From: Natronorubrum daqingense
GTDB lineage: Archaea > Halobacteriota > Halobacteria > Halobacteriales > Natrialbaceae
Direction of reading: 5' to 3'
Assembly: GCF_001971705.1 (NCBI RefSeq)
Contig: NZ_CP019327.1
Location: forward strand, 682,001-746,000
DNA length: 64,000 nt
Below, one piece after another: positions 1-64,000 of the stretch. Below the pieces are notes generated by a model that did no database searches, had not been told where the DNA came from, and saw nothing but the letters and a program-made list of their open reading frames with translations. Numbering within the stretch: the first letter of the stretch is position 1; each line of letters begins with the position of its first letter. Both the position numbers and the translations under genes were made by a program.

Positions 1-1002
1 CGAGGGGAGATCATCGCTCGGTTCCGGTTCGTTGTACCCCTTCGGCGCGATGTCGTTCGGCGACTCCGGATAGAACAGCGACGCGATGGCGTGGAGGTGT
101 TCACGTCCGACGCCGAGTTCGAACTGGCCGCCACCGTACATCCGTATCCCGTTGTTCTCACAGTACTCGAGCGTGTCGAACAGCGCTCGAAGCGAGCCGA
201 AGCGCGACGGCTTGATATTGAGCCACGTCGGCTCCCACGGAAGGTCCTCGATGGTCTCGACGCTCCGGATCGGGTAGTCCCACGTCACGCTGTCCTCGTG
301 ATCCTCGAACAACGGTCGCGTCTCGTCGGTCAACGCCGGATCCTCGATGAGTGCCTCCGGGAAGCCGTCGATGACGCGCTCGTAAAGCGCCGGATCGGCC
401 GGCTGATCGACGGTCGTCCCGTGGTATTGGCCCTTGAGGTCGAGCACGCGAACGGCGTCGGTTTCGGCCAGCCGGGAGACGGTGCCGTCCGTCCACTCCG
501 ACGTCGGATCGAGTTTGAACTCGAGAGTTGGATCTTGCTCGAGCCACTCGAGGATTCGATCTCCCGTCGGCGGCTCGTCCAGACGGGTGCTCACGACGAA
601 CCTGACGGGACGGTACTCCCGACCGAGACGCTCGGCGAGCGTCGTTTCGGCTTGTTTCAACGCGAGGTCGAGCGCGGCGCTTTCGAACGCCCACCGTCGG
701 TAGTTTCGAAAGATCGATTGGTCCGGTTCGGTGCCGGGAAACAACTCCTGTGTCGACAACTGAGTCGAGAACTCCTCGAGCGTGTACTGGCCGTTCAGGG
801 AGAACTCCTCGGGCGCGTTTTGCAACGCGTTGTGGTCCTCGTTGTCGTACGTAACGTCTTCACCGGTTCCGGTCTCGTCGCCGCCGTGCAACGCGACGGT
901 GGTCGTCACGCGGTCGAAGCCACTCGACGTCGCTCGCTCGTGGCGGTGGAGGTCGTACCCATCGATATCGACGCTGAGCCCAGAAACGTCGTCGTAAAGC
1001 AT
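1..1002 (-). CDS. Enolase-superfamily protein (mandelate racemase/muconate cycloisomerase-like), 3' end outside window
   Basis: An uninterrupted minus-strand frame of 334 codons starts at the ATG complementary to 1000-1002 and runs off the left edge. The N-terminal part has an alpha+beta capping-domain look (LYDDVSGLSVDIDGYDLHRH), followed by barrel-like segments: a VLDLKGQYHG strand, an acidic ALIEDPALTD segment and, near the edge, RMYGGGQFELGVGREHL, typical of haloarchaeal enolase-superfamily proteins. The catalytic lysine/acid pattern cannot be assigned safely, so the substrate is unknown. A TATAAG box lies about 30 bases before the ATG. The gene lies just outside the integrated element and looks chromosomal (GC-rich). 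Family assignment is from remembered family patterns, not a search. Confidence 0.72.
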   Translation of the reverse strand, partial: MLYDDVSGLSVDIDGYDLHRHERATSSGFDRVTTTVALHGGDETGTGEDVTYDNEDHNALQNAPEEFSLNGQYTLEEFSTQLSTQELFPGTEPDQSIFRNYRRWAFESAALDLALKQAETTLAERLGREYRPVRFVVSTRLDEPPTGDRILEWLEQDPTLEFKLDPTSEWTDGTVSRLAETDAVRVLDLKGQYHGTTVDQPADPALYERVIDGFPEALIEDPALTDETRPLFEDHEDSVTWDYPIRSVETIEDLPWEPTWLNIKPSRFGSLRALFDTLEYCENNGIRMYGGGQFELGVGREHLHAIASLFYPESPNDIAPKGYNEPEPSDDLPS

Positions 1003-1030
1003 ACTCTGTCGGTAGTACGTCACCCAGTCA

Positions 1031-1036
1031 CTTATA
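1031..1036 (-). promoter_or_regulatory. TATA box of the enolase-superfamily gene
   Basis: Reading the minus strand, TATAAG lies about 30 bases before the ATG and is preceded by a purine/T-rich stretch that could serve as BRE. The spacing predicts a leaderless or nearly leaderless transcript. Confidence 0.4.
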
Positions 1037-1133
1037 CCAAAACGGGGGCTACGGCGCGATCAAATCTCGCTTTTACTCCGCGATCCGTGATCGAGTGTTT
1101 CGTGGACCTCGAGGGGGTCGAATATCGTGAAAA

Positions 1134-1148
1134 CATGGGCGCTGCAGG
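1134..1148. repeat. Left attachment-site repeat (attL-like)
   Basis: CATGGGCGCTGCAGG is identical to 6753-6767, the last 13 bases of the tRNA-Arg gene plus two flanking bases on the minus strand. It lies just before the integrase remnant. A 15-bp exact match in this arrangement is very unlikely by chance. Confidence 0.8.
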
Positions 1149-1249
1149 CGCACGTTCACGGGAGGAACGATTCGACCTTTCGGACCCAACACATCCGATA
1201 TCGAGCACCGATATTGGGGCTCCAAACGTGGTTCGCACCACAAAGAGCG

Positions 1250-1441
1250 ATGAGTCTCGAACCAATCGATCCAAAAACTGCGCTAGAACTGTACCTCGCT
1301 GACCGCGATACCGAAGTGTCGAAAGCGACGCTGTACTCTCACAGCTCGCGACTCGGCCACTTCGATCGCTGGTGTGATGCTGAGGAAATTGCCAATTTAA
1401 ACGAGCTATCGGGGCGGACACTCCATGAGTACCGCTTGTGA
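1250..1441 (+). pseudogene. Tyrosine recombinase/integrase, N-terminal remnant
   Basis: The 63-residue product matches the N-terminal SAM-like DNA-binding domain of haloarchaeal XerC/phage-type integrases (SLEPIDPKTALELYLADRD, then ATLYSHSSRLGHFDRWCDA and LNELSGRTLHEYRL). In the family this is followed by a tryptophan and a catalytic domain of about 250 residues. Here TGA stands where TGG would be expected. The codons after it still read RRCEGSL, resembling the usual RREEGDL continuation, before similarity is lost by about 1500. No catalytic Arg/His/Tyr region remains. I chose the ATG at 1250 because residues upstream of it do not look like the family. It is the remnant of the enzyme that inserted the island. 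Confidence 0.75.
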
Positions 1442-1609
1442 CGTCGTTGCGAGGGAAGTCTCGCATCTGCTACGGAAAAAATCTCGAAAAGAAATGTTTT
1501 AGAATCGAAAAACTGGTGCTAGAAGCACGGTCTAGTGGTTCCCGGGCCATACTACAACTGAGCAAAACGAAGTGAATTGAGGCCGTGTTTCTATCCAACA
1601 TATCGGACA

Positions 1610-2422
1610 TCAATTAGCCATTTGTTTATTTCTGCGCTCCATGTCTGGGATTGCTCCATTAAAATATTCTTCAACAATTTCCTCGGCTTTTTCTACCCCA
1701 AGGGGCGTGATTTTCGCCTTCCCGTCGTCATAGTGTACCTGTCTAGATTTCTTCATACTTCCGAGATTACTCTTTACACTATGCCCGTTCGATCCAACAA
1801 TCCACTCTGTCAGTTTCTCAGCAGCAACTTCAGTCCCGAGAGCATACAGATGCACTAACAGTTCCTCTTGTAGACCGAGTTCACGATGCATCACCAAACG
1901 ATTTCCATTGTAGCTATCGATATATGGTGTCATCGGGGCGGCAAGTTGCTCAATGATTTCTGCCACATTATCGAGATGGTCCTCGTCACTGTAGACTCGC
2001 AACATCTCGGCTAACATCCATGTGCAGAGACGGACTGCTGTCTGCGTATCAGAGTGGTTAACTTCGACCTCTAGATTCACGTGGACCGAGTCGCGATTAT
2101 TCCGGAGATCATAAGCAACTCGCATTGTCCGTGGAATGGTTGTGTAGACCTCATAATCCAGTCCGTTCTTTGGGAAATTACCGTTGAGAATGCTGTCTAA
2201 AAAATTCCCGACTCCAATGTAGGGATCAACTCCCTCACCAGTTTCGGCCCGGATGATGTTCGCGAGGTTCTCACAGAAATTACCCACATGAGCGCCCGCT
2301 TCCACGTAGTTTTCATTTGCTAAGTGGAACCGCATATCACGATAATGCTCAATAAGGTCGTTGACAGACTCTTCATGGAGGTCCGCATCAAGCAACTCAC
2401 CGCGGACAAACTTTACACTCAT
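1610..2422 (-). CDS. HEPN-like protein with C-terminal winged helix (candidate RNase/abortive-infection effector)
   Basis: The 270-residue protein is mostly alpha-helical. Residues about 100-150 contain LRNNRDSVH followed by a long helix (AVRLCTWMLAEMLRVY). This fits the R-x(4-6)-H active-site pattern of HEPN ribonucleases and the C-terminal part of abortive-infection proteins, where an LRN...H motif precedes a packing helix. The last 60 residues (SVKSNLGSMKKSRQV, then ITPLGVEKAEEIVEEY) look like a winged helix. The start ATG overlaps the upstream stop (ATGA), so it is translationally coupled and the last gene of the wHTH operon. HEPN identity is inferred from motif and fold pattern only; a structural protein of similar fold without catalysis is possible. 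Confidence 0.6.
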   Translation of the reverse strand: MSVKFVRGELLDADLHEESVNDLIEHYRDMRFHLANENYVEAGAHVGNFCENLANIIRAETGEGVDPYIGVGNFLDSILNGNFPKNGLDYEVYTTIPRTMRVAYDLRNNRDSVHVNLEVEVNHSDTQTAVRLCTWMLAEMLRVYSDEDHLDNVAEIIEQLAAPMTPYIDSYNGNRLVMHRELGLQEELLVHLYALGTEVAAEKLTEWIVGSNGHSVKSNLGSMKKSRQVHYDDGKAKITPLGVEKAEEIVEEYFNGAIPDMERRNKQMAN

Positions 2423-2814
2423 TCTTGAGATCCCTCGATACGAGAAAGGGCTTTAGGAAGATTATCGGGTACAATTTTCCATTCATCGCTCTCATCATCT
2501 TTCTCGACAATAAGGTCATCATCAAGCTTATTCATATAGGAACGAACAGTACTCTCGTCAACATCGACTCTCGCGTAAAAGTAGCTGTAGGGGAGAGAAG
2601 GTGCGTCGGCCTTTCCACCTTCATATGCGTATCGCTGTCCAATGAGATAGATCAAAACTAGCTCTCGCCAAGGTGCATTGTCGAAGTCTGATTTAGGATC
2701 AATCATTCCATCCTCGAAAATACGGAACAACTGATTCGACTCCTCAAAGTATTCCTCAAGAATCGATTCAGCATCAACGACCATCTCCTCGTTGATCCGG
2801 TCTTCAAGACTCAT
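2419..2814 (-). CDS. Winged-helix protein, 131 aa
   Basis: I do not recognise a named family. The acidic N-terminal half (EESNQLFRIFEDGM, then WRELVLIYLIGQRYAYEG) is followed by a helix-turn-helix-like segment, DESTVRSYMNKLDDDLIVEK, and a short wing. The start at 2814 is preferred over an upstream ATG at 2841 because GGAGGT lies eight bases before it, inside the end of the previous gene. It overlaps that gene by 11 bases and the next by the ATGA quadruplet, so it sits in the middle of a tightly coupled operon. Likely a DNA-binding or adaptor partner of the HEPN-like protein (inference). Confidence 0.7.
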   Translation of the reverse strand: MSLEDRINEEMVVDAESILEEYFEESNQLFRIFEDGMIDPKSDFDNAPWRELVLIYLIGQRYAYEGGKADAPSLPYSYFYARVDVDESTVRSYMNKLDDDLIVEKDDESDEWKIVPDNLPKALSRIEGSQE

Positions 2815-3202
2815 TATCCAATACCTCCTCAACCTTTTCAATGCCGGACTTCGTGAGCTGGCGAATCGTCGTTTGACCGTCTTTCCCTTTCCGCATTACC
2901 CAGCCCTTGTCCTCGCAGCTCGCAAGTGCGTCGCTCATATTCGCAGGGGGGCTGAAGCGACACTGTTCATATCCTGTTCGGATATCTTTCACCGTAAACG
3001 TCTCTTGGTCTTTATAAGCTTCCAAATAATAAGCGATGGCTGTCGCACGTTCGGAATGATTGCTTGGGCCAAACTCTTGTACGAACGTCGAGAGGTCCAT
3101 CGACCGCGAGATAGTCTGTTGCTCTCCTTCCATTTTAGATTCCAGAACTGCAACCCTTTCCTTTAAGCCTTCTAACTCTTGTTTAATTTCTTTTCCAGCC
3201 AT
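2804..3202 (-). CDS. Coiled-coil plus winged-helix protein, 132 aa
   Basis: Residues 1-30 form a short coiled coil (IKQELEGLKERVAVLESKM). From residue about 38 there is a domain seen in many bacterial and archaeal small proteins: a helix with an HSERATAIAYYLEAY pattern, then FTVKDIRTGYEQCRFSPPAN, SDALASCEDKGWVM and LTKSGIEKVEEVL. This reads as a winged helix that senses or binds nucleic acid. The gene starts three bases after the previous stop and overlaps the next gene, so it is operonic. Its function is unknown. Confidence 0.7.
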   Translation of the reverse strand: MAGKEIKQELEGLKERVAVLESKMEGEQQTISRSMDLSTFVQEFGPSNHSERATAIAYYLEAYKDQETFTVKDIRTGYEQCRFSPPANMSDALASCEDKGWVMRKGKDGQTTIRQLTKSGIEKVEEVLDNES

Positions 3203-3205
3203 AGA

Positions 3206-3592
3206 TTAGTCCTCTGCAAGATATTCTTTCGCCTGCTCAACCTTCACCGAGGGAATCATGTAGTCTCCATCGTCATCACTGACGATTCCGTCGTCGGTGA
3301 GTTCGCGAACTGCCGGATAGATTGTTCCTGTCTTGACACCAGTCATCTCGTTGATTTCCGCTGGAGGAAGCCACTCCTCCTCAACCATATCCAATTCGAA
3401 ACGAGCTTTCTGGGCAAGAAGAGCAACTACAATCTTCTTTTTCGAAATTAGGTCGTTATACCTCTCATTTGGAATGAGATCACCGCTATCTTTTCCAATT
3501 TTCACGTACTTGCTGACGGTTCCTGCTAAAAGTTCCTTGTTTAGCTTCTCCTCATCTACGAGAAGGTCCTCAAGTGAAGTCTGGTTTGACAT
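3206..3592 (-). CDS. Winged-helix protein, 128 aa, first gene of the wHTH-HEPN operon
   Basis: The C-terminal half has a clear winged helix: helices around WLPPAEINEMTGVKTGTIYPAVRE(L) and a wing around GIVSDDDGDYMI. This resembles PadR/MarR-type recognition helices and archaeal TFE-like folds. The N-terminal helical part (DLLVDEEKLNKELLAG) may dimerise. It begins a four-gene operon with its own TATA-like box and a palindrome immediately before the ATG, so autoregulation by one of the operon's wHTH proteins is plausible. No family name is assigned. Confidence 0.7.
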   Translation of the reverse strand: MSNQTSLEDLLVDEEKLNKELLAGTVSKYVKIGKDSGDLIPNERYNDLISKKKIVVALLAQKARFELDMVEEEWLPPAEINEMTGVKTGTIYPAVRELTDDGIVSDDDGDYMIPSVKVEQAKEYLAED

Positions 3593-3594
3593 TC

Positions 3595-3622
3595 AAGTAT
3601 ACTTTAATCATTGGTTTATTAA
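3595..3622 (-). promoter_or_regulatory. Promoter and palindromic operator of the wHTH-HEPN operon
   Basis: On the minus strand TTAATAAA (3615-3622) lies about 25 bases before the ATG at 3592 and fits a TATA box. The perfect palindrome AAGTATACTT (3595-3604) lies between it and the start codon, where a bound repressor would block initiation of a leaderless transcript. Confidence 0.42.
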
Positions 3623-3721
3623 AAACTTTCTTGTTTCTGGACTATCACCACCTATCTCACCACGGTTTATATACTGACTATGAATACCTCGGAAAGGATA
3701 GAGACAGACCAAGGACCAAGT

Positions 3722-5647
3722 TTAATTTAGTTTCAGGTCTGTTTTCGTTACATCGATACCTTTCTCTGCCAAATACTGAGTACTCTCTCGACCCCAGTCT
3801 TCTTCACCAGAACCTTTCGTGAGCAAAATGTATACTTGTGACTCACCGTACGGACGCATCGTTCGCCCCGCTCTTTGGCCGGTCTGTGCCCGAGAAGAGC
3901 CCCGAGTCGACGCTAAAATAGCAACTTCAGCATCTGGGAGATCGATACCTTCATCCCCGATTCTCGAAACAATAAGTACATCAATATCCCCATTTCGGAA
4001 CTCCTCGTATCTACGCTCTCGCTCGTCATGCGAGGTTTCCCCACAAATGAACGGAACACTAAGCTCTGAGGACAATTGTTCTCCTTGTTCGATCCAGTCC
4101 ACAAAGACTAAGATCTTCTCCGATTCATGACGATGAATTAGTCGCTTGATGGCTTCGCGCTTTGCCGGGTTTTTCGCAGCTTCAATGAGCTGTTGGTTTC
4201 CCTCGGCACGCTTGTATCGTTCACGAGCCTGCTCGGAACCCCACGGGGTCATTAGAACGTCTACTTTTGGTTTCGAAACCCATCCATCTGTGAAAAGATT
4301 ACCCCAGTCAGATCCAACTGGTGGTCCAATAAGTGTGTAAATCTGCTTCGCGTCGCCGCTCTCGCGGATTGGTGTTGCACTAAGTCCAAGCCGTGATTTT
4401 GACTGAATTTCTCGGAATCTCTTCCAAGTACTCGCAACAGCATGGTGGCACTCGTCCGCGACAATGAGTCCCCATTTCCGTTCATTGAATAGCTTCCGGT
4501 GTCGACTCATCGCCGCTGTGTCGTAGGTTGCAACGGTCACCGGTCGGATTTGCTTTTCATTGCCGTGATACTGCCCAATCTCATATGGACTCAAGTTTGT
4601 CTTCTCGATGAGCTCATCCTTCCACTGACGAGCAAGGTCCTGCGTAGGAACCAAAATGAGTGTTTCACCTTTGATCTCAGCCATCACAGCGATCGCAGCG
4701 ACTGTTTTTCCGGAGCCAGAAGGACCGACGAACACACCGGATTTCCGGTCCGTGAAATGGCTGAGCCACTCTTCTTGGTAGTCACGGAGTGTGAGGTCGT
4801 CATCCAATTCGATAGAAAGTGTCTTCCCCTCTTCGAGGTGACGGTTGTCGATAACTGGATAGCCCTCTTCGTATAGTCGCTCCTTGACATCCGCCTCAGC
4901 CTCATTACGGACGCGGAGATCAGTGTCTGAGAGGAACTCCGTGTAATGTTTATTGTGCTTCAGCTTTCGCTTCGCTACATCCTCGAAAACTCCTGCGTTG
5001 TCTGCCTGAAGAACAGTATACTTGTGCCCATTCTCATCGGTTTCTGTTCGCAGTTGGAACTGGTGAGCACGAGTCCAATCATTTTTGATGCGACTCTCAA
5101 ATCCTTTATCCCACTTATCACCAAAAACCTCTTGGAGATCATTCCGTAATACGTTGAACTCATTATAAGGCGTACTCCAGATATCTTCCTTACTAACTTT
5201 ATAGAGGTATGAATTTGCGGTTGAGTCAACTAGGTGGGCAGTCTGGGAAAGAATACTTCGAGTATTCTTAGTAGGATGATCAACAGCGATCTCTCGACGA
5301 CTTGGGAAGAATAACACGCGTTCGTCTAAACTATTATTGTCTGTTTTTGCTGGCGAAGTATCTTTCTCGTTGGTAGGTTGCCTCGATACAATTTCTTCCG
5401 AGAATTGTGATGCTACACGCTGCATCTCCATCGGGAAGTAGACCATCGCGCCACCACCTACCTGTCGCCGATCTAGAACCCCTTCGTGAAATTTTCCTTT
5501 AAGATATTGACGTGCGCGCTCTCGGGAACATCCCACCAACTCTGCGATCCATCGGGAGGTTACCACAGGAGATTCCTTGAGTACCTCGTTTACCGCGGTC
5601 TTGAAATCATCTGACTGAAATCCTCGACTTGGTTTAGATTCACTCAT
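3722..5647 (-). CDS. XPB/Rad25-type superfamily 2 helicase with N-terminal winged helix
   Basis: The 641-residue protein starts with a winged helix (about residues 14-75, VVTSRWIAELVGCSRERARQ). A middle region of about 200 residues is of unknown fold. The helicase core follows: motif I GPSGSGKT (about 309), Ia VPTQDLARQW, motif II ADECHH, motif III SATP, and in RecA2 IGDEGIDLPDA (V) and QRAGRTMRP (VI). The VATYD strand and the sequence around motif VI are typical of XPB/Rad25 helicases, which translocate on double-stranded DNA. AT-rich codon use separates it from the chromosome. In this island it could serve element maintenance or defence. No nuclease partner (Bax1) is next to it. Confidence 0.88.
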   Translation of the reverse strand: MSESKPSRGFQSDDFKTAVNEVLKESPVVTSRWIAELVGCSRERARQYLKGKFHEGVLDRRQVGGGAMVYFPMEMQRVASQFSEEIVSRQPTNEKDTSPAKTDNNSLDERVLFFPSRREIAVDHPTKNTRSILSQTAHLVDSTANSYLYKVSKEDIWSTPYNEFNVLRNDLQEVFGDKWDKGFESRIKNDWTRAHQFQLRTETDENGHKYTVLQADNAGVFEDVAKRKLKHNKHYTEFLSDTDLRVRNEAEADVKERLYEEGYPVIDNRHLEEGKTLSIELDDDLTLRDYQEEWLSHFTDRKSGVFVGPSGSGKTVAAIAVMAEIKGETLILVPTQDLARQWKDELIEKTNLSPYEIGQYHGNEKQIRPVTVATYDTAAMSRHRKLFNERKWGLIVADECHHAVASTWKRFREIQSKSRLGLSATPIRESGDAKQIYTLIGPPVGSDWGNLFTDGWVSKPKVDVLMTPWGSEQARERYKRAEGNQQLIEAAKNPAKREAIKRLIHRHESEKILVFVDWIEQGEQLSSELSVPFICGETSHDERERRYEEFRNGDIDVLIVSRIGDEGIDLPDAEVAILASTRGSSRAQTGQRAGRTMRPYGESQVYILLTKGSGEEDWGRESTQYLAEKGIDVTKTDLKLN

Positions 5648-5692
5648 AACTATGTTACTATGTTAGCGCAAACATCAACCTGTACAGTCATA

Positions 5693-5720
5693 TTGCGCCG
5701 GCGCAACTATAATCTTTCGG
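5693..5720 (-). promoter_or_regulatory. Helicase promoter with a 14-bp GC palindrome
   Basis: On the minus strand CCGAAA (BRE-like, 5715-5720) is followed by GATTATAG (TATA-like) and directly by the perfect palindrome TTGCGCCGGCGCAA (5693-5706). A half-site GCGCAA recurs at 5666-5671. The palindrome would cover the initiation region. It stands out as pure GC in an AT-rich stretch. Probably an operator for a wHTH repressor (inference). Confidence 0.5.
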
Positions 5721-5751
5721 ACTGTGAACAACTTTTGAAATTTTTTATGGC

Positions 5752-6378
5752 TTATTTAGCATTAGATTCCAATAGAGCTTTCAGATATTTTTTAGCCTCT
5801 CTTTTTCCCGGCCCTTTGAGGCTAACCTTAGCTGATCTCCCTTTTCCAGTTTGAAACAGACTGTCATCCCAAGCACGGTATAGATTACCATCTGAAATTC
5901 CGGCGAATGTGAGCAATTCTTTAAATTCTGCTGTTTCAATTTCTTCCTCATCATAGCACTCTTCGAGTACGGTTAAAATGATGAATGCTGCATGACGCTG
6001 CCTCTCAGGTACACTACTTCCTAGTTGCTCGCTATTGGCCATTAATTGTGGGCGCTCTTCCCCGAATGGGTCGACAAAAACGATTTCATTAATTGCCTCT
6101 ATAGTCACATCGAACTTCCGAGCAAGGCTTTTGAGAGATGAGCCATCGTCTTTCGACTGCTCTTGCTGACCGTCATTGTTTGACCACTCTGTTGCGCTAA
6201 GTTCAGTCTGACTGCTCCCATTCTGAACAGTTAGATCCAATCCTTTGAACGCCTCATTATTTTCTTCAAGGAAATCAATAACCTCTAAAAGGTTTTGTTG
6301 TACCTCTTCCCTTTCATCACTGGATAGCTCAATTTCTAGTGTGCCGTAATCTACAGTTGCAGTTATTTCCATGTTCAA
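5752..6378 (-). CDS. Two-part protein with C-terminal winged helix, 208 aa
   Basis: Residues 1-60 form a small alpha/beta N-terminal region (ITATVDYGTLEIELSSDE), then a polar Gln/Ser/Asp linker (about 62-80). From residue about 120 a helical DNA-binding-type domain follows (RQRHAAFIILTVLEECYDEE, GISDGNLYRAWDDSLF) with a wing and terminal helix (VSLKGPGKREAKKYLKALLE). The C-terminal half resembles wHTH domains common in haloarchaeal plasmids and proviruses. It is the first gene from the tRNA side of the island. Function unknown; a regulator or replication accessory protein is possible. Confidence 0.68.
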   Translation of the reverse strand: MNMEITATVDYGTLEIELSSDEREEVQQNLLEVIDFLEENNEAFKGLDLTVQNGSSQTELSATEWSNNDGQQEQSKDDGSSLKSLARKFDVTIEAINEIVFVDPFGEERPQLMANSEQLGSSVPERQRHAAFIILTVLEECYDEEEIETAEFKELLTFAGISDGNLYRAWDDSLFQTGKGRSAKVSLKGPGKREAKKYLKALLESNAK

Positions 6379-6754
6379 ATGTAATTCTATAACAAGACCT
6401 CATATCTGTTGGGGAAAACCAATAGTCAATGTGAACAACCTGAATAGATTCTCTTTCAAAAAATCCACAGAACTTCTTACGTGGGAATAAATCCATCAGT
6501 ATATATTCTCTAACACCCTGTTTGGATATACGCGAACCGCAAGAGGACTCCAACCCCCGTTACGCGACATAACGAAATCAACTTCGTGAGTGTGCGTCCC
6601 CTTATAAAGGATGTGCTGCCGTCTGTCGGATTTGAATCGTCCGGAAAACGAATGGGCGCTGCATGATTTGAACCACGGTCGCAGCGTAGCTGCTCCCTGA
6701 TTCAAATCCTTCGCGGACATGATTTGCTCCTCACGTCCGTTCGTCGCAAAATCA
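6379..6754. other. Gene-free junction with decayed tRNA-derived segments
   Basis: No convincing gene is seen. The stretch changes from AT-rich island DNA to mixed sequence holding several pieces that resemble tRNA T-arms: GATTTGAATC near 6629-6640, a 22-base near-copy of the tRNA-Arg 3' end (6653-6674), and GATTCAAATCC in the opposite orientation near 6699-6709. This suggests repeated insertion and partial loss of elements at this tRNA. Confidence 0.6.
6653..6674 (-). repeat. Degenerate extra copy of the tRNA-Arg 3' end
   Basis: These 22 bases match tRNA bases 6755-6776 with one mismatch (T for G at 6664). The match covers the acceptor 3' strand and part of the T arm. It is too short to be a tRNA and is best read as a remnant attachment site from an earlier or tandem integration. 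Confidence 0.65.
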
Positions 6755-6767
6755 TGGGCGCTGCAGG
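6753..6767. repeat. Right attachment-site repeat (attR-like) inside tRNA-Arg
   Basis: The copy of the 15-bp repeat found at 1134-1148. It includes the discriminator base and acceptor 3' strand of the tRNA-Arg gene, so insertion left the tRNA intact. Confidence 0.8.
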
Positions 6768-6829
6768 ATTTGAACCCGCGACGGTTTGGTCCGAAGCCAA
6801 GCACTCTGTCCAGACTGAGCTAAGCGCCC
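6755..6829 (-). tRNA. tRNA-Arg (anticodon UCG)
   Basis: The minus strand folds into a full cloverleaf: acceptor GGGCGCT pairing perfectly with AGCGCCC, D arm GCTC/GAGT, anticodon stem TTGG/CCAA with loop CTTCGGA (anticodon UCG, read after U33), a five-base variable loop, T arm GCGGG/CCTGC with loop TTCAAAT, and discriminator A. CCA is not encoded, as is usual in haloarchaea. The 3' end is the integration site of the adjacent element. Confidence 0.95.
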
Positions 6830-6982
6830 TCACTTGAGCAATTTCCGTCGACCCCGTATAAGTCGCTCGGTTTGCAACCATTTCGACAGGGGCCACCATA
6901 CCATCCAAATTGTGCGGTGCTTCTCACTCGATGAAAACGACCGAGGGTGGTCTTTGTCGTCGGGTTCTACGACCAAGTACGT

Positions 6983-7165
6983 ATGACGGTGAACGAGGCT
7001 ACGGGTCCCGACGATGGTCGCTCGCAGGACGTACCACTCGAGTTGCTCACCGAAGACGAAGAGAGCTGGACTGCCGTCCCCGCCGATGCGTCCGGCGACG
7101 ACAGGGTGAGCAAGTGGCTCTCGATCGATGGTGATGCACTCTGTGATCTCGAGGCGTGGCGATAG
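6983..7165 (+). CDS. Small acidic haloarchaeal protein, 60 aa (DUF7511-like)
   Basis: The product is short and acidic, ending in WLSIDGDALCDLEAWR, a tail I associate with a conserved haloarchaeal family of unknown function (DUF7511, tentative). The start at 6983 (MTVNEATGPDD) is preferred because the upstream extension is not protein-like. It stands alone between the tRNA and the prenyltransferase gene. No function can be proposed. Confidence 0.6.
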   Translation: MTVNEATGPDDGRSQDVPLELLTEDEESWTAVPADASGDDRVSKWLSIDGDALCDLEAWR

Positions 7166-7299
7166 CGCCCGCACTCTCTTCTCATCGCGCACTGAGAGCG
7201 AATTCCGTCGCACCCGAGCGCCGCTCCTGTCAGTACACCTGTGAGGAGTCGCGGCGGCATATCGTACCGTTTAACCACGCCCGCTGACCAGTGCTGGCA

Positions 7300-8148
7300 A
7301 TGACAGCGGGAGAGACGGTTCGTGGGTTACTCGAGTTAACGCGGCCGGTGAACGTCGTCGCGGCCAGCGTGTTGACGTTCATCGGGGCGTTCGTCGCCGG
7401 CAGCGTGAGCGAGTACCCGTTTGCAGTGGCCGCTGCGGTGGCGGCGACTGGGCTGGCCGTCGGTGCGGGCAACGCGATCAACGATTACTTCGACCGAGAG
7501 ATCGATCGAATCAATCAGCCCGGACGAGCGATTCCCCGCGGTGCGGTGTCGCCACGCGGTGCGCTCGTATTCAGTCTCGTGCTCTTCGGGGCTGCGGTCG
7601 CGCTCGCGCTCGTGCTTCCACGGCTGGCGATTGCGATTGCGGCGATCAACCTCGCCGCGTTGGTCGCGTACACGGAGGTGTTCAAGGGCCTCCCCGGAGT
7701 CGGGAACGCGTTGGTCGCCTATCTCGTCGGGAGCACGTTCCTCTTCGGGGCGGCAGCGGTCGGCGAGTTAGGGCCAGCCGTGGTCCTCTTTTTGCTCGCA
7801 GCGATTGCCACGTTGACTCGAGAGATCATCAAGGATGTCGAGGATATCGAGGGCGATCGAGAGGAGGGGCTGAACACGCTTCCGATCGCTATCGGTGAGC
7901 GACGAGCACTGTTGGTCGCAACGGGATTGCTGCTCGTGGGCGTTGCTGCGAGTCCATTCCCCTATTTCCTCGGGGAATTCGGCGCTGCGTATCTGGCGCT
8001 CGTCGTTCCGGCCGTCGCGATTATGTGCTACGCGACCTACGAAAGTTTCGACGATCCAACGGCTGGACAAGAACACCTCAAGTACGGGACGTTTCTCGCT
8101 GCTGTCGCATTTATCGTTGGTCGAGGCGTGATCGTCTTCCCGGCGTAA
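7300..8148 (+). CDS. Digeranylgeranylglyceryl phosphate synthase (UbiA-family prenyltransferase)
   Basis: This integral membrane enzyme adds the second geranylgeranyl group to geranylgeranylglyceryl phosphate, making the ether-lipid core of archaeal membranes. The 282-residue protein has about eight hydrophobic helices and both UbiA aspartate motifs: NDYFDREID near residue 62, followed by INQPGRAIP, and a DVEDIEGDREEG motif near residue 180. Length and motif spacing match archaeal homologues. I chose the ATG at 7300; a GTG nine bases earlier is the alternative. It appears monocistronic. Confidence 0.92.
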   Translation: MTAGETVRGLLELTRPVNVVAASVLTFIGAFVAGSVSEYPFAVAAAVAATGLAVGAGNAINDYFDREIDRINQPGRAIPRGAVSPRGALVFSLVLFGAAVALALVLPRLAIAIAAINLAALVAYTEVFKGLPGVGNALVAYLVGSTFLFGAAAVGELGPAVVLFLLAAIATLTREIIKDVEDIEGDREEGLNTLPIAIGERRALLVATGLLLVGVAASPFPYFLGEFGAAYLALVVPAVAIMCYATYESFDDPTAGQEHLKYGTFLAAVAFIVGRGVIVFPA

Positions 8149-8306
8149 CTAGCGAATGACCCGTTGTGACAAACGACGTCTTGCTGTTCGACTACCATCA
8201 CTATCGATCGTTACTGTTCGACCAAAAACAATATAACCTCGCTTGAACATTTGACTGGCAGACGGTATCATCGTCAGCGTTCGATTGCTGGCCGGTACAA
8301 CGGTTG

Positions 8307-9056
8307 ATGGATGTGAAATTAGGTATGCATGGTCTCGCCGATAGCCTCCCAGAGAAAGGCTTCCAACCAGGGACAAACGTGCTCGTTGCTGGCCCCCCGA
8401 TGACGGGGAAACGAACCCTCGCGTTCGATATCCTCGCAAACGGTGTCGATCGAGGTGGTGGCTCGATCGTCGTCTCGACCGAAGACGACGCGACGACGGT
8501 ACTCGAGGCGATCGACGAGTCGGTCGACGACCTCCAGACGGCCCCCAAATCTTCCGGCGCGGACGCGGCTGTCGCGGAGGCAGCGACCACCGCGACTGGC
8601 TCGAGTGGGGGTCGCGAGTCGACGGCCGGTTCCCGGGCCGGCGGTCCCGTCGGTGTCGTCGACTGCGTCACGAAACAACGCGGGGTCGGAACCGTTGAGG
8701 ACGATCCGCGAGTGAAGTACGCGTCTTCGCCAGTCGACATGACTGGTATCGGAATCAGCCTCTCGGCGTTTCTCGAGGAGTTCTACGAGGGCCGGGGCGT
8801 GACCGAGAACCGGGTGCTCCTCCACTCCGTGTCGACGCTGTTGTTGTATTCGAATCTCCAGACCGTGTTTCGATTTTTGCACGTCTTTACGGGACGGGTT
8901 CAGAGTGCCGATGCGACCGGTATCTACGTCATCGATTCGACGGCCCACGACGGCCAGACGATGAACACGCTCAAACAGCTCTTCGACGCTGTCATCGAAC
9001 TCGAGGACGGTGAAGACGGCACTCCGAACATCACCACGGCCGGCTTTTCGTCCTGA
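8307..9056 (+). CDS. RecA/RAD55-family ATPase-like protein
   Basis: The protein (249 aa) begins like KaiC/RadA-type ATPases, with Walker A GPPMTGKRT near residue 32 and a SIVVSTEDDATTVLEAI segment. A low-complexity Ala/Thr/Gly/Ser insert follows at about 80-115, and then a domain with GVGTVEDDPRVKYASSP and a strand/Asp segment (GIYVIDSTAHD) that could supply Walker B. Such haloarchaeal paralogues are annotated as RecA-superfamily or RAD55 ATPases of unknown role, perhaps in signalling or DNA repair. The ATG at 8307 follows an in-frame TTG. Confidence 0.75.
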   Translation: MDVKLGMHGLADSLPEKGFQPGTNVLVAGPPMTGKRTLAFDILANGVDRGGGSIVVSTEDDATTVLEAIDESVDDLQTAPKSSGADAAVAEAATTATGSSGGRESTAGSRAGGPVGVVDCVTKQRGVGTVEDDPRVKYASSPVDMTGIGISLSAFLEEFYEGRGVTENRVLLHSVSTLLLYSNLQTVFRFLHVFTGRVQSADATGIYVIDSTAHDGQTMNTLKQLFDAVIELEDGEDGTPNITTAGFSS

Positions 9057-9113
9057 TCGGGCAGCCCTGTGTCGACCCCGAAAGGTTTCGTCGTCGAACG
9101 CGTACGCTCGCGT

Positions 9114-9524
9114 ATGCCACTCGACACACCAGCGGAACTCGAGGATGTGCTCGACGCCGAGACGATCGCCGTCGTGGGCTGTTCGAGCACCCCCGGAAAA
9201 GCAGCTCACGACGTGCCGAAGTACCTGCTCGAGCAGGGGTACGACGTCATCCCGGTCAACCCCTTCGCGGACGAGATTTTCGGTCGGTCGGTTCCCGACA
9301 CGCTCGCCGATGTCGACGACGAAATCGACGTCGTTTGTGTCTTCCGACCGAGCGAGGAAGTCGGTGAGATCGTCGACGCCGCACTCGAGCGCGAGGACGT
9401 CGACGTCGTTTGGACCCAACAGGGGATTCGCGACGACGACGCTGCGGCCCGCGTCGAAGCCGATGGTCGAGCCGTCGTCCAGGATCGCTGTATGAAAGTC
9501 GAACATCGGCGACTCGTCGCGTGA
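9114..9524 (+). CDS. CoA-binding (Rossmann) domain protein, YccU-like
   Basis: A single CoA_binding domain of 136 residues. The glycine turn is IAVVGCSSTPGKAAHDVPKYL, followed by GYDVIPVNPF, VVCVFRPSEEV and VVWTQQGI(R), and ends with VQDRCMKVEH. These are the hallmarks of the YccU/YccV-type single-domain CoA-binding proteins related to the N-terminal part of acyl-CoA synthetases (ADP-forming). The ATG at 9114 gives the typical length; an upstream GTG at 9069 would add 15 unlikely residues. The metabolic role is unclear. Confidence 0.88.
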   Translation: MPLDTPAELEDVLDAETIAVVGCSSTPGKAAHDVPKYLLEQGYDVIPVNPFADEIFGRSVPDTLADVDDEIDVVCVFRPSEEVGEIVDAALEREDVDVVWTQQGIRDDDAAARVEADGRAVVQDRCMKVEHRRLVA

Positions 9525-9616
9525 GTAGTGTGAGTCGCGTGAGTCGCGTAGCGGAGTGTCGGAAGGTCAGGATGGAGAAACGCTAGCTAACCAGGAGACA
9601 AAAACAGAGGAATTGC

Positions 9617-9955
9617 TCACTCAGACGGTGCGTCGACGTTTTCGACGGGTTCGTCGGTTCCGGTCTCAGCCTCGGTTTCGGCCTCCGTGTTCTCGTCGTC
9701 CTCGAGTTCGGCTTCGTCGATTGCGGCTTCGGCTAAAATTTCCTCGCCGTCGATACCCTGTTCCTCGGCGAGTGCGAGCAACAGCGCGCGCTGTTCGGTC
9801 AGTTGGTGGTCGATCTTCTCGACCGTTTGGTGCGTGTCGTCGACTTCCTCCTCGAGGCCGATGATACGTTGTTGAAGCTCCTGTACTTGCTTGTACATCG
9901 CTTCGGCGCGGTCCGACAGACCCTGAATCTTTTTCGCAGTGCTGCCAAGTCCCAT
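9617..9955 (-). CDS. DUF5798-family coiled-coil protein
   Basis: The first 70 residues form a coiled coil (MGLGSTAKKIQGLSDRAEAM, then heptads through VEKIDHQLTEQRALLLALAEEQGID). The tail is a disordered Glu/Asp/Thr-rich stretch. The MGLG...KKIQ beginning and length (112 aa) fit haloarchaeal DUF5798 proteins, whose function is unknown. It converges with the CoA-binding gene and stands alone. Confidence 0.78.
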   Translation of the reverse strand: MGLGSTAKKIQGLSDRAEAMYKQVQELQQRIIGLEEEVDDTHQTVEKIDHQLTEQRALLLALAEEQGIDGEEILAEAAIDEAELEDDENTEAETEAETGTDEPVENVDAPSE

Positions 9956-10030
9956 ATGCAGCTACTGTGTCGGGGAGCTAATGGGCTTTTTCCTCTGTCT
10001 CTCGATTGGCAATCAACGGCTCACGACGGG

Positions 10031-10876
10031 TCACTCGCTCGAGGCCGGTTTCCGGCGCTCGAACGCCGACTCGAGGAACGTCGCACACGTCGTGTTGAAC
10101 GCCGCTGGTCGATCCTGGTTGACGAGGTGTCCCGAGTCGGGAATCTCGACTCGCTCGCCGCGGGGAAGGCCCGCGACGAGCCGTCGGCCCTGGCGTTTGA
10201 CCAGCGGTGCCTCACTCCCGCCGTGGACGACGAGCGTTGGCGTGTCGACGGAGAGGTCGGGCGGGTTGTAGCGATAGAGCGCGTCGAAGATTTTCCGAAA
10301 TTCGGCTTCGTCGATGTCGTCGACGGCCGCGATTGCGTCGCGTCTGATTTCGGGGTTGACGGAGAGCCAGTCGCCGCCGGTCGCCGCGCGAATCGAACCG
10401 CACATCGATCGAAACGTCGCCGTGGAGCCACTCAGCGCGACCGACGCTGCGATTGCTGGCGTGGGTGAAAAGAGCGCCTTCGTCGAGTTGGGCACCTCGA
10501 GTGGCGGCATCGAGCGAACGGCGCCCGCGAGGATCGCACCCGCAACGTCGTTCGGGTGTCGGTTCAGAAACTCTTGAACGACCATCGACCCCAGCGAGAG
10601 CCCACAGAGCACCGGCTGCTCGAGATCGAGGTCGTTGAGCAGTCGCTCGAGGTCGTCTGTGAAGCGTTCGATCGAGTAGCGCTCCGAGTCGGTGGCACCC
10701 GTGTTGCCGTGGCCGCGAACGTCGAGCGTGAGAATCTGGTATTCGTCTGCGAAACGGTCGACCTGCGGGGCCCAGGCCCGGGCGTTCGACCAGCCGCCGT
10801 GGATGAACACCAGCGGGCGACCCGTTCCCTGCAGTTCGTACCAGAGGTGACCGTCCTCGAGTGCAAGTTCCGCCAT
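10031..10876 (-). CDS. Alpha/beta hydrolase
   Basis: Classic alpha/beta-hydrolase layout in 281 residues: oxyanion segment FIHGGWSN near 22, LDVRGHGNTG, nucleophile elbow GLSLGS near 96 (Ser), a cap region, LVVHGGSEAPLVKRQ with the acid-strand region, and the catalytic His in IPDSGHLVN near 256. This is close to the 3-oxoadipate enol-lactonase/esterase branch, but the substrate cannot be told. The start at 10876 (MAELALEDGHLW) is placed where family similarity begins; ATGs at 10903 and 10924 are alternatives. Confidence 0.86.
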   Translation of the reverse strand: MAELALEDGHLWYELQGTGRPLVFIHGGWSNARAWAPQVDRFADEYQILTLDVRGHGNTGATDSERYSIERFTDDLERLLNDLDLEQPVLCGLSLGSMVVQEFLNRHPNDVAGAILAGAVRSMPPLEVPNSTKALFSPTPAIAASVALSGSTATFRSMCGSIRAATGGDWLSVNPEIRRDAIAAVDDIDEAEFRKIFDALYRYNPPDLSVDTPTLVVHGGSEAPLVKRQGRRLVAGLPRGERVEIPDSGHLVNQDRPAAFNTTCATFLESAFERRKPASSE

Positions 10877-10999
10877 TGTCACGTCGACCACGCCGAGGGG
10901 CATAGCTCGCCGGGTTGCACGCACCGACAGCGGCGGCAGTCGTCTCGAGTGAAATGACCTGGAAGAACCGAGAAACGAGACGACGAAACGAATCGAGGG

Positions 11000-12577
11000 T
11001 TACTGATCCTGCTCGGAGCCGCGCCAGCGCTCCCAGAACGACTCGAACTCGTCGTCGTCTTCGGTGATCTGCTCCCAGGCGGCGAGTCCGCGTTCCTCCC
11101 GGCTTCCTGGAATCGTGTTGTCGAGCAAGAGCGCGGCGAGTCCCCCGATGGCCATCCCCGTCGAGCCGATGATGTACACCGTGTCGACGACGGCCTCGCC
11201 GGCGGTCTCGAGCCAGCCCGGTTGCCCGGCGAGAGCGGCTTCGACGCCGACCTCGTCTCGGAACGCGAGCGTGGTCTCGAAATTGCCCATGTACGCCGGC
11301 ATCGCCATCCCGATGAAGAGGGCGAAACCGATGATGAAGACGTTTCGCGAGGACTCGAGGTCGACGTGTTTGAGGTTGCCAATTCCGACGGCGACGATCT
11401 GGGCGAACATGGCGATGAAGAGGCCGCCGATGATCGGGTCGGGAATCGTCGCGACGAGTTGGCCGAAGTAGCCGACGAATCCGAAGACGAGCATGACGAC
11501 GGCACCGATCTGGACGACGTACCGGGAGGCGACGCCGGTCAGCCCGATCGCGCCGACGTTCTCCGAGTAGGAGGTCGATCCGCCGGTTCCCATCACGCCC
11601 GAAAAGATGTTCATCAGCCCCTCCATCCCGATACCGTGGTTGATCCGTTGCTCGCTGGGTGCGCCGTTTCCGGTCATGTTCGCGACGGCGTAGTAGTCGC
11701 CGATGCTCTCGACGATCGACGCGAGCACGCCCGCGAACATCCCGATGATGAAAGCCGTCGTGAACTCGGGCATCCCCCACTGGAAGGGGTAAATCGGCAT
11801 GAGCAGCGCCGTATCCGTCACATCACCGAGTGGGACGTGTCCCGGGTGGTCGCTTCCGAGCACGTTCGTAACCGAGAGGCCCGCCGCCGTGATCCACGCG
11901 ATTCCGATACCCAGAATAACCGGATACAGCCGGAACGCCTTGTGTTTGAGCTCGAGGTACTGCGAGAACAACAGGATGAGACCGAGGGTCAGCCCGAGCA
12001 ACAGCCAGCTTTGGTCCATCTGGGTGATCTGATCGGCGTCGAACAACGAGAGACCGATCAGGGCAATCGTCGGCGCGACGACGACGGGAGAGAGGTAGTT
12101 TCGGAGCTTCCCGACGAGGCCGAAATACCCCATCGCGACCTGCACGGTCGCGGCGACGATAATCGCGCCCTGTAGCTGCAGTAACGCGGCCTGCCAGTCG
12201 TCTCCGCCGCCGACCCCGCCAGCGGTGACCACGGCGATGATCGCGATCGCCGGTGCGAGCATCGAGAACGGTGCGCCCTGCACGATCGGATACCGGTTCC
12301 CGAACGTCGTCTGTGCCAGCGTCGCGATCCCACTCACGACGAAGAAGGTGCCGATAAACTGCGCCGTTACGTCGGCCGGCATCCCCATCTCATCCGCGAG
12401 AATGAGCGGGACGGCGATATTCGCCCCGACCATCGTCAGATAGTGTTGAATGCCGAGCACCGTCGATTCACCGACTGGCGGTTTGTCGTCGATGCCGTAC
12501 TCGATATCGTCGCTGACCTCGCGGTCGTCCCCGCTATCAGCGTCCCTGTCCACCGAAGTATCCCCCGCGTCAGTCAT
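11000..12577 (-). CDS. Xanthine/uracil permease (NCS2 family)
   Basis: A polytopic membrane transporter of 525 residues with about 12-14 hydrophobic segments, beginning with the family's LGIQHYLTMVGANIAVPLIL. Further NCS2 features are the QTTFGNRYPIVQGAPFSML region and, in the substrate-binding TM8-TM10 part, GMFAGVLASIVESIGDYYAVA and GTGGSTSYSENVGAIGLT. It probably imports a nucleobase with protons or sodium. The acidic N-terminal 40 residues are a typical halophilic tail. The start at 12577 (MTDAGDTS) is preferred over one at 12646. Substrate specificity cannot be read from the sequence. Confidence 0.92.
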   Translation of the reverse strand: MTDAGDTSVDRDADSGDDREVSDDIEYGIDDKPPVGESTVLGIQHYLTMVGANIAVPLILADEMGMPADVTAQFIGTFFVVSGIATLAQTTFGNRYPIVQGAPFSMLAPAIAIIAVVTAGGVGGGDDWQAALLQLQGAIIVAATVQVAMGYFGLVGKLRNYLSPVVVAPTIALIGLSLFDADQITQMDQSWLLLGLTLGLILLFSQYLELKHKAFRLYPVILGIGIAWITAAGLSVTNVLGSDHPGHVPLGDVTDTALLMPIYPFQWGMPEFTTAFIIGMFAGVLASIVESIGDYYAVANMTGNGAPSEQRINHGIGMEGLMNIFSGVMGTGGSTSYSENVGAIGLTGVASRYVVQIGAVVMLVFGFVGYFGQLVATIPDPIIGGLFIAMFAQIVAVGIGNLKHVDLESSRNVFIIGFALFIGMAMPAYMGNFETTLAFRDEVGVEAALAGQPGWLETAGEAVVDTVYIIGSTGMAIGGLAALLLDNTIPGSREERGLAAWEQITEDDDEFESFWERWRGSEQDQ

Positions 12578-12661
12578 CTCGTCGGATAACGGAACAGCGG
12601 GGTCAAATGAATGTTGATCCGGATTCGGCGCACACAACCACGACACTGCATCCGCTCTTTC

Positions 12662-14914
12662 TCACCTCGAGTCGTCCGATACGGCTCGATCCGCGGCCTC
12701 GCGGACTGCCTCGACAGACAGCGACTCGAGGGGGACCAACTCACCGCCGGCCTCGCTCGCGACCAGTTTCGAGAGCCCCGCTCGAGAGTCGTCGCCGGCA
12801 TCGACGACGAGTACAGTCACGTCGTCGCCAGCGAGCCCGCGTGCGGCCCGCCGAGTCGCCTCGGTCGGACTGCCGTCAGCGACGTTCGCCCGGCCATCCG
12901 TCACGCACACGACGACCGAGGCGTCCGTCTCCGCGCGCTCGAGGACCCGCCTCGAGGTCTCGAGACCCGCCGGGAGCGGCGTCCGATCGCCCGATGGCAA
13001 CTCCTTCAGGTGGCGCGCGGCGAGCGAGACGCTGTCGGTCGGGGGCAACAGTACTTCGCTCTTCTCGCCAGCGAAGGCGACGAACGCGACCTGATCGCGC
13101 TGTTCGTAACTCTCGCGAAGTAACTCGAGGACGACGCCCTTCGCCGTGCGCATCGCGGGTCGCATCGAGGCGCTCGCGTCGACGGCGAAGACGATGGTCA
13201 CCGACGTCTCGCCGGCGCGAACGGACTGGCGGAGATCCTGCTCGCCGACTCGGGACTCGCCGCGCGCCGCGGCGGTGCGAACCGACGCAGCCGCGTCGAT
13301 AGGGCCGTCATCCGACGCGGGTTCGGTTCGGACGCGTGCGCCGCGGTTTCCGACGCTGGGCGTCGTGCTCGCTCGCGTGCCGCCGCCGTCGGAGACGTTT
13401 CGACTCGCCGTGGCGGACGACTCGAGGTCGGGTGCTCGTGCATCCCCGACTGCCGAGACGGCTCCGCGCTGCTGGCCGGGAACGAGTGGTTGGGCTTCCT
13501 CGTCCTCGTTTTCGTCGCCATCGTCGTCCCCCTCGGTCCCCTCCTCGCTACGTTCGCCGGTATCGCCAGCGTCTGACCCTTTCCCGCCTGAGTCGTCAGA
13601 CCCAGAACGCGTTCCATCACCGCTGCCCGCCTCGGCGGGTCGGGGACCGCGACCGTCCGAGTCGCTCGATTCGTTCGGACGATTGGAGTCGGAGTCGTCC
13701 GCTCCGGAATCGCCGTCACTACCCTCGCTTGAGTCGCGTGAGCCGTCGTCACTCCCGTCGCCATCTGTCTCGTCGCGTTCCCCCTCACCACCGGACTCGG
13801 ATTTCGGTTCATCTCCCTCGCCGCCTTCGCTGCACTCGTCGCGTTCGTCGCGCTCGCCCTCCGCGTCTCCATCGCCGGGCGACTCCTCGTCGAATCGATC
13901 CTCGAGCAGGTCCTCGAGATCGGGTTCGTCCTCGAAGGGGGTGCTCCGGAGACGGTGGGGAAGGGTGTAGCTCGCCGCTTCGTAGATGTCGGGCTCGATG
14001 ACCGTCGTTCGCCCCTCGAGTGCGGCGAGGGTCATCGCCGTTCTGGCCGTCGCGACGTCCCCGCGGTGGCCGTCGACGCCGGCCTCGAGGCAGAGTCGTG
14101 CGATTTCCTCCTTGAAATCGGTAGGGAGGGAAACGCTCGAGAGACGCTCGCGAGCCGCGGCGAGTTGCTCGCGGAGGGCCGCCGTCTCGTCCGCGAACTC
14201 GGTTTCGGCGGAGGGGGCGTCGTCGGCCTCGAGCGCGCGGTCGATGATCTCGACGCGGTCGTCGACCTCCCGACAGCCCTCGACGGTGGCCTGGAGAGCG
14301 AAACGATCCCGCAACTGGGGTCGGAGGTCGCCCTCCTCGGGATTCATCGTCCCAATGAGGGTGAAGCTGGCGGGGTGAGAAACGCTGATTCCGTCCCGTT
14401 CGACGGTGTTGACTCCGCTCGCGGCCGAGTCGAGGATGACGTCCACGAGGTGATCGTCCAGCAGGTTGACCTCGTCGACGTAGAGAATCCCGCGGTGAGC
14501 GCGCGCGAGCAACCCGGGATCGAAGTCGGCCTCGCCGGCGAGGGCGTCTTCGACCGAGAGGGTGCCGACGACGCGGTCTCGAGTCGCCCCCAGCGGAAGC
14601 GTCACGAGGGGGACGGGTCGCGTCTCGACCGGCAACTCGTCGGGGGTGCGGTTCCGGCACGACTCGCACTGTAGACTCGAGTCCGCGGGGGCACAGCCGT
14701 AGGGACAGTCCGCGACGACTCGCTGGTCCGGAAGGAGGTCTACAACGCCACGAACGGCGGTCGACTTTGCGGTTCCTTTCTCGCCGACGATGAGTGCACC
14801 ATCGAGGCTGTCGTTCGCCGCGACGGCGAGCAACGCGCGTTTCAACTCCGCCTGTCCGACGATCGCCGGAAAGGGGAGTGACGACAGGTTTTTGTCGCCA
14901 GCGTCTGCAACCAT
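12662..14914 (-). CDS. chlID: Cobaltochelatase/magnesium-chelatase ChlI-ChlD fusion (AAA+ plus VWA)
   Basis: The motor and adaptor component for the CobN chelatase. The N-terminal AAA+ domain has Walker A GEKGTAKST near 43, a Cys cluster (CPYGC...CESC, about 70-86), Walker B ILYVDEVNLL near 143 and a GTMNPEEG sensor region. A linker of about 130 residues very rich in Asp, Glu, Ser and Gly (about 350-480) joins it to a von Willebrand A domain with a MIDAS motif FAVDASASM near 575. The fused I+D form replaces separate CobS/CobT in haloarchaea. It is divergent from cobN across 34 bases, with which it should form the ATP-dependent complex inserting cobalt. Confidence 0.93.
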   Translation of the reverse strand: MVADAGDKNLSSLPFPAIVGQAELKRALLAVAANDSLDGALIVGEKGTAKSTAVRGVVDLLPDQRVVADCPYGCAPADSSLQCESCRNRTPDELPVETRPVPLVTLPLGATRDRVVGTLSVEDALAGEADFDPGLLARAHRGILYVDEVNLLDDHLVDVILDSAASGVNTVERDGISVSHPASFTLIGTMNPEEGDLRPQLRDRFALQATVEGCREVDDRVEIIDRALEADDAPSAETEFADETAALREQLAAARERLSSVSLPTDFKEEIARLCLEAGVDGHRGDVATARTAMTLAALEGRTTVIEPDIYEAASYTLPHRLRSTPFEDEPDLEDLLEDRFDEESPGDGDAEGERDERDECSEGGEGDEPKSESGGEGERDETDGDGSDDGSRDSSEGSDGDSGADDSDSNRPNESSDSDGRGPRPAEAGSGDGTRSGSDDSGGKGSDAGDTGERSEEGTEGDDDGDENEDEEAQPLVPGQQRGAVSAVGDARAPDLESSATASRNVSDGGGTRASTTPSVGNRGARVRTEPASDDGPIDAAASVRTAAARGESRVGEQDLRQSVRAGETSVTIVFAVDASASMRPAMRTAKGVVLELLRESYEQRDQVAFVAFAGEKSEVLLPPTDSVSLAARHLKELPSGDRTPLPAGLETSRRVLERAETDASVVVCVTDGRANVADGSPTEATRRAARGLAGDDVTVLVVDAGDDSRAGLSKLVASEAGGELVPLESLSVEAVREAADRAVSDDSR

Positions 14915-14922
14915 ACTTGAGC

Positions 14923-14944
14923 TAATACAATAGAGGTTTAAAAA
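14923..14944. promoter_or_regulatory. Divergent promoter between chlID and cobN
   Basis: Only 34 bases separate the two start codons. TTTAAAAA (14937-14944), read on the minus strand, is a TATA-like box about 25 bases before chlID. TAATACAA (14923-14930) is the corresponding box for cobN. Both transcripts would be leaderless and transcription factors would compete for the same DNA. Confidence 0.5.
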
Positions 14945-14948
14945 CTCG

Positions 14949-17900
14949 ATGACAACGATCGGGATCTACACGGCGACGGAGAACGAACTCGGCTCGATCG
15001 GCCAGGCCGCCGAGCGCCTCGAGAACGTCGAACTGGTCGTTCGCTCGGAGAGCGACCTCGAGGAGGAAGCCGATATCGAGGAGTTCGTCGAGGAATTGCG
15101 CGACGCCGCGGCAGCACTGTTCTGGCTGCACGGCGCCGAAGACAGCATGCCGGGCTACGAGTACGCGACGGACGCGCTCGAGGACGCGGGCGTGCCGCTG
15201 ATCGTCAAATCGACCGGCGACGCCTTCGCGTTCGAGGATACGACGGTGAGCCCGGATCACCGCGACACCGTCTACGACTACCTGGAGAAGGGCGGAACGA
15301 TCAACGTCGAGAACTGCTGTCGCTTCCTCCTCGCGGAGTACGAGGGGCGAGACGGCGAGTACGACGACCCGACGACGCTGCCGACGGAGGGCGTCTACCA
15401 CCCCGATTACCCGGGGATCGGCTACGAGGAACTGCTCGAGACCCACGAACCGGAGCAGCCGACGGTCGCGGTCTGGTTCTACGAATCCCACTGGACGCAC
15501 GAGAACACCCGCTACGTCGACGCCCAGGTCCGGGCGCTCGAGGAGCAGGGCGCGAACGCCCTCCCGATCTTCTGCAACCCGGCGACCGATACGGAGGAAC
15601 AGGAAGATGCCGAGTGGGTGACGGACGAGTGGCTCCTTGACGAAGCGGGGGACCCGGTCGTCGACGCCGTCCTCTCCTCGTTCATGTTCTCGCTCTCGAT
15701 GGACGAACGTGGTCGGAGCGCCGACGACGAGGGCTCGAGCGCGGAGGACGTCTTCCTCGACCAACTCGGCGTCCCGGTCCTTCAGACGGTCACGACGATG
15801 CGCTCGCGTTCGCGCTACGAATCCAGCGACACTGGCGTGATGGGCTTCGAACTCGCCCTCTCGGTCGCCCTGCCGGAGTTCGACGGCAACGTCATCACGC
15901 ACCCGATTTCGGGGAAAGAACGAACCGACGACGCGGCCGAAATCGGTTCCGCACCGAAACACCACTATCCCATCGAGGACCGCGTCGACCACGCGACCCG
16001 ACTCGCGGTCAACTGGGCGAAACTGCGACACACGCCGAACGAGGAGAAGAACGTCGCCGTCGTCCTGCACAACTACCCGCCGAGCGACGACGGGATCGGC
16101 ACCGCGTTCGGACTCGACAGTCCGGAATCGACGGTGAATCTGCTCGAGGAACTCGAGAGTCGAAATTACGACCTTGGCGGCGAGATGCCAGACAGCGGCC
16201 AAACACTCGTCGAGAAACTGACCGCACAACTCACGCTCGAGGACCGCTGGGTCGCGCCGGAGGACGTCCGCGACCTCTCGGTCGACGTCGTTCCGACCGA
16301 CACGTACGCAGACTGGTTCGCGGAGGCCGACGAGCGCTTCCAGGAGAACATCGTCGAGGAATGGGGCGAGGTCCCTGACCGTCCGTTCGCCATCCCCGGC
16401 GTCGAGTTCGGCAACGTGCTCGTCACCGTCCAGCCGCCACGTGGCTTCGGAATGGACCCCTCGAAGGTCTATCACGACTCGGACCTGCAGCCGCCACACG
16501 ACTACTACGCCTTCTACGGCTGGCTCAAGAATACGTTCGAGGCCGACGCGGTCGTCCACCTGGGCACCCACGGCAGCCTCGAGTGGCTCCCCGGCAAGAC
16601 GGTCGGGCTGAACGGCGAGAGCGCGCCGGACCAACTGATCGACGACCTGCCGAACGTCTACCCCTACATCGTGAACAACCCCGGCGAGGGGACCCAGGCC
16701 AAGCGCCGATCCTACGCCGCGATCGTGGACTACCTGACGCCGGTCATGCGAAACGCGGGAACCTACGACGAGTTATCGGAACTCGAGGAACTCGCGAACC
16801 AGTACCGCGAAGCCGGGATGGAAGATGCCCGCGCAGACGACGGCGAGCACCTCGAGGACCTCATGCGCGAGAAGGTGAACGAGATGGATCTCGCGGTCGA
16901 ACTCGGAATTTCGGGCACCATAGACGAGAAGGCCGACGTTCGCGGGCCCGACGAAGCGGGATCCACGCTGGCCGAGGGTGACGTGGACGGCGAGGACCTC
17001 GAGATCGACGACCTCGTCGAACGGATCCACGAGTACCTCACCGACGTCAAGACGACTCAGATCCGACTCGGACTGCACACCATGTCCGAGCCGCCGGAGG
17101 GTGAGCGCCTCGTCGAGTATCTGGTCGCGCTCACGCGCCTCGAGAACCCGGGCGCACCGAGCCTTCGCGAAAGCGTGGCCGGCGTGCTGGGAATCGACTA
17201 CCAGACGATGCTCGACTCGCCGGGGACTTACGACGACGACCTCGGGATGACCTACGCGGAGGCCGCCGATCGTGTCTTCGAGACCAGCGTCGAGTTGCTC
17301 GAGACGCTGGCCGAGAACGACTTCGACGTCCCGGTCTCCGAACTCGAGGGTGGACCTGACGATGAAGTCAACATGAATCTGCTCGTCGTCGATCTCGAGA
17401 CGATCGGGGACGCCCGGGCGAAATCCGGCGCGCACGACGACCTTCGAAAAGCGCTGGCGTACATCTGCGAGGAAGCCCAGCCCCGCGTGCAGGGAGCCGA
17501 GGACGAGATTCCGCGAACCGCGGACGCCCTCGAGGGCGAGTACGTGCCGCCGGGTGGCTCCGGCGCACCGACGCGCGGCGGCGTCGACTTGCTCCCGACG
17601 GCGCGGAACTTCTACACGCTCGACCCGCGCAAGGTGCCGGCGAAGGCCGCCTGGCAGGTCGGACGGGAGGTGGCCGAGGGCGTTCTCGAGCGCCACCACG
17701 ACGAAAACGACGAGTACCCCGAAGAGATCGGCGTCGTCGCGTGGGGGACCCCGACTGTCCGCACCCGCGGCGAGACGATCGCGCAAGTGCTCGCGATGAT
17801 GGGCGTCGAACCGCAGTGGACGGACGCCGGCCGAATCGACGACGTGGAGCCGATCCCGCTCGAGGAACTCGATCGACCGCGAATCGACGTGACGACGCGC

Positions 17901-18845
17901 GTCTCGGGGCTCTTCCGAGACGCCTTCCCCGCAGCGGCGGGCGTCATCCACGACGCCGTGGACGCCGTGGTCGACCTCGAGGAGCCCCACGAGATGAATT
18001 ACGTCAAGAAACACGTCGAGGAGGAGGCCGAGCAACTGCAGGAAGAAGAAGGCCTCGACGAATCTGACGCCAGAAAGGCGGCCCTCCATCGGGTCTTCAC
18101 GACCAAACCCGGCGGCTACGGTGCCGGGACGAACAAGGCCGTCGACGAGGGCAACTGGGACGACCGCTCGGACCTCGCGAGCGTCTACGTCCAGTGGGGC
18201 GGTTACGCCATGGGCTCGAGAGGGAAGGTCAGCGACGCCCACGCGTCCTTCGAGCGCCGACTCTCGAGCGTCGACGCCACCGTCAAACTCGAGGACACGA
18301 TGGAGCAAGACGAGTTCGACTCCTCGGACTGGTACGCCTTCCACGGCGGCTTCATCTCGGCCGTAAGCGAAATTTCGGGCGAGGAGCCGGCCTCGTACGT
18401 CGGCGACTCCTCCGACCCTGACAACGTGGACGTCTACACGAACGAGGAGAAGGTGCGCAAGGCCATGCGCGCTCGCGTGCTCAACCCCGATTGGCTCGAG
18501 TCGATGGAAGAACACGGCTACAAGGGTGCGGGAGACCTCTCGACGACGGTCGACGTGACCCTCGGCTGGGACGCCACGACGGGCGTCGTCAGCGACACGC
18601 TCTGGGCGGAAGTCGCCGAGAAGTTCGCCTTCGACGAGGATCGCCAGGAGTGGATGCGCGACGTGAATCCGTGGGCGCTCGAGTCCATCACGGACACCCT
18701 TCTCGAGGCCGTCGAACGCGACCTCTGGGACGCCGACGAGGAGACCGTCGACCGACTTCGGGATCTCAACCTGAGCGTCGAGGGCGATCTCGAGGCCAGA
18801 ACGACAAACGAGGTCGTCGGCGCGGAGGTGACGAACGATGACTGA
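14949..18845 (+). CDS. cobN: Cobaltochelatase subunit CobN
   Basis: The 1298-residue large subunit is homologous to magnesium-chelatase H subunit and binds the corrinoid into which cobalt is inserted with ATP from the ChlID motor. Typical segments are VVHLGTHGSLEWLPGK near 540, YPYIVNNPGEGTQAKRR near 575, and the C-terminal part with GGYGAGTNKAVDEGNWD and VTLGWDATTGVVSDTLW. Length agrees with CobN. Its last eight bases overlap cbiC, so translation is coupled. Which corrinoid (a,c-diamide or an early precursor) is used in this organism cannot be read from sequence, as a CbiX-type chelatase is also present. Confidence 0.96.
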   Translation: MTTIGIYTATENELGSIGQAAERLENVELVVRSESDLEEEADIEEFVEELRDAAAALFWLHGAEDSMPGYEYATDALEDAGVPLIVKSTGDAFAFEDTTVSPDHRDTVYDYLEKGGTINVENCCRFLLAEYEGRDGEYDDPTTLPTEGVYHPDYPGIGYEELLETHEPEQPTVAVWFYESHWTHENTRYVDAQVRALEEQGANALPIFCNPATDTEEQEDAEWVTDEWLLDEAGDPVVDAVLSSFMFSLSMDERGRSADDEGSSAEDVFLDQLGVPVLQTVTTMRSRSRYESSDTGVMGFELALSVALPEFDGNVITHPISGKERTDDAAEIGSAPKHHYPIEDRVDHATRLAVNWAKLRHTPNEEKNVAVVLHNYPPSDDGIGTAFGLDSPESTVNLLEELESRNYDLGGEMPDSGQTLVEKLTAQLTLEDRWVAPEDVRDLSVDVVPTDTYADWFAEADERFQENIVEEWGEVPDRPFAIPGVEFGNVLVTVQPPRGFGMDPSKVYHDSDLQPPHDYYAFYGWLKNTFEADAVVHLGTHGSLEWLPGKTVGLNGESAPDQLIDDLPNVYPYIVNNPGEGTQAKRRSYAAIVDYLTPVMRNAGTYDELSELEELANQYREAGMEDARADDGEHLEDLMREKVNEMDLAVELGISGTIDEKADVRGPDEAGSTLAEGDVDGEDLEIDDLVERIHEYLTDVKTTQIRLGLHTMSEPPEGERLVEYLVALTRLENPGAPSLRESVAGVLGIDYQTMLDSPGTYDDDLGMTYAEAADRVFETSVELLETLAENDFDVPVSELEGGPDDEVNMNLLVVDLETIGDARAKSGAHDDLRKALAYICEEAQPRVQGAEDEIPRTADALEGEYVPPGGSGAPTRGGVDLLPTARNFYTLDPRKVPAKAAWQVGREVAEGVLERHHDENDEYPEEIGVVAWGTPTVRTRGETIAQVLAMMGVEPQWTDAGRIDDVEPIPLEELDRPRIDVTTRVSGLFRDAFPAAAGVIHDAVDAVVDLEEPHEMNYVKKHVEEEAEQLQEEEGLDESDARKAALHRVFTTKPGGYGAGTNKAVDEGNWDDRSDLASVYVQWGGYAMGSRGKVSDAHASFERRLSSVDATVKLEDTMEQDEFDSSDWYAFHGGFISAVSEISGEEPASYVGDSSDPDNVDVYTNEEKVRKAMRARVLNPDWLESMEEHGYKGAGDLSTTVDVTLGWDATTGVVSDTLWAEVAEKFAFDEDRQEWMRDVNPWALESITDTLLEAVERDLWDADEETVDRLRDLNLSVEGDLEARTTNEVVGAEVTNDD

Positions 18846-19629
18846 GGGTGAGCGACTCAAAACCGACGGCGGCCAGGAGTACGAGCGGGAGTACGCCGAC
18901 CTCGGAGCCACGACCCAGAACGCGATGGATATCGCTGAGACGAGCATGGACATCGTCCGGCAGTTCGTTCCCGACGAGACGCTGGGCGACCGCATCCGCC
19001 AGAAGTCGGTCCACTCGATGGGCGACATCGAGTTCCAGCACCTGATCGAATTTACGGGGAGTGACGACCTCGGCGACGACGAAGACGCGCCAGTTCGTGC
19101 CGGCGCGAGGGCCGTCCTCGAGGAGTCGACCATCGTCACCGACATCACGATGTCCAAAGCCGGCATTACAGGGAGAGGCCACGACTGCGAGAAGCGCAAG
19201 GCAATCGGCAACGGCGCCGAACTGGCGAAAGAGACGGGGATGACCCGAACGGCCGCATCAGTGCTCGAACTCGACAAGCAGGGCGTCTACGACGGCTCGA
19301 TTGCCGTGGTTGGCAACGCGCCGACGGCCGCGTTCGCGCTCGCGGACTGTATCGAAAACGGCACCAGGCCCGCCGCCGTCGTCGCCACCCCCGTCGGCTT
19401 CGTCAAGGCCGAGGAGAGCCGACAGCGCATCCGCGAGATCAGCGAGGAGTTCGACGTACCGGCGATCACGAACGTCGGCCGTCGCGGCGGCAGCGGACTG
19501 GCGGCCGCGCTGACGAACGAACTGATTCACGTCGCGAAAGACGTGCGGACTGACGAACTCGAGTTGGAACTAACGGCCGACGAGCGGGGCGATCAAAACG
19601 GCGGACACGAGGACGGCGAGGACGCATGA
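18838..19629 (+). CDS. cbiC: Precorrin-8X / cobalt-precorrin-8 methylmutase
   Basis: Moves the C11 methyl group to C12 to give (cobalt-)hydrogenobyrinic or cobyrinic acid. The sequence carries the family's FQHLIEFTGSDD and TDITMSKAGITGRGH motifs near residue 95-115, the latter with the catalytic His region, and VVGNAPTAAFALADCIENG and ATPVGFVKAEESR near 180. Length 263 with an acidic tail is normal. It overlaps both neighbours (cobN by 8 bases, cbiE by 4), showing one polycistronic transcript. Confidence 0.96.
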   Translation: MTEGERLKTDGGQEYEREYADLGATTQNAMDIAETSMDIVRQFVPDETLGDRIRQKSVHSMGDIEFQHLIEFTGSDDLGDDEDAPVRAGARAVLEESTIVTDITMSKAGITGRGHDCEKRKAIGNGAELAKETGMTRTAASVLELDKQGVYDGSIAVVGNAPTAAFALADCIENGTRPAAVVATPVGFVKAEESRQRIREISEEFDVPAITNVGRRGGSGLAAALTNELIHVAKDVRTDELELELTADERGDQNGGHEDGEDA

Positions 19630-20417
19630 GCGGCGAGTACGACCTCGAGTCGGGGCCGGACCCGGCGACGTTCGCGGCCGGGACGGCGGAGCCGGATATC
19701 GACGAGGGGAGCGACGACCCGGTCTACGCCGTGGGCGTCGGCCCCGGGAATCAGGAGTTCCTCACGCCTCGAGGGCGGCGCGCGATTCGCGAGGCGGACG
19801 TCGTCGTCGGCTTTACGACCGTCGTCGAGTTCGTCGAGGACCTGACCGACGCCGACTTGCTGACCTGTGGCTACAAGGACGAAGCGGAGGCCCTCGAGAC
19901 GTTCGGCGAGCGCGTCGCAGCGGGCGAGTCGGGCACCGCCGTCGCGATGGGCGACCCGAACCACTCGGGCTACCAGTTCGTCGGGAAGGTACAGGACGCG
20001 GTCGAGCGAGAGGACCTGGATACTCCGGTTCGCGTCGTTCCCGGCATCTCCTCGATCCAGTTGGCCGCCAGTCGTGCTCGAACGCCGATGGAAGACACCG
20101 AGTTCGTGACCTTACACAAGAGCGGCGACCTCGAGGCCGATATGGACCGGTTAGCCGGCGCTGTCGTGACGGACGGCCGGCATCTGCTCGCGTTGCCCCG
20201 ACCCTACGATCGAATGCCCGGCGACCTCGCCCGGTTCCTGCTCGAGGAAGGGGCCGACCCGGAACTCGAGGCGCTGGTGCTCGAGAAGTTGACCCACGAG
20301 GACGAGACGATTCACCGGTTTACCCTGGCGGAGCTGTCGGCACACGCGGGCGGGGACGGCCCCGAGGAGACGCCGTTTTCGGATCTGGTCGTACTCGCCG
20401 TTCGCCAGCCGGTGTAG
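19626..20417 (+). CDS. cbiE: Cobalt-precorrin-7 (C5)-methyltransferase
   Basis: A tetrapyrrole methylase with the SAM site YAVGVGPGNQEFLTPRG near residue 37, the MGDPNHSGY motif and VRVVPGISSIQLAASR. Features such as FVTLHKSGD and HLLALPRPYDRMPGDLARFLL match CbiE rather than the other corrin methylases. It works with the separate CbiT, encoded at 24421, which does C15 methylation and decarboxylation. ATGA overlap with cbiC. The first 35 residues are an acidic extension. Confidence 0.92.
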   Translation: MSGEYDLESGPDPATFAAGTAEPDIDEGSDDPVYAVGVGPGNQEFLTPRGRRAIREADVVVGFTTVVEFVEDLTDADLLTCGYKDEAEALETFGERVAAGESGTAVAMGDPNHSGYQFVGKVQDAVEREDLDTPVRVVPGISSIQLAASRARTPMEDTEFVTLHKSGDLEADMDRLAGAVVTDGRHLLALPRPYDRMPGDLARFLLEEGADPELEALVLEKLTHEDETIHRFTLAELSAHAGGDGPEETPFSDLVVLAVRQPV

Positions 20418-20519
20418 TCGATAGTCGGTTGTCTTTCGCCGATCGTCGTTCGTCGTTCGTCGGTCGGCAGGGTCGGGAGAAAACGCATCTGACGACGGTA
20501 TGTTCGGGTTTCGTCTATT

Positions 20520-20816
20520 CTATTCCGAGATGGGTTCGACGCGGAAGACGTAGTCGTCGTACGCACCGTCGAGGTTCGCCGGACTCTCCTCGTCGGTGTG
20601 ACCTCGGCAGAGTTCGGCTCGGGCCTCGACGGCACCGTGGCCGGTCTCTTCCTGGTAGCGCTCGAGGACGACGAAATTCGCCGGTTCGTCGCACCCGCGT
20701 CGGTGACACTGGCGAGGCGAGTCCGAAGCGCCGCCGTCCGGGCGAAGGGCAGCCGTTGCGTGCCGTTCGGCGGTCATCCCAGGTGTCTCGGCTCGGTCGT
20801 CGGTCTCACCCGTCAT
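20520..20816 (-). CDS. Small conserved protein with possible zinc site
   Basis: A 98-residue protein whose core (from about 36) reads CHRRGCDEPANFVVLERYQEE, then AELCRGHT and DYVFRVEP. The CxxxxC...CxxH arrangement could hold a zinc ion and resembles small haloarchaeal proteins of unknown function. It is on the opposite strand from the cobalamin genes, so it is probably not part of that pathway. An ATG at 20777 would give a shorter protein. Confidence 0.62.
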   Translation of the reverse strand: MTGETDDRAETPGMTAERHATAALRPDGGASDSPRQCHRRGCDEPANFVVLERYQEETGHGAVEARAELCRGHTDEESPANLDGAYDDYVFRVEPISE

Positions 20817-20933
20817 ATCGGAGTAGACGGGAAGGGGCGGGATAACGCTGTGGCCGGATCTCGAGCGGTCGTCCGACGCCGCGGATCTGCGGCCGTCGTC
20901 TGAGCGGACACCGAATCGAAATTGCGATCGTCG

Positions 20934-21098
20934 CTACTCGTCTTGGCTGTGTTCGTGAAGGACCGTCGAGACGGTGGTGAGGACCTCTTCGATGGCGACG
21001 TCGTGCGTCTTTCGAAGGTCCCCGTCTTGGGCCTCACTGAGGTGTCGAATCGCCTCTCGAAGGTGGTGCTCGGTTTCCTGATCAGCGTGTTCAGTCAT
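20934..21098 (-). CDS. Small helical protein, 54 aa
   Basis: A short minus-strand frame encodes MTEHADQETEHHLREAIRHL and continues with helical, Glu/His-rich sequence to HEHSQDE. Codon use is haloarchaeal and the composition is protein-like (amphipathic helices, acidic). It follows the same direction as the zinc-site protein and the DUF1802 gene. I do not recognise a family. Confidence 0.55.
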   Translation of the reverse strand: MTEHADQETEHHLREAIRHLSEAQDGDLRKTHDVAIEEVLTTVSTVLHEHSQDE

Positions 21099-21150
21099 AG
21101 GGACCAGCGAGGACGACGTAACGGACTCGAGTGGTTAAGTTCGTTGGTGG

Positions 21151-21240
21151 GGGAGATCAGCGGGGTCGATGGCCAGGGAGATCAGCGGGGTCGATGGCCA
21201 GGGAGATCAGCGGGGTCGATGGCCAGGGAGATCAGCGAGG
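21151..21240 (+). repeat. Tandem repeat, 25-bp unit, about 3.6 copies
   Basis: The unit starting GGGAGATCAGCGGGGTCGAT repeats without change at 21151, 21176 and 21201, with a partial fourth copy from 21226. It lies between two small minus-strand genes, outside any convincing reading frame. No spacers are present, so it is not a CRISPR array; a slippage-derived minisatellite is likely. Confidence 0.9.
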
Positions 21241-21255
21241 GTAATGGCCGCGTGG

Positions 21256-21825
21256 TTAGTCGAGGGCGTCGCGAACAGCCGCCGTCCGCTCCGAAAACGT
21301 TGCGTCGTCGAGCACCGGCGTTGCCGACTCGAGGGACACGTCGACAGCCTCCACGAGGGAGATCCAGGCCCGACAGCCACGATAACTGCCTTGTTCCTCG
21401 ATGAGGCGAGGGGACTCGAGTTCGCTCACTCGAAGTACCAGTACGCGGAGGTCGTCGTCTGGGTCGTACTTGTCTCGCAGGCCTTCAGGAGTGTAGACGT
21501 AGTGTCTGGCGAGAGCCTCGAGGTCGTCACTCGAGACGGCGTGCTCCTCGCAAACCTCGGCGACGGCTCGAATTGGGACTCCCGCGTCTGGCTTTGTACT
21601 CGCACGATGGTAGTAACCTTCGTACCGAGACTGGTACCGAGCCGGCTCCTGATGGCTGTAGGAGGGGTACAACACGAACGGCTCGTCGATCGTTCCCGGA
21701 TCGAGCGTCGGGTGGCGAACGAGTACCGTCTGAGTGCCCTCGAGCAGCGCGTTCACGACGCCGGCGCGCTCTTTCAGTGCGGGTCTCGCGTCGGTCGTCG
21801 CGGTCCGTGTGTCGGTATCGTTCAT
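21256..21825 (-). CDS. DUF1802-family protein
   Basis: The 189-residue protein shows the DUF1802 signature: a first segment ALKERAGVVNALLEGTQTVLV, then EPFVLYPSYSHQEPARYQ, and a C-terminal helical region with RVSELESPRLIEEQGSYRG. DUF1802 proteins occur in archaea and cyanobacteria; no activity is established to my knowledge. It is divergent from cbiA and inside the cobalamin region, but a link is only positional. Confidence 0.85.
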   Translation of the reverse strand: MNDTDTRTATTDARPALKERAGVVNALLEGTQTVLVRHPTLDPGTIDEPFVLYPSYSHQEPARYQSRYEGYYHRASTKPDAGVPIRAVAEVCEEHAVSSDDLEALARHYVYTPEGLRDKYDPDDDLRVLVLRVSELESPRLIEEQGSYRGCRAWISLVEAVDVSLESATPVLDDATFSERTAAVRDALD

Positions 21826-21942
21826 AGCTGATATCCGGGTGCAGGCGGCCGACCCCCAACTCGATTTCGGTCCCGCCCCGCAGTCGAGACGACGCTGCCA
21901 GCACCGACGGATTCAAGTTCAGTTGTCCGAACGAAACCAGTA

Positions 21943-23250
21943 ATGAACGGATTCGTCCTCGGCGGTGTCAGCTCCGGTGTCGGGAAAACGGTCGCGACGC
22001 TCTCTATCGTCCAAGCACTCGAGGACGCGGGCTATTCGGTACAGCCGGCGAAAGCCGGGCCTGACTTCATCGATCCGAGCCACCACGAGGCAATTGCAGG
22101 TCGGCCCTCACGAACGCTCGACTTGTGGCTCTGCGGGGAGGACGGTCTCGAGCGGAACTACCAGCGCGGCGAGGGAGACATTTGTGTCGTCGAGGGCGTG
22201 ATGGGACTCTACGACGGCGACGGCTCGAGCACGGCGATGGTCGCCGAGGCGCTCGACGTTCCCGTCGTGCTCGTCGTCGACGCGAAGGCGGGCATGGAAA
22301 GCGTGGCTGCGACGGCGCTGGGGTTCCAACAGTACGCCGACGCCGCCGGTCGAGACATCGAGGTGGCCGGTATCGTCGCCCAGCGCGCGCACGGCGGTCG
22401 CCACGAGCAGGGGATTCGCGACGCGCTTCCGGACGATCTCGAGTTCTTCGGGCGGATCCCGCCGAACCCCGACCTCGAGATTCCGGATCGGCACCTGGGC
22501 CTCGAGATGGGCGAGGAAGCCGCGCTGCCGCGAGAGGCGCTCCGGGAGGCCGCGGGGACGCTCGAGGCGGAACGACTGGCCGCGATGGCGAGCGAACCGG
22601 CCCCACCCGAGACGCCCTCGGAATCGAGACCGTCGGTCGACGCGCGCGTCGCCGTCGCCGACGACGCGGCCTTTTGCTTTCGGTATCCCGCGACGCTCGA
22701 GCGATTCCGCGAGCGAGCGGAACTCGTGACGTTCTCGCCGGTTGCGGGTGATCCGGTGCCCGAGTGTGACGGCGTTTACCTGCCCGGCGGGTATCCCGAA
22801 CTCCACGCGGAGGCGCTCGAGTCGGCGGGGACGCTCTCGGAACTCGGCAGGCGGGCGAGCGAAGGACTCCCCGTTCTCGGCGAGTGTGGCGGGCTGATGG
22901 CGATGAGCCAGTCGCTGACGACTGTCGAGGGCGAGAGCCACGAGATGGCGGGCATCCTCCCCGCGGACGTCACCATGCACGAGCGCTATCAGGCGCTGGA
23001 TCACGTCGAACTCGAGGCGAGTACGGGAACGCTGACTGCACCAGCAGGCGAGACGATCCGCGGTCACGAGTTCCACTACTCGAGTGCGTCGGTCGACGCC
23101 GACGCCCGCTTCGCGTTCGAGACGGTTCGCGGCGACGGTATCGACGGCGAACACGACGGGCTACTGGAGTACGATTCGCTGGGAACCTACGTCCACGTCC
23201 ACGCCGAGAGCGGCGCGTTCGATCGGTTTCTCGAGGCACTCGACGCGTAA
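21943..23250 (+). CDS. cbiA: Cobyrinic acid a,c-diamide synthase
   Basis: Amidates the a and c side chains of cobyrinate with glutamine and ATP. The N-terminal P-loop domain begins GVSSGVGKTVATLSI, followed by AKAGPDFIDPSHHEAIAGR and EGVMGLYDG. The C-terminal glutaminase domain has VYLPGGYPELHAE, the nucleophile motif GECGGLMAMSQ (Cys near 313) and GHEFHYS near residue 378. Length 435 is normal. The CbiA/CobB distinction (cobyrinate or hydrogenobyrinate) depends on the route in this organism; the Cbi-type neighbours favour CbiA. Confidence 0.94.
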   Translation: MNGFVLGGVSSGVGKTVATLSIVQALEDAGYSVQPAKAGPDFIDPSHHEAIAGRPSRTLDLWLCGEDGLERNYQRGEGDICVVEGVMGLYDGDGSSTAMVAEALDVPVVLVVDAKAGMESVAATALGFQQYADAAGRDIEVAGIVAQRAHGGRHEQGIRDALPDDLEFFGRIPPNPDLEIPDRHLGLEMGEEAALPREALREAAGTLEAERLAAMASEPAPPETPSESRPSVDARVAVADDAAFCFRYPATLERFRERAELVTFSPVAGDPVPECDGVYLPGGYPELHAEALESAGTLSELGRRASEGLPVLGECGGLMAMSQSLTTVEGESHEMAGILPADVTMHERYQALDHVELEASTGTLTAPAGETIRGHEFHYSSASVDADARFAFETVRGDGIDGEHDGLLEYDSLGTYVHVHAESGAFDRFLEALDA

Positions 23251-23330
23251 TCGACCGGCGGAACAACTCGTTTGAACCGACCAAGTGTTTCTTCCGTAAC
23301 AGTAATGAGGAACTGTCTGGTGGTAGAAGT

Positions 23331-24257
23331 ATGCCAATTGAGTACAGTAACCGTGAGAAGTCCTACGAGCTCTACCGAAAGGGCAAGCAGGAGGGAACCT
23401 GGGACCCGGATCACTACGACCTCGAGGACGACAAGGAAGACTGGGAACAGTTCAGTGAAGCCGAACAGAACCGGTTTCTGGCGACCTGTGCCGGCTTTTA
23501 CGACGGCGAAGAGGACGTTACGCGAACGCTCGCGCCGTACATGATGGCCCTCGACGCGCTCGACAACGACGAGATGCCCTTCGACACCGTCCAGGAGGAG
23601 ATGTATCTGGCCCAGCAGGTTTACGAGGAGGCCAAACACACGGACCTGTTCAGTCGGTACTTCGAGGAGGTCTTCGGGACGCAGAATACCGATCCCTACC
23701 GCGAAGGGGGCTACCAAGAACACGGATACAGCACTGACAACCTGTACGACACCGCTGACGAACTGCTGGCGGCGATCAACAGCGGCGACCAGCAGGAACT
23801 GGTCTACTCGCTCGGCGAAGCCTACCTGAACTACATGGGCATCGTCGAGGCGCAACTCGCTCGCAGCGGTTACCTCTCGTTCGACCAGATGATCGATTTG
23901 AAGGCCAAAGAGATGGGCCGGGATATCGTCCTCGAGTCGTTCCAGGAGTCGATCGGAAAGGTCCGACAGGACGAGACGCGACACATCGAGAACGGGCGCT
24001 GGGTAATGAAACAACTCGCCATCGCCGAACCCGATATCGTCCAGGACGTCTACGAACCCCGAATCGAGGAGTACGTCGAGAACCGCCTGCTCGCGGACGT
24101 GCCGATGGAGATGCCCTTCGAGGGCTACGATCAGGCCAAAATCGGCAAGCAGACGACACAGTACCTGCAGGATACGATCGACTACATCGGTCGCGAGCGC
24201 TTCGAGGAGTACAGCGACGTCAGGCAGGTCGTGCAGACGGCACGCGCCGCGGACTGA
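23331..24257 (+). CDS. R2-like ligand-binding oxidase (ribonucleotide-reductase small-subunit fold)
   Basis: A ferritin-like four-helix protein of 308 residues with two carboxylate/histidine metal-site helices: EEMYLAQQVYEEAKHTDLF (Glu, ExxH near 90-105) and GKVRQDETRHIENG (ExxH near 210). The absence of a C-terminal R2-type tyrosine tail and the size fit R2lox proteins, which assemble a Mn/Fe centre and a Val-Tyr ether crosslink. Annotated often as ribonucleoside-diphosphate reductase beta. It sits between cbiA and cbiT, though whether it serves corrinoid metabolism is unknown. The physiological substrate of the family is not established. Confidence 0.85.
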   Translation: MPIEYSNREKSYELYRKGKQEGTWDPDHYDLEDDKEDWEQFSEAEQNRFLATCAGFYDGEEDVTRTLAPYMMALDALDNDEMPFDTVQEEMYLAQQVYEEAKHTDLFSRYFEEVFGTQNTDPYREGGYQEHGYSTDNLYDTADELLAAINSGDQQELVYSLGEAYLNYMGIVEAQLARSGYLSFDQMIDLKAKEMGRDIVLESFQESIGKVRQDETRHIENGRWVMKQLAIAEPDIVQDVYEPRIEEYVENRLLADVPMEMPFEGYDQAKIGKQTTQYLQDTIDYIGRERFEEYSDVRQVVQTARAAD

Positions 24258-24371
24258 TCGACCCGTCTCGTTTCTCCCCAGCAATACTACCTACTTCGAG
24301 CGACAGCGGCACATGGTTAACTAGCTACTCCGATTGTGCTACTGCAACCACACTTTGACAATGTAGCTTGT

Positions 24372-24398
24372 TCTACCACAAACAAAATTGTTTTAGGA
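24372..24398 (+). promoter_or_regulatory. Promoter region of the cbiT-L-F-G-H operon
   Basis: TTTTAGGA (24391-24398) lies 23-30 bases before the cbiT ATG and can act as TATA box. The upstream bases are unusually AT-rich for this genome and include a short inverted repeat, GTAG-N6-CTAC (24363-24376), which could be an operator. Confidence 0.35.
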
Positions 24399-24420
24399 GA
24401 GGCCTCTGTTCACTCAGGTG

Positions 24421-25017
24421 ATGCCACCCATCGCGCTCCCACACGACGCGAAGGCCGGACCCACCAAACCAGAGGTCCGCGCCGTCGTCCACTCGAAGCT
24501 CGCACTCGAGGACGACGACCACTTTGCGGAGGTCGGCTCCTGTACGGGAGCCATCACGATCGACGCCGCACGCAGAGCCGGAGACGTGACGGCCCTCGAG
24601 CGAAAGGCCGAGCGACTCGAGACGACGGAAAAGAACCTCGCGGCGAACGAGGAGTCGCTCCGAGCGGACGTCGAACTCCGAAACGCAGAAGCTCCGGAGG
24701 GATTGCCGGACGACGCTGACGCCCTCTTTCTGGGCGGCAGCCGGAACTTCGAGGCCGTTCTCGATCACGCCGTCGACACCGAGGTCGACCGAATCGTGAT
24801 GAACGTCTCGCGACTCGAGGTCGCGGGGAAGGCGACGGAAGCCTTCCGCGAACGCGACATTCTCGAGGAAGTCGTCCAGTTTCAGGTGAGTCACGGCTAC
24901 GAACTCGCCGGCGCGACGAGTTTCGACTCGGAGAATCCGGTGTACATGCTGGTCGGAAGCGCAACGGCGGATTCGGACGGCGAGACGGAAGCCGAGTACC
25001 AGGGTGAGAACCAGTGA
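24421..25017 (+). CDS. cbiT: Cobalt-precorrin-6B C15-methyltransferase (decarboxylating)
   Basis: A class I SAM methyltransferase of 198 residues: KPEVRAVVHSKLALEDDDHF precedes the SAM loop EVGSCTGAITIDAARR (near 42), then VTALERKAERLETTEKNL with the acidic ribose-binding position and DALFLGGSRNFEAVLDHAV. This is the CbiT pattern, methylating C15 with loss of the C12 acetate carboxyl. First gene of a tightly packed operon; its last four bases overlap cbiL (GTGA). An in-frame GTG directly before the ATG is possible as start. Confidence 0.94.
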   Translation: MPPIALPHDAKAGPTKPEVRAVVHSKLALEDDDHFAEVGSCTGAITIDAARRAGDVTALERKAERLETTEKNLAANEESLRADVELRNAEAPEGLPDDADALFLGGSRNFEAVLDHAVDTEVDRIVMNVSRLEVAGKATEAFRERDILEEVVQFQVSHGYELAGATSFDSENPVYMLVGSATADSDGETEAEYQGENQ

Positions 25018-25832
25018 CACTCTACGGCGTTGGACTCGGCCCCGGTGAGGCCGACCTCGTAACCGTTCGCGGGAAGCAGGTGCTCGAGGAGGCCGACGTG
25101 GTCTACTCGCCGGGTCGCCTCTCGCGAAGCGTCGCCTTAGCGCACGTCGACGAGTCGAAAATCGGGGATCTGGATTTCCCGATGACGAAAGACGAGGAGA
25201 AGCTTCGCGCGGCGTGGAAGGAGGCCGCGGCGGAGATCGCGCCAAACGCACGCGAGGGCAACGTCGCCTTCGTCACGCTGGGTGATCCGAACGTCTACTC
25301 GACCTTCGGGCACCTGCGCCGGACGATCGACGCCTTCCATCCCGACGTCGAGTTGGAGATCGTCCCCGGCGTCAGTGCGGTGACGGCCTTCGCGACCGCG
25401 ATGGGCGTCGAGATCGAAGCCGGCGCGGGACTCTCGCTTCGCGAGGCCGCGAACGGCCACAGCCCGACGGGCCCGGATCGAATGATCTGCTTCAAGGTCA
25501 CCGACGCGCCGGCGACCCACGAGGGGCTCCTCGAGGCGGGTTACGACGTGACCTACGGCCGTCGGCTGTTCATGGAGCAAGGAGAGACGCTGGTGACGGA
25601 CGATCCCGAGGATATCGACGAACGCGATTACTACACGTTGGCGTACGCGGTGAAGGAGGATCTCGAGGTCGAGCAGGCGACGGCTGCCTTCGAGGCGGAG
25701 GCCGAAAGCAGCGAGCGTGGCGCGAGCGAGGACGAATCGACCGCGAGCGAGGAGCCGTTGGCAGACGGCGGAGCAGTAGTGACGGAAGAAATCGCCGAGG
25801 GTTGCACCCACGGCGACTGTGGAGGCCACTGA
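25014..25832 (+). CDS. cbiL: Cobalt-factor II / precorrin-2 C20-methyltransferase
   Basis: Tetrapyrrole methylase of 272 residues starting with GTG: TLYGVGLGPGEADLVTVRG (SAM site), DLDFPMTKDEEKL, VAFVTLGDPNVYSTFGHL and LEIVPGVSAVTAFA, all typical of CbiL/CobI. After residue about 225 comes an acidic linker and a terminal Cys/His motif GCTHGDCGGH not part of the standard fold, possibly a metal-holding tail (inference). It overlaps cbiT by four bases. Confidence 0.94.
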   Translation: MTLYGVGLGPGEADLVTVRGKQVLEEADVVYSPGRLSRSVALAHVDESKIGDLDFPMTKDEEKLRAAWKEAAAEIAPNAREGNVAFVTLGDPNVYSTFGHLRRTIDAFHPDVELEIVPGVSAVTAFATAMGVEIEAGAGLSLREAANGHSPTGPDRMICFKVTDAPATHEGLLEAGYDVTYGRRLFMEQGETLVTDDPEDIDERDYYTLAYAVKEDLEVEQATAAFEAEAESSERGASEDESTASEEPLADGGAVVTEEIAEGCTHGDCGGH

Positions 25833-25834
25833 GA

Positions 25835-26770
25835 ATGACGGAGACAACTACGAACGACGACGCTGCGAGACCGGTTGCAACGGATGGTGGCGACGACCCC
25901 CAGCAGGCGATCGACGCGCAGGGCGAACGTCGCCGCGAGGAACTGGACGACCGAATTTTCGAACACAACGCCGGCGACGAACAGGAGGGAATTCCCTTCG
26001 TCGGCGCTGGCCCCGGCAACCCGCGGCTGCTGACGGTGGCCGGGAAGGAACTGCTCGAGAGGGCAGACCTCGTCGTTCACGCGGGGTCGCTGGTCAACAG
26101 CGAACTGCTCGAGGAGTACTGCGCCCACGCCGAACTCGTGAACTCCGTGGGGAAGGACCTCGAGGAACTGATCCCGTTGATGCGAGATTCCTACGAAGAG
26201 GGCGAAAACGTCGTCCGTCTGCACAGCGGCGATCCCGCGATCTACGGGGCCGCCCTCGAGCAGATGGACGCCTTAGAACACGAGGACGTCCCGACCTACT
26301 TCGTTCCCGGCGTAACGTCTGCGTTTGCAGCCAGCGCGACGCTGCGGACCCAACTGACGCTGAACGAGGTGTCGAACCACGTTGCGTTCACCCGGCCACA
26401 GGGCAAGACCCTGACCGAGGAGGAAGACCACATCTCCGAGTTCGTCGGAATGGGCGACGTGACGAGTTGCATCTACCTCGGGACCCACGCCGTTCGGGAT
26501 ACGATGGATCGCCTGCTCGAGGACGGCCACGACCCCGAGACCCCGGTCGGCGTGATCTACCACGCCTCCTGGCCCGACGAGGACGTGATTATCGGAACGG
26601 TCGGGACTATTGCGGATAAAGTGGAGGAAGCAGGCTACCGGGCCTCCGCGATGGTGGTTATCGGCGACGCCGTGACGGGTGCCGGTTACGAGCGATCCTT
26701 CCTCTACGGCGACTGGGCGAATCGGGGCTCTTCGGGAAGTTCGGGAGAGACGGAGGCGAGCGATGACTGA
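25835..26770 (+). CDS. cbiF: Cobalt-precorrin-4 C11-methyltransferase
   Basis: The 311-residue protein has a 50-residue acidic N-terminal extension and then a CbiF/CobM methylase: IPFVGAGPGNPRLLTVAGK, VVHAGSLVNSELLEEYC, VRLHSGDPAIYGAALEQ and YFVPGVTSAFAASATL, with the NEVSNHVAFTRPQGKT segment specific to this family. It methylates C11 of cobalt-precorrin-4. The start two bases after the cbiL stop indicates the same transcript. Confidence 0.95.
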   Translation: MTETTTNDDAARPVATDGGDDPQQAIDAQGERRREELDDRIFEHNAGDEQEGIPFVGAGPGNPRLLTVAGKELLERADLVVHAGSLVNSELLEEYCAHAELVNSVGKDLEELIPLMRDSYEEGENVVRLHSGDPAIYGAALEQMDALEHEDVPTYFVPGVTSAFAASATLRTQLTLNEVSNHVAFTRPQGKTLTEEEDHISEFVGMGDVTSCIYLGTHAVRDTMDRLLEDGHDPETPVGVIYHASWPDEDVIIGTVGTIADKVEEAGYRASAMVVIGDAVTGAGYERSFLYGDWANRGSSGSSGETEASDD

Positions 26771-26981
26771 AATGAGTTGGAACAACGAGCGCGGATACCT
26801 CGAAAGCCCCTGCCTCGCTCGACCGGTTGCGACTCGCTGCGGTCCTCACTCCGTTGCGGTCCTTACGTCGTCTCACCGGGTCGACCGAGCCAGCCCCTTT
26901 CAGTCCCACCCCCGCGGTGGTCCGGACGGGTCTGTAGCGCGTGGAACGGACGGGTTTGCGACGATGGAGGTTTCATCATGA
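26763..26981 (+). CDS. Possible small coupled reading frame between cbiF and cbiG
   Basis: A 72-codon frame begins inside the last codons of cbiF (8-base overlap) and ends with an ATGA overlap on the cbiG start, giving an unbroken chain of coupled frames. The first residues (MTEMSWNNERGYLESPCLAR) look protein-like. The middle is built from a short near-repeat around TGCGGTCCT and looks more like spacer. It may be a real small protein, a translated spacer that keeps ribosomes coupled, or chance. Confidence 0.3.
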   Translation: MTEMSWNNERGYLESPCLARPVATRCGPHSVAVLTSSHRVDRASPFQSHPRGGPDGSVARGTDGFATMEVSS

Positions 26982-27979
26982 GTTCAGGAACGAAGAATAC
27001 GGACGAGACGGGCGACTCGAGTTCGAGTACAGATTCGGGCGGCCACTGTTCGACGGCCGATTCGGACGGCGAAGTCGCCGAAGAGATCGCGATCATCTCC
27101 TTCGGTCGAAAGATGGAGACCGCCGAGGAGATCCAGGCCGAACTCGAGGATCGATACGAGCAAATCGACATCATCGAGTACCACGGCACGGTCTTCGAGG
27201 AACACTGGGGCGAGTACGACTGCTTCATCGGGCTGATGGCCTCGGGGATCGCGATGCGAAAGACGGCCCACCTGCTCGACGACAAGTGGGAGGACCCCGC
27301 GATCTGCGTCGTCGACGAGGAACTCACGTGGGCGATTCCGATCACGGGCGGCCACCACGGCGCGAATCAGGTCGCACAGGATCTGGCGACGATGGGCGCC
27401 GTTCCGGCGATGACCACCGCGAGCGAGGCCGCGGGCAAGCAGGGCGTCGAGTCCCGCGCGAAGGCGATGGACACCCACGTCGTCAACGGCGACTCGACAG
27501 TGAAGACGAACCTCGCCGTACTGGACGATAATCTGGGTCCCGTCGAGCGACTCGAGGGCCCGAAGGCCGTCCTCGTCGGCGACGACGTGACTGTCCTCAA
27601 GCGAAATAAAGCAGACGGGATCGTCATCGGCACCGGCAGCGTCTCCGGCGCGAGCAAAGAGTCCTTTATCGCCGCGTGGAAGGAGGCCCTCGAGCAAACA
27701 GAGTACGACCTCTCGGACGTTGAATTCGTCGGCACCGCGACCCGAAAGGAGGACGAGGAGGGTCTCCTCGAGGCCGCCCAGGAACTCGACCTCGGCGTCG
27801 TCGCCTTCGACAAGGAAACGCTGCTCGAGCACGAGGGGCCGACGCCCTCGAAATCGAAGGAGCTGATCGGCTGGCCCGGCGTCTCCGAGGCCTCGGCGAT
27901 CGCCGGCGGTGCCGAGCAGGAACTCGTACTCGAGAAGATCGGTTACGAAAACGAGGTTACGGTGGCGATCGGTCGATGA
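26978..27979 (+). CDS. cbiG: Cobalt-precorrin-5A hydrolase
   Basis: Opens the delta-lactone of cobalt-precorrin-5A with release of the C20 carbon as acetaldehyde. Family segments: AIISFGRKMETAEEIQAEL, FIGLMASGIAMRKTAHLLDD, then VVDEELTWAIPITGGHHGAN, and the C-terminal domain with VGTATRKEDEEGLLEAA and LELKIGYEN-like end. The start at 26978 is preferred, with GGAGG eight bases before it; upstream in-frame sequence is not protein-like. The first 40 residues are a Ser/Thr/Gly-rich extension containing GGHC. ATGA overlap with cbiH1. Confidence 0.92.
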   Translation: MSSGTKNTDETGDSSSSTDSGGHCSTADSDGEVAEEIAIISFGRKMETAEEIQAELEDRYEQIDIIEYHGTVFEEHWGEYDCFIGLMASGIAMRKTAHLLDDKWEDPAICVVDEELTWAIPITGGHHGANQVAQDLATMGAVPAMTTASEAAGKQGVESRAKAMDTHVVNGDSTVKTNLAVLDDNLGPVERLEGPKAVLVGDDVTVLKRNKADGIVIGTGSVSGASKESFIAAWKEALEQTEYDLSDVEFVGTATRKEDEEGLLEAAQELDLGVVAFDKETLLEHEGPTPSKSKELIGWPGVSEASAIAGGAEQELVLEKIGYENEVTVAIGR

Positions 27980-28851
27980 GCGTCGACGATTCAGCTGCCG
28001 ATACCAGTGACGGCACCCCCGACGACCACGGCACCCTCTACGTCGTCGGCATCGGTCCGGGCCTGCCGGATCACATGACCGCGAAGGCAAAGCGCGTCAT
28101 CGAATCCTCGGAGGTCGTCATCGCCTCGAGTCTCTACCAGGAGTTCCTGCGCGATGACGGGACCCTTCCGCCTGAGGACGCCGTCGACGACGAAGGATTC
28201 GCGACTCGAGATGACGGCTTCGAACAGGAGATCGTCCGCTCGACGATGGGCCGACAGATCGAACTCGCCCGCGCGGCGTTCGATTACGTCCGCGAGGGGA
28301 AAGACGTCGCTCACGTCTCGGGTGGCGATCCCTCGGTCTACGGCAAGTCCGACCTCATCTTCAAGATGGCCGAGGAGGAGGACGCTACCGACGTGCCGAT
28401 CGAAATCGTCCCCGGAATCACGGCCGCACTGGGCGGGTCGGCAAACGTCGGCGCGCCGCTTTGCAACGACTTCTGTACGATCTCGCTGTCGGACAAGTGG
28501 CGCGGCTGGGACGAGATCGAGGAAAAGCTTCGCGCAGCCGCAATCAGCGACTTCGTGATCGTCCTCTACAACTGCTGGCGAAACTACGAGAAGGCGGTCG
28601 ATATCGTTCGCGAAGAGCGAACCGACGACGCCCTCGTGGCTATCGTCAACGACGCCGGCCGCGCGGACGCCGGCCGAAACGGCGAGAGCGAGTTCGTCAC
28701 CACCCTCGGCGAGGCCGCCGACCACGACGACAAGGTCTCCGGGATGGGCACCTCGTTGATCATCGGCAACCACGAGACCGAAACCTGGCGCAACGACGAC
28801 CGAACGTACCTCGTCACCCCGCGCGGCGGGCGTGACGTCGACGATTTCTAA
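27976..28851 (+). CDS. cbiH: Cobalt-factor III / precorrin-3B C17-methyltransferase, paralogue 1
   Basis: Ring-contracting tetrapyrrole methylase of 291 residues: LYVVGIGPGLPDHMTAKAK, VAHVSGGDPSVYGKSDL, IEIVPGITAALGGSANVG and LCNDFCTISLSDKW, the last being a CbiH/CobJ hallmark. It methylates C17 during ring contraction. Overlaps cbiG by four bases. A second CbiH follows directly; whether the two act on different oxidation states or form a heteromer is not known from sequence. Confidence 0.93.
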   Translation: MSVDDSAADTSDGTPDDHGTLYVVGIGPGLPDHMTAKAKRVIESSEVVIASSLYQEFLRDDGTLPPEDAVDDEGFATRDDGFEQEIVRSTMGRQIELARAAFDYVREGKDVAHVSGGDPSVYGKSDLIFKMAEEEDATDVPIEIVPGITAALGGSANVGAPLCNDFCTISLSDKWRGWDEIEEKLRAAAISDFVIVLYNCWRNYEKAVDIVREERTDDALVAIVNDAGRADAGRNGESEFVTTLGEAADHDDKVSGMGTSLIIGNHETETWRNDDRTYLVTPRGGRDVDDF

Positions 28852-28870
28852 CGAGACACAGAATCCAACC

Positions 28871-29929
28871 ATGAGCACTGACACAAACGCAGACGCCGAC
28901 GAATCGACCTCTAAATGCGGTGCCTCGAGTACCACTGAAACCGAGACCGAAACCAGGACTGAATCCGAGGCCTCGAGCACCTCGAAGTGCGGTGCCTCCT
29001 CGAGCAACACGAGCGACGACTCGGGCTCCAAATGCGGGGCCTCGAGCGCCTCGTCTTCGGACTCGTCGGGATCGAAGTGTGGCGCCTCGAGTTCGGACGA
29101 CGACTCGAGCAGCAACGAACAGGAGGTCGGCGCGAAAGTCGACGATTTCGACGCCGATCCCGGCCAGCTAACCGCCGTCGGACTCGGCCCCGGCCACGCG
29201 GAGGGGATGACCGAGCGAGCCAAGACGGCGCTGCTCGAGGCCGACCACATCGTCGGCTACACGACCTACATCGAACTCATTCCGGACGAGATCACCGAGC
29301 AGGCCGACGACATCTACGACACGCCGATGTGTGGAGAGGTCTCCCGAACCGAGGAGTCCATCGACCGCACGCTCGCGGGCAACGACGTCGCCATCGTCGG
29401 CAGCGGCGACCCCAACGTCTACGCGCTGGCGGGGCTGGCGCTCGAGATCCTCGAGTCCAAGGGCGCGACGGCCTCGATGGTCGACTTCGACGTGATCCCG
29501 GGCGTGCCGGCGGCCCAATCCTGTGCGGCCCGCCTGGGCGCGCCGCTGGTGAACGACACCGTCTCGGTCTCCTTGTCGGATCACCTCGTGCCCATGCCCG
29601 AGATCGAGTCGCGGCTGCACTCCGTGGCCAGCGAGAGCTTCACGATCACGATCTACAATCCGTGGAGTCGCAAGCGCCGCGACAACTTCCAGAAGTGCTG
29701 TGAGATCCTGCTCACGCACCGCGAGCCGGACACGCCGGTCGGCATCGTCCACGGCGCGGGCCGCGAGGACGAGCAGGTGATGATCACCGAACTCGCCGAA
29801 CTCGAGGAGTTGGGCGAGAGCGAGATTATCGACATGACGACGACCATCGTCGTCGGCACCGAGGACACCTACGTCTGGGACGACCGGATGGTGACGCCGC
29901 GGGGCTACGAGACGAAGTACGACTACTGA
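28871..29929 (+). CDS. cbiH: C17-methyltransferase paralogue 2 with Cys-repeat N-terminal extension
   Basis: The methylase core starts near residue 95 (LTAVGLGPGHAEGMTERAK, VAIVGSGDPNVYALAGLAL, FDVIPGVPAAQSCAARLG, LVNDTVSVSLSDH) and is a second CbiH/CobJ. Before it lie about 85 disordered residues rich in Ser, Thr, Asp and Glu with four copies of SKCGASS, placing cysteines at 16, 40, 55 and 70. Such a tail is not needed for methylase activity and could collect a metal ion such as cobalt (inference). ATG at 28871, 19 bases after cbiH1. Confidence 0.9.
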   Translation: MSTDTNADADESTSKCGASSTTETETETRTESEASSTSKCGASSSNTSDDSGSKCGASSASSSDSSGSKCGASSSDDDSSSNEQEVGAKVDDFDADPGQLTAVGLGPGHAEGMTERAKTALLEADHIVGYTTYIELIPDEITEQADDIYDTPMCGEVSRTEESIDRTLAGNDVAIVGSGDPNVYALAGLALEILESKGATASMVDFDVIPGVPAAQSCAARLGAPLVNDTVSVSLSDHLVPMPEIESRLHSVASESFTITIYNPWSRKRRDNFQKCCEILLTHREPDTPVGIVHGAGREDEQVMITELAELEELGESEIIDMTTTIVVGTEDTYVWDDRMVTPRGYETKYDY

Positions 29930-29966
29930 GCGACCGATTCGACCAGCGACACGAACCCAACAACCA

Positions 29967-30233
29967 ATGTCACGATACGAAGTTACCATCGAGAAAGACG
30001 CCTGCGACGGCATCTTCGCCTGCCTGACGCGCGACCCGCGATTTGTCGAGGGCGAGGACGGCCTCGCAACGATCGACCCGAGCGCGGATCCCGTCTACGA
30101 CTGCGAGGGCGAGGTTACCGACACCGCCGAGCGCGTCGTCGCGACGTTCGACGACGACCGCATCGACGAAGCGAAGCAGGCCGCCGCAGCCTGTCCGACG
30201 GACGCGATCATCGTCGAAGAGGTGGGCAAATGA
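29967..30233 (+). CDS. Ferredoxin-like iron-sulfur protein of the cobalamin operon
   Basis: The 88-residue protein has CDGIFAC near residues 13-19 and CPTDAIIVEE near residue 76, as in single-cluster 3Fe-4S/4Fe-4S ferredoxins, with a further Cys in YDCEG near 46. The middle insert is acidic. In this position it probably donates electrons to a corrin step, for example CbiH ring contraction, or cobalt reduction (inference). It overlaps the next gene by four bases. Confidence 0.8.
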   Translation: MSRYEVTIEKDACDGIFACLTRDPRFVEGEDGLATIDPSADPVYDCEGEVTDTAERVVATFDDDRIDEAKQAAAACPTDAIIVEEVGK

Positions 30234-30946
30234 GCGAGACACAGCCCACAGGCGACGAGGACGCGCTCGAGATCGAGGTTCCAGCCGATCCGCTCGCGGG
30301 CCACCCCGCGTCGGCGTACCTCTGGGGCCATGTCGCCGGAAGCGGCGACGTTGCTACCGATCAGATCGAGGTCGTGACTAACGACGAGTCGTCCGCACAG
30401 GTCCTCGCCGCGATTGCGGGCGGCAACCTCGAGCACGAGACGACCAGTCGAGACTACGCGCACGATACGTCGATCACCCGAACGGAGGACGAGTACACGC
30501 TCTCGATCGGCGGGGGTGAGGGCGATAGCGACTCGACCCTGCTGGGACGCAACGGCGCACTGGGCCTCCCCGTCGACGGCCGCGGACACTACCGTTTCGG
30601 CGCGTTCTCGAGTCACGACCGAGAGCTCCTCCGCGGACTGCTCGAGGGCTGTGGCACGATCTGCTTCAAGTCCTCGAGCGGAACGGTCGGCATCTCGTTC
30701 GTCCACGAGGATCGAGAGTTGCTCGAGTTAGTTCGGGAGTTGATCGACGACTGTCCCGTGGACGCGCCCTACGGCGACCTCGGAGAGACTTCCTCGGGCG
30801 GCTACTGGTTCGGCGTCGACGACGAGGCCGCCCCCGCCTTCGGGACGTGGCTCTACGAGAACTGCGGGGAGACCGGCCTGTTCGCACCGAGTCGACGACG
30901 CAAACTCGAGGCCAGCCTCGAGCAGGCCGAATCGTACGACGACTAG
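30230..30946 (+). CDS. Cobalamin-operon protein with two degenerate LAGLIDADG-like halves
   Basis: A 238-residue protein of the type labelled only cobalamin operon protein in haloarchaea. I see two similar halves. Residues 29-62 read AYLWGHVAGSGDVATDQIEV with a following VTNDESSAQVLAAI. Residues 132-170 read LLRGLLEGCGTICFKSS, then VGISFVHEDRELLELVREL. Both follow the LAGLIDADG homing-endonuclease pattern of helix, Gly-acid-Gly turn, strands and helix. The acidic catalytic residue is lost in the first half and changed (E, then C-G) in the second, so nuclease activity is doubtful. It may be a domesticated fold used for binding. It is coupled to the ferredoxin by a four-base overlap. Confidence 0.78.
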   Translation: MSETQPTGDEDALEIEVPADPLAGHPASAYLWGHVAGSGDVATDQIEVVTNDESSAQVLAAIAGGNLEHETTSRDYAHDTSITRTEDEYTLSIGGGEGDSDSTLLGRNGALGLPVDGRGHYRFGAFSSHDRELLRGLLEGCGTICFKSSSGTVGISFVHEDRELLELVRELIDDCPVDAPYGDLGETSSGGYWFGVDDEAAPAFGTWLYENCGETGLFAPSRRRKLEASLEQAESYDD

Positions 30947-30967
30947 CGGTTTCGATACACTACCACG

Positions 30968-32203
30968 ATGAGCACACCCGACGAGTCACGATCCGCGATG
31001 TCGACGGCCGCTTTCGACGACGAGGCCGTCCTCCTGATCGGTCACGGCTCGCGTCGAGAGAAATCGAACGATCAGGTCCGCGAACTCGCAGCGGGCCTCG
31101 AGTCCCGTCTCGGAATCCCGGTCGACGTCGCTTTCCTCGAGCTCGCGGAGCCGTCGATCGACGAGGCCGTATCCGGGCTCGCGCCGGTCGCCTCGCAGGT
31201 GACGGCCGTCCACTGCTCGCTGTTCGCCGCGAGTCACGTCAAGAACGACGTGCCACTGGCCATCGAGCAGGCCCGCGGACGCTACGACCTCGAGATCGAC
31301 ACCGGCGCGCACCTGGGCATTCATCCAGCGATTTTGGACCTGCTGGACGATCGGGCCGGCGCGGTCGAAGCCGAATTGGGCGTCGACCGCACCGAAGACG
31401 ACGTCGCCGTCGTGCTCTGCGGTCGGGGCTCGAGCGATCCGGACGCCAACGGCGACGTGCACAAACTCGCCCGACTGCTCTACGAGGGCCGCGAGTTCGA
31501 CCGCGTCGAGGCGTCGTTTATCGGCGTCACGGAGCCGACGCTCGAGGAGAGCCTTCACGGGCTCTCCAAGCATCGACCCGACGCGGTCGTCGTCCTGCCG
31601 TACATGCTCGGCGACGGCGTGCTCACCCAGCGCGTTCGCGACTGGACGGGCGAGTTCGACGACGAGTACCCCTACGTCGACGCGCTGGCCGGGGACCCGT
31701 TGGGAACCGACTCCCGGCTGCTCGACGTCTTCGCCGATCGCTGGCAAGAAGCGCGCAGCGACAGCGTGGAGATGTCCTGTGACACCTGTAAGTACAAGGT
31801 CGACCTCGAGGGCTACGAGGAAGACGTCGGCGGCGCTCGCGCCATGTTGCGCGCGCTGGCTCATCAGGACGCCCACGCGGACCGGGAGAACGTCGACGAT
31901 GAGCCACACACCCACGACGCACCCGCAAAACACGTCACGGTCTGTACGAACCGGACCTGTGCCGATATGGGCTCGCCCGCCGTCCTCGAGCGCTTGCGAC
32001 AGGAAGCCAGAGACTCCGAGCACTGCGACGCGCGAATTACGCGCTCGTCCTGTCTGGGACGCTGTGGCGACGGGCCGATGGTCGCCGTCTACCCGGACGG
32101 CGTCTGGTACGGCGACGTCGAGAGCGAGGACGCAGAACGGATCGTCGGCGACCACCTCGATCGCGATCGAATCGTGAGCGACCTGGTCGATCAGACGCTC
32201 TGA
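30968..32203 (+). CDS. cbiX: Sirohydrochlorin cobaltochelatase CbiX fused to a [2Fe-2S] thioredoxin-like domain
   Basis: Residues 18-260 contain two CbiX halves (VLLIGHGSRREKSNDQVREL with the metal-binding His; VAVVLCGRGSSDPDANGDVH; VVVLPYMLGDGVLTQRV) that insert cobalt into sirohydrochlorin at the start of the anaerobic-type pathway. Next is a CDTCKYK Cys pair near 275. The C-terminal domain (from about 322) has HVTVCTNRTCADMGSPAVLE and RSSCLGRCGDGPMVAVYPDG, the four-Cys pattern of thioredoxin-like [2Fe-2S] ferredoxins. A redox or cluster-sensing role coupled to chelation is likely. Start at 30968; a second ATG ten codons later is possible. Confidence 0.92.
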   Translation: MSTPDESRSAMSTAAFDDEAVLLIGHGSRREKSNDQVRELAAGLESRLGIPVDVAFLELAEPSIDEAVSGLAPVASQVTAVHCSLFAASHVKNDVPLAIEQARGRYDLEIDTGAHLGIHPAILDLLDDRAGAVEAELGVDRTEDDVAVVLCGRGSSDPDANGDVHKLARLLYEGREFDRVEASFIGVTEPTLEESLHGLSKHRPDAVVVLPYMLGDGVLTQRVRDWTGEFDDEYPYVDALAGDPLGTDSRLLDVFADRWQEARSDSVEMSCDTCKYKVDLEGYEEDVGGARAMLRALAHQDAHADRENVDDEPHTHDAPAKHVTVCTNRTCADMGSPAVLERLRQEARDSEHCDARITRSSCLGRCGDGPMVAVYPDGVWYGDVESEDAERIVGDHLDRDRIVSDLVDQTL

Positions 32204-32286
32204 GAGACGAACGGTAGGCTACCAAACGAACAGTACGCTGACTACGACGACGAACTTCGACACCTAAACCCACGACAATCATACCC

Positions 32287-32658
32287 ATGAGCTGCCACGA
32301 AATCGAAGCACTACGACTCGGACTGATGAACGTCCTCGGCGTCGGGGACCAACACGCCCGCGACCACGCGGAGAAAGAACTCGAGGGCCACCTCGAGGGA
32401 CCGATCGAGGCCCTCGTCGAGGCCGAGAACCTCGCGGCGATCGAACGCCACCTCGACGCGGCGCTGGTCGACCTCGAGGAGGAGGTCGCTGCGATGGATC
32501 GCGACGATGTCGAATACGACTACACGCGGGGCCGATTGCTCGAGGTTCGAAACGCCGAGCGAGCGATCAAGCGCCTTCGGGTGCAAAGTGAGAGCATCGT
32601 CGACGGGCTCGGGGAGGCCCACGACACGCTGCACGAACTCTTCCCGACCGAGGAGTGA
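32287..32658 (+). CDS. DUF3209-family protein
   Basis: The 123-residue helical protein starts MSCHEIEALRLGLMNVLG and continues with Glu/Leu/Arg helices, the pattern of DUF3209, which is found beside cobalt-chelatase genes in archaea and cyanobacteria. The Cys-His pair at residues 3-4 might bind metal. The association suggests help in cobalt insertion or transfer; no activity is known to me. Confidence 0.85.
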   Translation: MSCHEIEALRLGLMNVLGVGDQHARDHAEKELEGHLEGPIEALVEAENLAAIERHLDAALVDLEEEVAAMDRDDVEYDYTRGRLLEVRNAERAIKRLRVQSESIVDGLGEAHDTLHELFPTEE

Positions 32659-32660
32659 GA

Positions 32661-33962
32661 ATGGCTGAAACCGCTGATACCGACCGAGACGGCCGAACGG
32701 ACGGACGGGAGACCCTCGCGTTTCAGTCGGTCCCCCTCGGCGACATCGAGTCGGCTCGCAGTCGTCACATGTGGACCAGATCCGCGGTTCACGTGGCCGA
32801 CGACGGCGAGTGCGTCGTTACCGGCGAGTGGGACGGAACCGTCACCGCTCGAGCAACCGGGTCCGAATCGTTCGAGACCCGCTGGTCGGTCACCCACCCG
32901 GAGCACGCGGTCGGGATCACGACGCTCGAGGACGGCGGAACTGCTGAGACGGTGGTCGTCGCCGGACGCGGCGACACGGGAACCATTGCGGCCTACGACG
33001 CGACGACGGGCGACCAACGTTGGCGCTACGACACCGTCGACGACCTCGGCGAAGCCGTCAAAGACACGATCTTCTACCTCCCCTACGTCGTCGCCCTCGA
33101 GGTCGCTCCCGACGGTGAGACGCTCTACGCCGCCGGGAGACGGTACGAACGCGACGGCGAGACGCGGCGGTGGCACAGCGTCGTCTACGCGTTCGCACCT
33201 GACGGCTCGGTTCGCTGGACGTACGAAACCGACGCCTCGCCTATCGCGCTGGATATAGACGCCAGCGGGGAACGACTCGCAGTGGGATACAACCGCTGTA
33301 TGGGCGACCACGACACCGGACTCGTCGTCCTCGAGACGGGGTCGGGAGGGCTCGAGTGGACGTGGGACCCGGGCACGGACGGCGACCGCCGCGTCGGTGA
33401 CGTCTCCTTCGACGGCGACTCGATCGCGGTCTCGAGTCACGGCGACAAACGCGGGTACCTGCTCGGCCCCGGCGGCGCGGAGCGCTGGCACGTCGACCTC
33501 GCAGTCGAAACCGAACGCGAGGGAGAGACCCTCTACGCGTACCCGAACCACGCCGTCGCGAGCGACGGGACGGTGTCGTTCGTAACCGGGAACACCTACG
33601 CCGTCGACGCTCGAGAGACCGAGCACCGGCATCCACACGAGCACCGTCTCGCAACGTTCGACGCCGACGGCGACCTCCTGTGGGCTGAGGGCGTTCAGGG
33701 ATTCGTCCATGGCCTCGCGACGGACGGCGAAACGGTCGTGACGCCGTGTGCGCAGAACTTCCGCGTTCGCGACCCCGACACCCACGCCGTTCGGTGGTTC
33801 GACCGCACGTCTGGCTCCCGCGGCGTCGAACCGTTCGAGGGTATCGCTACGGCTTGTGCGTTGGCCGGGAACACGCTCGCAGCGATCGAAGAGTCCGTGG
33901 CGTACCACGACGAAGACCGAACCCGCGGCGAGTACGCACTCCACGTCGCAACGCTCGAGTAA
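32661..33962 (+). CDS. PQQ-like beta-propeller protein of the cobalamin cluster
   Basis: The 433-residue protein is made of repeated blades with the PQQ/WD-type rhythm: VVAGRGDTGTIAAYDATTGD and QRWRYD, VYAFAPDGSVRWTYETDA, VVLETGSGGLEWTWDPGTD, ATFDADGDLLWAEGVQGF. No signal peptide or Tat motif is visible, so it is probably cytoplasmic. It follows DUF3209 directly (a GTG start overlapping the stop is also possible) and should be cotranscribed. A scaffolding role is the most that can be said. Confidence 0.78.
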   Translation: MAETADTDRDGRTDGRETLAFQSVPLGDIESARSRHMWTRSAVHVADDGECVVTGEWDGTVTARATGSESFETRWSVTHPEHAVGITTLEDGGTAETVVVAGRGDTGTIAAYDATTGDQRWRYDTVDDLGEAVKDTIFYLPYVVALEVAPDGETLYAAGRRYERDGETRRWHSVVYAFAPDGSVRWTYETDASPIALDIDASGERLAVGYNRCMGDHDTGLVVLETGSGGLEWTWDPGTDGDRRVGDVSFDGDSIAVSSHGDKRGYLLGPGGAERWHVDLAVETEREGETLYAYPNHAVASDGTVSFVTGNTYAVDARETEHRHPHEHRLATFDADGDLLWAEGVQGFVHGLATDGETVVTPCAQNFRVRDPDTHAVRWFDRTSGSRGVEPFEGIATACALAGNTLAAIEESVAYHDEDRTRGEYALHVATLE

Positions 33963-34134
33963 CGCACGTCGCTACTCTCGAGTAAGATCGGCACAGACCG
34001 ACTCGTTTTCGCGGTTTCGACGCCGACAGTCAGGACGCCGTTGATGTCGTCTACCCCCGGTTATCGACCTGCTCGAGAGTCGCACACGCAAGGCCAATTA
34101 CCACAGTGCCGACTGTTGTGCGTATTCTCGTATA

Positions 34135-35352
34135 ATGACAACGGGTCCGGAAGATGATGACCCAGCGGAGTGTCTGGCTCCCGCGACGGATGCAGACGCC
34201 TCGAGTCATCGTCACGACGACGGCGGCGAAGAGCGTTCGGTCACCCGACTAGTGACCGACGGCGGACAGGCAGAGCTCTCGGAAGCGTCCGAGGGTGAAG
34301 AAGAACAATCCGAATCGGAGTCGGACGACGCGGACGCGGAAACAGACGACGGTGACGATGTGGAGGCGGACGAATCGGACGAGACCGAAGCGGCGGACGA
34401 TGGATCGGACGAGACCGAAGGGGAACCCGACGACGAATCGGCCGACGATTCCGGAGACGGAAGTGACGAAACCGAATCCGACGATTCCGATGAATCCGCG
34501 GAAGACGCGGAAACGGAAGACGAATCCGACGAGGACGAAACGGAGGACGACGACGCACAACCCGACGACGCAGATGCGGACGACGGAGACGAGGAATCCG
34601 AAGACTACCACGTCGAAGACGCCGACGACGTGTACGAAGGAGACGAGGCGTCCGGCGTGCTTCACCTCGACCTCGACGGCCTCTTTCTCGATGTACTCGG
34701 CCTCGAGGTCAACCTGAATCCGGTCACGCTCGACGTGTCTGCTCGCCCGGGCGAGAACAACCTCCTCGGGAACCTGCTTTCGGCCGTCAGCGGGCTTCTG
34801 GACAGCACGATGTCGATCCCGAAGAAACTGAAATCGATGCTCGGGAAACCCGTGGAAATGCTCAAAGGGCTGCTCGAGAAGCCACGACAGGTACTCGAGA
34901 GCGTCGGCGGGAAGCTCAAAGGCCTTCTCAGCACGCTGGTGAGCAAACCCAAAGAATTGCTCTCCGCGCTCGCGAGCAAGCCGAAGGAACTGCTCAGTAC
35001 GCTCGCGAGCAAGCCGAAAGCGATACTCAACAAACTCTTGGGCATCGGCGAGTCGGACGAAGAGGCTGGTGGGGACGAAGAAGATGGGGAAGCGGAGTCC
35101 GAGATGGACGACGAGGACGAAACCGAGGAGTCAGCGGACGAAGACGCCGAATCGGACAGCCGAATCAGGGCTGCCGGAAGCTGGCTCAGAGAGAAACTGG
35201 CCGGATTGATTCCGGGGTCGCCACTCGAGGACCTCATTTCGATCGTCCTCGAGCAGGCGATCGAACAGGTTCTCAAGCAGTTAGAACCGGACCAACGAGC
35301 GGACGAATCGGGAGACGAATCTGACGCGCCGTCGCAAGCGGAGGCCCAATAA
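34135..35352 (+). CDS. Hyperacidic protein with conserved hydrophobic domain and 11-residue amphipathic repeats
   Basis: Residues 50-172 are almost entirely Asp, Glu and Ser/Thr. A compact hydrophobic domain follows at 175-223 (VLHLDLDGLFLDVLGLEVNL then SARPGENNLLGNLLSAVSGL); I recall the same module in unrelated bacterial proteins of unknown function. Residues about 228-303 carry basic amphipathic helices with an 11-residue repeat close to LLSTLASKPKE, three good copies. An acidic region and a final helix (LEDLISIVLEQAIEQVLKQL) end the protein. There is no signal peptide. The 11-mer repeats resemble surface-binding helices such as those of synuclein or phasins, so attachment to a membrane, granule or polymer is possible (inference). 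The next ATG overlaps its stop. Confidence 0.8.
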   Translation: MTTGPEDDDPAECLAPATDADASSHRHDDGGEERSVTRLVTDGGQAELSEASEGEEEQSESESDDADAETDDGDDVEADESDETEAADDGSDETEGEPDDESADDSGDGSDETESDDSDESAEDAETEDESDEDETEDDDAQPDDADADDGDEESEDYHVEDADDVYEGDEASGVLHLDLDGLFLDVLGLEVNLNPVTLDVSARPGENNLLGNLLSAVSGLLDSTMSIPKKLKSMLGKPVEMLKGLLEKPRQVLESVGGKLKGLLSTLVSKPKELLSALASKPKELLSTLASKPKAILNKLLGIGESDEEAGGDEEDGEAESEMDDEDETEESADEDAESDSRIRAAGSWLREKLAGLIPGSPLEDLISIVLEQAIEQVLKQLEPDQRADESGDESDAPSQAEAQ

Positions 35353-35885
35353 TGAGCGAACAATCCGAGTCACTGACCCAGCGAATCGACTACCAAAAAA
35401 TCACCGAGAACATCGACGTTCACGAACTCGTCGAGGGGACCCAGTGGGAGGACGAAATCGACGACGACAAGCCACTCGGGGAGGCATTGGGCGGCCAACT
35501 CGGCGCGCTCATCGGTCGAAAGATCGGCGAATCGATCGGGGAGACGATTGGCGACATGATCGTCGACGAACTGCTCAGCCCGGACGAGGATGCGGACGAA
35601 GAGACCGATGCCGAAGACGACGAAGCGACGGACGAGGACGAAGAGAGCGAAGACGACGAAGAATCAGAGGGCGATGACGAGACGGCAGAAGACGGCGACG
35701 AGACGGCAGAAGATGCGGACGAAGAAGACGAGGAAGCCGAATCCGAGTCGGAAAGCGACGACGGATCAGCAACAGACGACGCCAATGAGGGTGAGGAAAG
35801 CGACGACGCGGGCGAGGAATCGGCCGACGACTCGAGTGAACAGGCGGACGGCGACGGCGAGGAAGCCGACAGCGAGGACGACTAA
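35352..35885 (+). CDS. Hyperacidic glycine-zipper protein, 177 aa
   Basis: Residues 1-40 are helical (RIDYQKITENIDVHELVEGT). Residues 43-67 form a glycine zipper (GEALGGQLGALIGRKIGESI) with small residues every four positions, a pattern that packs helices tightly in oligomers or membranes. The remaining 105 residues are almost pure Asp/Glu/Ser. The start overlaps the preceding stop (TAATG), so expression is coupled. No family recognised. Confidence 0.78.
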   Translation: MSEQSESLTQRIDYQKITENIDVHELVEGTQWEDEIDDDKPLGEALGGQLGALIGRKIGESIGETIGDMIVDELLSPDEDADEETDAEDDEATDEDEESEDDEESEGDDETAEDGDETAEDADEEDEEAESESESDDGSATDDANEGEESDDAGEESADDSSEQADGDGEEADSEDD

Positions 35886-35945
35886 CCATGCACGTAGGCC
35901 AGCGTCTCGAGGGCAGAATCCGGCGTTGTACTCGAGGTGACGGCG

Positions 35946-36758
35946 ATGAGTGAGGGCGGATTGTCGGAACTGGTCGCACAGGAGGTAAGCGACCAACTCG
36001 AGGTGAGCGATTTGCTCGGTGAGGGATCGATCGAGGAGAGTATCGACGGCAGTGCTGTCGGTGCTGCGGTCGGGCGGGAAATCGGTGAACGCGCCGGTCG
36101 CGAACTGGGTGCGGGGATCGGACGCGGCATCCATCAGTCGCTCGCCGCCGGGTTCGAGGAGGGAAAAGACCGAACGGAGATGCAATCGGACCTCAAGACC
36201 GAGATCAAAGCCGCCCTCAGCGAGACTCTCTCGGAGAGCGCGTCGTCGGAGACGATCAAGTCGTTGACCGAACGCGTCGCAGACGACGAGGGACTCGAGG
36301 ACCTCCTCGAGGGGGAGATCGGTGGCGACGAGGCGGACGAGTCCGAGTCCGACGACGAACTGTCAGACGATGCAGACGAGACGGCTGAGAGTGAGGAGGA
36401 GGAGGGTGACACAGCCGAAGACGATGAACAAACCGACGAGGAGGGGGCGGATACCGACGACGACGAAGCGGACCAGACCGAGGAGGGTGAGGAGTCCGAG
36501 GAGCCGACGGCGGAAGACGAAGAGATGTCCGTCGAAGACATCGAAGACCTCCGCCGGGATACCCTCGAGGACTTCCTCGGAGTGATGTCCTACAACGACC
36601 TCCAATCGGTCGCAAAAGACGTCGACGTGAAGGCGAACCTCAGCCGCGAGGAGATGACCGAAGAGATCATCGCTGCGGTAACCGACGAGGAGGAGAGCGC
36701 GGAGGACACAGAAACGGAAACCGACGATACGGAGGAAGCAGAGGCGAACGCGTCGTAA
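35946..36758 (+). CDS. Hyperacidic glycine-zipper protein with SAP/Rho-N-like C-terminus, 270 aa
   Basis: Residues 1-30 are helical, followed by a glycine zipper near 35-62 (GSAVGAAVGREIGERAGREL, then GAGIGRGI), similar in design to that of the previous gene. Then comes an amphipathic helical part, about 70 acidic residues, and a C-terminal helix-turn-helix module near 200-245 (LEDFLGVMSYNDLQSVAKDV, then SREEMTEEIIAAV) resembling SAP or Rho N-terminal nucleic-acid-binding folds. I chose the ATG at 35946 rather than the GTG at 35937. Same strand, 60 bases after the previous gene. Function unknown. Confidence 0.78.
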   Translation: MSEGGLSELVAQEVSDQLEVSDLLGEGSIEESIDGSAVGAAVGREIGERAGRELGAGIGRGIHQSLAAGFEEGKDRTEMQSDLKTEIKAALSETLSESASSETIKSLTERVADDEGLEDLLEGEIGGDEADESESDDELSDDADETAESEEEEGDTAEDDEQTDEEGADTDDDEADQTEEGEESEEPTAEDEEMSVEDIEDLRRDTLEDFLGVMSYNDLQSVAKDVDVKANLSREEMTEEIIAAVTDEEESAEDTETETDDTEEAEANAS

Positions 36759-36842
36759 CCCCGCTTTCGCTCGAGGTCCCCCGACCGACCGTCATCGGCG
36801 GGCGACCCGAACGGCGGACCGGCGACACGAACGAGGCCACAC

Positions 36843-37631
36843 ATGAGTGAACCAACTACCGAAGACGTACGCGAGATTCTCCACGACGCGGAGACAGCGA
36901 GCGCGTCGATGCTCGGCGACGATGGGAGCGAGTCGGACCAGCCCGACGTACTCGAGGCGGCCGAACAGGCGAGTGCGTTTCTCGAGTCCGCAGACCCATC
37001 GGAGATACTCGAGGCGGTCGGATTGGAGACGTTGCCGGACGGCAGCGAGCCGGATTCGATCCCGGAGGCGATCGCGCAGGGGGATCCGGAACGCGTCGAC
37101 ACGCTCCAGCAGCTATTCCACCTCGCGAATCTGGCCGAGGCCGATCACGAGGGACTCGAGACGGTAGCCGACGCGCTCAGGCACTCTCGGGAGGAACCAC
37201 AGGAAGAAGAGATGAGTACCGACGATCAGGCGGACACAGACGAACCCGCCGACGATGACGAGGCGGACGAATCGGAGATCGGCGAGCAACTCCGAGACGC
37301 GTTTCAGTCGACGGTAACCGACGTAAGCGACGACCTCGAGGGCCTCACACAGCGACTCGAGGAAGCGACAGCCGGTGTCGTCGACGGTGAGGATGAGGAG
37401 GCGGACGAGGCGACCGACGAAGTGGAGGAGACGGACGAAGAAGGAGCCGAAAAAGAGGGTGCCGAAGGCGACGAAGACGACGACGGACTGCTCGATCCCG
37501 GACTCGGTTCCGACGACGGCGACTCGGGGGGCAAAGATCGAGAGCGGCTTTCGACCGTCGCACCGTCACCCTCCGAACGGGCGGACATGAACGTCTCGAC
37601 CAACTATTCGACGATGCCGGATTCGAAGTGA
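36843..37631 (+). CDS. Hyperacidic helical protein, 262 aa, last of the acidic quartet
   Basis: The N-terminal 120 residues are helical with repeats of a VLEAAEQASAFLESADPSEI type. After an acidic stretch comes a helix FQSTVTDVSDDLEGLTQRLE that could form a coiled coil, then a Glu/Asp-rich segment and a polar tail ending NYSTMPDSK. The composition matches the three upstream proteins. It probably belongs to the same transcript, though the 84-base gap could hold a promoter. No known family. Confidence 0.75.
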   Translation: MSEPTTEDVREILHDAETASASMLGDDGSESDQPDVLEAAEQASAFLESADPSEILEAVGLETLPDGSEPDSIPEAIAQGDPERVDTLQQLFHLANLAEADHEGLETVADALRHSREEPQEEEMSTDDQADTDEPADDDEADESEIGEQLRDAFQSTVTDVSDDLEGLTQRLEEATAGVVDGEDEEADEATDEVEETDEEGAEKEGAEGDEDDDGLLDPGLGSDDGDSGGKDRERLSTVAPSPSERADMNVSTNYSTMPDSK

Positions 37632-37649
37632 GAACGACTCGCGTCGGAG

Positions 37650-37865
37650 CTACTCCTCGCGCCAGTCGTCGATGAAGAGTCGAGCGCCCATGACTGGGAT
37701 AAACAGGAAGAACGCCAGAAGCATCATGCCGAGAAAGACGATGCTGATGAACTCGGGTGTGAGTTCGACCGGCGCGAGCAGCACCGCCAGTACCACCCCA
37801 CCGACGAGCGAAACAACCGCGAGCGCGAGTAAATCCACACGATTGACCGGGACTTCCTCGGACAT
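37650..37865 (-). CDS. Small membrane protein with two transmembrane segments
   Basis: The 71-residue protein has two hydrophobic helices (LLALAVVSLVGGVVLAVLLA and FISIVFLGMMLLAFFLFIPV) and a charged end IDDWREE. The ATG at 37865 gives a clean N-terminus; the longer version from 37889 is unlikely. It faces the acidic operon tail to tail. Function unknown. Confidence 0.68.
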   Translation of the reverse strand: MSEEVPVNRVDLLALAVVSLVGGVVLAVLLAPVELTPEFISIVFLGMMLLAFFLFIPVMGARLFIDDWREE

Positions 37866-37972
37866 ACGTGACCGTATGACTGACACCATATAGTAGCCGT
37901 CGAAAGCGCGAGCCAGCCGCGTTCATCCGGTCTCGAGCACAGGACTTTCTTCGAGGGGAACGAACACACACC

Positions 37973-38410
37973 ATGGACGACGCAATTCTCCTCGCCACGG
38001 ACGGCAGCGACGCGGCAACAAAAGCAACCGAGCGTGCAATCGACCTCGCAAACTCCCTCGAAGCGACACTGTTCGTCCTCACTGTCCTCGAGAGTCGGAC
38101 CGAGTACGACAACGCAATCGTCGATCCGGAAAAAGCCGAACGGCACCGTCGTGAACGCGCAACTGAGATTCTCGAGGACGTGACGGTGGCGGCCGATGAC
38201 GCCGGGATCGCCGTCGAAACGGCCGTTCGATCCGGGATCCCACACGAGGAGATCCGTCGCTACGCCGGCGAGAAAGGTATCGACGTGATCGTCATCGGCG
38301 CTCGCGGTCACTCGTCGTTTCACGGGTCGCTGCTGGGAAGTACCGTCGACAGATTGCTGCGGTCGACGTCGCGGTCGGTGCTGGTCGTGGGCGGAACGGA
38401 GCAACCGTGA
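37973..38410 (+). CDS. Universal stress protein (UspA family), ATP-binding type
   Basis: A single Usp domain of 145 residues: start ILLATDGSDAATKATERAID, and near 105-125 the nucleotide motif GARGHSSFHGSLLGSTVDRL, which fits G-x2-G-x9-G-S/T, so ATP binding is likely. Cytoplasmic. It is the first of three Usp-type genes around the acetate module. Confidence 0.93.
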   Translation: MDDAILLATDGSDAATKATERAIDLANSLEATLFVLTVLESRTEYDNAIVDPEKAERHRRERATEILEDVTVAADDAGIAVETAVRSGIPHEEIRRYAGEKGIDVIVIGARGHSSFHGSLLGSTVDRLLRSTSRSVLVVGGTEQP

Positions 38411-38495
38411 GTGAAACGGCGTCGTCTCGAGCGGCGTGAGAATTATGCGAGCCTCTGGGCGAACATTTACCACCGACGTCGTGGCACAGAGGGGT

Positions 38496-38990
38496 ATGAC
38501 GGTACTCGCGCCCTTCGATGGGTCCAGGTTAGCGAACAAGGCACTCGAGACCGCGGCCACGTTCGGGGACCTCCTCGACGAAGAACTCGTCGTGTTGACG
38601 GTGATTCCGGACGACTCGGAGTACGCTCGAGAGCGAAACTGGATCACGATGGGCGAGCCCTTCGACGTCGACGCGATCGAACGCGGATTGCAGACTCGAG
38701 CGGCCGAAATCGCACCAGAGGCGACGTTCCAGACCGAACGCGTCAGTTCCGAGGAACCGACGGCGACGGCGACGACGGCCGTCGTTCGAGAGATTCGACG
38801 CGTCGCGAGGGAACTCGAGGCGTCGGTCGTCTTCATCGGCTCGGAGAACGCGGGGTCCGTGATCGCGCCCCACTCGAGCGTCGGGAGCCCGGTTGCGAAC
38901 GATCAGCGTTACGACGTCTACGTCGTTCGTGAACCCGGTGACGAGGTCGATCCTGCGGAGCGAGCGGATATCGACTCGACGATCGAGTGA
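38496..38990 (+). CDS. UspA-like protein without the canonical ATP motif
   Basis: The 164-residue protein begins TVLAPFDGSRLANKALETAA like other Usp domains and ends in VVFIGSENAGSVIAPHSSVG and YDVYVVRE. The GxxG...GS/T nucleotide loop is not present, so it belongs to the non-nucleotide-binding type or has diverged. The ATG at 38496 is chosen because residues upstream are not family-like. Confidence 0.82.
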   Translation: MTVLAPFDGSRLANKALETAATFGDLLDEELVVLTVIPDDSEYARERNWITMGEPFDVDAIERGLQTRAAEIAPEATFQTERVSSEEPTATATTAVVREIRRVARELEASVVFIGSENAGSVIAPHSSVGSPVANDQRYDVYVVREPGDEVDPAERADIDSTIE

Positions 38991-39110
38991 GCGCGGGGTC
39001 CCTTGCGCGACCACAGCGTGGAATTTACGTGATAGCGTCATAGCACCGACGCGACGGCGGCGTGACAACCCGGTGTCCGACGGCGATTCGTGCGTGCTGC
39101 CAGAGGAACG

Positions 39111-39116
39111 TTTATT
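39111..39116 (+). promoter_or_regulatory. TATA-like box of the first acetyl-CoA synthetase gene
   Basis: TTTATT lies 29-34 bases before the ATG at 39145, preceded by CGAGG-free but purine-containing AGGAACG that could act as BRE. The distance predicts a leaderless mRNA. Confidence 0.3.
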
Positions 39117-39144
39117 CACCTGACTGCCATCGGTTCGAACGTAT

Positions 39145-41124
39145 ATGGTCGATCGGAATGGGTGGGCCCGTGACCACCCCGTCCTGACTGGATCCCTGCA
39201 ACGTCCACCGGCGGCGTTCCTCGAGCAAGCGAACGTCACGGATTCGGACATCTACGACGAGTTCGACGAACGCTGGCCCGAGTGCTGGGAGCGCGCCGCC
39301 GACCTCCTCGCTTGGGATCAGCCCTACGAAACCGTTCTCGAGGACGAAGACGCACCCTTCTACCGGTGGTTCGCTGACGGGCAATTGAACGCCGCCGAGA
39401 ACTGTATCGATCGTCACCTCGAGAATGGTCGAAAGACCCACACGGCCATTCGATGGGAGGGAAAACACGGCGAGCGAGAGACGTACACGTATCGGGACCT
39501 CTACGTCGCGACGAACGAGTTCGCCGCCGCGCTTCGATCGCTTGGCGTCGACGCGGACGACGTCGTGACGATCTACCTCCCGATGATTCCCGAACTACCG
39601 ATCGCCATGCTCGCATGTGCTCGCATCGGTGCGCCCCACAGCGTCGTCTTCGCGGGGCTCTCGGCCGACGCGCTCGCGACGCGGATGGACGCCGCCGACA
39701 GCGAGTACCTCGTCACGTGCGACGGCTACTACCGCCGCGGCGACGCGTTCAACCAGAAGAGCAAGGCCGACAACGCCCGACTCGAGGTCGATCAGGACGT
39801 CCGGACCGTCGTCGTCGACCGACTGGGCGAGGAGATGCCCCACGTCCTCGGCGACGACGAGTACGACTACCACGACCTGCAGCGCAAATTCGCCGGCGAA
39901 ACGGTCGATCCGGTCTCGAGGGACGCTGAGGACATGCTGTTCTTGATGTACACGTCGGGTACCACCGGCGAGCCCAAAGGTGTCGTGCACACGACGGGTG
40001 GCTACCTCTCTCACGTCGCCTGGACGACCCAAGCCGTCCTCGACGTCAAACCCGAGGACACCTACTGGTGTGCGGCCGACATCGGCTGGATCACCGGCCA
40101 CTCCTACATCGTCTACGGCCCGCTCGCGCTCGGAACGACGACGGTGATGTACGAAGGGACGCCGGACTACCCGGACCGAGACCGCCTCTGGGAGATCGTC
40201 GACCGGAACGCCGTAGACATCTTCTACACCGCCCCGACGGCGATCCGGGCGTTCATGAAGTGGGGTGAGTCGTACCCGAACGAACACGACCTCTCCTCGC
40301 TGCGGCTGCTCGGTACCGTCGGCGAACCCATCAGTCCACGGCCGTGGCAGTGGTATTACGAGCACGTCGGCAACGAGGAGTGCCCGATCGTCGACACCTG
40401 GTGGCAGACCGAAACCGGTGCCGTGACGATTTCGACGCTACCGGGCGTCGACGAGATGAAACCCGGCGCTGCCGGCCCTGGACTGCCGGGGATCGATGTC
40501 CAGATCGTCGACGACGACGGGACGGAAGTCGAGGCCGGCGACTCCGGCTACCTCACGATCGCCCAACCCTGGCCGGGGATGGCCCGAACGCTCTACAGCG
40601 GCGACGACCGGTTCCGCGAGGAGTACTGGGAACGGTTTTCCAATCCGGAGGAAAACGAGTGGCGCTACGGCAGCGGCGACGCGGCCACGATCGACGACGA
40701 CGGCTACATCACCGTCCTCGGGCGCGTCGACGACGTGATCAACGTCTCCGGTCGGCGACTCGGGACGATGGAAATCGAGAGCGCGATCACCGACGTCGAC
40801 GGCGTCGCGGAGGCCGCCGTCGTCGGACGCTCGAGTGAATCGAACGGAACGGATATCTACGCCTACGTCAGCACCGAAAGCGGGCACAGCGTGGACGAGT
40901 CCGGCATGAGCGAGATGATCGAACGAAGTATCGAAACCGCGATCGGGCCGATGGCTAAACCGAAATCGATACTCTTCACCCCCGAGTTACCCAAGACTCG
41001 CTCCGGAAAGATCATGCGCCGCTTGCTCGAGGCCGTCGCGAACGGCGAGGAACTCGGTGATACGAGCGCGCTTCGCAATCCGGAGATCGTCGGCGAGATT
41101 CAAGCCGAGATTCGCGAGGAGTGA
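39145..41124 (+). CDS. acs: Acetyl-CoA synthetase (AMP-forming), paralogue 1
   Basis: Converts acetate, ATP and CoA to acetyl-CoA, AMP and pyrophosphate. The 659-residue protein has the P-loop-like YTSGTTGEPKGVVHTTGGYL near 270, the CAADIGWITGHSYIVYGPL segment, WWQTETGAVTISTLPG near 418, the hinge DDVINVSGRRLGTMEIES and the C-terminal lysine motif PKTRSGKIMRRLLE, a possible acetylation site. Compared with the second copy it has Ala-Val rather than Gly-His after the TETG motif, so substrate range may differ (for example propionate). Part of it is identical in DNA to the second copy. Confidence 0.94.
   Translation: MVDRNGWARDHPVLTGSLQRPPAAFLEQANVTDSDIYDEFDERWPECWERAADLLAWDQPYETVLEDEDAPFYRWFADGQLNAAENCIDRHLENGRKTHTAIRWEGKHGERETYTYRDLYVATNEFAAALRSLGVDADDVVTIYLPMIPELPIAMLACARIGAPHSVVFAGLSADALATRMDAADSEYLVTCDGYYRRGDAFNQKSKADNARLEVDQDVRTVVVDRLGEEMPHVLGDDEYDYHDLQRKFAGETVDPVSRDAEDMLFLMYTSGTTGEPKGVVHTTGGYLSHVAWTTQAVLDVKPEDTYWCAADIGWITGHSYIVYGPLALGTTTVMYEGTPDYPDRDRLWEIVDRNAVDIFYTAPTAIRAFMKWGESYPNEHDLSSLRLLGTVGEPISPRPWQWYYEHVGNEECPIVDTWWQTETGAVTISTLPGVDEMKPGAAGPGLPGIDVQIVDDDGTEVEAGDSGYLTIAQPWPGMARTLYSGDDRFREEYWERFSNPEENEWRYGSGDAATIDDDGYITVLGRVDDVINVSGRRLGTMEIESAITDVDGVAEAAVVGRSSESNGTDIYAYVSTESGHSVDESGMSEMIERSIETAIGPMAKPKSILFTPELPKTRSGKIMRRLLEAVANGEELGDTSALRNPEIVGEIQAEIREE
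40060..40143 (+). repeat. 84-bp segment identical to 44810-44893 (acs paralogues)
   Basis: These 84 bases, coding for the TYWCAADIGWITGHSYIVYG region, are identical in the two acetyl-CoA synthetase genes, including all synonymous positions, while flanking codons differ. This points to recent gene conversion or strong local constraint. Confidence 0.88.
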
Positions 41125-41254
41125 CGGCCGGCGACACTGCTCGGTTTCTCCCGACATCGTTTCGGAGTATCTATTCAGGCGAAACGAGAGCGCCTGTTGG
41201 TATCGGTGACAATCGGGTGAGACGCCCGCTCGAATACGACCGGGACGATACAAT

Positions 41255-41260
41255 TATATT
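41255..41260 (+). promoter_or_regulatory. TATA box of the Bat-like regulator gene
   Basis: TATATT, within an AT-rich CAATTATATT, lies 27-32 bases before the ATG at 41287 in otherwise GC-rich DNA. Predicted leaderless transcript. Confidence 0.45.
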
Positions 41261-41286
41261 CGCGTCACCTGAAAGAGCGAACAACG

Positions 41287-43617
41287 ATGCTCGAGGATCG
41301 AGATTCGTCGGCGTTCTCGCGCCAGCAGTTCGAATCGCTCCTCGACGCCGCCGAAACGTACCGAGAGGCGCTCGTCGTTCGCCTCTGTGGTGACGTCGGC
41401 CTTCGACCGAGCGAACTCACCGAACTCACGATCGATCACGTCGAGCAGGTTCGGATCGATCCGCCGCGGTACCTCGTCCGCGTTCCGGCCGTCGACGAGG
41501 ACGAGGAACGGACGGCGTATCTACCGACACACGTCGAGCGAGAGCTTCGCCGCTACGCCCGGAGCAACGACCTTTCGACGAACGATCGAATCTTCTCGGT
41601 GACGCCTCGACGGCTCCAGATGCTCGTCTCCGACGTCGCAGACCGTGCGAGCGACCTGTTCGACCAGCCAGCACTCGGCGACGTGTCGACGAGCGACCTC
41701 CGCCAACACTTCGCGCGGCGAGCGCTCGTCGAGCACGCGGTCAATCCGCGCGTCGTCAAGCGCGTCGGCGGCTGGCAGAGTTTCGAAGCCCTCGAGTCCT
41801 ATCTCCCCGAGCCGACGGACGCAGCGATCGTCGACGCCTTCGACGCCGTCGAACGCCCCGCGGGATCCGAACGCAGCCAGCAGCGTCGACGCCAACGCAG
41901 CTCGATGGTCAGCGACGACAGCGTTATTCGCTTGCTGCTTGCGGCGAGCGAACGGTACGCACTCCTTCGCCTCGACGCGGAGGGCTACGTCGACCGCTGG
42001 AATCGAAGTGCGGCCGCGATGTTCGGCTACCGCGCCGGCGAAATCGTCGGGACGCACGTCTCCGCATTTCACACGGACGAGGCCGTCGACGACGGCGAAC
42101 CCGATCGAATCCTTTCTGCAGCACTCGAGGAGTCGGGCACCGAAGCCGACGGCTGGCGCGTTCACGAAGACGGCTCGCGTTTTCGAGCGACAGAAGTCAT
42201 CTCACCACTGCGCGACGAACAGAGTCGCCACCGCGGGTTCGCCGTCTTCGTCCGCGACGTCACGAGCGCACACGAGGACCTCGAGTCGACCCGGTCGCGA
42301 CGGGACGAACTCGAGCGACGGTATGCGGTCGCCCAAGCCCACCGCCGGGTCACGCAGTCGCTGTTCGTCTCGACAGATCACGCGGAAATCGAGGCGGAAA
42401 TGTGTGCGGCGATGACGACGGGGCCAGCCTACGAGTACGCCTGGATCGACCGGACGACGATCGCCGAGCGTCGACAGGACCGACGTCCCGCGAGCGGGAT
42501 CGACCCCGGCGACGTCGAAGAATTCGTACCCGAGGCGTGGGACGCCGGGTCGTCGTCTCCCCCCGACGACTCGCGGTCGCTTCCGAGCGAACGGCGGGGA
42601 CGGACGGACGAACCGGCGGCGGCCGACGACGGGTCGATGTCGGTGACGGTGAAGCGCGGCGTCTCACTGAACATCGACGGAGAGGCGAGCGACGAATCCG
42701 AACGCGGCGATGGCGCTTCGGCCACAGACGGCGACGGTGCGATCGCCCGCGTCCCCCTGGCCTACGGCGATACGTCGTACGGCTTCCTCACGGTCGCAAC
42801 CGACAGAACGGACGCGTTCGACGACGACGAGCGACGGTGGCTCGAGGTCATCGGCCGACAGGGTGGCTACGCGATCGCTGCCGTTCGTCGGCGTAACCTC
42901 TTGCTTTCCGATCGCGTCGTCGAACTCGAGGTCGCCTGTCGGGATGACTCCTCGTTCCTGGTGAACGCGTCGCGACGACTCGGGTGTCGCTTCATACTCG
43001 ACTCGCTGGTCGCGATTTCGGAGTCGACGCAGGTCTACTACCTTCGACTCGAGGAGGCGTCGCCGGCCGACGTCTTCGACCTCGCCGCCGACGATCCCGG
43101 CATCGACGATTACCGGCTGGTCGAGACGGACGAGGACGGCTGTCGCGTCGAGTTCGTCGTCGACGGCTCCTGTCCGATCGTGACGCTCACCGAGTACGGG
43201 ACCACCGTCCTCGACGCGCGATTCGAGGGTGGTATCGCGACGATCACGGCCGAGTGTGCGGCCGACGCCGATCTGCGAACGATCGTCGACGGCCTCCGGA
43301 GTTCGTTTCCGGACTCGGAACTCGTCGGCAAGCGCGAAGCAGAACGCACCGTCCAGACGGCTCAACAGTTTCGCGAGGGTCTCGAGGATCGTCTGACGGA
43401 TCGACAGGAGGTGTCGCTTCGGGCCGCGTACTTCGGCGGCTACTACGATTGGCCACGGGAGAGTACGGCAGAAGAGATCGCCGACGCGATGGGTATCTCG
43501 TCCCCGACGCTTCACAACCACCTCCGTAAGGGCCAACACGAACTCCTCCGGACGTTTTTCGACGAGCCGGATGGAGAAGATATCGCCGTCGACGACATCG
43601 AGTATCGACGCGAGTGA
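41287..43617 (+). CDS. Bat-like transcription regulator: tyrosine-recombinase-like, PAS, GAF and HTH_10 domains
   Basis: Residues 1-200 resemble the catalytic half of a tyrosine recombinase: FESLLDAAETYREALVVRLC, GLRPSELTELTIDHV (first Arg), DLRQHFARRALVEH, VGGWQSFEALESYL (Trp and Tyr positions). The first His of the HxxR motif is Ser here, so activity is uncertain. Residues 215-325 form a PAS domain (ALLRLDAEGYVDRWNRSAAA, EIVGTHVSAFHTDEA), followed by a GAF-like region (about 345-545), the bacterio-opsin-activator associated domain, and a C-terminal HTH_10 (LTDRQEVSLRAAYFGGYYDW, ADAMGISSPTLHNHLRKGQ). Bat-type proteins respond to light, oxygen or redox. Its place between two acs genes suggests it controls acetate use. 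Confidence 0.9.
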   Translation: MLEDRDSSAFSRQQFESLLDAAETYREALVVRLCGDVGLRPSELTELTIDHVEQVRIDPPRYLVRVPAVDEDEERTAYLPTHVERELRRYARSNDLSTNDRIFSVTPRRLQMLVSDVADRASDLFDQPALGDVSTSDLRQHFARRALVEHAVNPRVVKRVGGWQSFEALESYLPEPTDAAIVDAFDAVERPAGSERSQQRRRQRSSMVSDDSVIRLLLAASERYALLRLDAEGYVDRWNRSAAAMFGYRAGEIVGTHVSAFHTDEAVDDGEPDRILSAALEESGTEADGWRVHEDGSRFRATEVISPLRDEQSRHRGFAVFVRDVTSAHEDLESTRSRRDELERRYAVAQAHRRVTQSLFVSTDHAEIEAEMCAAMTTGPAYEYAWIDRTTIAERRQDRRPASGIDPGDVEEFVPEAWDAGSSSPPDDSRSLPSERRGRTDEPAAADDGSMSVTVKRGVSLNIDGEASDESERGDGASATDGDGAIARVPLAYGDTSYGFLTVATDRTDAFDDDERRWLEVIGRQGGYAIAAVRRRNLLLSDRVVELEVACRDDSSFLVNASRRLGCRFILDSLVAISESTQVYYLRLEEASPADVFDLAADDPGIDDYRLVETDEDGCRVEFVVDGSCPIVTLTEYGTTVLDARFEGGIATITAECAADADLRTIVDGLRSSFPDSELVGKREAERTVQTAQQFREGLEDRLTDRQEVSLRAAYFGGYYDWPRESTAEEIADAMGISSPTLHNHLRKGQHELLRTFFDEPDGEDIAVDDIEYRRE

Positions 43618-43860
43618 TCGAACTCGAATCTAGCACTTGCAGTCTTTCGTCCGAAACAGACACTAAGCTTCTAGAGCGAGTTCCGTTCTCTCGCGATGTC
43701 GTCCTCGAACGCTGGCAGCCAACGGGTGACGTGTCGTGTCGTCCCAGCGAAGAGGCGAGACTGTCGGCCGGTATAACCAGATATAACTCCCTAATATATT
43801 CGCCGTTCGTCACGTGACCACTTCGTTTTCGATCCCGTTTTGTACACCTAGATGGCGGAT

Positions 43861-43870
43861 TTACTATACT
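43861..43870 (+). promoter_or_regulatory. TATA box of the second acetyl-CoA synthetase gene
   Basis: TTACTATACT lies 25-34 bases before the ATG at 43895. Another AT-rich run with TATA-like words (about 43773-43801) lies farther upstream and may be a second promoter or a regulator site; the 277-base gap before this gene holds no reading frame I trust. Confidence 0.45.
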
Positions 43871-43894
43871 GGTTGTCCATTGGAATGGTGTATC

Positions 43895-45871
<1,977 letters not shown>

Positions 45872-45874
45872 CCA

Positions 45875-45902
45875 CGTCGTTCTTTTTTCAACTAAAAGAC
45901 GA
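45875..45902 (+). terminator. Possible terminator after the second acs gene
   Basis: An inverted repeat CGTCGT...ACGACG encloses a T6 run just after the acs stop. Archaeal termination depends mainly on U-runs, so this could end the transcript. The AT-rich CTAAAAG on its 3' side probably also serves as TATA box for the next gene, starting at 45926. Confidence 0.35.
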
Positions 45903-45925
45903 CGAACATACCAAACTCTCAGAAT

Positions 45926-46330
45926 ATGTCAGATAATACCAGCCAAGATACGGAGCACGCCGCCGAAACGGACGGCGGCGTCAAGACCGAAGCGTACCTC
46001 GATAAGGAAATAAATATCTTCAAGCCGGCGACGCCGTTCATGCGGGATCACTTGCGCGTGATCTGGCTCTCGTTCGTTGCGTGGATCGTCGTCGTGTTCG
46101 GACCGACGACGGCAATTCTGTTCGCGCCGGAGTTCATGACCGAGACGACTGTGCTCGGGGGCTTCCCGCTGCACTTCTTCCTGGCGGCGATCGTTACACC
46201 GCTTGGCGCGTTGTTGCTCTCGGTCGGCTACGCGATGCAACGGGACCGACTGGATACGAAGTACGGAATTTCACACGAAGAAGCGGCGGAGTCCGACGGA
46301 ACCGTCGCTGCGGACGGAGGTGAACCATGA
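45926..46330 (+). CDS. DUF4212 small subunit of a sodium:solute symporter
   Basis: A 134-residue membrane protein with two transmembrane helices (IWLSFVAWIVVVFGPTTAIL and LHFFLAAIVTPLGALLLSVG) and a conserved YAMQRDRLDTKYGI end. DUF4212 proteins are encoded directly before VC_2705-type solute symporters and are thought to be their partner subunit. The four-base overlap with the transporter gene supports this. Confidence 0.9.
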   Translation: MSDNTSQDTEHAAETDGGVKTEAYLDKEINIFKPATPFMRDHLRVIWLSFVAWIVVVFGPTTAILFAPEFMTETTVLGGFPLHFFLAAIVTPLGALLLSVGYAMQRDRLDTKYGISHEEAAESDGTVAADGGEP

Positions 46331-48081
46331 TCGAAGCGGTCGATCCGGTGATCCTGCAGGAGACAGCCCTCGACGTCGGTGAGTTCAAACTCGTCCCGGC
46401 GTTGACGGTGGCTGCCATGCTCATTTTGTTCCTCGGTGTCGGCTACTTCTTCCGAGTTGCCGCAGTCGACGAACTCTGGGTCGCCGGCCGCTCGATCGGA
46501 TCGATCGAGAACGGGATGGCGATCGGCGCGAACTGGATGAGTGCGGCCTCCTACCTCGGCGTCGCGTCGCTCGTCGCCCTCTCGGGGTACTTCGGGTTGG
46601 CGTACGTCGTCGGCTGGACGACGGGGTACTTCATCCTGCTCATCTTCCTGGCCGCGCAGTTCCGCCGGTTCGGAAAGTACACCGCCCCCGACTTCGTCGG
46701 AGACCGGTTCTACTCCGACTGGGCGCGCGGAATTGCAGCGTTCACGACGCTCGCGATCGCGTTCACCTACGCGATCGGCCAGGCCAGCGGAATGGGACTG
46801 ATGGCACAGTACATCTTCGGCATCTCCTACGAGATGGGGGTCATCCTGTTGATGGGCGTCACCATCGCCTACGTCGCCCTCTCGGGGATGCTCGGGACGA
46901 CGAAGAACATGGCCATCCAGTACGTCATCCTCATCATCGCCTTCACGCTCGGCCTCTACGCAGTCGGCTGGTCACAGGGGTACTCGACCGTCCTGCCCTA
47001 CCTCGAGTTCGGATCCGAAGTCTCGGCGGCCGCCGCAATCGAGACGCAGTTCGTCGAGCCCTTTGCCGCTGCGGGCTACTACGGCTGGATCGCACTGGCG
47101 TTCAGCCTGATCGTCGGGACCTGTGGGCTTCCGCACGTGCTCGTCCGTTTCTACACGGTCGAAAACGAGCGGACGGCTCGCTGGTCGACCGTGTGGGGCC
47201 TGTTCTTCATCTGCCTGCTGTACTGGGGAACGGCTGCCTACGCCGCGTTCGGTGGCTTGCTCTACAACGAAGAAGTAACCGAGGGAGGCGGGTTCGCGAC
47301 CGGCGACGGTGAGATGCTCGGTATCGAGGCCGACGCGCTCGTCGTCCTCACGACGCAACTCGCCGACTTGCCGGAGTGGCTGGTCGGACTGGTCGCCGCG
47401 GGTGCGGTCGCTGCGGCGCTCGCGACGACCGCCGGACTGTTCATCACCGCCTCGTCGGCGGCAGCACACGACATCTACACGAACCTCTACAAGGACAACG
47501 CGACCCAGCGCGAGCAGATGATCGTCGGTCGAGCGACGATTCTCGGAATCGGTGCGCTCGTGACGCTCATCGGCCTCAACCCGCCGGCGCTCATCGGCGA
47601 ACTCGTCGCGATGGCGTTCGCCATCGCCGGCAGTATCTTCTTCCCCGTGTTCTTCCTCGGCCTCTGGTGGGAGAACACGACCAAAGAGGGCGCGATCGCC
47701 GGCATGCTCGCGGGAATCGTCCTCTCGTTCGGCGCGATCCTCAACGACACGGCGATTCCGATGTACACCGGCGTCGAGGAGGCCGTATTCCCGACGGTTG
47801 CCACGTGGTTGCCCGGAACGTCCTCGGCGCTGCTCGGCGTTCCGATCGTCTTCAGCGTGATCATCGTCGTCTCGGTGCTCACGGACGAGCCACCCGAAGA
47901 CGTCAAGCGCCTCGTTCGACAGTGTCACAGTCCAGAGCCGATGCAACAGATGGAATCGGCGGAGGACATCGCGACCGACGGCGGCCTCGAGGACGGAGCG
48001 GCCGACGGTGGATCGGCCACTGACGTTGCCGATCGTCCGACAGACGACGACACCGATAGCGAACCTGAGACGGAGGAGTAA
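46327..48081 (+). CDS. Sodium:solute symporter family permease, probably for acetate
   Basis: The 584-residue transporter has about 13 transmembrane segments and SSS-family motifs: ELWVAGRSIGSIENGMAIGA, NWMSAASYLGVASLVALSGY, GLMAQYIFGISYEMG, LPHVLVRFYTVENERTARWS. It matches the VC_2705/ActP-like group that pairs with DUF4212. Position after acs and before a Usp gene suggests uptake of acetate or another short carboxylate (inference). An acidic cytoplasmic tail of about 60 residues ends the protein. Confidence 0.9.
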   Translation: MIEAVDPVILQETALDVGEFKLVPALTVAAMLILFLGVGYFFRVAAVDELWVAGRSIGSIENGMAIGANWMSAASYLGVASLVALSGYFGLAYVVGWTTGYFILLIFLAAQFRRFGKYTAPDFVGDRFYSDWARGIAAFTTLAIAFTYAIGQASGMGLMAQYIFGISYEMGVILLMGVTIAYVALSGMLGTTKNMAIQYVILIIAFTLGLYAVGWSQGYSTVLPYLEFGSEVSAAAAIETQFVEPFAAAGYYGWIALAFSLIVGTCGLPHVLVRFYTVENERTARWSTVWGLFFICLLYWGTAAYAAFGGLLYNEEVTEGGGFATGDGEMLGIEADALVVLTTQLADLPEWLVGLVAAGAVAAALATTAGLFITASSAAAHDIYTNLYKDNATQREQMIVGRATILGIGALVTLIGLNPPALIGELVAMAFAIAGSIFFPVFFLGLWWENTTKEGAIAGMLAGIVLSFGAILNDTAIPMYTGVEEAVFPTVATWLPGTSSALLGVPIVFSVIIVVSVLTDEPPEDVKRLVRQCHSPEPMQQMESAEDIATDGGLEDGAADGGSATDVADRPTDDDTDSEPETEE

Positions 48082-48083
48082 CC

Positions 48084-48542
48084 ATGTACGACACGATTCT
48101 CGTTCCAACCGACGGAAGCGACGTTGCGGAGAACGCGGTCGACCACGCTGTCGACATCGCAGATCGATACGGCGCGGACGTCCACGCGCTGTACGTCGTC
48201 GACACGAGCACCATGGATATCACGCTCGGCGCCGAACAGGTCGACCGAATTCACGCGGGCCGATTCGACGAGATGCCCGAACTCGAGGCTCGAGCCAGAA
48301 CGGCGATCGACTACGTCACCGGGCGGGCCGGCGAGCACGGTATCGACGTGACGGAGGCGATCGTCGGCGGGCAGCCCCATCGACAGATCGCAAAGTACGC
48401 CGACGACAACGGGGTCAATCTGATCGTAATGGGATCTGCCGGACGCGGCGGTGTTCGGCGAGCACTCCTGGGCAGCGTCGCCGAGCGAACGCTGCGAACG
48501 ACGGACATCCCGGTCCTCGTCGTCGACGTTCGCGAGGACTGA
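48084..48542 (+). CDS. Universal stress protein (UspA family), ATP-binding type
   Basis: A 152-residue Usp domain: start MYDTILVPTDGSDVAENAVD, nucleotide motif GSAGRGGVRRALLGSVAERT near 123 matching G-x2-G-x9-G-S/T, and final strand IPVLVVDVRE. It begins two bases after the symporter stop and is clearly cotranscribed, a common arrangement in which Usp proteins may regulate the transporter. Confidence 0.94.
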   Translation: MYDTILVPTDGSDVAENAVDHAVDIADRYGADVHALYVVDTSTMDITLGAEQVDRIHAGRFDEMPELEARARTAIDYVTGRAGEHGIDVTEAIVGGQPHRQIAKYADDNGVNLIVMGSAGRGGVRRALLGSVAERTLRTTDIPVLVVDVRED

Positions 48543-48619
48543 CCCACGACGCGGTCGACGCGAGTCCCCTCCTGTGATTTTACTCGAGTCGGCTCAGGTC
48601 CTATAAGCTGATTTTCCGC

Positions 48620-48838
48620 TCACTCTCGATTCGCCGTCGCCATCTCGAGGCTGATGAAGAAACCGAAGTAGGCGACGATGCCGGCGAGCATGAACATGTA
48701 GTACGCCCAGTCCGGGCCCTCGAGGACGCGAAAGAGCAGGTCGACCATCGTCACCCAGACGATGGCGAATACGAGGTCGACGAGAATTCCCCACCGGTCC
48801 TCGCGCGCGTGTCGAATCCACTCGGCGACGTTCGTCAT
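48620..48838 (-). CDS. Small membrane protein, 72 aa, two transmembrane segments
   Basis: The protein has an amphipathic start (VAEWIRHAREDRWGILVDLV) and two hydrophobic helices (VFAIVWVTMVDLLFRVL, YYMFMLAGIVAYFGFFISLE). The ATG at 48838 is chosen since the sequence upstream is Arg-rich and not protein-like. A conserved haloarchaeal type of unknown function. Confidence 0.72.
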   Translation of the reverse strand: MTNVAEWIRHAREDRWGILVDLVFAIVWVTMVDLLFRVLEGPDWAYYMFMLAGIVAYFGFFISLEMATANRE

Positions 48839-48939
48839 CGACCGATCACCCGACCGTCCGCCTGATCGCACATACTGAGAGCGTTTCGCAGGGATGGCCA
48901 AGAGCCTATCGGCGCGAACTGGGACGCGTTCAGTAGTGC

Positions 48940-49332
48940 TCAGCCGTACAACTGACGCGGATTTTCGACCTCGAGCGAGTCGATATCGGTGAACCCGTCG
49001 TCGCACGTAACAACGGGAACGCCGAGTGACCGGGCTACGCCCGCGATCATCATGTCGGGATGCTGGAGTCTGTTTCCGTTGTGTTCTAATTCGGTTAGAA
49101 TACGAGCTGCCGCCAATCCGTGTTCGGGGGTGTACTCGAGTCGGCTGACCCAGGGTAAATCCCGATCAACAGTTTCCGGATCGCGACCGACTTTGAGCGC
49201 ACCGTGGTACAACTCGTAGAACCCGATAGCGGGCAAGGCGAGTACCTCGTTCTCGTGTTCGAGTCGAAACTGCTTCGCGTGATCGTACCCACGCAGAAAG
49301 TCCGCGCAGAAACTGCTATCGAGAACTTTCAC
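48940..49332 (-). CDS. vapC: VapC-type PIN-domain toxin
   Basis: A PIN-domain ribonuclease of 130 residues. The conserved acids are seen in MKVLDSSFCADFL (Asp5), IGFYELYHGALKVG (Glu near 40), LQHPDMMIAGVARSLGVPVV (Asp near 94) and TCDDGFTDID (Asp near 111), the four-carboxylate metal site of VapC toxins that cut RNA such as tRNA or rRNA. It overlaps the antitoxin gene by four bases. Confidence 0.92.
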   Translation of the reverse strand: MKVLDSSFCADFLRGYDHAKQFRLEHENEVLALPAIGFYELYHGALKVGRDPETVDRDLPWVSRLEYTPEHGLAAARILTELEHNGNRLQHPDMMIAGVARSLGVPVVTCDDGFTDIDSLEVENPRQLYG

Positions 49333-49541
49333 GGCTCACGCCCGAAGTCGGCGTCCATCTCCTGTTTGACCTCACGGACGGCTTCATCGATTGACGTCTC
49401 ACTCCACGCACCGAATCCAGCGAGTGGGTCATCATCCTCGAGTTCGCGCTCGATGACCTCATCGAAGCTCTCGCTTCCCTGCTTTCGTGAGCGAAGCTTT
49501 TGCCACGTCCGTTCGGAGACTCGAATGGTTTTGTCCGCCAT
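49329..49541 (-). CDS. vapB: VapB-type antitoxin
   Basis: The 70-residue protein starts ADKTIRVSERTWQKLRSRKQ, a ribbon-helix-helix-like DNA-binding beginning typical of haloarchaeal VapB proteins, and ends in an acidic tail able to wrap the toxin (SIDEAVREVKQEMDADFG). Upstream of vapC with ATGA overlap, so both are made from one mRNA. Confidence 0.88.
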   Translation of the reverse strand: MADKTIRVSERTWQKLRSRKQGSESFDEVIERELEDDDPLAGFGAWSETSIDEAVREVKQEMDADFGREP

Positions 49542-49559
49542 GTATACATGTATGTATAC
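49540..49559 (-). promoter_or_regulatory. Palindromic operator/promoter of vapBC
   Basis: Two GTATAC palindromes (49542-49547 and 49554-49559) lie one helical turn apart and overlap the vapB start codon, the first within the 10-bp palindrome ATGTATACAT. Such sites are bound by VapB or VapBC for autoregulation. TATA words in it may also serve the promoter. Confidence 0.5.
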
Positions 49560-49666
49560 GTCGGAGTATCTTCAGTATTGCCCTCCCTTTCGGTATCTAC
49601 CGTCCACAATCCAAACCAACACTCCAAAACGAAACCCCCTAACCTCGTCCGAGAGTGGGTTAGGGC

Positions 49667-50233
49667 ATGCACGACGAGAGCGAGGTCGCCGTCCTTCGAC
49701 TGGGCCACCGACCCGGCCGAGACGAACGGATGACGACCCACGTGGGCCTGACGGCGCGGGCGCTGGGTGCCGACCGCGTCTGGGTCCCCGACAACGCCGG
49801 CCAGTCCAGAGACACCGTCGCGGACATTACCGACCGCTTCGGCGGACCGTTCGAGGTCGAACTCACCGACTCCCCACAACGGATTATCCGCAACTGGGAG
49901 GGACGGGTCGTCCACCTCACGATGTACGGCGAGCAGGTCCAGAATGTCGAAAGCGAGATTCGTGACGCCCACCGGCGCGACGGTGAACCGATTCTCGTCG
50001 TCGTCGGTGCCGAAAAGGTCCCCTTCGACGTCTACGAGGAAGCCGACTGGAACGTCGGCGTCACGAACCAACCACACTCCGAAGTCGCCGGACTCGCCGT
50101 CTTCCTCGACCGCCTGTTCGACGGGCGCGAACTCGAGCGCGAGTGGGAGGACGCCGACCGACGCGTCGTCCCGATGGAGACCGGCAAACGCGTCGAATCG
50201 GCGGACGGAGAACGCGACGGCGACAACGAGTGA
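49667..50233 (+). CDS. trm56: tRNA (cytidine(56)-2'-O)-methyltransferase
   Basis: Methylates the 2'-hydroxyl of C56 in the T loop of tRNAs, an archaeal modification. The 188-residue SPOUT-fold protein shows the family segments VAVLRLGHRPGRDERMTTHV, ALGADRVWVPD, VVHLTMYGEQV, and the trefoil-knot SAM site VVVGAEKVPFDVYEEADWNV followed by GVTNQPHSEVAGLAVFLDRL. Length and motifs match archaeal Trm56. Confidence 0.94.
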   Translation: MHDESEVAVLRLGHRPGRDERMTTHVGLTARALGADRVWVPDNAGQSRDTVADITDRFGGPFEVELTDSPQRIIRNWEGRVVHLTMYGEQVQNVESEIRDAHRRDGEPILVVVGAEKVPFDVYEEADWNVGVTNQPHSEVAGLAVFLDRLFDGRELEREWEDADRRVVPMETGKRVESADGERDGDNE

Positions 50234-50256
50234 GTGCTCGCTCGAGCGACGCCTGA

Positions 50257-51006
50257 TTAGCCAGACGCTCGAAAGACGCGAAACGGCCGGAGGACGCGGC
50301 CACCGACTCCTCGAGCGACGGTTTCGACCATCGCCCGGGCACCCATTTCGGACTCGTCTACCGTGTAGCCGTTTCCGACGCGTTCGATCGGTCCCGACTC
50401 ACCGTGGATCTCGAGCAGGCGCTCGAAGTCCTCGTCGGTGAGTCCCGTCTCGGATTTGATTTCTGCGGCGGTAAGCGGTCGGTCGGCCTCACGGAGCGCC
50501 TCGACGAGCCAGCGGTTGTGCTCGCCGACGAGGTACACTTCCTCGTTGGACATATCGTCTTCGTCGGCCGGTTCACCGTCTGCGTTGGTCGTGTCGACGT
50601 TCGCGTTGGGTGCGTCGACGCTCACAGTAGTTGCGTCGATGTCCGAATTCGCCGTGTCGTCGCCATCGTCAGGGTGTCGCCACGTGTCGACGGCGTCCAA
50701 TAGAAGCCAACCGCCAAGCGCGGCGAGTGCGCCGCTGAGCCACAGGTCGCCACTCGAGGAGCCATGGATACCCGCGACAGCGACGATTACTCCGAGGATC
50801 GTCTTCGCGAGTACCGGGCCGAGGTCGAGTCCGAGTGCATCCATCGTCGCTCGGAGCACTGGCGCGACGACAACGATTCCGAGGAGGATCGAAATCGCAG
50901 TTGAGTCCATTCCAGCCGCGGAGAAGACGCCGAGGAAGACGATTAGGGCACCCACGTCGACGATGTCGACGCGCTCGCGGAACTGAGACACGACCTGTCG
51001 GACCAT
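50257..51006 (-). CDS. Membrane-anchored protein with C-terminal helix-turn-helix domain
   Basis: Residues 1-120 contain about four hydrophobic segments (IVDVGALIVFLGVFSAAGM, STAISILLGIVVVAPVLRAT, TILGVIVAVAGIHG, LSGALAALGGWLLLDAVDTW). An acidic linker of about 50 residues leads to a winged helix (RWLVEALREADRPLTAAEIK, then GLTDEDFERLLEIHGESGPI). This layout is of a membrane-tethered regulator. The ATG at 51006 fits; a longer frame upstream is non-coding. Ligand and targets unknown. Confidence 0.75.
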   Translation of the reverse strand: MVRQVVSQFRERVDIVDVGALIVFLGVFSAAGMDSTAISILLGIVVVAPVLRATMDALGLDLGPVLAKTILGVIVAVAGIHGSSSGDLWLSGALAALGGWLLLDAVDTWRHPDDGDDTANSDIDATTVSVDAPNANVDTTNADGEPADEDDMSNEEVYLVGEHNRWLVEALREADRPLTAAEIKSETGLTDEDFERLLEIHGESGPIERVGNGYTVDESEMGARAMVETVARGVGGRVLRPFRVFRASG

Positions 51007-51195
51007 CGGGAATATCGTCCAGACACGCGTCCTTAACAGTATTGAATGGTGTCTCGACGTCACTGACCGCAGAACGGCTGACTCGCCAGGCTTACACTGA
51101 GTTGAGCGACGAGTCTCGTCGAGGAGTGGCCGTCTATTTTGGGCGAAGGTATCGTCAACGAGAAATTTTATAGGTGCACCTCGGTAACGTCCGCC

Positions 51196-52764
51196 ATGGA
51201 TCTTACAGATGTGCCTCAGTCTGCCAGAGAGGGAAACGTTGGTAAACTCTTCGACGAGACGGCCACACACCACGGGAACGGGCAGGCGATGGAACACCAC
51301 GACGAGCGCACCACGCACGCCGAACTCGAGGCGTGGACGGCCGAATTCGCTGGCGGACTCCACGACCTCGGCCTCGAGCCCGACGACCGCTTGCTCCTCT
51401 TCTTGCCGAACTGTCCGGAGTACCTCGTCGCGTCGCTCGGCTCGTTCAAAGCCGGCGTCGTGATATCGCCGGTCAATCCCCAGTACAAGCGCCGCGAGGT
51501 ATCCTACCAACTCGAGGACACCGACGCGAAAGCCGTCGTCACGCACCCGGCGCTTCGACCCGTCGTCGATCAGGCGCTCGAGGAGACGGGTCGGGACATT
51601 GCGGTGATCACCGTCGAGAGTCAGTACATGGATCGAGACCCGGAGGATATCTTCTTCGAGGACGTGCGCGGAGCGCCGACGCTGGTCGAGCGAGCGGACG
51701 ACGACGTCGCGTTGCTTCCCTACACCTCGGGGACGACGGGCAAACCGAAGGGCGCCCAGTTGACTCACCAGAACACGCGTTCGCAGCTGAACTGGACCCT
51801 CGCCGCCTCGAGCGACGACGTCGAACCAGAGAACGTGCGGAGTCTCACCTGGCTGCCTCTCTATCACATCACGGGCTTTACGCACACGGCCCTCCAGCCG
51901 CTCGTCGGCGGCGGGAGCCTCTATTTCCGGAGCGCTCTCGAGTGGGACGCACAGGAGTGCATGCAACTAATCGAAGCGGAGGGGATCACCCACTTCGTCG
52001 GCGTGACGACGATGTACTCCGATATGGTCGCCGCGGACGACTTCGGCGAGTACGACCTCTCGAGTCTCGAGTCGGCCGCAGAGGGCGGCGCGAAGCTCTC
52101 GACGGCCGTCCAGGAGCAATTCGAGGAGACGGCCGGCGTGGACATCTCCGAAGGGTACGGTCTGACCGAAACCCACGGCGCGACGCACACCCAGTCCGGG
52201 TCTTCGTTCGGTCTGCGCCACGGGACGATCGGACAGCCGCTGCGGATCACCGACTGCAAGATCGTCGACAGCGCCGGCGAGGAGGTCGCTTCGGGCGAGG
52301 AAGGCGAACTCCTCGTGCGCGGCCCGCAGGTCATGAAGGGCTACCACAACCTTCCCGACGCCACCGACGCCGCATTTACGGAGAACGGCTACTTCCGCAC
52401 CGGTGACATCGCCCGTCGCGACGGGCTGAACTACTACGAAATCGTCGACCGCAAGAAGCACATGATCAACACCGCGGGCTACAACGTCTACCCCAGCGAA
52501 CTCGAGAACCTGCTGCTCGAGCACGAGGCGGTCGCTGACGCCGCCGTCGTCGGAATTCCCGACGAGCGACGCAACGAAGTGCCGAAGGCGTTCGTCGTCC
52601 CGGCCGACGGGTTCGAGGCAGGCGAGGACGTCACGGCCGAGGAGATCAAAGAGTACTGCCTCGAGCGCGTCGCGAGTTACAAGCACCCCCGAGAGGTCGA
52701 ACTCGTCGAGGACCTCCCGCGGACGACGAGCGGAAAGATACAGAAGTACAAACTCGAGGAGTGA
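51196..52764 (+). CDS. Acyl-CoA synthetase (long-chain fatty-acid-CoA ligase type)
   Basis: An ANL-superfamily enzyme of 522 residues activating a carboxylic acid through an acyl-adenylate. Motifs: LLPYTSGTTGKPKGAQLTHQ near 175, LPLYHITGFTHT, EGYGLTETHGATHTQSG near 320, the ELLVRGPQVMKGYHNLPD strand, YFRTGDIARRDGLNYYEIVD near 400, hinge DRKKHMINTAGYNVYPSELE, and C-terminal lysine TTSGKIQKYKL. This is the medium/long-chain or aromatic acyl ligase pattern; substrate not determinable. Monocistronic. Confidence 0.92.
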   Translation: MDLTDVPQSAREGNVGKLFDETATHHGNGQAMEHHDERTTHAELEAWTAEFAGGLHDLGLEPDDRLLLFLPNCPEYLVASLGSFKAGVVISPVNPQYKRREVSYQLEDTDAKAVVTHPALRPVVDQALEETGRDIAVITVESQYMDRDPEDIFFEDVRGAPTLVERADDDVALLPYTSGTTGKPKGAQLTHQNTRSQLNWTLAASSDDVEPENVRSLTWLPLYHITGFTHTALQPLVGGGSLYFRSALEWDAQECMQLIEAEGITHFVGVTTMYSDMVAADDFGEYDLSSLESAAEGGAKLSTAVQEQFEETAGVDISEGYGLTETHGATHTQSGSSFGLRHGTIGQPLRITDCKIVDSAGEEVASGEEGELLVRGPQVMKGYHNLPDATDAAFTENGYFRTGDIARRDGLNYYEIVDRKKHMINTAGYNVYPSELENLLLEHEAVADAAVVGIPDERRNEVPKAFVVPADGFEAGEDVTAEEIKEYCLERVASYKHPREVELVEDLPRTTSGKIQKYKLEE

Positions 52765-52870
52765 GCGACGGTCTACGCTCGAGTCGTCTCAGGATTTCTA
52801 GACGTTTCGAACCGGCTTCAATACGTGCACAGAACGTCCTGAGGCGTCGATTTCACAGCCGTTTCAGTAG

Positions 52871-52877
52871 ATATAAG
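52871..52877 (+). promoter_or_regulatory. TATA-like box before the structured RNA
   Basis: ATATAAG in an AT-rich context lies about 25-30 bases before the GGGCGG that begins the hairpin-rich part, so a transcript could start near 52898-52902. Confidence 0.4.
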
Positions 52878-52899
52878 TTGAATTACGACAGTAATTAGG

Positions 52900-53005
52900 G
52901 CGGAAGTCACGCTCCAATAAGCCGCGGGGGCATACGTCTGAAATGCCCCGGGTGCCACAACACCCGAGACGTGGCTTCCGATCCCGCAAGGGAATTCGAA
53001 AAGCC
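52900..53005 (+). ncRNA. Possible structured RNA (small RNA or 5' leader element)
   Basis: Stem 52921-52926 GCCGCG pairs with 52970-52975 CGTGGC and encloses two perfect hairpins: GGGGCAT/ATGCCCC (52927-52949) and GGGTG/CACCC (52950-52965). The first hairpin loop ACGTCT (52934-52939) is exactly complementary to AGACGT (52967-52972), giving a pseudoknot or a switch with the outer stem. A third helix GGCTT/AAGCC (52973-53005) holds TCCC-GCAA-GGGA with a GNRA loop. It matches no RNA family I can name with confidence. It is loosely reminiscent of IS200/IS605 right-end (TnpB guide RNA) structures, but no tnpB is present. It could act as a leader of the gene at 53104. Confidence 0.45.
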
Positions 53006-53107
53006 ATGATTACGTTACTACTCCGACGATATAAACGCCTCGCACAGCAGACGAATCACAGGACACAGTCCTCAACGCAGTCACACGTTCGGGGGACTGC
53101 AAGATGA
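53006..53107 (+). CDS. Possible 33-codon upstream reading frame
   Basis: The ATG directly follows the last stem base of the structured RNA. The frame encodes a basic peptide (MITLLLRRYKRLAQQTNHRT and 13 more residues) and its TGA overlaps the ATG of the next gene (ATGA). It may couple translation or act as leader peptide. Basic composition is unusual for haloarchaeal proteins, so it may also be chance. Confidence 0.3.
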   Translation: MITLLLRRYKRLAQQTNHRTQSSTQSHVRGTAR

Positions 53108-53319
53108 CCTACGAGTCAGAGCCATTCGACGACGAAGACTCGAGTGACGACCTCGCACAATACGACGAGTACGCCTACCGCGACGCGAACGGCATGAAAC
53201 GCTGGACGAATTGCCCGAAGTGCCACCGCAACGTGATGGTCGTCGCGCTCGTCGAACCGTCCGCGGCGCAGGTCGCGCCCTGTGGCTGTCGGTTGCCACC
53301 TGAAGTCCTGAAGAGATGA
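53104..53319 (+). CDS. Small zinc-ribbon-like protein, 71 aa
   Basis: After an acidic N-terminus (DDEDSSDDLAQYDEYAYRDA) comes WTNCPKCHRNVMVVAL and, near the end, VAPCGCRLPPEVL, giving CxxC...CxC that could bind one zinc. It is unlike any protein I can name. Upstream are a short reading frame and a structured leader, suggesting post-transcriptional control (inference). Confidence 0.68.
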   Translation: MTYESEPFDDEDSSDDLAQYDEYAYRDANGMKRWTNCPKCHRNVMVVALVEPSAAQVAPCGCRLPPEVLKR

Positions 53320-53500
53320 GGAACGTCGACCGATCACCCTCGGCTCCTGAGTATCGGTCTCGTCTCGACCACTCACTCGAGATCGAATCCTGCGTCGGCC
53401 CTCGAGACTGACTATCCGTCTCGCTCACGAAGGCGAATCACTCCACCAAAGGAGGCCTCCCCACTATCCGTGTTCTGTACTCAGCGAGCACTCGAGTGGG

Positions 53501-54100
53501 TTACTCGCGCTCGAGTTGGTCGCCGCCGAACTCGTCGTCGCTCTGGATTCTCGAGGCCTGCGGGCCGTCTTGATCCTGGTACTTCGAGCCGCGGTCGCTG
53601 CCGTAGGGTCGCTCGGCTTCCGTCTTCAACTCGGTGAACGTCAACTGCGAAATCCGCATCCCGGGGGTGAGCGCGACGGGTGCCGTGCCGAGGTTCGATA
53701 ACTCGAGGGTGATTTGGCCGCGGTAGCCGGGGTCACAGAGGCCTGCGGTGGCGTGGACGACGACGGCGAGGCGACCCAGCGAGGAACGACCTTCGACGTG
53801 GGCGATCAAGTCCGCGGGGATTTCGACGCGCTCGTAGGTCGTTCCCAGCACGAAATCGCCGGGGTGGAGGATGAAGTCGTCGCCGTCCTCGACGATCGTC
53901 TCCGTCACGTACTCGTCGACTTCCTGCTCGGAGTTGGGGTGGATACAGGGGATGTTCGTCCGCTGGAACTCGAGGAATTCCCGACCCAATCTGAGGTCGA
54001 CGCTCGCGGGTTGAATCTGGAGTTCCGGATCGTCTAAGGGTTCGATGGCGAGCTCTCCCGCCTCGAGTCGCGCCAGAATGTCCGCGTCGGAAAGGATCAT
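53501..54100 (-). CDS. dcd: dCTP deaminase
   Basis: Deaminates dCTP to dUTP in pyrimidine nucleotide synthesis. The 199-residue protein has the dUTPase-like fold and signature parts: [76 protein letters not shown], and [14 protein letters not shown] with the catalytic Glu. The start at 54100 (MILSDADIL) is the family start. The C-terminal tail is polar and longer than in the bacterial enzyme. Bifunctional deaminase/dUTPase activity cannot be judged. Confidence 0.94.
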
Positions 54101-54173
54101 ACGCGAGCAGTCGAACGCGGGTGGTGTAAACGGTTCGGCTTCACTCGAGGACTCCCACGTCCGCCGGAGCAAT

Positions 54174-54746
54174 TCAGATGAGCACCGAAATCATCGGGAA
54201 GAGCAACAACGCGGCACAGACGCCCGCGGCGAGCAGGGCCGTCGTCGTGGCCGTCGAGCGATCGAGTCCGATTCCGTGCCAGAGCCCGCCGCGCCAGATC
54301 ACTGCCGCCCAGGCGCACGCGAGCAGCGTGAGCGGTACGAGAATCCACAGGTCGGGGTCCACCGGGACGCCGCTCAGATCGACCTCGAGCGCGACGATCG
54401 CGGAGAGGAGGGCGTTCGTCACGAGTTCCCCCGCGAGCAGCGGCACGAGTCCCCAGGCTGCGAGGGAAAGCGTCTCGGCTGGCTCGAGGCTCGCGCCGAG
54501 AGCGAGGCCGAATCCGTACAGGACGGCCGTCGGAACGACCCAGTAGAGCAGGGTCGCCTCGAGGGTCTGAAGCAGGTATATGATGGACACGGAGTCCGCA
54601 CCGAAATTGCTTCCAACCCGCCAGACGAGGCCGAGTAGGGTGATCGCGAGCCAGTAGCCGATCACGAGGCCGACCGCTCGCGTGCGCGAAAAGGCGTCCG
54701 CTCGAGCGAAGTACTCGCCGGGGGAGACGAGCGGCGTCGTCGACAT
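54174..54746 (-). CDS. Yip1-family-like membrane protein
   Basis: A 190-residue protein with about five hydrophobic segments after an N-terminal amphipathic part ([20 protein letters not shown]). The GEYF start and the order of helices resemble the Yip1-domain proteins of haloarchaea. Function unknown. It lies just upstream of dcd in the same direction. Confidence 0.72.
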
Positions 54747-54836
54747 ACGTCAGCACACAAACCGGTTCACCAAAATCGTTCGGGTCTCGCTGTCGCTTTC
54801 GCCGCGGCTATAGGAGTCGACGTATTCTGTCCGCGC

Positions 54837-55175
54837 ATGAAACAAGCCATCGTCGCCCGCACGGACATCGGCATGGGACAGGGAAAACTCGCCGCACAGG
54901 TCGCACACGCCTCACTTTCGGCCTATGAGAAGGCTGACAAGCAACTCCGGAGTCAGTGGAAACAGGGCGGCCAGAAGAAGGTCGTCCTCAAAGGAGAGAG
55001 CGAGCGTCAACTCCACGAACTCTCCGCCATCGCGGACAGCGAGGGGATTCCGAACGCCGTCGTCAGAGACGCCGGACACACCCAACTCGAGCCCGGAACC
55101 GTCACCACCCTCGCCGTCGGCCCGGCGGCTGACGACCGAGTCGACAGCGTCACCGGCGAACTCTCGCTGTTCTGA
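54837..55175 (+). CDS. pth2: Peptidyl-tRNA hydrolase (archaeal/eukaryotic Pth2 type)
   Basis: Releases tRNA from peptidyl-tRNA drop-off products. The 112-residue sequence is a complete Pth2: [74 protein letters not shown] and the [17 protein letters not shown] end. Conserved Lys, His and Asp positions are all present. Confidence 0.96.
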
Positions 55176-55305
55176 CCGTCTCAGGGTTCAGGTTCGGAGA
55201 CAGCTGTAGCGAGGCTCCCTCGACGGTAGAAGGTGTTGAGTTGGCCACGTTCGTTCATCAGACACCAGTAGATACTTATCTAAATCTGCCGAGGTTACAC
55301 CTGCA

Positions 55306-55563
55306 ATGTCCGTCCTCTCAACCGAAGACGAAGGGAAGTTTCTGATGGACGTCCGCGGCGAACAGATCGGGATCGTCACGGAAATTGATCCCATCGAACA
55401 GGTCGCCTACGTCGATCCGGAACCGAGCCTGACGAACGCCTGGATCCAGAGTCTCGGCCGCGGTGATGCCGGTGAGGACGACCTCGAGGTTCCAAGCGAC
55501 AATATCAAGACGATCACCGACTCGGAGGTTCGCGTCGACGCGGACCTCAGTAGCGAAGCCTGA
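55306..55563 (+). CDS. PRC-barrel domain protein, 85 aa
   Basis: A single PRC-barrel: [39 protein letters not shown] and an ending with [15 protein letters not shown]. Haloarchaea have several such small proteins, thought to bind RNA or protein partners; no defined role. An AT-rich TATA-like CTTATCTAA lies about 25 bases before the ATG. Confidence 0.83.
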
Positions 55564-55652
55564 GACGGCGCGCTCGTCTAACCTGCGCGCGATCCGACCG
55601 GCTCGAGAACGAACCGATTTATCCCTCGCGGCCAAAGCGACGATACTTAGCT

Positions 55653-57011
55653 ATGCGCCCGGCACACCCTACGGAGCAGGCCGTCGGCATGGACCTCTAC
55701 GTCAGCGACGCCGACGGCGTCGGCGGCCGCCTTCGTGAGGACGACGAACACTTTCGCGTGCGCGAACTCGAGCGATTCGAGACCCAACCCGTCGACGCGT
55801 CCACGGACGCCTACCCGCATCTCGTCTTTCGCGTGACGCTGTCGGGCTGGGATACGAACGACTTCGCGTCGCGGCTCTCGAATGCACTCGGCATCTCTCG
55901 CGAGCGGGTCAACTGGGCCGGGACGAAGGACAAGTACGCGGTCACTACGCAGCTGTTTTCGGTCTACGGGGCCGATCCCGCGGACCTGCCGGACGTCGAC
56001 GGCGCGGATGTCGAGGTACTCGGACGTGCGGGACGCTCCCTCGAGTTCGGTGACCTCGCGGGAAACGAGTTCGAACTCGTAGTCAGCGAGCCGAGTCGGC
56101 CGGAGACTGCGACCGAAATCTCGAGCGAGTTGCACGAGTTCGGTGGGCTCGAGGACGGCGATAGTGCGGACGAAGAGACGACTTCCGTCGCCGTCCCCAA
56201 CTTCTTCGGCCAGCAACGCTTCGGGAGCCGGCGGCCAGTGACGCACGAGGTCGGCCTCGAGATCGTCCGCGGGAGCTGGAAGGGGGCGGTGATGGCCTAC
56301 CTCGGGAACCCGACGGACGCCGAACCCGAATCGACGCAGGCCGCACGCGAGTTCGTCCAGGAGAGCGAAGACTGGCAGGAAGCCCTCGAGCGGTTTCCCA
56401 ACCGGCTCCGGTACGAACGCTCGCTCTTGCACGGCCTCGCGGAGTGTGACGGAGAGCCGGGTCCGGAGGACTTCAGGGCGACACTCGAGCGCCTTCCCTC
56501 GAATCTCCAGCGGCTGTTCGTCCACGCCGCTCAGTCCTACGCGTTCAACCTGATGCTCAGCGAGCGCCTCGAGCGCGGGCTTCCCTTCGACCGCCCCGTC
56601 GAAGGCGACGTGGTCTGTTTCGCCGACACTGACGCGCCTGCCGGTCTCGAGTTGCCCGACACCGACCGACTCCAGCGCGTCGACGAGCGACGTGTGCGCT
56701 CGGTTACGCGCCACTGTGAACGCGGGCGGGCGTTCGTCACCGCGCCCCTCGTCGGAACCGAGACGGAACTGGCCGACGGCGAACAGGGTGAGATCGAACG
56801 CCGCGTGCTCGAGGATCTCGACCTCGAACCCGCCGACTTCGATCTCCCCGGCGAATTCCACTCGACGGGGACGCGGCGAGCGATGCTCGTTCGGACCGGT
56901 CTGCGCCTCGAGACCGATCCGTTGACGCTCTCGTTCGCGCTACCGAAGGGATCGTACGCGACGGTCGTGTTGCGAGAGTACCTGAAGGTCGACCCCGTCG
57001 ACCTCGGCTGA
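55653..57011 (+). CDS. truD: tRNA pseudouridine(13) synthase
   Basis: Isomerises U13 of tRNA to pseudouridine. The 452-residue protein has the TruD catalytic motif [20 protein letters not shown]-like segment near 87-105 with the nucleophilic Asp, the ESSENTIAL-type [20 protein letters not shown] near 185, and a C-terminal RMALVRTG-like strand followed by [18 protein letters not shown]. Length fits archaeal TruD with its insertion domain (acidic here). A later ATG (residue 13) is an alternative start. Confidence 0.95.
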
Positions 57012-57071
57012 GGACAGACTTCCTGCTGAGAATAGGTACTCGTATCCTCCCCCGCCTCGAAGACGGGTGAT

Positions 57072-57914
57072 ATGGAGGGAGACGACGAACCGGAGATTCT
57101 CTTGACGAACGACGACGGGATCGACGCGCCGGGGATCCGCGCACTCCACGACGCCCTCGCGGCGGTCGCCTCGGTGACCGTCATCGCCCCCGATCGAAAC
57201 CAGAGCGCCGTCGGTCGCTCACTGTCCTACGGACGCACGAGCGCCGAGGCCGAGGAAGACGACCTGACGACCAGCATGGCCGACGGCATGTTCACCTCGC
57301 CGGTGCCCCACGCCGAGCACGAACTCGGGTACGCCGTGCGCGGGACGCCCTGTGACTGCGCCATCGTCGGCGTCAACGCCGTAGAGCCCGAACCCGACCT
57401 CGTCGTGTCCGGGTGTAACTCTGGAGCGAACCTCGGTGCATACGTCTTCTCGCGCTCGGGAACCGTCAGCGCCGCGATGGAGGCCGCGTACCTCGACACC
57501 CCCTCGATTGCCATCTCGATGGACACGCTGGGTATCGAACGCGACCTCGAGCCCGCGGACTTCGACCGGGCGGGCGAAATTGCAGCGGCGCTCGCGACCG
57601 GCGTGCCCGGTACTGGCCTGTTCGATCGAATCGACTACTTGAACGTCAACGTCCCCCGGCCCGGAGTCGAGGAGAACGGCGTCGAACTCACCCGACCGAC
57701 CGAAATCTACGAGATGGACGCGGCGCTCGAGGACGGCGGCTTCCAGTTGACCAACCGACTCTGGCAGCAGATGGCGAATCGCGACATTCCGGACCCCGAG
57801 GATACGGACCGCCACGCGTTGCTCGAGGGGTCGGTTTCCGTCTCACCGATGCGCGTCCCCTACGAGGTCGTGGAGACGAGCGACGTTCGACGCATCCTCG
57901 AGCGGATGCTGTAA
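57072..57914 (+). CDS. surE: 5'/3'-nucleotidase SurE
   Basis: A metal-dependent phosphatase of nucleoside monophosphates. Family motifs: ILLTNDDGIDAPGIRALHDA near residue 8 (Asp-Asp metal ligands), VIAPDRNQSAVGRSLSY with the catalytic loop Ser, LVVSGCNSGANLGAYVFSRS with the metal-binding Asn, and SGTVSAAMEAAYLDTPSIAI. 280 residues is at the upper normal range. It lies after truD in the same direction. Confidence 0.96.
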   Translation: MEGDDEPEILLTNDDGIDAPGIRALHDALAAVASVTVIAPDRNQSAVGRSLSYGRTSAEAEEDDLTTSMADGMFTSPVPHAEHELGYAVRGTPCDCAIVGVNAVEPEPDLVVSGCNSGANLGAYVFSRSGTVSAAMEAAYLDTPSIAISMDTLGIERDLEPADFDRAGEIAAALATGVPGTGLFDRIDYLNVNVPRPGVEENGVELTRPTEIYEMDAALEDGGFQLTNRLWQQMANRDIPDPEDTDRHALLEGSVSVSPMRVPYEVVETSDVRRILERML

Positions 57915-57985
57915 TCCGACCTCGAGGCCACAGCGCTCGAACTGGAAAACACGGCCGTTTTACGCCAGTCGCTCGAATCGCCAGT

Positions 57986-58741
57986 ATGGAGTGTCGCCAC
58001 TGCGCCTCGCCTCTCGAGAAACCCGGCGACTTCTGTCTGGTCTGTCGGGAATCCAACACCGAGGCGATCGTCCTCGAGGCGGGCCGCGAGCGAGCGACGC
58101 TGACGATGCTCGCCGCCGAGGACGACGAGGCACCTGCGGCGACCGGACGGGACGACGATCTCGTCCTCGGGAAGACGACGATTACGACGACACCCGAAGA
58201 AGGCGAGAACGAACCCGTCGAACTCCGGAACTTCGCGGGTCGGATCGGCGACGAGATTCGCCGAAAGCGACCAGCGGAGGTCTACGCCGGCGGCGAGCGC
58301 TCGGTCGTTCGCGCCGTCCGCGAGGACGTCCACCACTCGTTCTACCGCGTCGCGGACGACGACCCCGTCGAGGCCGTCCTCGAGCGCCGCGGGGAACCCG
58401 CACTCGACGTCGTCGAAACGCCGCCAGCAGAGAAAATCGGCGGCAGCCATACGACGCTCATCGGCGGCCGAACGGGTATGCGAGCGATCCACACCGTCGC
58501 GGACCACCCGCACGTCAAGAAGGTCATTCCGGGCCCCATCGACGCCGGCGGAAAGGGCTCGCAGTCGGGACTTCGGGCGAAGGTTACTCGGGCCGACGAC
58601 GGCGGCAACGTGCGAATGCTCTTGCGTGACGGCTCGAGTGTCCAGGAAAACCGCGTCGTCACGACAGCGTCGGACCGAACGATGGGCGAGCAGATCCGCG
58701 CCGACCTGAACGACGTCCTCTCGGAAACGGAGTTTCAGTGA
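57986..58741 (+). CDS. DUF2103-family protein with zinc ribbon
   Basis: The 251-residue protein begins with a rubredoxin-like or zinc-ribbon motif, CRHCASPLEKPGDFCLVCRE, and its second half contains GGSHTTLIGGRTGMRAIHTV and VIPGPIDAGGKGSQSGLRAK, which I associate with DUF2103. The basic C-terminal domain could bind RNA. It begins about 70 bases after surE. Confidence 0.84.
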   Translation: MECRHCASPLEKPGDFCLVCRESNTEAIVLEAGRERATLTMLAAEDDEAPAATGRDDDLVLGKTTITTTPEEGENEPVELRNFAGRIGDEIRRKRPAEVYAGGERSVVRAVREDVHHSFYRVADDDPVEAVLERRGEPALDVVETPPAEKIGGSHTTLIGGRTGMRAIHTVADHPHVKKVIPGPIDAGGKGSQSGLRAKVTRADDGGNVRMLLRDGSSVQENRVVTTASDRTMGEQIRADLNDVLSETEFQ

Positions 58742-58855
58742 CGCGGACGACCGTCGACAACCTTCGGGCAACAATTGTCTCGAGTCGATGGAAGTGACAG
58801 CGCCTGCTGGTTGTCAGGCCCTTTTCCGACCGGCGGTAATGAGATATAATTAGCC

Positions 58856-59065
58856 ATGCTCGAGCGACCGGACGTCGTGCTCGCCGCGATTCCGTTGCTC
58901 GCGTTTAGCGGTCTCGCCCTCCGAACGAGTATCGCAGTGACGGGCATCGGAACGGGGTTGCTCGCCGCGCCGTTGACCCCGCTCGGATTCGTGGCCGCGT
59001 TCGCGTTCATCGTCCGAGAACTGCTCTCCGGCCCGGTCGCCCGGGCGGCGGACGAGTCGCGGTAA
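58856..59065 (+). CDS. Small hydrophobic protein, 69 aa
   Basis: Two hydrophobic stretches (VVLAAIPLLAFSGLALRT and LLAAPLTPLGFVAAFAFIV) with a charged end suggest a two-helix membrane protein. It lies just upstream of rpl37ae. Conserved-looking haloarchaeal codon use; no function known. Confidence 0.7.
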   Translation: MLERPDVVLAAIPLLAFSGLALRTSIAVTGIGTGLLAAPLTPLGFVAAFAFIVRELLSGPVARAADESR

Positions 59066-59107
59066 CTCAACAGGTTTAAGAATCCGCTGGCGGTAGGTAG
59101 GGCTACT

Positions 59108-59371
59108 ATGGCCGATAACGGAATTGTCGGGAGTGCAGGCCGCTTTGGTGCACGCTACGGTCGTGTCGCCCGACGCCGCGTCAGTGATATCGAAGACGAC
59201 ATGAACAACGCTCAGGTCGACGGCGACGACGTCACGCGCGTCGGAACCGGCATCTGGAAGAACGAAGAGACCGGCGAAGTCTTCACCGGCGGTGCCTACC
59301 GTCCGGAGACCCCCGCCGGCCGAACCGTCACGCGCTCGATCCGCGCGGCACTCGCCGAAGACAGCGAATAA
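59108..59371 (+). CDS. rpl37ae: Ribosomal protein L37Ae (eL43), variant without zinc-ribbon cysteines
   Basis: The 87-residue protein carries the family frame: [20 protein letters not shown] at the start, [20 protein letters not shown] and [20 protein letters not shown] at the end. Normally two CxxC knuckles flank the GTGIW strand and bind zinc. Here the first is replaced by acidic/polar residues (QVDGDD) and the second by NEETG, and the protein has no cysteine at all. It is probably still a functional large-subunit protein, as it is followed by rpoP and pcc1 in the usual order, unless a second cysteine-bearing paralogue exists elsewhere. Confidence 0.92.
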
Positions 59372-59386
59372 CCTCTCTCCAACTGT

Positions 59387-59521
59387 ATGAGCTACAAGTG
59401 CTCCCGCTGTAAACGCGACGTCCAGATCGACGAGTACGGTGGCGTCCGCTGTCCGTACTGCGGCCACCGCGTGCTCCTCAAAGAGCGCAGCCGCGACGTC
59501 AAGGAAGTCGGCGTCAACTAA
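59387..59521 (+). CDS. rpoP: DNA-directed RNA polymerase subunit P (Rpo12)
   Basis: A 44-residue zinc-ribbon protein: [39 protein letters not shown]. Two CxxC pairs bind zinc, and length and motif match archaeal Rpo12/RpoP, a small subunit contacting the Rpo3/Rpo10 assembly platform. It starts 15 bases after rpl37ae and ends 9 bases before pcc1. Confidence 0.95.
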
Positions 59522-59530
59522 CGACCGCAC

Positions 59531-59785
59531 GTGTCTTCTCACGAGGCGATCCTCGAGTTCGACTACGAGTCTCCGGCTCACGCCTCGATCATCGCCAAGA
59601 GCGTCAGCCGAGAGATCGGCGAAATCGACGACGAGCGCTCGCAGACGACCATCGCTCGAGACGGACGGGTCGTCGAAGTTCGGATCGACGCCGCTGACGT
59701 AATCGCACTCAGAGCGGCCCTCAACACCTGGTTTACGCTGATCGACGTGGCCGAACGGACGGCGGCTATCGCCGAGGACGCCTGA
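59531..59785 (+). CDS. pcc1: KEOPS complex subunit Pcc1
   Basis: An 84-residue protein starting with GTG: HEAILEFDYESPAHASIIAK, SVSREIGEIDDERSQTTIAR, VEVRIDAADVIALRAALNTW and FTLIDVAERTAAIAED, the small dimeric alpha/beta Pcc1 fold. KEOPS makes N6-threonylcarbamoyladenosine on tRNA. The order rpl37ae-rpoP-pcc1-prefoldin beta is common in archaea and supports the call. Confidence 0.92.
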   Translation: MSSHEAILEFDYESPAHASIIAKSVSREIGEIDDERSQTTIARDGRVVEVRIDAADVIALRAALNTWFTLIDVAERTAAIAEDA

Positions 59786-59850
59786 GGCCGGCCGTAGACG
59801 CCTGCAACGGCTGGCACCGGTGACTTTTCCGAGAACGTCGAACGTGTCGT

Positions 59851-60399
59851 ATGTCCAACCGCGCGGAGACGTGGCTCGGCCTACCGCGTCGATTCAAGCC
59901 CCTCGTGTTGGCCGGTGTCGCACTCGGCCTCGGCCTCGGTGGCTTCTTCGACGGCCTCGTTTTTCACCAAATTCTGCAGTGGCACCACCTGTTGTCCTCG
60001 CATCCGGATCCGAACATCGCCGGTGACATGGAACTCAATATGCAAGCGGATGGGCTCTTCCACGCCGTCGCGTGGATACTCACGGCCATCGGCGTCGCCC
60101 TGCTACTCAGGGCATGGAAACAGCCTGGCGTCCCCCCGTCAGGGCGAACGCTCTTCGGTTCGTGGTTGATGGGCTGGGGGCTGTTTAATCTCCTCGAGGG
60201 AATCGTGAACCACCACCTCCTCGGGGTCCACCACGTCTGGCCCGACGGTCCCGGTCCCGTGCTCCTGTGGGACCTCGCGTTCCTCCTCTGGGGGCTCGTG
60301 TTCCTCGCCGTGGGGTACCGCCTCGTCCAGACCGATACGACGACGGTTCCAGCACCCCAAAACCGTGCGATTCGGGATGATTCCGGTGACACGGGCTGA
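59851..60399 (+). CDS. DUF2243-family membrane protein
   Basis: The 182-residue protein has four hydrophobic helices and conserved His/Trp motifs: [60 protein letters not shown] and GVHHVW. The clustered histidines near membrane faces may bind metal or heme. DUF2243 proteins are of unknown function. It interrupts the usual pcc1-prefoldin neighbourhood. Confidence 0.85.
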
Positions 60400-60455
60400 T
60401 TCGCTCATCGAACGCAAAGCTTGGCTTTATCAGTGCGGAGGGCGACCAACGAGAT

Positions 60456-60854
60456 ATGCAAGGCAATCTCCCACCGGAAGCACAGGAGAAAATCGAACAG
60501 CTTCAGGACCTTCAGGAGACGGCACAGACCGTCGCCGTCCAGAAACAGGAAGCCGAATCGAACCTCACCGAGGCCGAAAACGCCCTCGAGGAACTCGAGA
60601 ACATCGACGACGACACCGCCATGTACCGCAAGGTCGGTGAACTCCTCGTCGAGACGGAGTACGACACCGCCGAAGACGAACTCGAGGACAAGGTCGACTC
60701 CCTCGAGATCCGACTCGAGACTCTCGAAAAGCAAGAAGAACGCGTCCAGGACCAATTCGAGGGTCTGCAGGACGAACTCGAAGACCTCCTCGGCGGCGGC
60801 GGTGCGATGGGCGGCCCAGCAGGCCCAGGCGGACCCGGCGCTGGCGGCGCATAA
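60456..60854 (+). CDS. pfdB: Prefoldin subunit beta
   Basis: Chaperone subunit with two long coiled-coil helices around a short hairpin: [60 protein letters not shown], and a second coil ending in a Gly/Pro/Ala tail. 132 residues match archaeal GimC/prefoldin beta, which forms a hexamer with two alpha subunits and hands unfolded protein to the thermosome. Confidence 0.95.
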
Positions 60855-61109
60855 ATGTCGAGTGAGGATCCGACCGACGAGGAGGTCGTTCAGACGGCCT
60901 CCGACGCTGCGGAGGGCTACGTCTTCACGCAGTACAAACAATCGGACGTTCGAGACCTCGACGTGACCGCCTCGTTCGACGACGGCATGCTCGAGGTCGA
61001 CGTCTACCTCAACGCCCCCGACGGCGAGGAGACACCCAACCCCGAAACGGTCGCAGACGATGCGGCACTCGCCGCACGGGATGCCGTCGACGACCTATTC
61101 GGCGAGTAA
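60855..61109 (+). CDS. DUF3194-family protein
   Basis: An 84-residue acidic protein starting on the base after the prefoldin stop codon: EEVVQTASDAAEGYVFTQYK, LDVTASFDDGMLEVDVYLNA. DUF3194 proteins typically follow prefoldin beta in euryarchaea, which the spacing here reproduces. Function unknown; cotranscription is very likely. Confidence 0.9.
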   Translation: MSSEDPTDEEVVQTASDAAEGYVFTQYKQSDVRDLDVTASFDDGMLEVDVYLNAPDGEETPNPETVADDAALAARDAVDDLFGE

Positions 61110-61184
61110 CCGTCTTCCGTTTTCTTTCACACGGCGAGCAATCAGCAGTGACTCGAGCGAACCGCCAGCCCGTGCTCGCTCGAC

Positions 61185-63575
61185 TCACCGCCGTGGGGCC
61201 AGTAACTCGATCGGATGCGGAACCGAGCGCTCGAGTAGCGACTCGAGTTGGTCGCCACAGGAGGTACCCGAGGCGACCACCGTCTCCGCCGACTCGACCT
61301 CACTGGCCAGTCGGTCGCCAACGGTCATACTCAACTCGTAGTACTCGCGTTTGTACCCGAAGGAACCAGCCATTCCACAGCACTCGACGCTCGAGGTGGT
61401 CGGCTCGTAGCCACAGCGCTCGAGCACGGCGAGCGTCGGCCCCTCGAGGTCGAGCGTTCGCTGCTGGCAGTGAGCGTGGTAGGCGATCGGTTCGCCGGCG
61501 GCGGTCCCGTCACCGACCGCAGCTTCCGCACCCGTCTCGAGCAGGGACGGATCGGCTCCGTTCTCGAGCAGTCCGTAGACGTACTCACAGACCTCGTAGC
61601 TGTTGTCACGGACCCGTTCGAACGACGCTTCCGGGAGGAACCGCTCGTACTCGCGGTGGAACGCGGCCAGATCGGAGGGCTCGACGACGACGAGGTCGCG
61701 ACCGGCATCGAGGTCCTCCGCGATGGCACCGTAGAAGCGACTCGCCTGTCGATCCGCCGTCGCGACCATTCCCTGAGAGAGCGGGGCGCGCCCGCTTTCG
61801 GGTAGGTCAGGAACGCGGACCGGAACGCCGAGTGTCTCGAGCGTCCTGACGGCCGCTTTGCCGCGCTCCGTGTCGACGTAGTTCGTGTAGACGTCGGCGT
61901 AGAGGACGGCTTCGCGCTCCACGTCTGCCGTTCCGCCTCGCTCCTGTGCCTCGTTTGCCCGGCGTCTCGAGGCCTCGATTCCCCCTCGAGCCTCGAACCA
62001 CTCGACGAGGGACTCTCGCTGGAAGGTCGGGAGATCCCGGCGACGATCGATCCCGAGCGTTCGCTCGAGCAGCGCGCGGGCGGGTGGGGTATCGGCGATC
62101 CAATTCGAGATTGGCGCCGTTGCGGAGCTGAGTCTGGCGGCCGTTGCGATGTTTCCGAAAAATCGCTTCCCGAGGTTCAGCCCACCTCCCTCGGCGTCCG
62201 GCGTGAGCCCATCGACGAGCGAGTCGTAGGCTGGGGGTTCTTCGTCGCGATTGATTCGATCCCTGACGACGGTGTTGATCCACGGGATATCGATCTTCAC
62301 CGGGCAAGCGTCGACGCAGCGCGTACAGCCCGTACAGAGGTCGTTGAACTCGGCTGCGGAGTCCTGGCCGTGCACGCCGGCCTCCCAGCCGGTCGCAATC
62401 CCGCCGGAGTAGGTTTCACCGCCGAAGCCGTGGCCGCCGACGGCCTGGAAGTTCGAACACGAGTTCGAGCAGGCACCACAGCGGATGCAATAGAGCGTCT
62501 CTCGAAGCTGTTCGTCCTCGCGCATTTCCATGCGCCCGTTGTCGAGCAAGACGAGGTGGAAGTCTCGGTCCGGGTTCGCGTTCGGCTCTTCCGATTCGTC
62601 GGTCGATCGGGTACTCGAGATCGGTTCGTCCGACTCGAACGCGAGCGTCGGAGACTCGGTCGGCGGCGACAACATGGTCACGTACTGAGAAATCGGCTGG
62701 CCCGTCGCGCTCTTGGCAATGATGTCGACGAAGGGCTCGAGGTCGGAAACGGTGGGGATCAACTTCTCGACACCCGCGATGGCCACGTGGGTATCGGGAG
62801 TGACCGCGCACTTGCGCGCGTTGCCCTCGTTCGTGACGAGGGCCATCGTCCCGGTTTCCGCGACGACGAAGTTCGCCCCCGTCACGCCGACGTCGGCCTC
62901 ACGGATGCGCTCACCGAGATAGTCTCGAGCGAAGCGGGTGAGTTCTTCGGCCGTCTCGACCGACTCGTCCGGATCGAATCGCTCGGTGATCAACTCGGTG
63001 ATTTCCTCGCGTGTGAAGTGCATCGCCGGCCCGACGATGTGTGAGGGTGTGTCGTCGGCGACCTGCAAGACCCACTCGCCGAGGTCGGTCTCGTGGACCT
63101 CCACTCCCGCTGTCTCGAGCGCGTCGTTGAGGTCGATCTCCTCGGTCGTCATCGACTTCGACTTGACGACCGTCGGTGCAGCGTCGTTTGCTCGAGTCGC
63201 GCTCACGTTCGTCGCACTCGCGTCCGATTTCGCGTTCGATCCACCGCTATTGTGGTCGACTACGTCGGCGACGTAGGCGTTCGCGTCCGCGGCGTCGTCA
63301 GCGACGTAGACCGTTCCGCCGTTGGCCTCGACCGCCTCGCGGACCGTCTCGATCAACGAGGGCAGTCGGTCGATGGCGTCTTCTTTAATCGCTCGAGCCT
63401 CGCTCCGGCGGTCCTCGAGCGTCGGCGTTTCCTCGTAGACGTCGTAGCGCCGCGCGTTCGAGGAACTCGACTGGGCGTGAACCGCTTCACCTTCGGTCTC
63501 GAGGAGGTGGCGAATGTGGGCCGCCTTCTCGTCGCGGCTCCGGGGGGGTTGGGTGCGTTCTGCCATCGAACTCAC
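61185..63575 (-). CDS. LUD-domain/iron-sulfur/CCG-domain fusion protein (LutB-LutA type)
   Basis: Residues about 60-340 form a LUD (LutB-like) domain with VTGANFVVAETGTMALVTNE and PTVSDLEPFVDIIAKSATGQ. At about 395-480 are two ferredoxin motifs, IRCGACSNSCSNF and CTGCTRCVDACPVKIDIPW, for two 4Fe-4S clusters. The last 250 residues are a pair of CCG-type cysteine-rich domains; the second is intact (YHAHCQQRTLDLEG, VECCGMAGSFGYK), the first lacks most cysteines. This combines LutA and LutB of the L-lactate-oxidising LutABC complex. The GTG at 63575 overlaps the upstream stop; the ATG at 63566 is an alternative start. Confidence 0.88.
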   Translation of the reverse strand: MSSMAERTQPPRSRDEKAAHIRHLLETEGEAVHAQSSSSNARRYDVYEETPTLEDRRSEARAIKEDAIDRLPSLIETVREAVEANGGTVYVADDAADANAYVADVVDHNSGGSNAKSDASATNVSATRANDAAPTVVKSKSMTTEEIDLNDALETAGVEVHETDLGEWVLQVADDTPSHIVGPAMHFTREEITELITERFDPDESVETAEELTRFARDYLGERIREADVGVTGANFVVAETGTMALVTNEGNARKCAVTPDTHVAIAGVEKLIPTVSDLEPFVDIIAKSATGQPISQYVTMLSPPTESPTLAFESDEPISSTRSTDESEEPNANPDRDFHLVLLDNGRMEMREDEQLRETLYCIRCGACSNSCSNFQAVGGHGFGGETYSGGIATGWEAGVHGQDSAAEFNDLCTGCTRCVDACPVKIDIPWINTVVRDRINRDEEPPAYDSLVDGLTPDAEGGGLNLGKRFFGNIATAARLSSATAPISNWIADTPPARALLERTLGIDRRRDLPTFQRESLVEWFEARGGIEASRRRANEAQERGGTADVEREAVLYADVYTNYVDTERGKAAVRTLETLGVPVRVPDLPESGRAPLSQGMVATADRQASRFYGAIAEDLDAGRDLVVVEPSDLAAFHREYERFLPEASFERVRDNSYEVCEYVYGLLENGADPSLLETGAEAAVGDGTAAGEPIAYHAHCQQRTLDLEGPTLAVLERCGYEPTTSSVECCGMAGSFGYKREYYELSMTVGDRLASEVESAETVVASGTSCGDQLESLLERSVPHPIELLAPRR

Positions 63576-64000
63576 CGATCCTCGAGGACGAGTACGTCGA
63601 CCGAGCCGGGTCCGTGGACGCCGTGGACGAGCGAACCCATGTCCGCCGTCGCGCTTCGACCCGTTGCGAAGACGATGCTGTTGCCCGCGGCGAACGCCGA
63701 CTCGAGGCGCTCGAAGCCGGCCCCGATGTCGTCGACCACGTCGCTGGCCGCGACGACCGCGACGTGGCGGTCGGGGTAGAGACTCACCGGTTCGTCGCCG
63801 TCGGGTCTGGATTCGATTGCGACGGTGCCGTACGTTGCGATCGCGAACGTCGCGGGTGTAACGCCTGTTCGCGCTTCCGCGAGATCGTCTCCAGTCGGGT
63901 TCGTGTCCACCGATTCGGGCTGAGCGACGTCCTCGAAGGGGAGGGGAACGCCGACGGCGGGGTCGTCGAGCATCGAGTCGATTCGCTCGCTCGCGTCGGC
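63572..64000 (-). CDS. LutC-like LUD-domain protein, 5' end outside window
   Basis: The frame stays open to the window edge (ADASERIDSMLDDPAVGV at the upstream end), so the start lies beyond 64000. Segments typical of LutC are FAIATYGTVAIESRPDGDEP, LYPDRHVAVVAASDVVDDIG, and IVFATGRSATADMGSLVHGV with GPGSVDVLVLED. Together with the downstream fused gene it should form a lactate-utilisation-type iron-sulfur complex. Four-base overlap with that gene. Confidence 0.87.
   Translation of the reverse strand, partial: ADASERIDSMLDDPAVGVPLPFEDVAQPESVDTNPTGDDLAEARTGVTPATFAIATYGTVAIESRPDGDEPVSLYPDRHVAVVAASDVVDDIGAGFERLESAFAAGNSIVFATGRSATADMGSLVHGVHGPGSVDVLVLEDR

Follow-up and report, generated by a model that had tools for sequence, protein, structure and literature searches.

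Which function could four consecutive genes for hyperacidic proteins, here called A to D, share in the haloarchaeon Natronorubrum daqingense? The earlier note, made from the 64-kb window (the whole stretch of DNA analysed), took them for an undescribed operon and pictured a self-assembling coat, granule surface or compartment in the cytoplasm. We find that the quartet is very likely a gas-vesicle accessory operon, unlinked to the gvp cluster, in haloarchaeal lineages without gvpC. The bases for this are the gene set, its synteny, its co-occurrence with gvpA, its linkage to gvp genes, the homology of D to GvpI, the exclusion of GvpC and a promoter motif.

Composition and synteny of the quartet

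The four genes are co-directional, and the start of B overlaps the stop of A (Table 1). The start of C is, judging from the alignment, probably the ATG at 35946. With Asp+Glu fractions of 0.33 (A), 0.46 (B), 0.36 (C) and 0.33 (D), the proteins are the top four among the 58 called ORFs of the window (mean 0.19, sd 0.07), and 40-residue stretches in them reach 57-72% D/E, so the run of hyperacidic proteins that had been claimed is real. The order and strand of A-B-C-D are kept in all of the 42 Natrialbaceae loci examined (about 28 genera) regardless of the flanks, a count that allows for genes missed by the ORF picker; the conserved synteny that the earlier note had suggested as a check is thus present. 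No signal peptide was seen on the translated N-termini of the quartet, as had been stated. A, B and C match no Pfam or NCBIfam family above cut-off and can still be called undescribed, but D cannot, since it is a homologue of GvpI. In the published literature, including the available portions of PMC7688916, PMC9372576 and PMC9501494, we found neither an account of the quartet nor one of a protein that substitutes for GvpC.

Table 1. Positions of the quartet genes and their features in the window
Feature	Position	Strand	Description
Promoter element CGCACACGCAAG (GCAYRYGCAAG)	34081-34092	+	at -53 to -43 relative to the start codon of A
Gene A	34135-35352	+	405 aa; from N to C: acidic arm, hydrophobic domain (conserved), amphipathic repeats of 11 residues, acidic linker, amphipathic helix at the C-terminus
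Conserved domain of A (HLDLDGLFLDVLGLEVNLNPVTLDVSARPGENNLLGNLLSAVSGLLD)	34642-34806	+	21 invariant columns
Lys/Pro-rich 11-residue amphipathic repeats of A	34816-35049	+	7 units
C-terminal amphipathic helix of A (GLIPG.P.EDL...)	35164-35286	+	conserved
Gene B	35352-35885	+	177 aa; N-terminal glycine-zipper protein, hyperacidic tail
Glycine-zipper helix of B	35478-35576	+	invariant GxxxG glycines in 20 sequences
Gene C	35937-36758	+	273 aa; glycine-zipper helix, acidic linker, SAP-like module
Glycine-zipper helix of C	36048-36161	+	residues 38-75; GxxxG glycines invariant in alignment
SAP-like helical module of C	36531-36719	+	residues 199-261; pLDDT mostly >90
Gene D	36843-37631	+	262 aa; GvpI homologue
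C-terminal tail of D, tandem STxP motifs (STVAPSPSERADM..YSTMPD)	37539-37628	+	conserved

Both the single conserved hydrophobic domain and the repeated amphipathic helices that had been read from the letters were recovered in A, the former with its 21 invariant columns in an alignment of 21 sequences, and the latter with an 11-residue period that is significant against shuffles (identity 0.39 at lag 11, with 99% of shuffles below 0.25 at any lag) and helical moments of 0.32-0.52. The repeat region has a net charge of +11, with the rest of A at -117, and the repeats are faint or absent in some A proteins. An AlphaFold2 model of A, in which the repeats form short helices and the conserved domain takes on no fold, is of low confidence (pLDDT 62). 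When the profiles of A and D were searched against the sequences of the PDB, only chance-level matches came up. The domain is the same as that of secreted proteins with CDILNLVLGPLDLNLLGLEVHL...NLLGNLLCAVAGLLD (hhalign 97.7%), which are carried by Nocardioides, Mycobacterium and Chloroflexi and include a haloarchaeal Tat-type protein (in L060). The secreted proteins have a signal peptide and a conserved Cys pair, whereas A has neither, as expected of a cytoplasmic protein.

B and C are related to each other (hhalign 97.7%), and the two glycine zippers of the earlier reading lie one in each, with their GxxxG glycines invariant. The SAP-like module is likewise there, at the C-terminus of C, as a confidently predicted unit of three helices (residues 199-216, 219-228 and 237-261). 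By Foldseek it matches the SAP folds found in DEK and 3'hExo, but weakly: the match to DEK has a probability of 0.60 and an rmsd of 0.9 over 42 columns, yet an E of 7.6. Foldseek of C against the PDB gave no match below E 0.001, and C has no Pfam match to a SAP domain. SAP matches in ribosomal protein S3 and Hsp20-like proteins (G138, G284) were set aside, as these share the module and are not quartet members.

Association with gas-vesicle genes

Among 244 genomes of the class, gvpA was found in 98 and the A domain in 78, every one of which is gvpA positive, so that A never occurs without gvpA (Fisher p 2e-45, a statistic that ignores shared ancestry). None of the 6 Natrialbaceae genomes that lack gvpA has an intact quartet; there are single losses of gvpA and quartet within two genera (g8 and g5), and one gvpA-negative genome (G096) retains remnants of A and C only, at the quartet site beside cobalamin genes. 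In the present genome the quartet is not inside the main gvp cluster (gvpMLKJIHGF / gvpA-N-O) but about 0.76 Mb away from it. In several other haloarchaeal families, A homologues together with homologues of B, C or both are found next to gvpA/gvpO or in the interval from gvpH to gvpI. A set of ABCD stands directly beside gvpO-gvpA in L146, and a Natrialbaceae MAG (L224) has gvpA-gvpO and then A-B-C-D on the same strand; homologues in or beside gvp clusters were also seen in L141, L145, L148, L150, L153 and L155.

D is homologous to the GvpI proteins of gvp clusters (hhalign 99.5%, E 2.2e-22, 253 columns) along its length, including the C-terminal STxP repeats, a motif that is repeated in GvpI tails. 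It differs in being acidic (pI ~4.05), whereas the GvpI of Halobacterium is given as basic, with a pI of 10.8 (PMC9501494), and in that its gene is part of the quartet and not placed between gvpH and gvpJ. Because of this position, and because the gvp cluster of the same genome has a separate gvpI of 312 aa (L159:9430-10368), we regard D as a GvpI homologue and not as GvpI itself.

In 40 of 41 family loci a single copy of the promoter element GCAYRYGCAAG precedes A, and the window holds one site where 0.17 would be expected. The longer string of the quartet promoter has no occurrence near the gvp genes. The gvpA promoters carry CTTGCANNNGCA at -51 to -60 (23 of 25), and in this genome the promoters of A and gvpA both fit YGCNNNYGCAAG, with equal spacing to the start codon. 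That shorter pattern is post hoc, since it was derived by comparing these very promoters; it has 100 sites in the genome, two of them in the gvpF-gvpA interval.

Relation to GvpC

GvpC repeat arrays (PF05465) were found in 12 genomes, all of them with gvpA and none with A. Among gvpA-positive genomes the exclusion between A and GvpC (78 versus 12) has a p of 1.6e-10, again with shared ancestry ignored. We did not count as GvpC the single-repeat PF05465 matches (E 4e-4 to 7e-4) of three genomes, G218, G240 and G299; the last of these has A, and its match is on another contig than its gvp genes. In eight gvpA-positive genomes an intact A and a clear GvpC array are both missing; among them are G006, with a divergent GvpC-like protein, and G109, where A is truncated. 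The present genome has no gvpC in its gvp cluster and no PF05465 match, and gvp clusters of relatives have been described as lacking gvpC and likewise gvpDE (PMC4390858, PMC3403918). Table 1 of PMC9501494 gives Natrialba and relatives as gvpACNO, a listing that conflicts with both of these papers and with our PF05465 search.

A is not a distant GvpC, as profile comparison shows no homology (hhalign 0.1%), and the likeness is one of working alike, not of membership: A is restricted to gvpA-positive genomes, complementary to those with GvpC, and has tandem amphipathic helical repeats and an acidic region. The repeats of A are however Lys/Pro-rich and of 11 residues, whereas those of GvpC are acidic and of 32, A carries a separate conserved domain, and its gene is not in the slot between gvpA and gvpN that gvpC has in gvpACNO. 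The strict co-occurrence with gvpA together with the missing GvpC suggests that the quartet probably builds or reinforces gas vesicles in a different way.

Possible function and alternatives

We infer that the quartet proteins are physically on the vesicles. A would then coat the GvpA shell on its outer side, where the conserved domain and the Lys-rich amphipathic helices could rest on the ribs with the acidic arms toward the cytoplasm, and A may in this way take the place of GvpC in strengthening and shaping the vesicle. The roles that we infer for the others are that B and C would bundle via their glycine-zipper helices and link A to the assembly complex, and that D would modulate vesicle length and the oligomerisation of accessory Gvp proteins via its STxP tail. 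The cytoplasmic coat or compartment of the earlier note would thus stand in so far as the compartment is a gas vesicle, to which synteny, gvp linkage and co-occurrence with gvpA point, but the evidence speaks against a storage granule. A phasin-like system at the surface of PHA granules or of another storage body could draw on YtxH and perilipin matches of D, weak and below cut-off, and on a weak PHA_granule_1 match of a D-like GvpI. There is however no phasin family match above cut-off and no linkage to pha genes was seen; 23 of the 78 genomes with A lack a PHA synthase (TIGR01836) match and 74 genomes with PHA synthase lack A, compared with no exceptions for gvpA. On this distribution we reject a PHA granule system, and we find the phasin-like reading as a whole very improbable.

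Relatives with such gvp clusters have been scored as gas-vesicle negative, Vac- (PMC4390858). Expression of the clusters may therefore depend on conditions, or their product may be something else. One such product would be a shell derived from gas vesicles that no longer holds gas or serves flotation. We think this rather unlikely, as the gvp genes otherwise form a complete set (M L K J I H G F A N O) that is widely conserved alongside the quartet, and Vac- may merely mirror laboratory conditions. In a regulatory reading, the SAP-like module of C could bind nucleic acid and the quartet control gvp expression in place of GvpD/GvpE, genes that are absent, as gvpC is, from the relatives (PMC4390858, PMC3403918) and also from the gvp cluster of this genome. 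The GvpC clusters L163, L168 and L170 have no adjacent gvpDE-like genes and lack the quartet all the same, which shows that the exclusion tracks GvpC and not GvpDE, and D is homologous to an assembly protein. Hyperacidic proteins moreover bind DNA poorly, and we judge a regulatory quartet to be unlikely. That the genes are four unrelated acidic neighbours, or belong to a cobalamin/USP/acetyl-CoA synthetase neighbourhood, is hardly credible: cobalamin genes upstream and USP/ACS genes downstream are found in about half of the 42 loci, but in at least 20 of them the order is kept without such flanks, and the quartet tracks gvpA instead. The neighbourhood as an explanation of function is ruled out by these varying flanks.

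Gas vesicles are, to our knowledge, the only gas-filled protein organelles. They have been engineered as ultrasound reporters, and GvpC tunes the strength of their shell. For many haloarchaea, vac regions without gvpC and a gas-vesicle-negative state have been described, and whether these clusters are expressed was left open (PMC4390858). It is perhaps an even chance that a large share of the haloarchaea that encode gas vesicles use a second, GvpC-independent route of shell building and reinforcement, from an operon apart from the gvp cluster, with A for GvpC, the zipper pair B and C, and D, and that their "incomplete, silent" clusters are complete. If the quartet does complete them, the question of expression would be directly testable, three new Gvp families would be gained, and engineering would have a new shell-modifying protein. 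In these species the gvp cluster by itself would then fall short of the full gene set.

Distribution of the quartet among gas-vesicle genomes

The quartet is a conserved operon of four genes. In its occurrence it tracks the gas-vesicle genes (gvp) and excludes GvpC, the usual shell-strengthening protein; one of its members, D, is homologous to GvpI. The same 244 genomes of the class Halobacteria were searched for gvpA, the A domain, the C profile, GvpC repeats and PHA synthase. The A domain was found in 78 genomes, all of them among the 98 with gvpA, and in none of the 146 that lack it (Fisher p 2e-45, a statistic that ignores shared ancestry). Within the Natrialbaceae, gvpA is absent from 6 of 61 genomes, among them single species in genera otherwise carrying gvpA and the quartet, and none of the six has an intact quartet. 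In one of them (G096, locus L166) A and C survive as fragments only, at the site where the quartet would be expected, between the PQQ/cobalamin and USP/acetyl-CoA synthetase genes. The quartet of G109 (L281) is decaying despite gvpA, with the D tail apparently frame-shifted. A link to PHA synthase was rejected, as no comparable rule holds: 23 genomes have A without the synthase and 74 the synthase without A.

GvpC arrays, defined by at least three Halo_GVPC repeats, were found in 12 genomes; each of these carries gvpA and none has A (p 1.6e-10 among gvpA-positive genomes). Families f2, f3 and f4 each hold genomes of both types, and the switch has therefore happened more than once. Eight gvpA-positive genomes have neither intact A nor a clear array: G109, where A is truncated, G006, whose gvpC slot holds a GvpC-like protein of 416 aa, and G069, G174, G215, G240, G256 and G260. 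The G006 protein is divergent, lies between gvpA and gvpN, and its C-terminus looks SAP-like where usual GvpC has a CxxC...H module.

Gas-vesicle neighbours and homologies

Searching the whole class with the C profile gave matches in other haloarchaeal families, in which genes homologous to A and to B and/or C adjoin gvpA, gvpF, gvpG, gvpO and others; gvp identity was confirmed by Pfam for ten proteins (GvpG, GvpL/F, Gas_vesicle, GvpO, GvpK). A and a B/C protein are encoded between gvpH and gvpI in L148 and L207, gvpA-gvpO is followed by A-B-C in L141, L145 and L155, and all four genes adjoin gvpO-gvpA in L146. L224, a MAG that belongs to the Natrialbaceae as the window does, has gvpA-gvpO and then A-B-C-D on the same strand. 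The main cluster of N. daqingense (M L K J I H G F / A N O) lies about 0.76 Mb from the quartet.

D matches GvpI proteins encoded in gvp clusters (hhalign 99.5%, E 2.2e-22) and shares their STxP tail. Further GvpI-like proteins outside gvp clusters have a basic STVP...RRW tail, and adjoin a 302/303-aa gene in L054, L056 and apparently L055 and L065, which by eye is pdxS in the first two.

Profile comparison of A with GvpC gave no homology. Relatives of the A domain occur in secreted proteins of bacteria and haloarchaea, but A lacks the signal peptide and Cys pair of these proteins, as expected of a cytoplasmic version. These small secreted proteins, with a conserved Cys pair, are found in Actinobacteria, Chloroflexi and haloarchaea; A itself has no Pfam match. 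Some A homologues in gvp clusters are 590-780 aa long, with tandem beta-type repeats (ELTVTV...GDPV.GA..TV) N-terminal to the domain.

Synteny, promoters and protein anatomy

The core of D is present in 105 and that of A in 104 of 121 family genomes. The earlier note had proposed a self-assembling cytoplasmic coat, granule surface or compartment, with conserved synteny as a check, and the order A-B-C-D on one strand holds in 42 of 42 loci examined, a count that allows for ORF-picker misses (with D of L062, L063 and L084 recognised as such). Cobalamin genes upstream and USP and acetyl-CoA synthetase genes downstream flank only about half of these loci, and the quartet itself is therefore the unit. 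The PQQ/BamB-like beta-propeller gene upstream of A, beside cobalamin genes (CbiX-like, DUF3209), is in that place in about 20 of the 42 and tracks the cobalamin genes, not the quartet.

The element GCAYRYGCAAG stands upstream of A in 40 of 41 loci, in the window 53-43 bases ahead of the start codon. It resembles, when read in opposite orientation, CTTGCANNNGCA, which lies 51-60 bases ahead of the gvpA start codon in 23 of 25 loci of the family. Both elements of N. daqingense match YGCNNNYGCAAG, a pattern spotted post hoc by inspection of promoters, which occurs 100 times in 3.84 Mb, twice within the gvpF-gvpA interval. In Natrialbaceae another element upstream of gvpA, GGCTTGCAGNCGCAGNGCNAGCC, is strongly conserved, about 35-57 bases ahead of the start (L261-L280, L159); it is probably a regulator site in clusters without GvpE.

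ORF calls in the window bore out the four genes and their positions, and the hyperacidity first noticed from the sequence is real: no other ORF among the 58 called is as acidic as A-D. The stop codon of A is overlapped by B. A begins with a TDGG motif and an acidic arm. Its conserved hydrophobic domain, with 21 invariant columns, comes next, and then seven amphipathic repeats of 11 residues, rich in Lys and Pro (net charge +11; rest of the protein -117). An acidic linker leads from these to an amphipathic helix conserved at the C-terminus; the 11-residue period is present in many relatives, though not in all. B has a glycine-zipper helix, in which the GxxxG glycines are invariant, and an acidic tail. 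C carries a related zipper (B against C, hhalign 97.7%), joined by an acidic linker to a SAP-like module. In D a helical N-terminal part is followed by an amphipathic helix and by a conserved tail that contains two STxP motifs. Between species the acidic stretches vary in length and sequence, and the islands are kept. In other Halobacteriales there are fusions in which an acidic linker connects the SAP-like module with ribosomal protein S3 (L147, apparently L152) or with an Hsp20-like protein (L151).

Positions of the features
Feature	Position	Remark
A	34135-35352	window, + strand
B	35352-35885	window, + strand
C	35937-36758	window, + strand; start probably ATG at 35946, from alignment
D	36843-37631	window, + strand
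PQQ/BamB-like gene	32655-33962	window
Main gvp cluster	1.476-1.483 Mb	N. daqingense
Long A homologues	L141:4039-6387; L145:3985-6303; L153:7625-9394	gvp clusters
SAP-like fusion, S3	L147:7223-8170	
SAP-like fusion, Hsp20-like	L151:6955-7551	
GvpC-like protein	L160:9684-10934	G006
Wider A-domain family	L060:3765-4580; L059:4317-4967; L232; L235; L239; L243; L245; L246; L253; L258	
Further GvpI-like protein	L054:4341-5138; L056:3587-4417; L055:4230-5012; L058:3358-4179; L065	outside gvp clusters

A possible role in gas vesicles

The main caution is that no gas vesicles have been seen in studied species with such a gvp cluster type. Natrialba magadii has a vac region without gvpC and gvpDE and is scored gas-vesicle negative (PMC4390858, PMC3403918), and the same applies to Natrinema pellirubrum, Halopiger xanaduensis, Natronobacterium gregoryi and Haladaptatus paucihalophilus (PMC4390858). 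We consider it very probable that the quartet is linked to gas vesicles as such; whether A is a functional replacement of GvpC is, in our judgement, evenly balanced. We hypothesize that A would bind the vesicle shell and take the place of GvpC, with B and C as putative glycine-zipper adaptors. D may act like GvpI; loss of GvpI leads to extremely long vesicles, and GvpI promotes oligomer formation by other Gvp proteins (PMC7688916).
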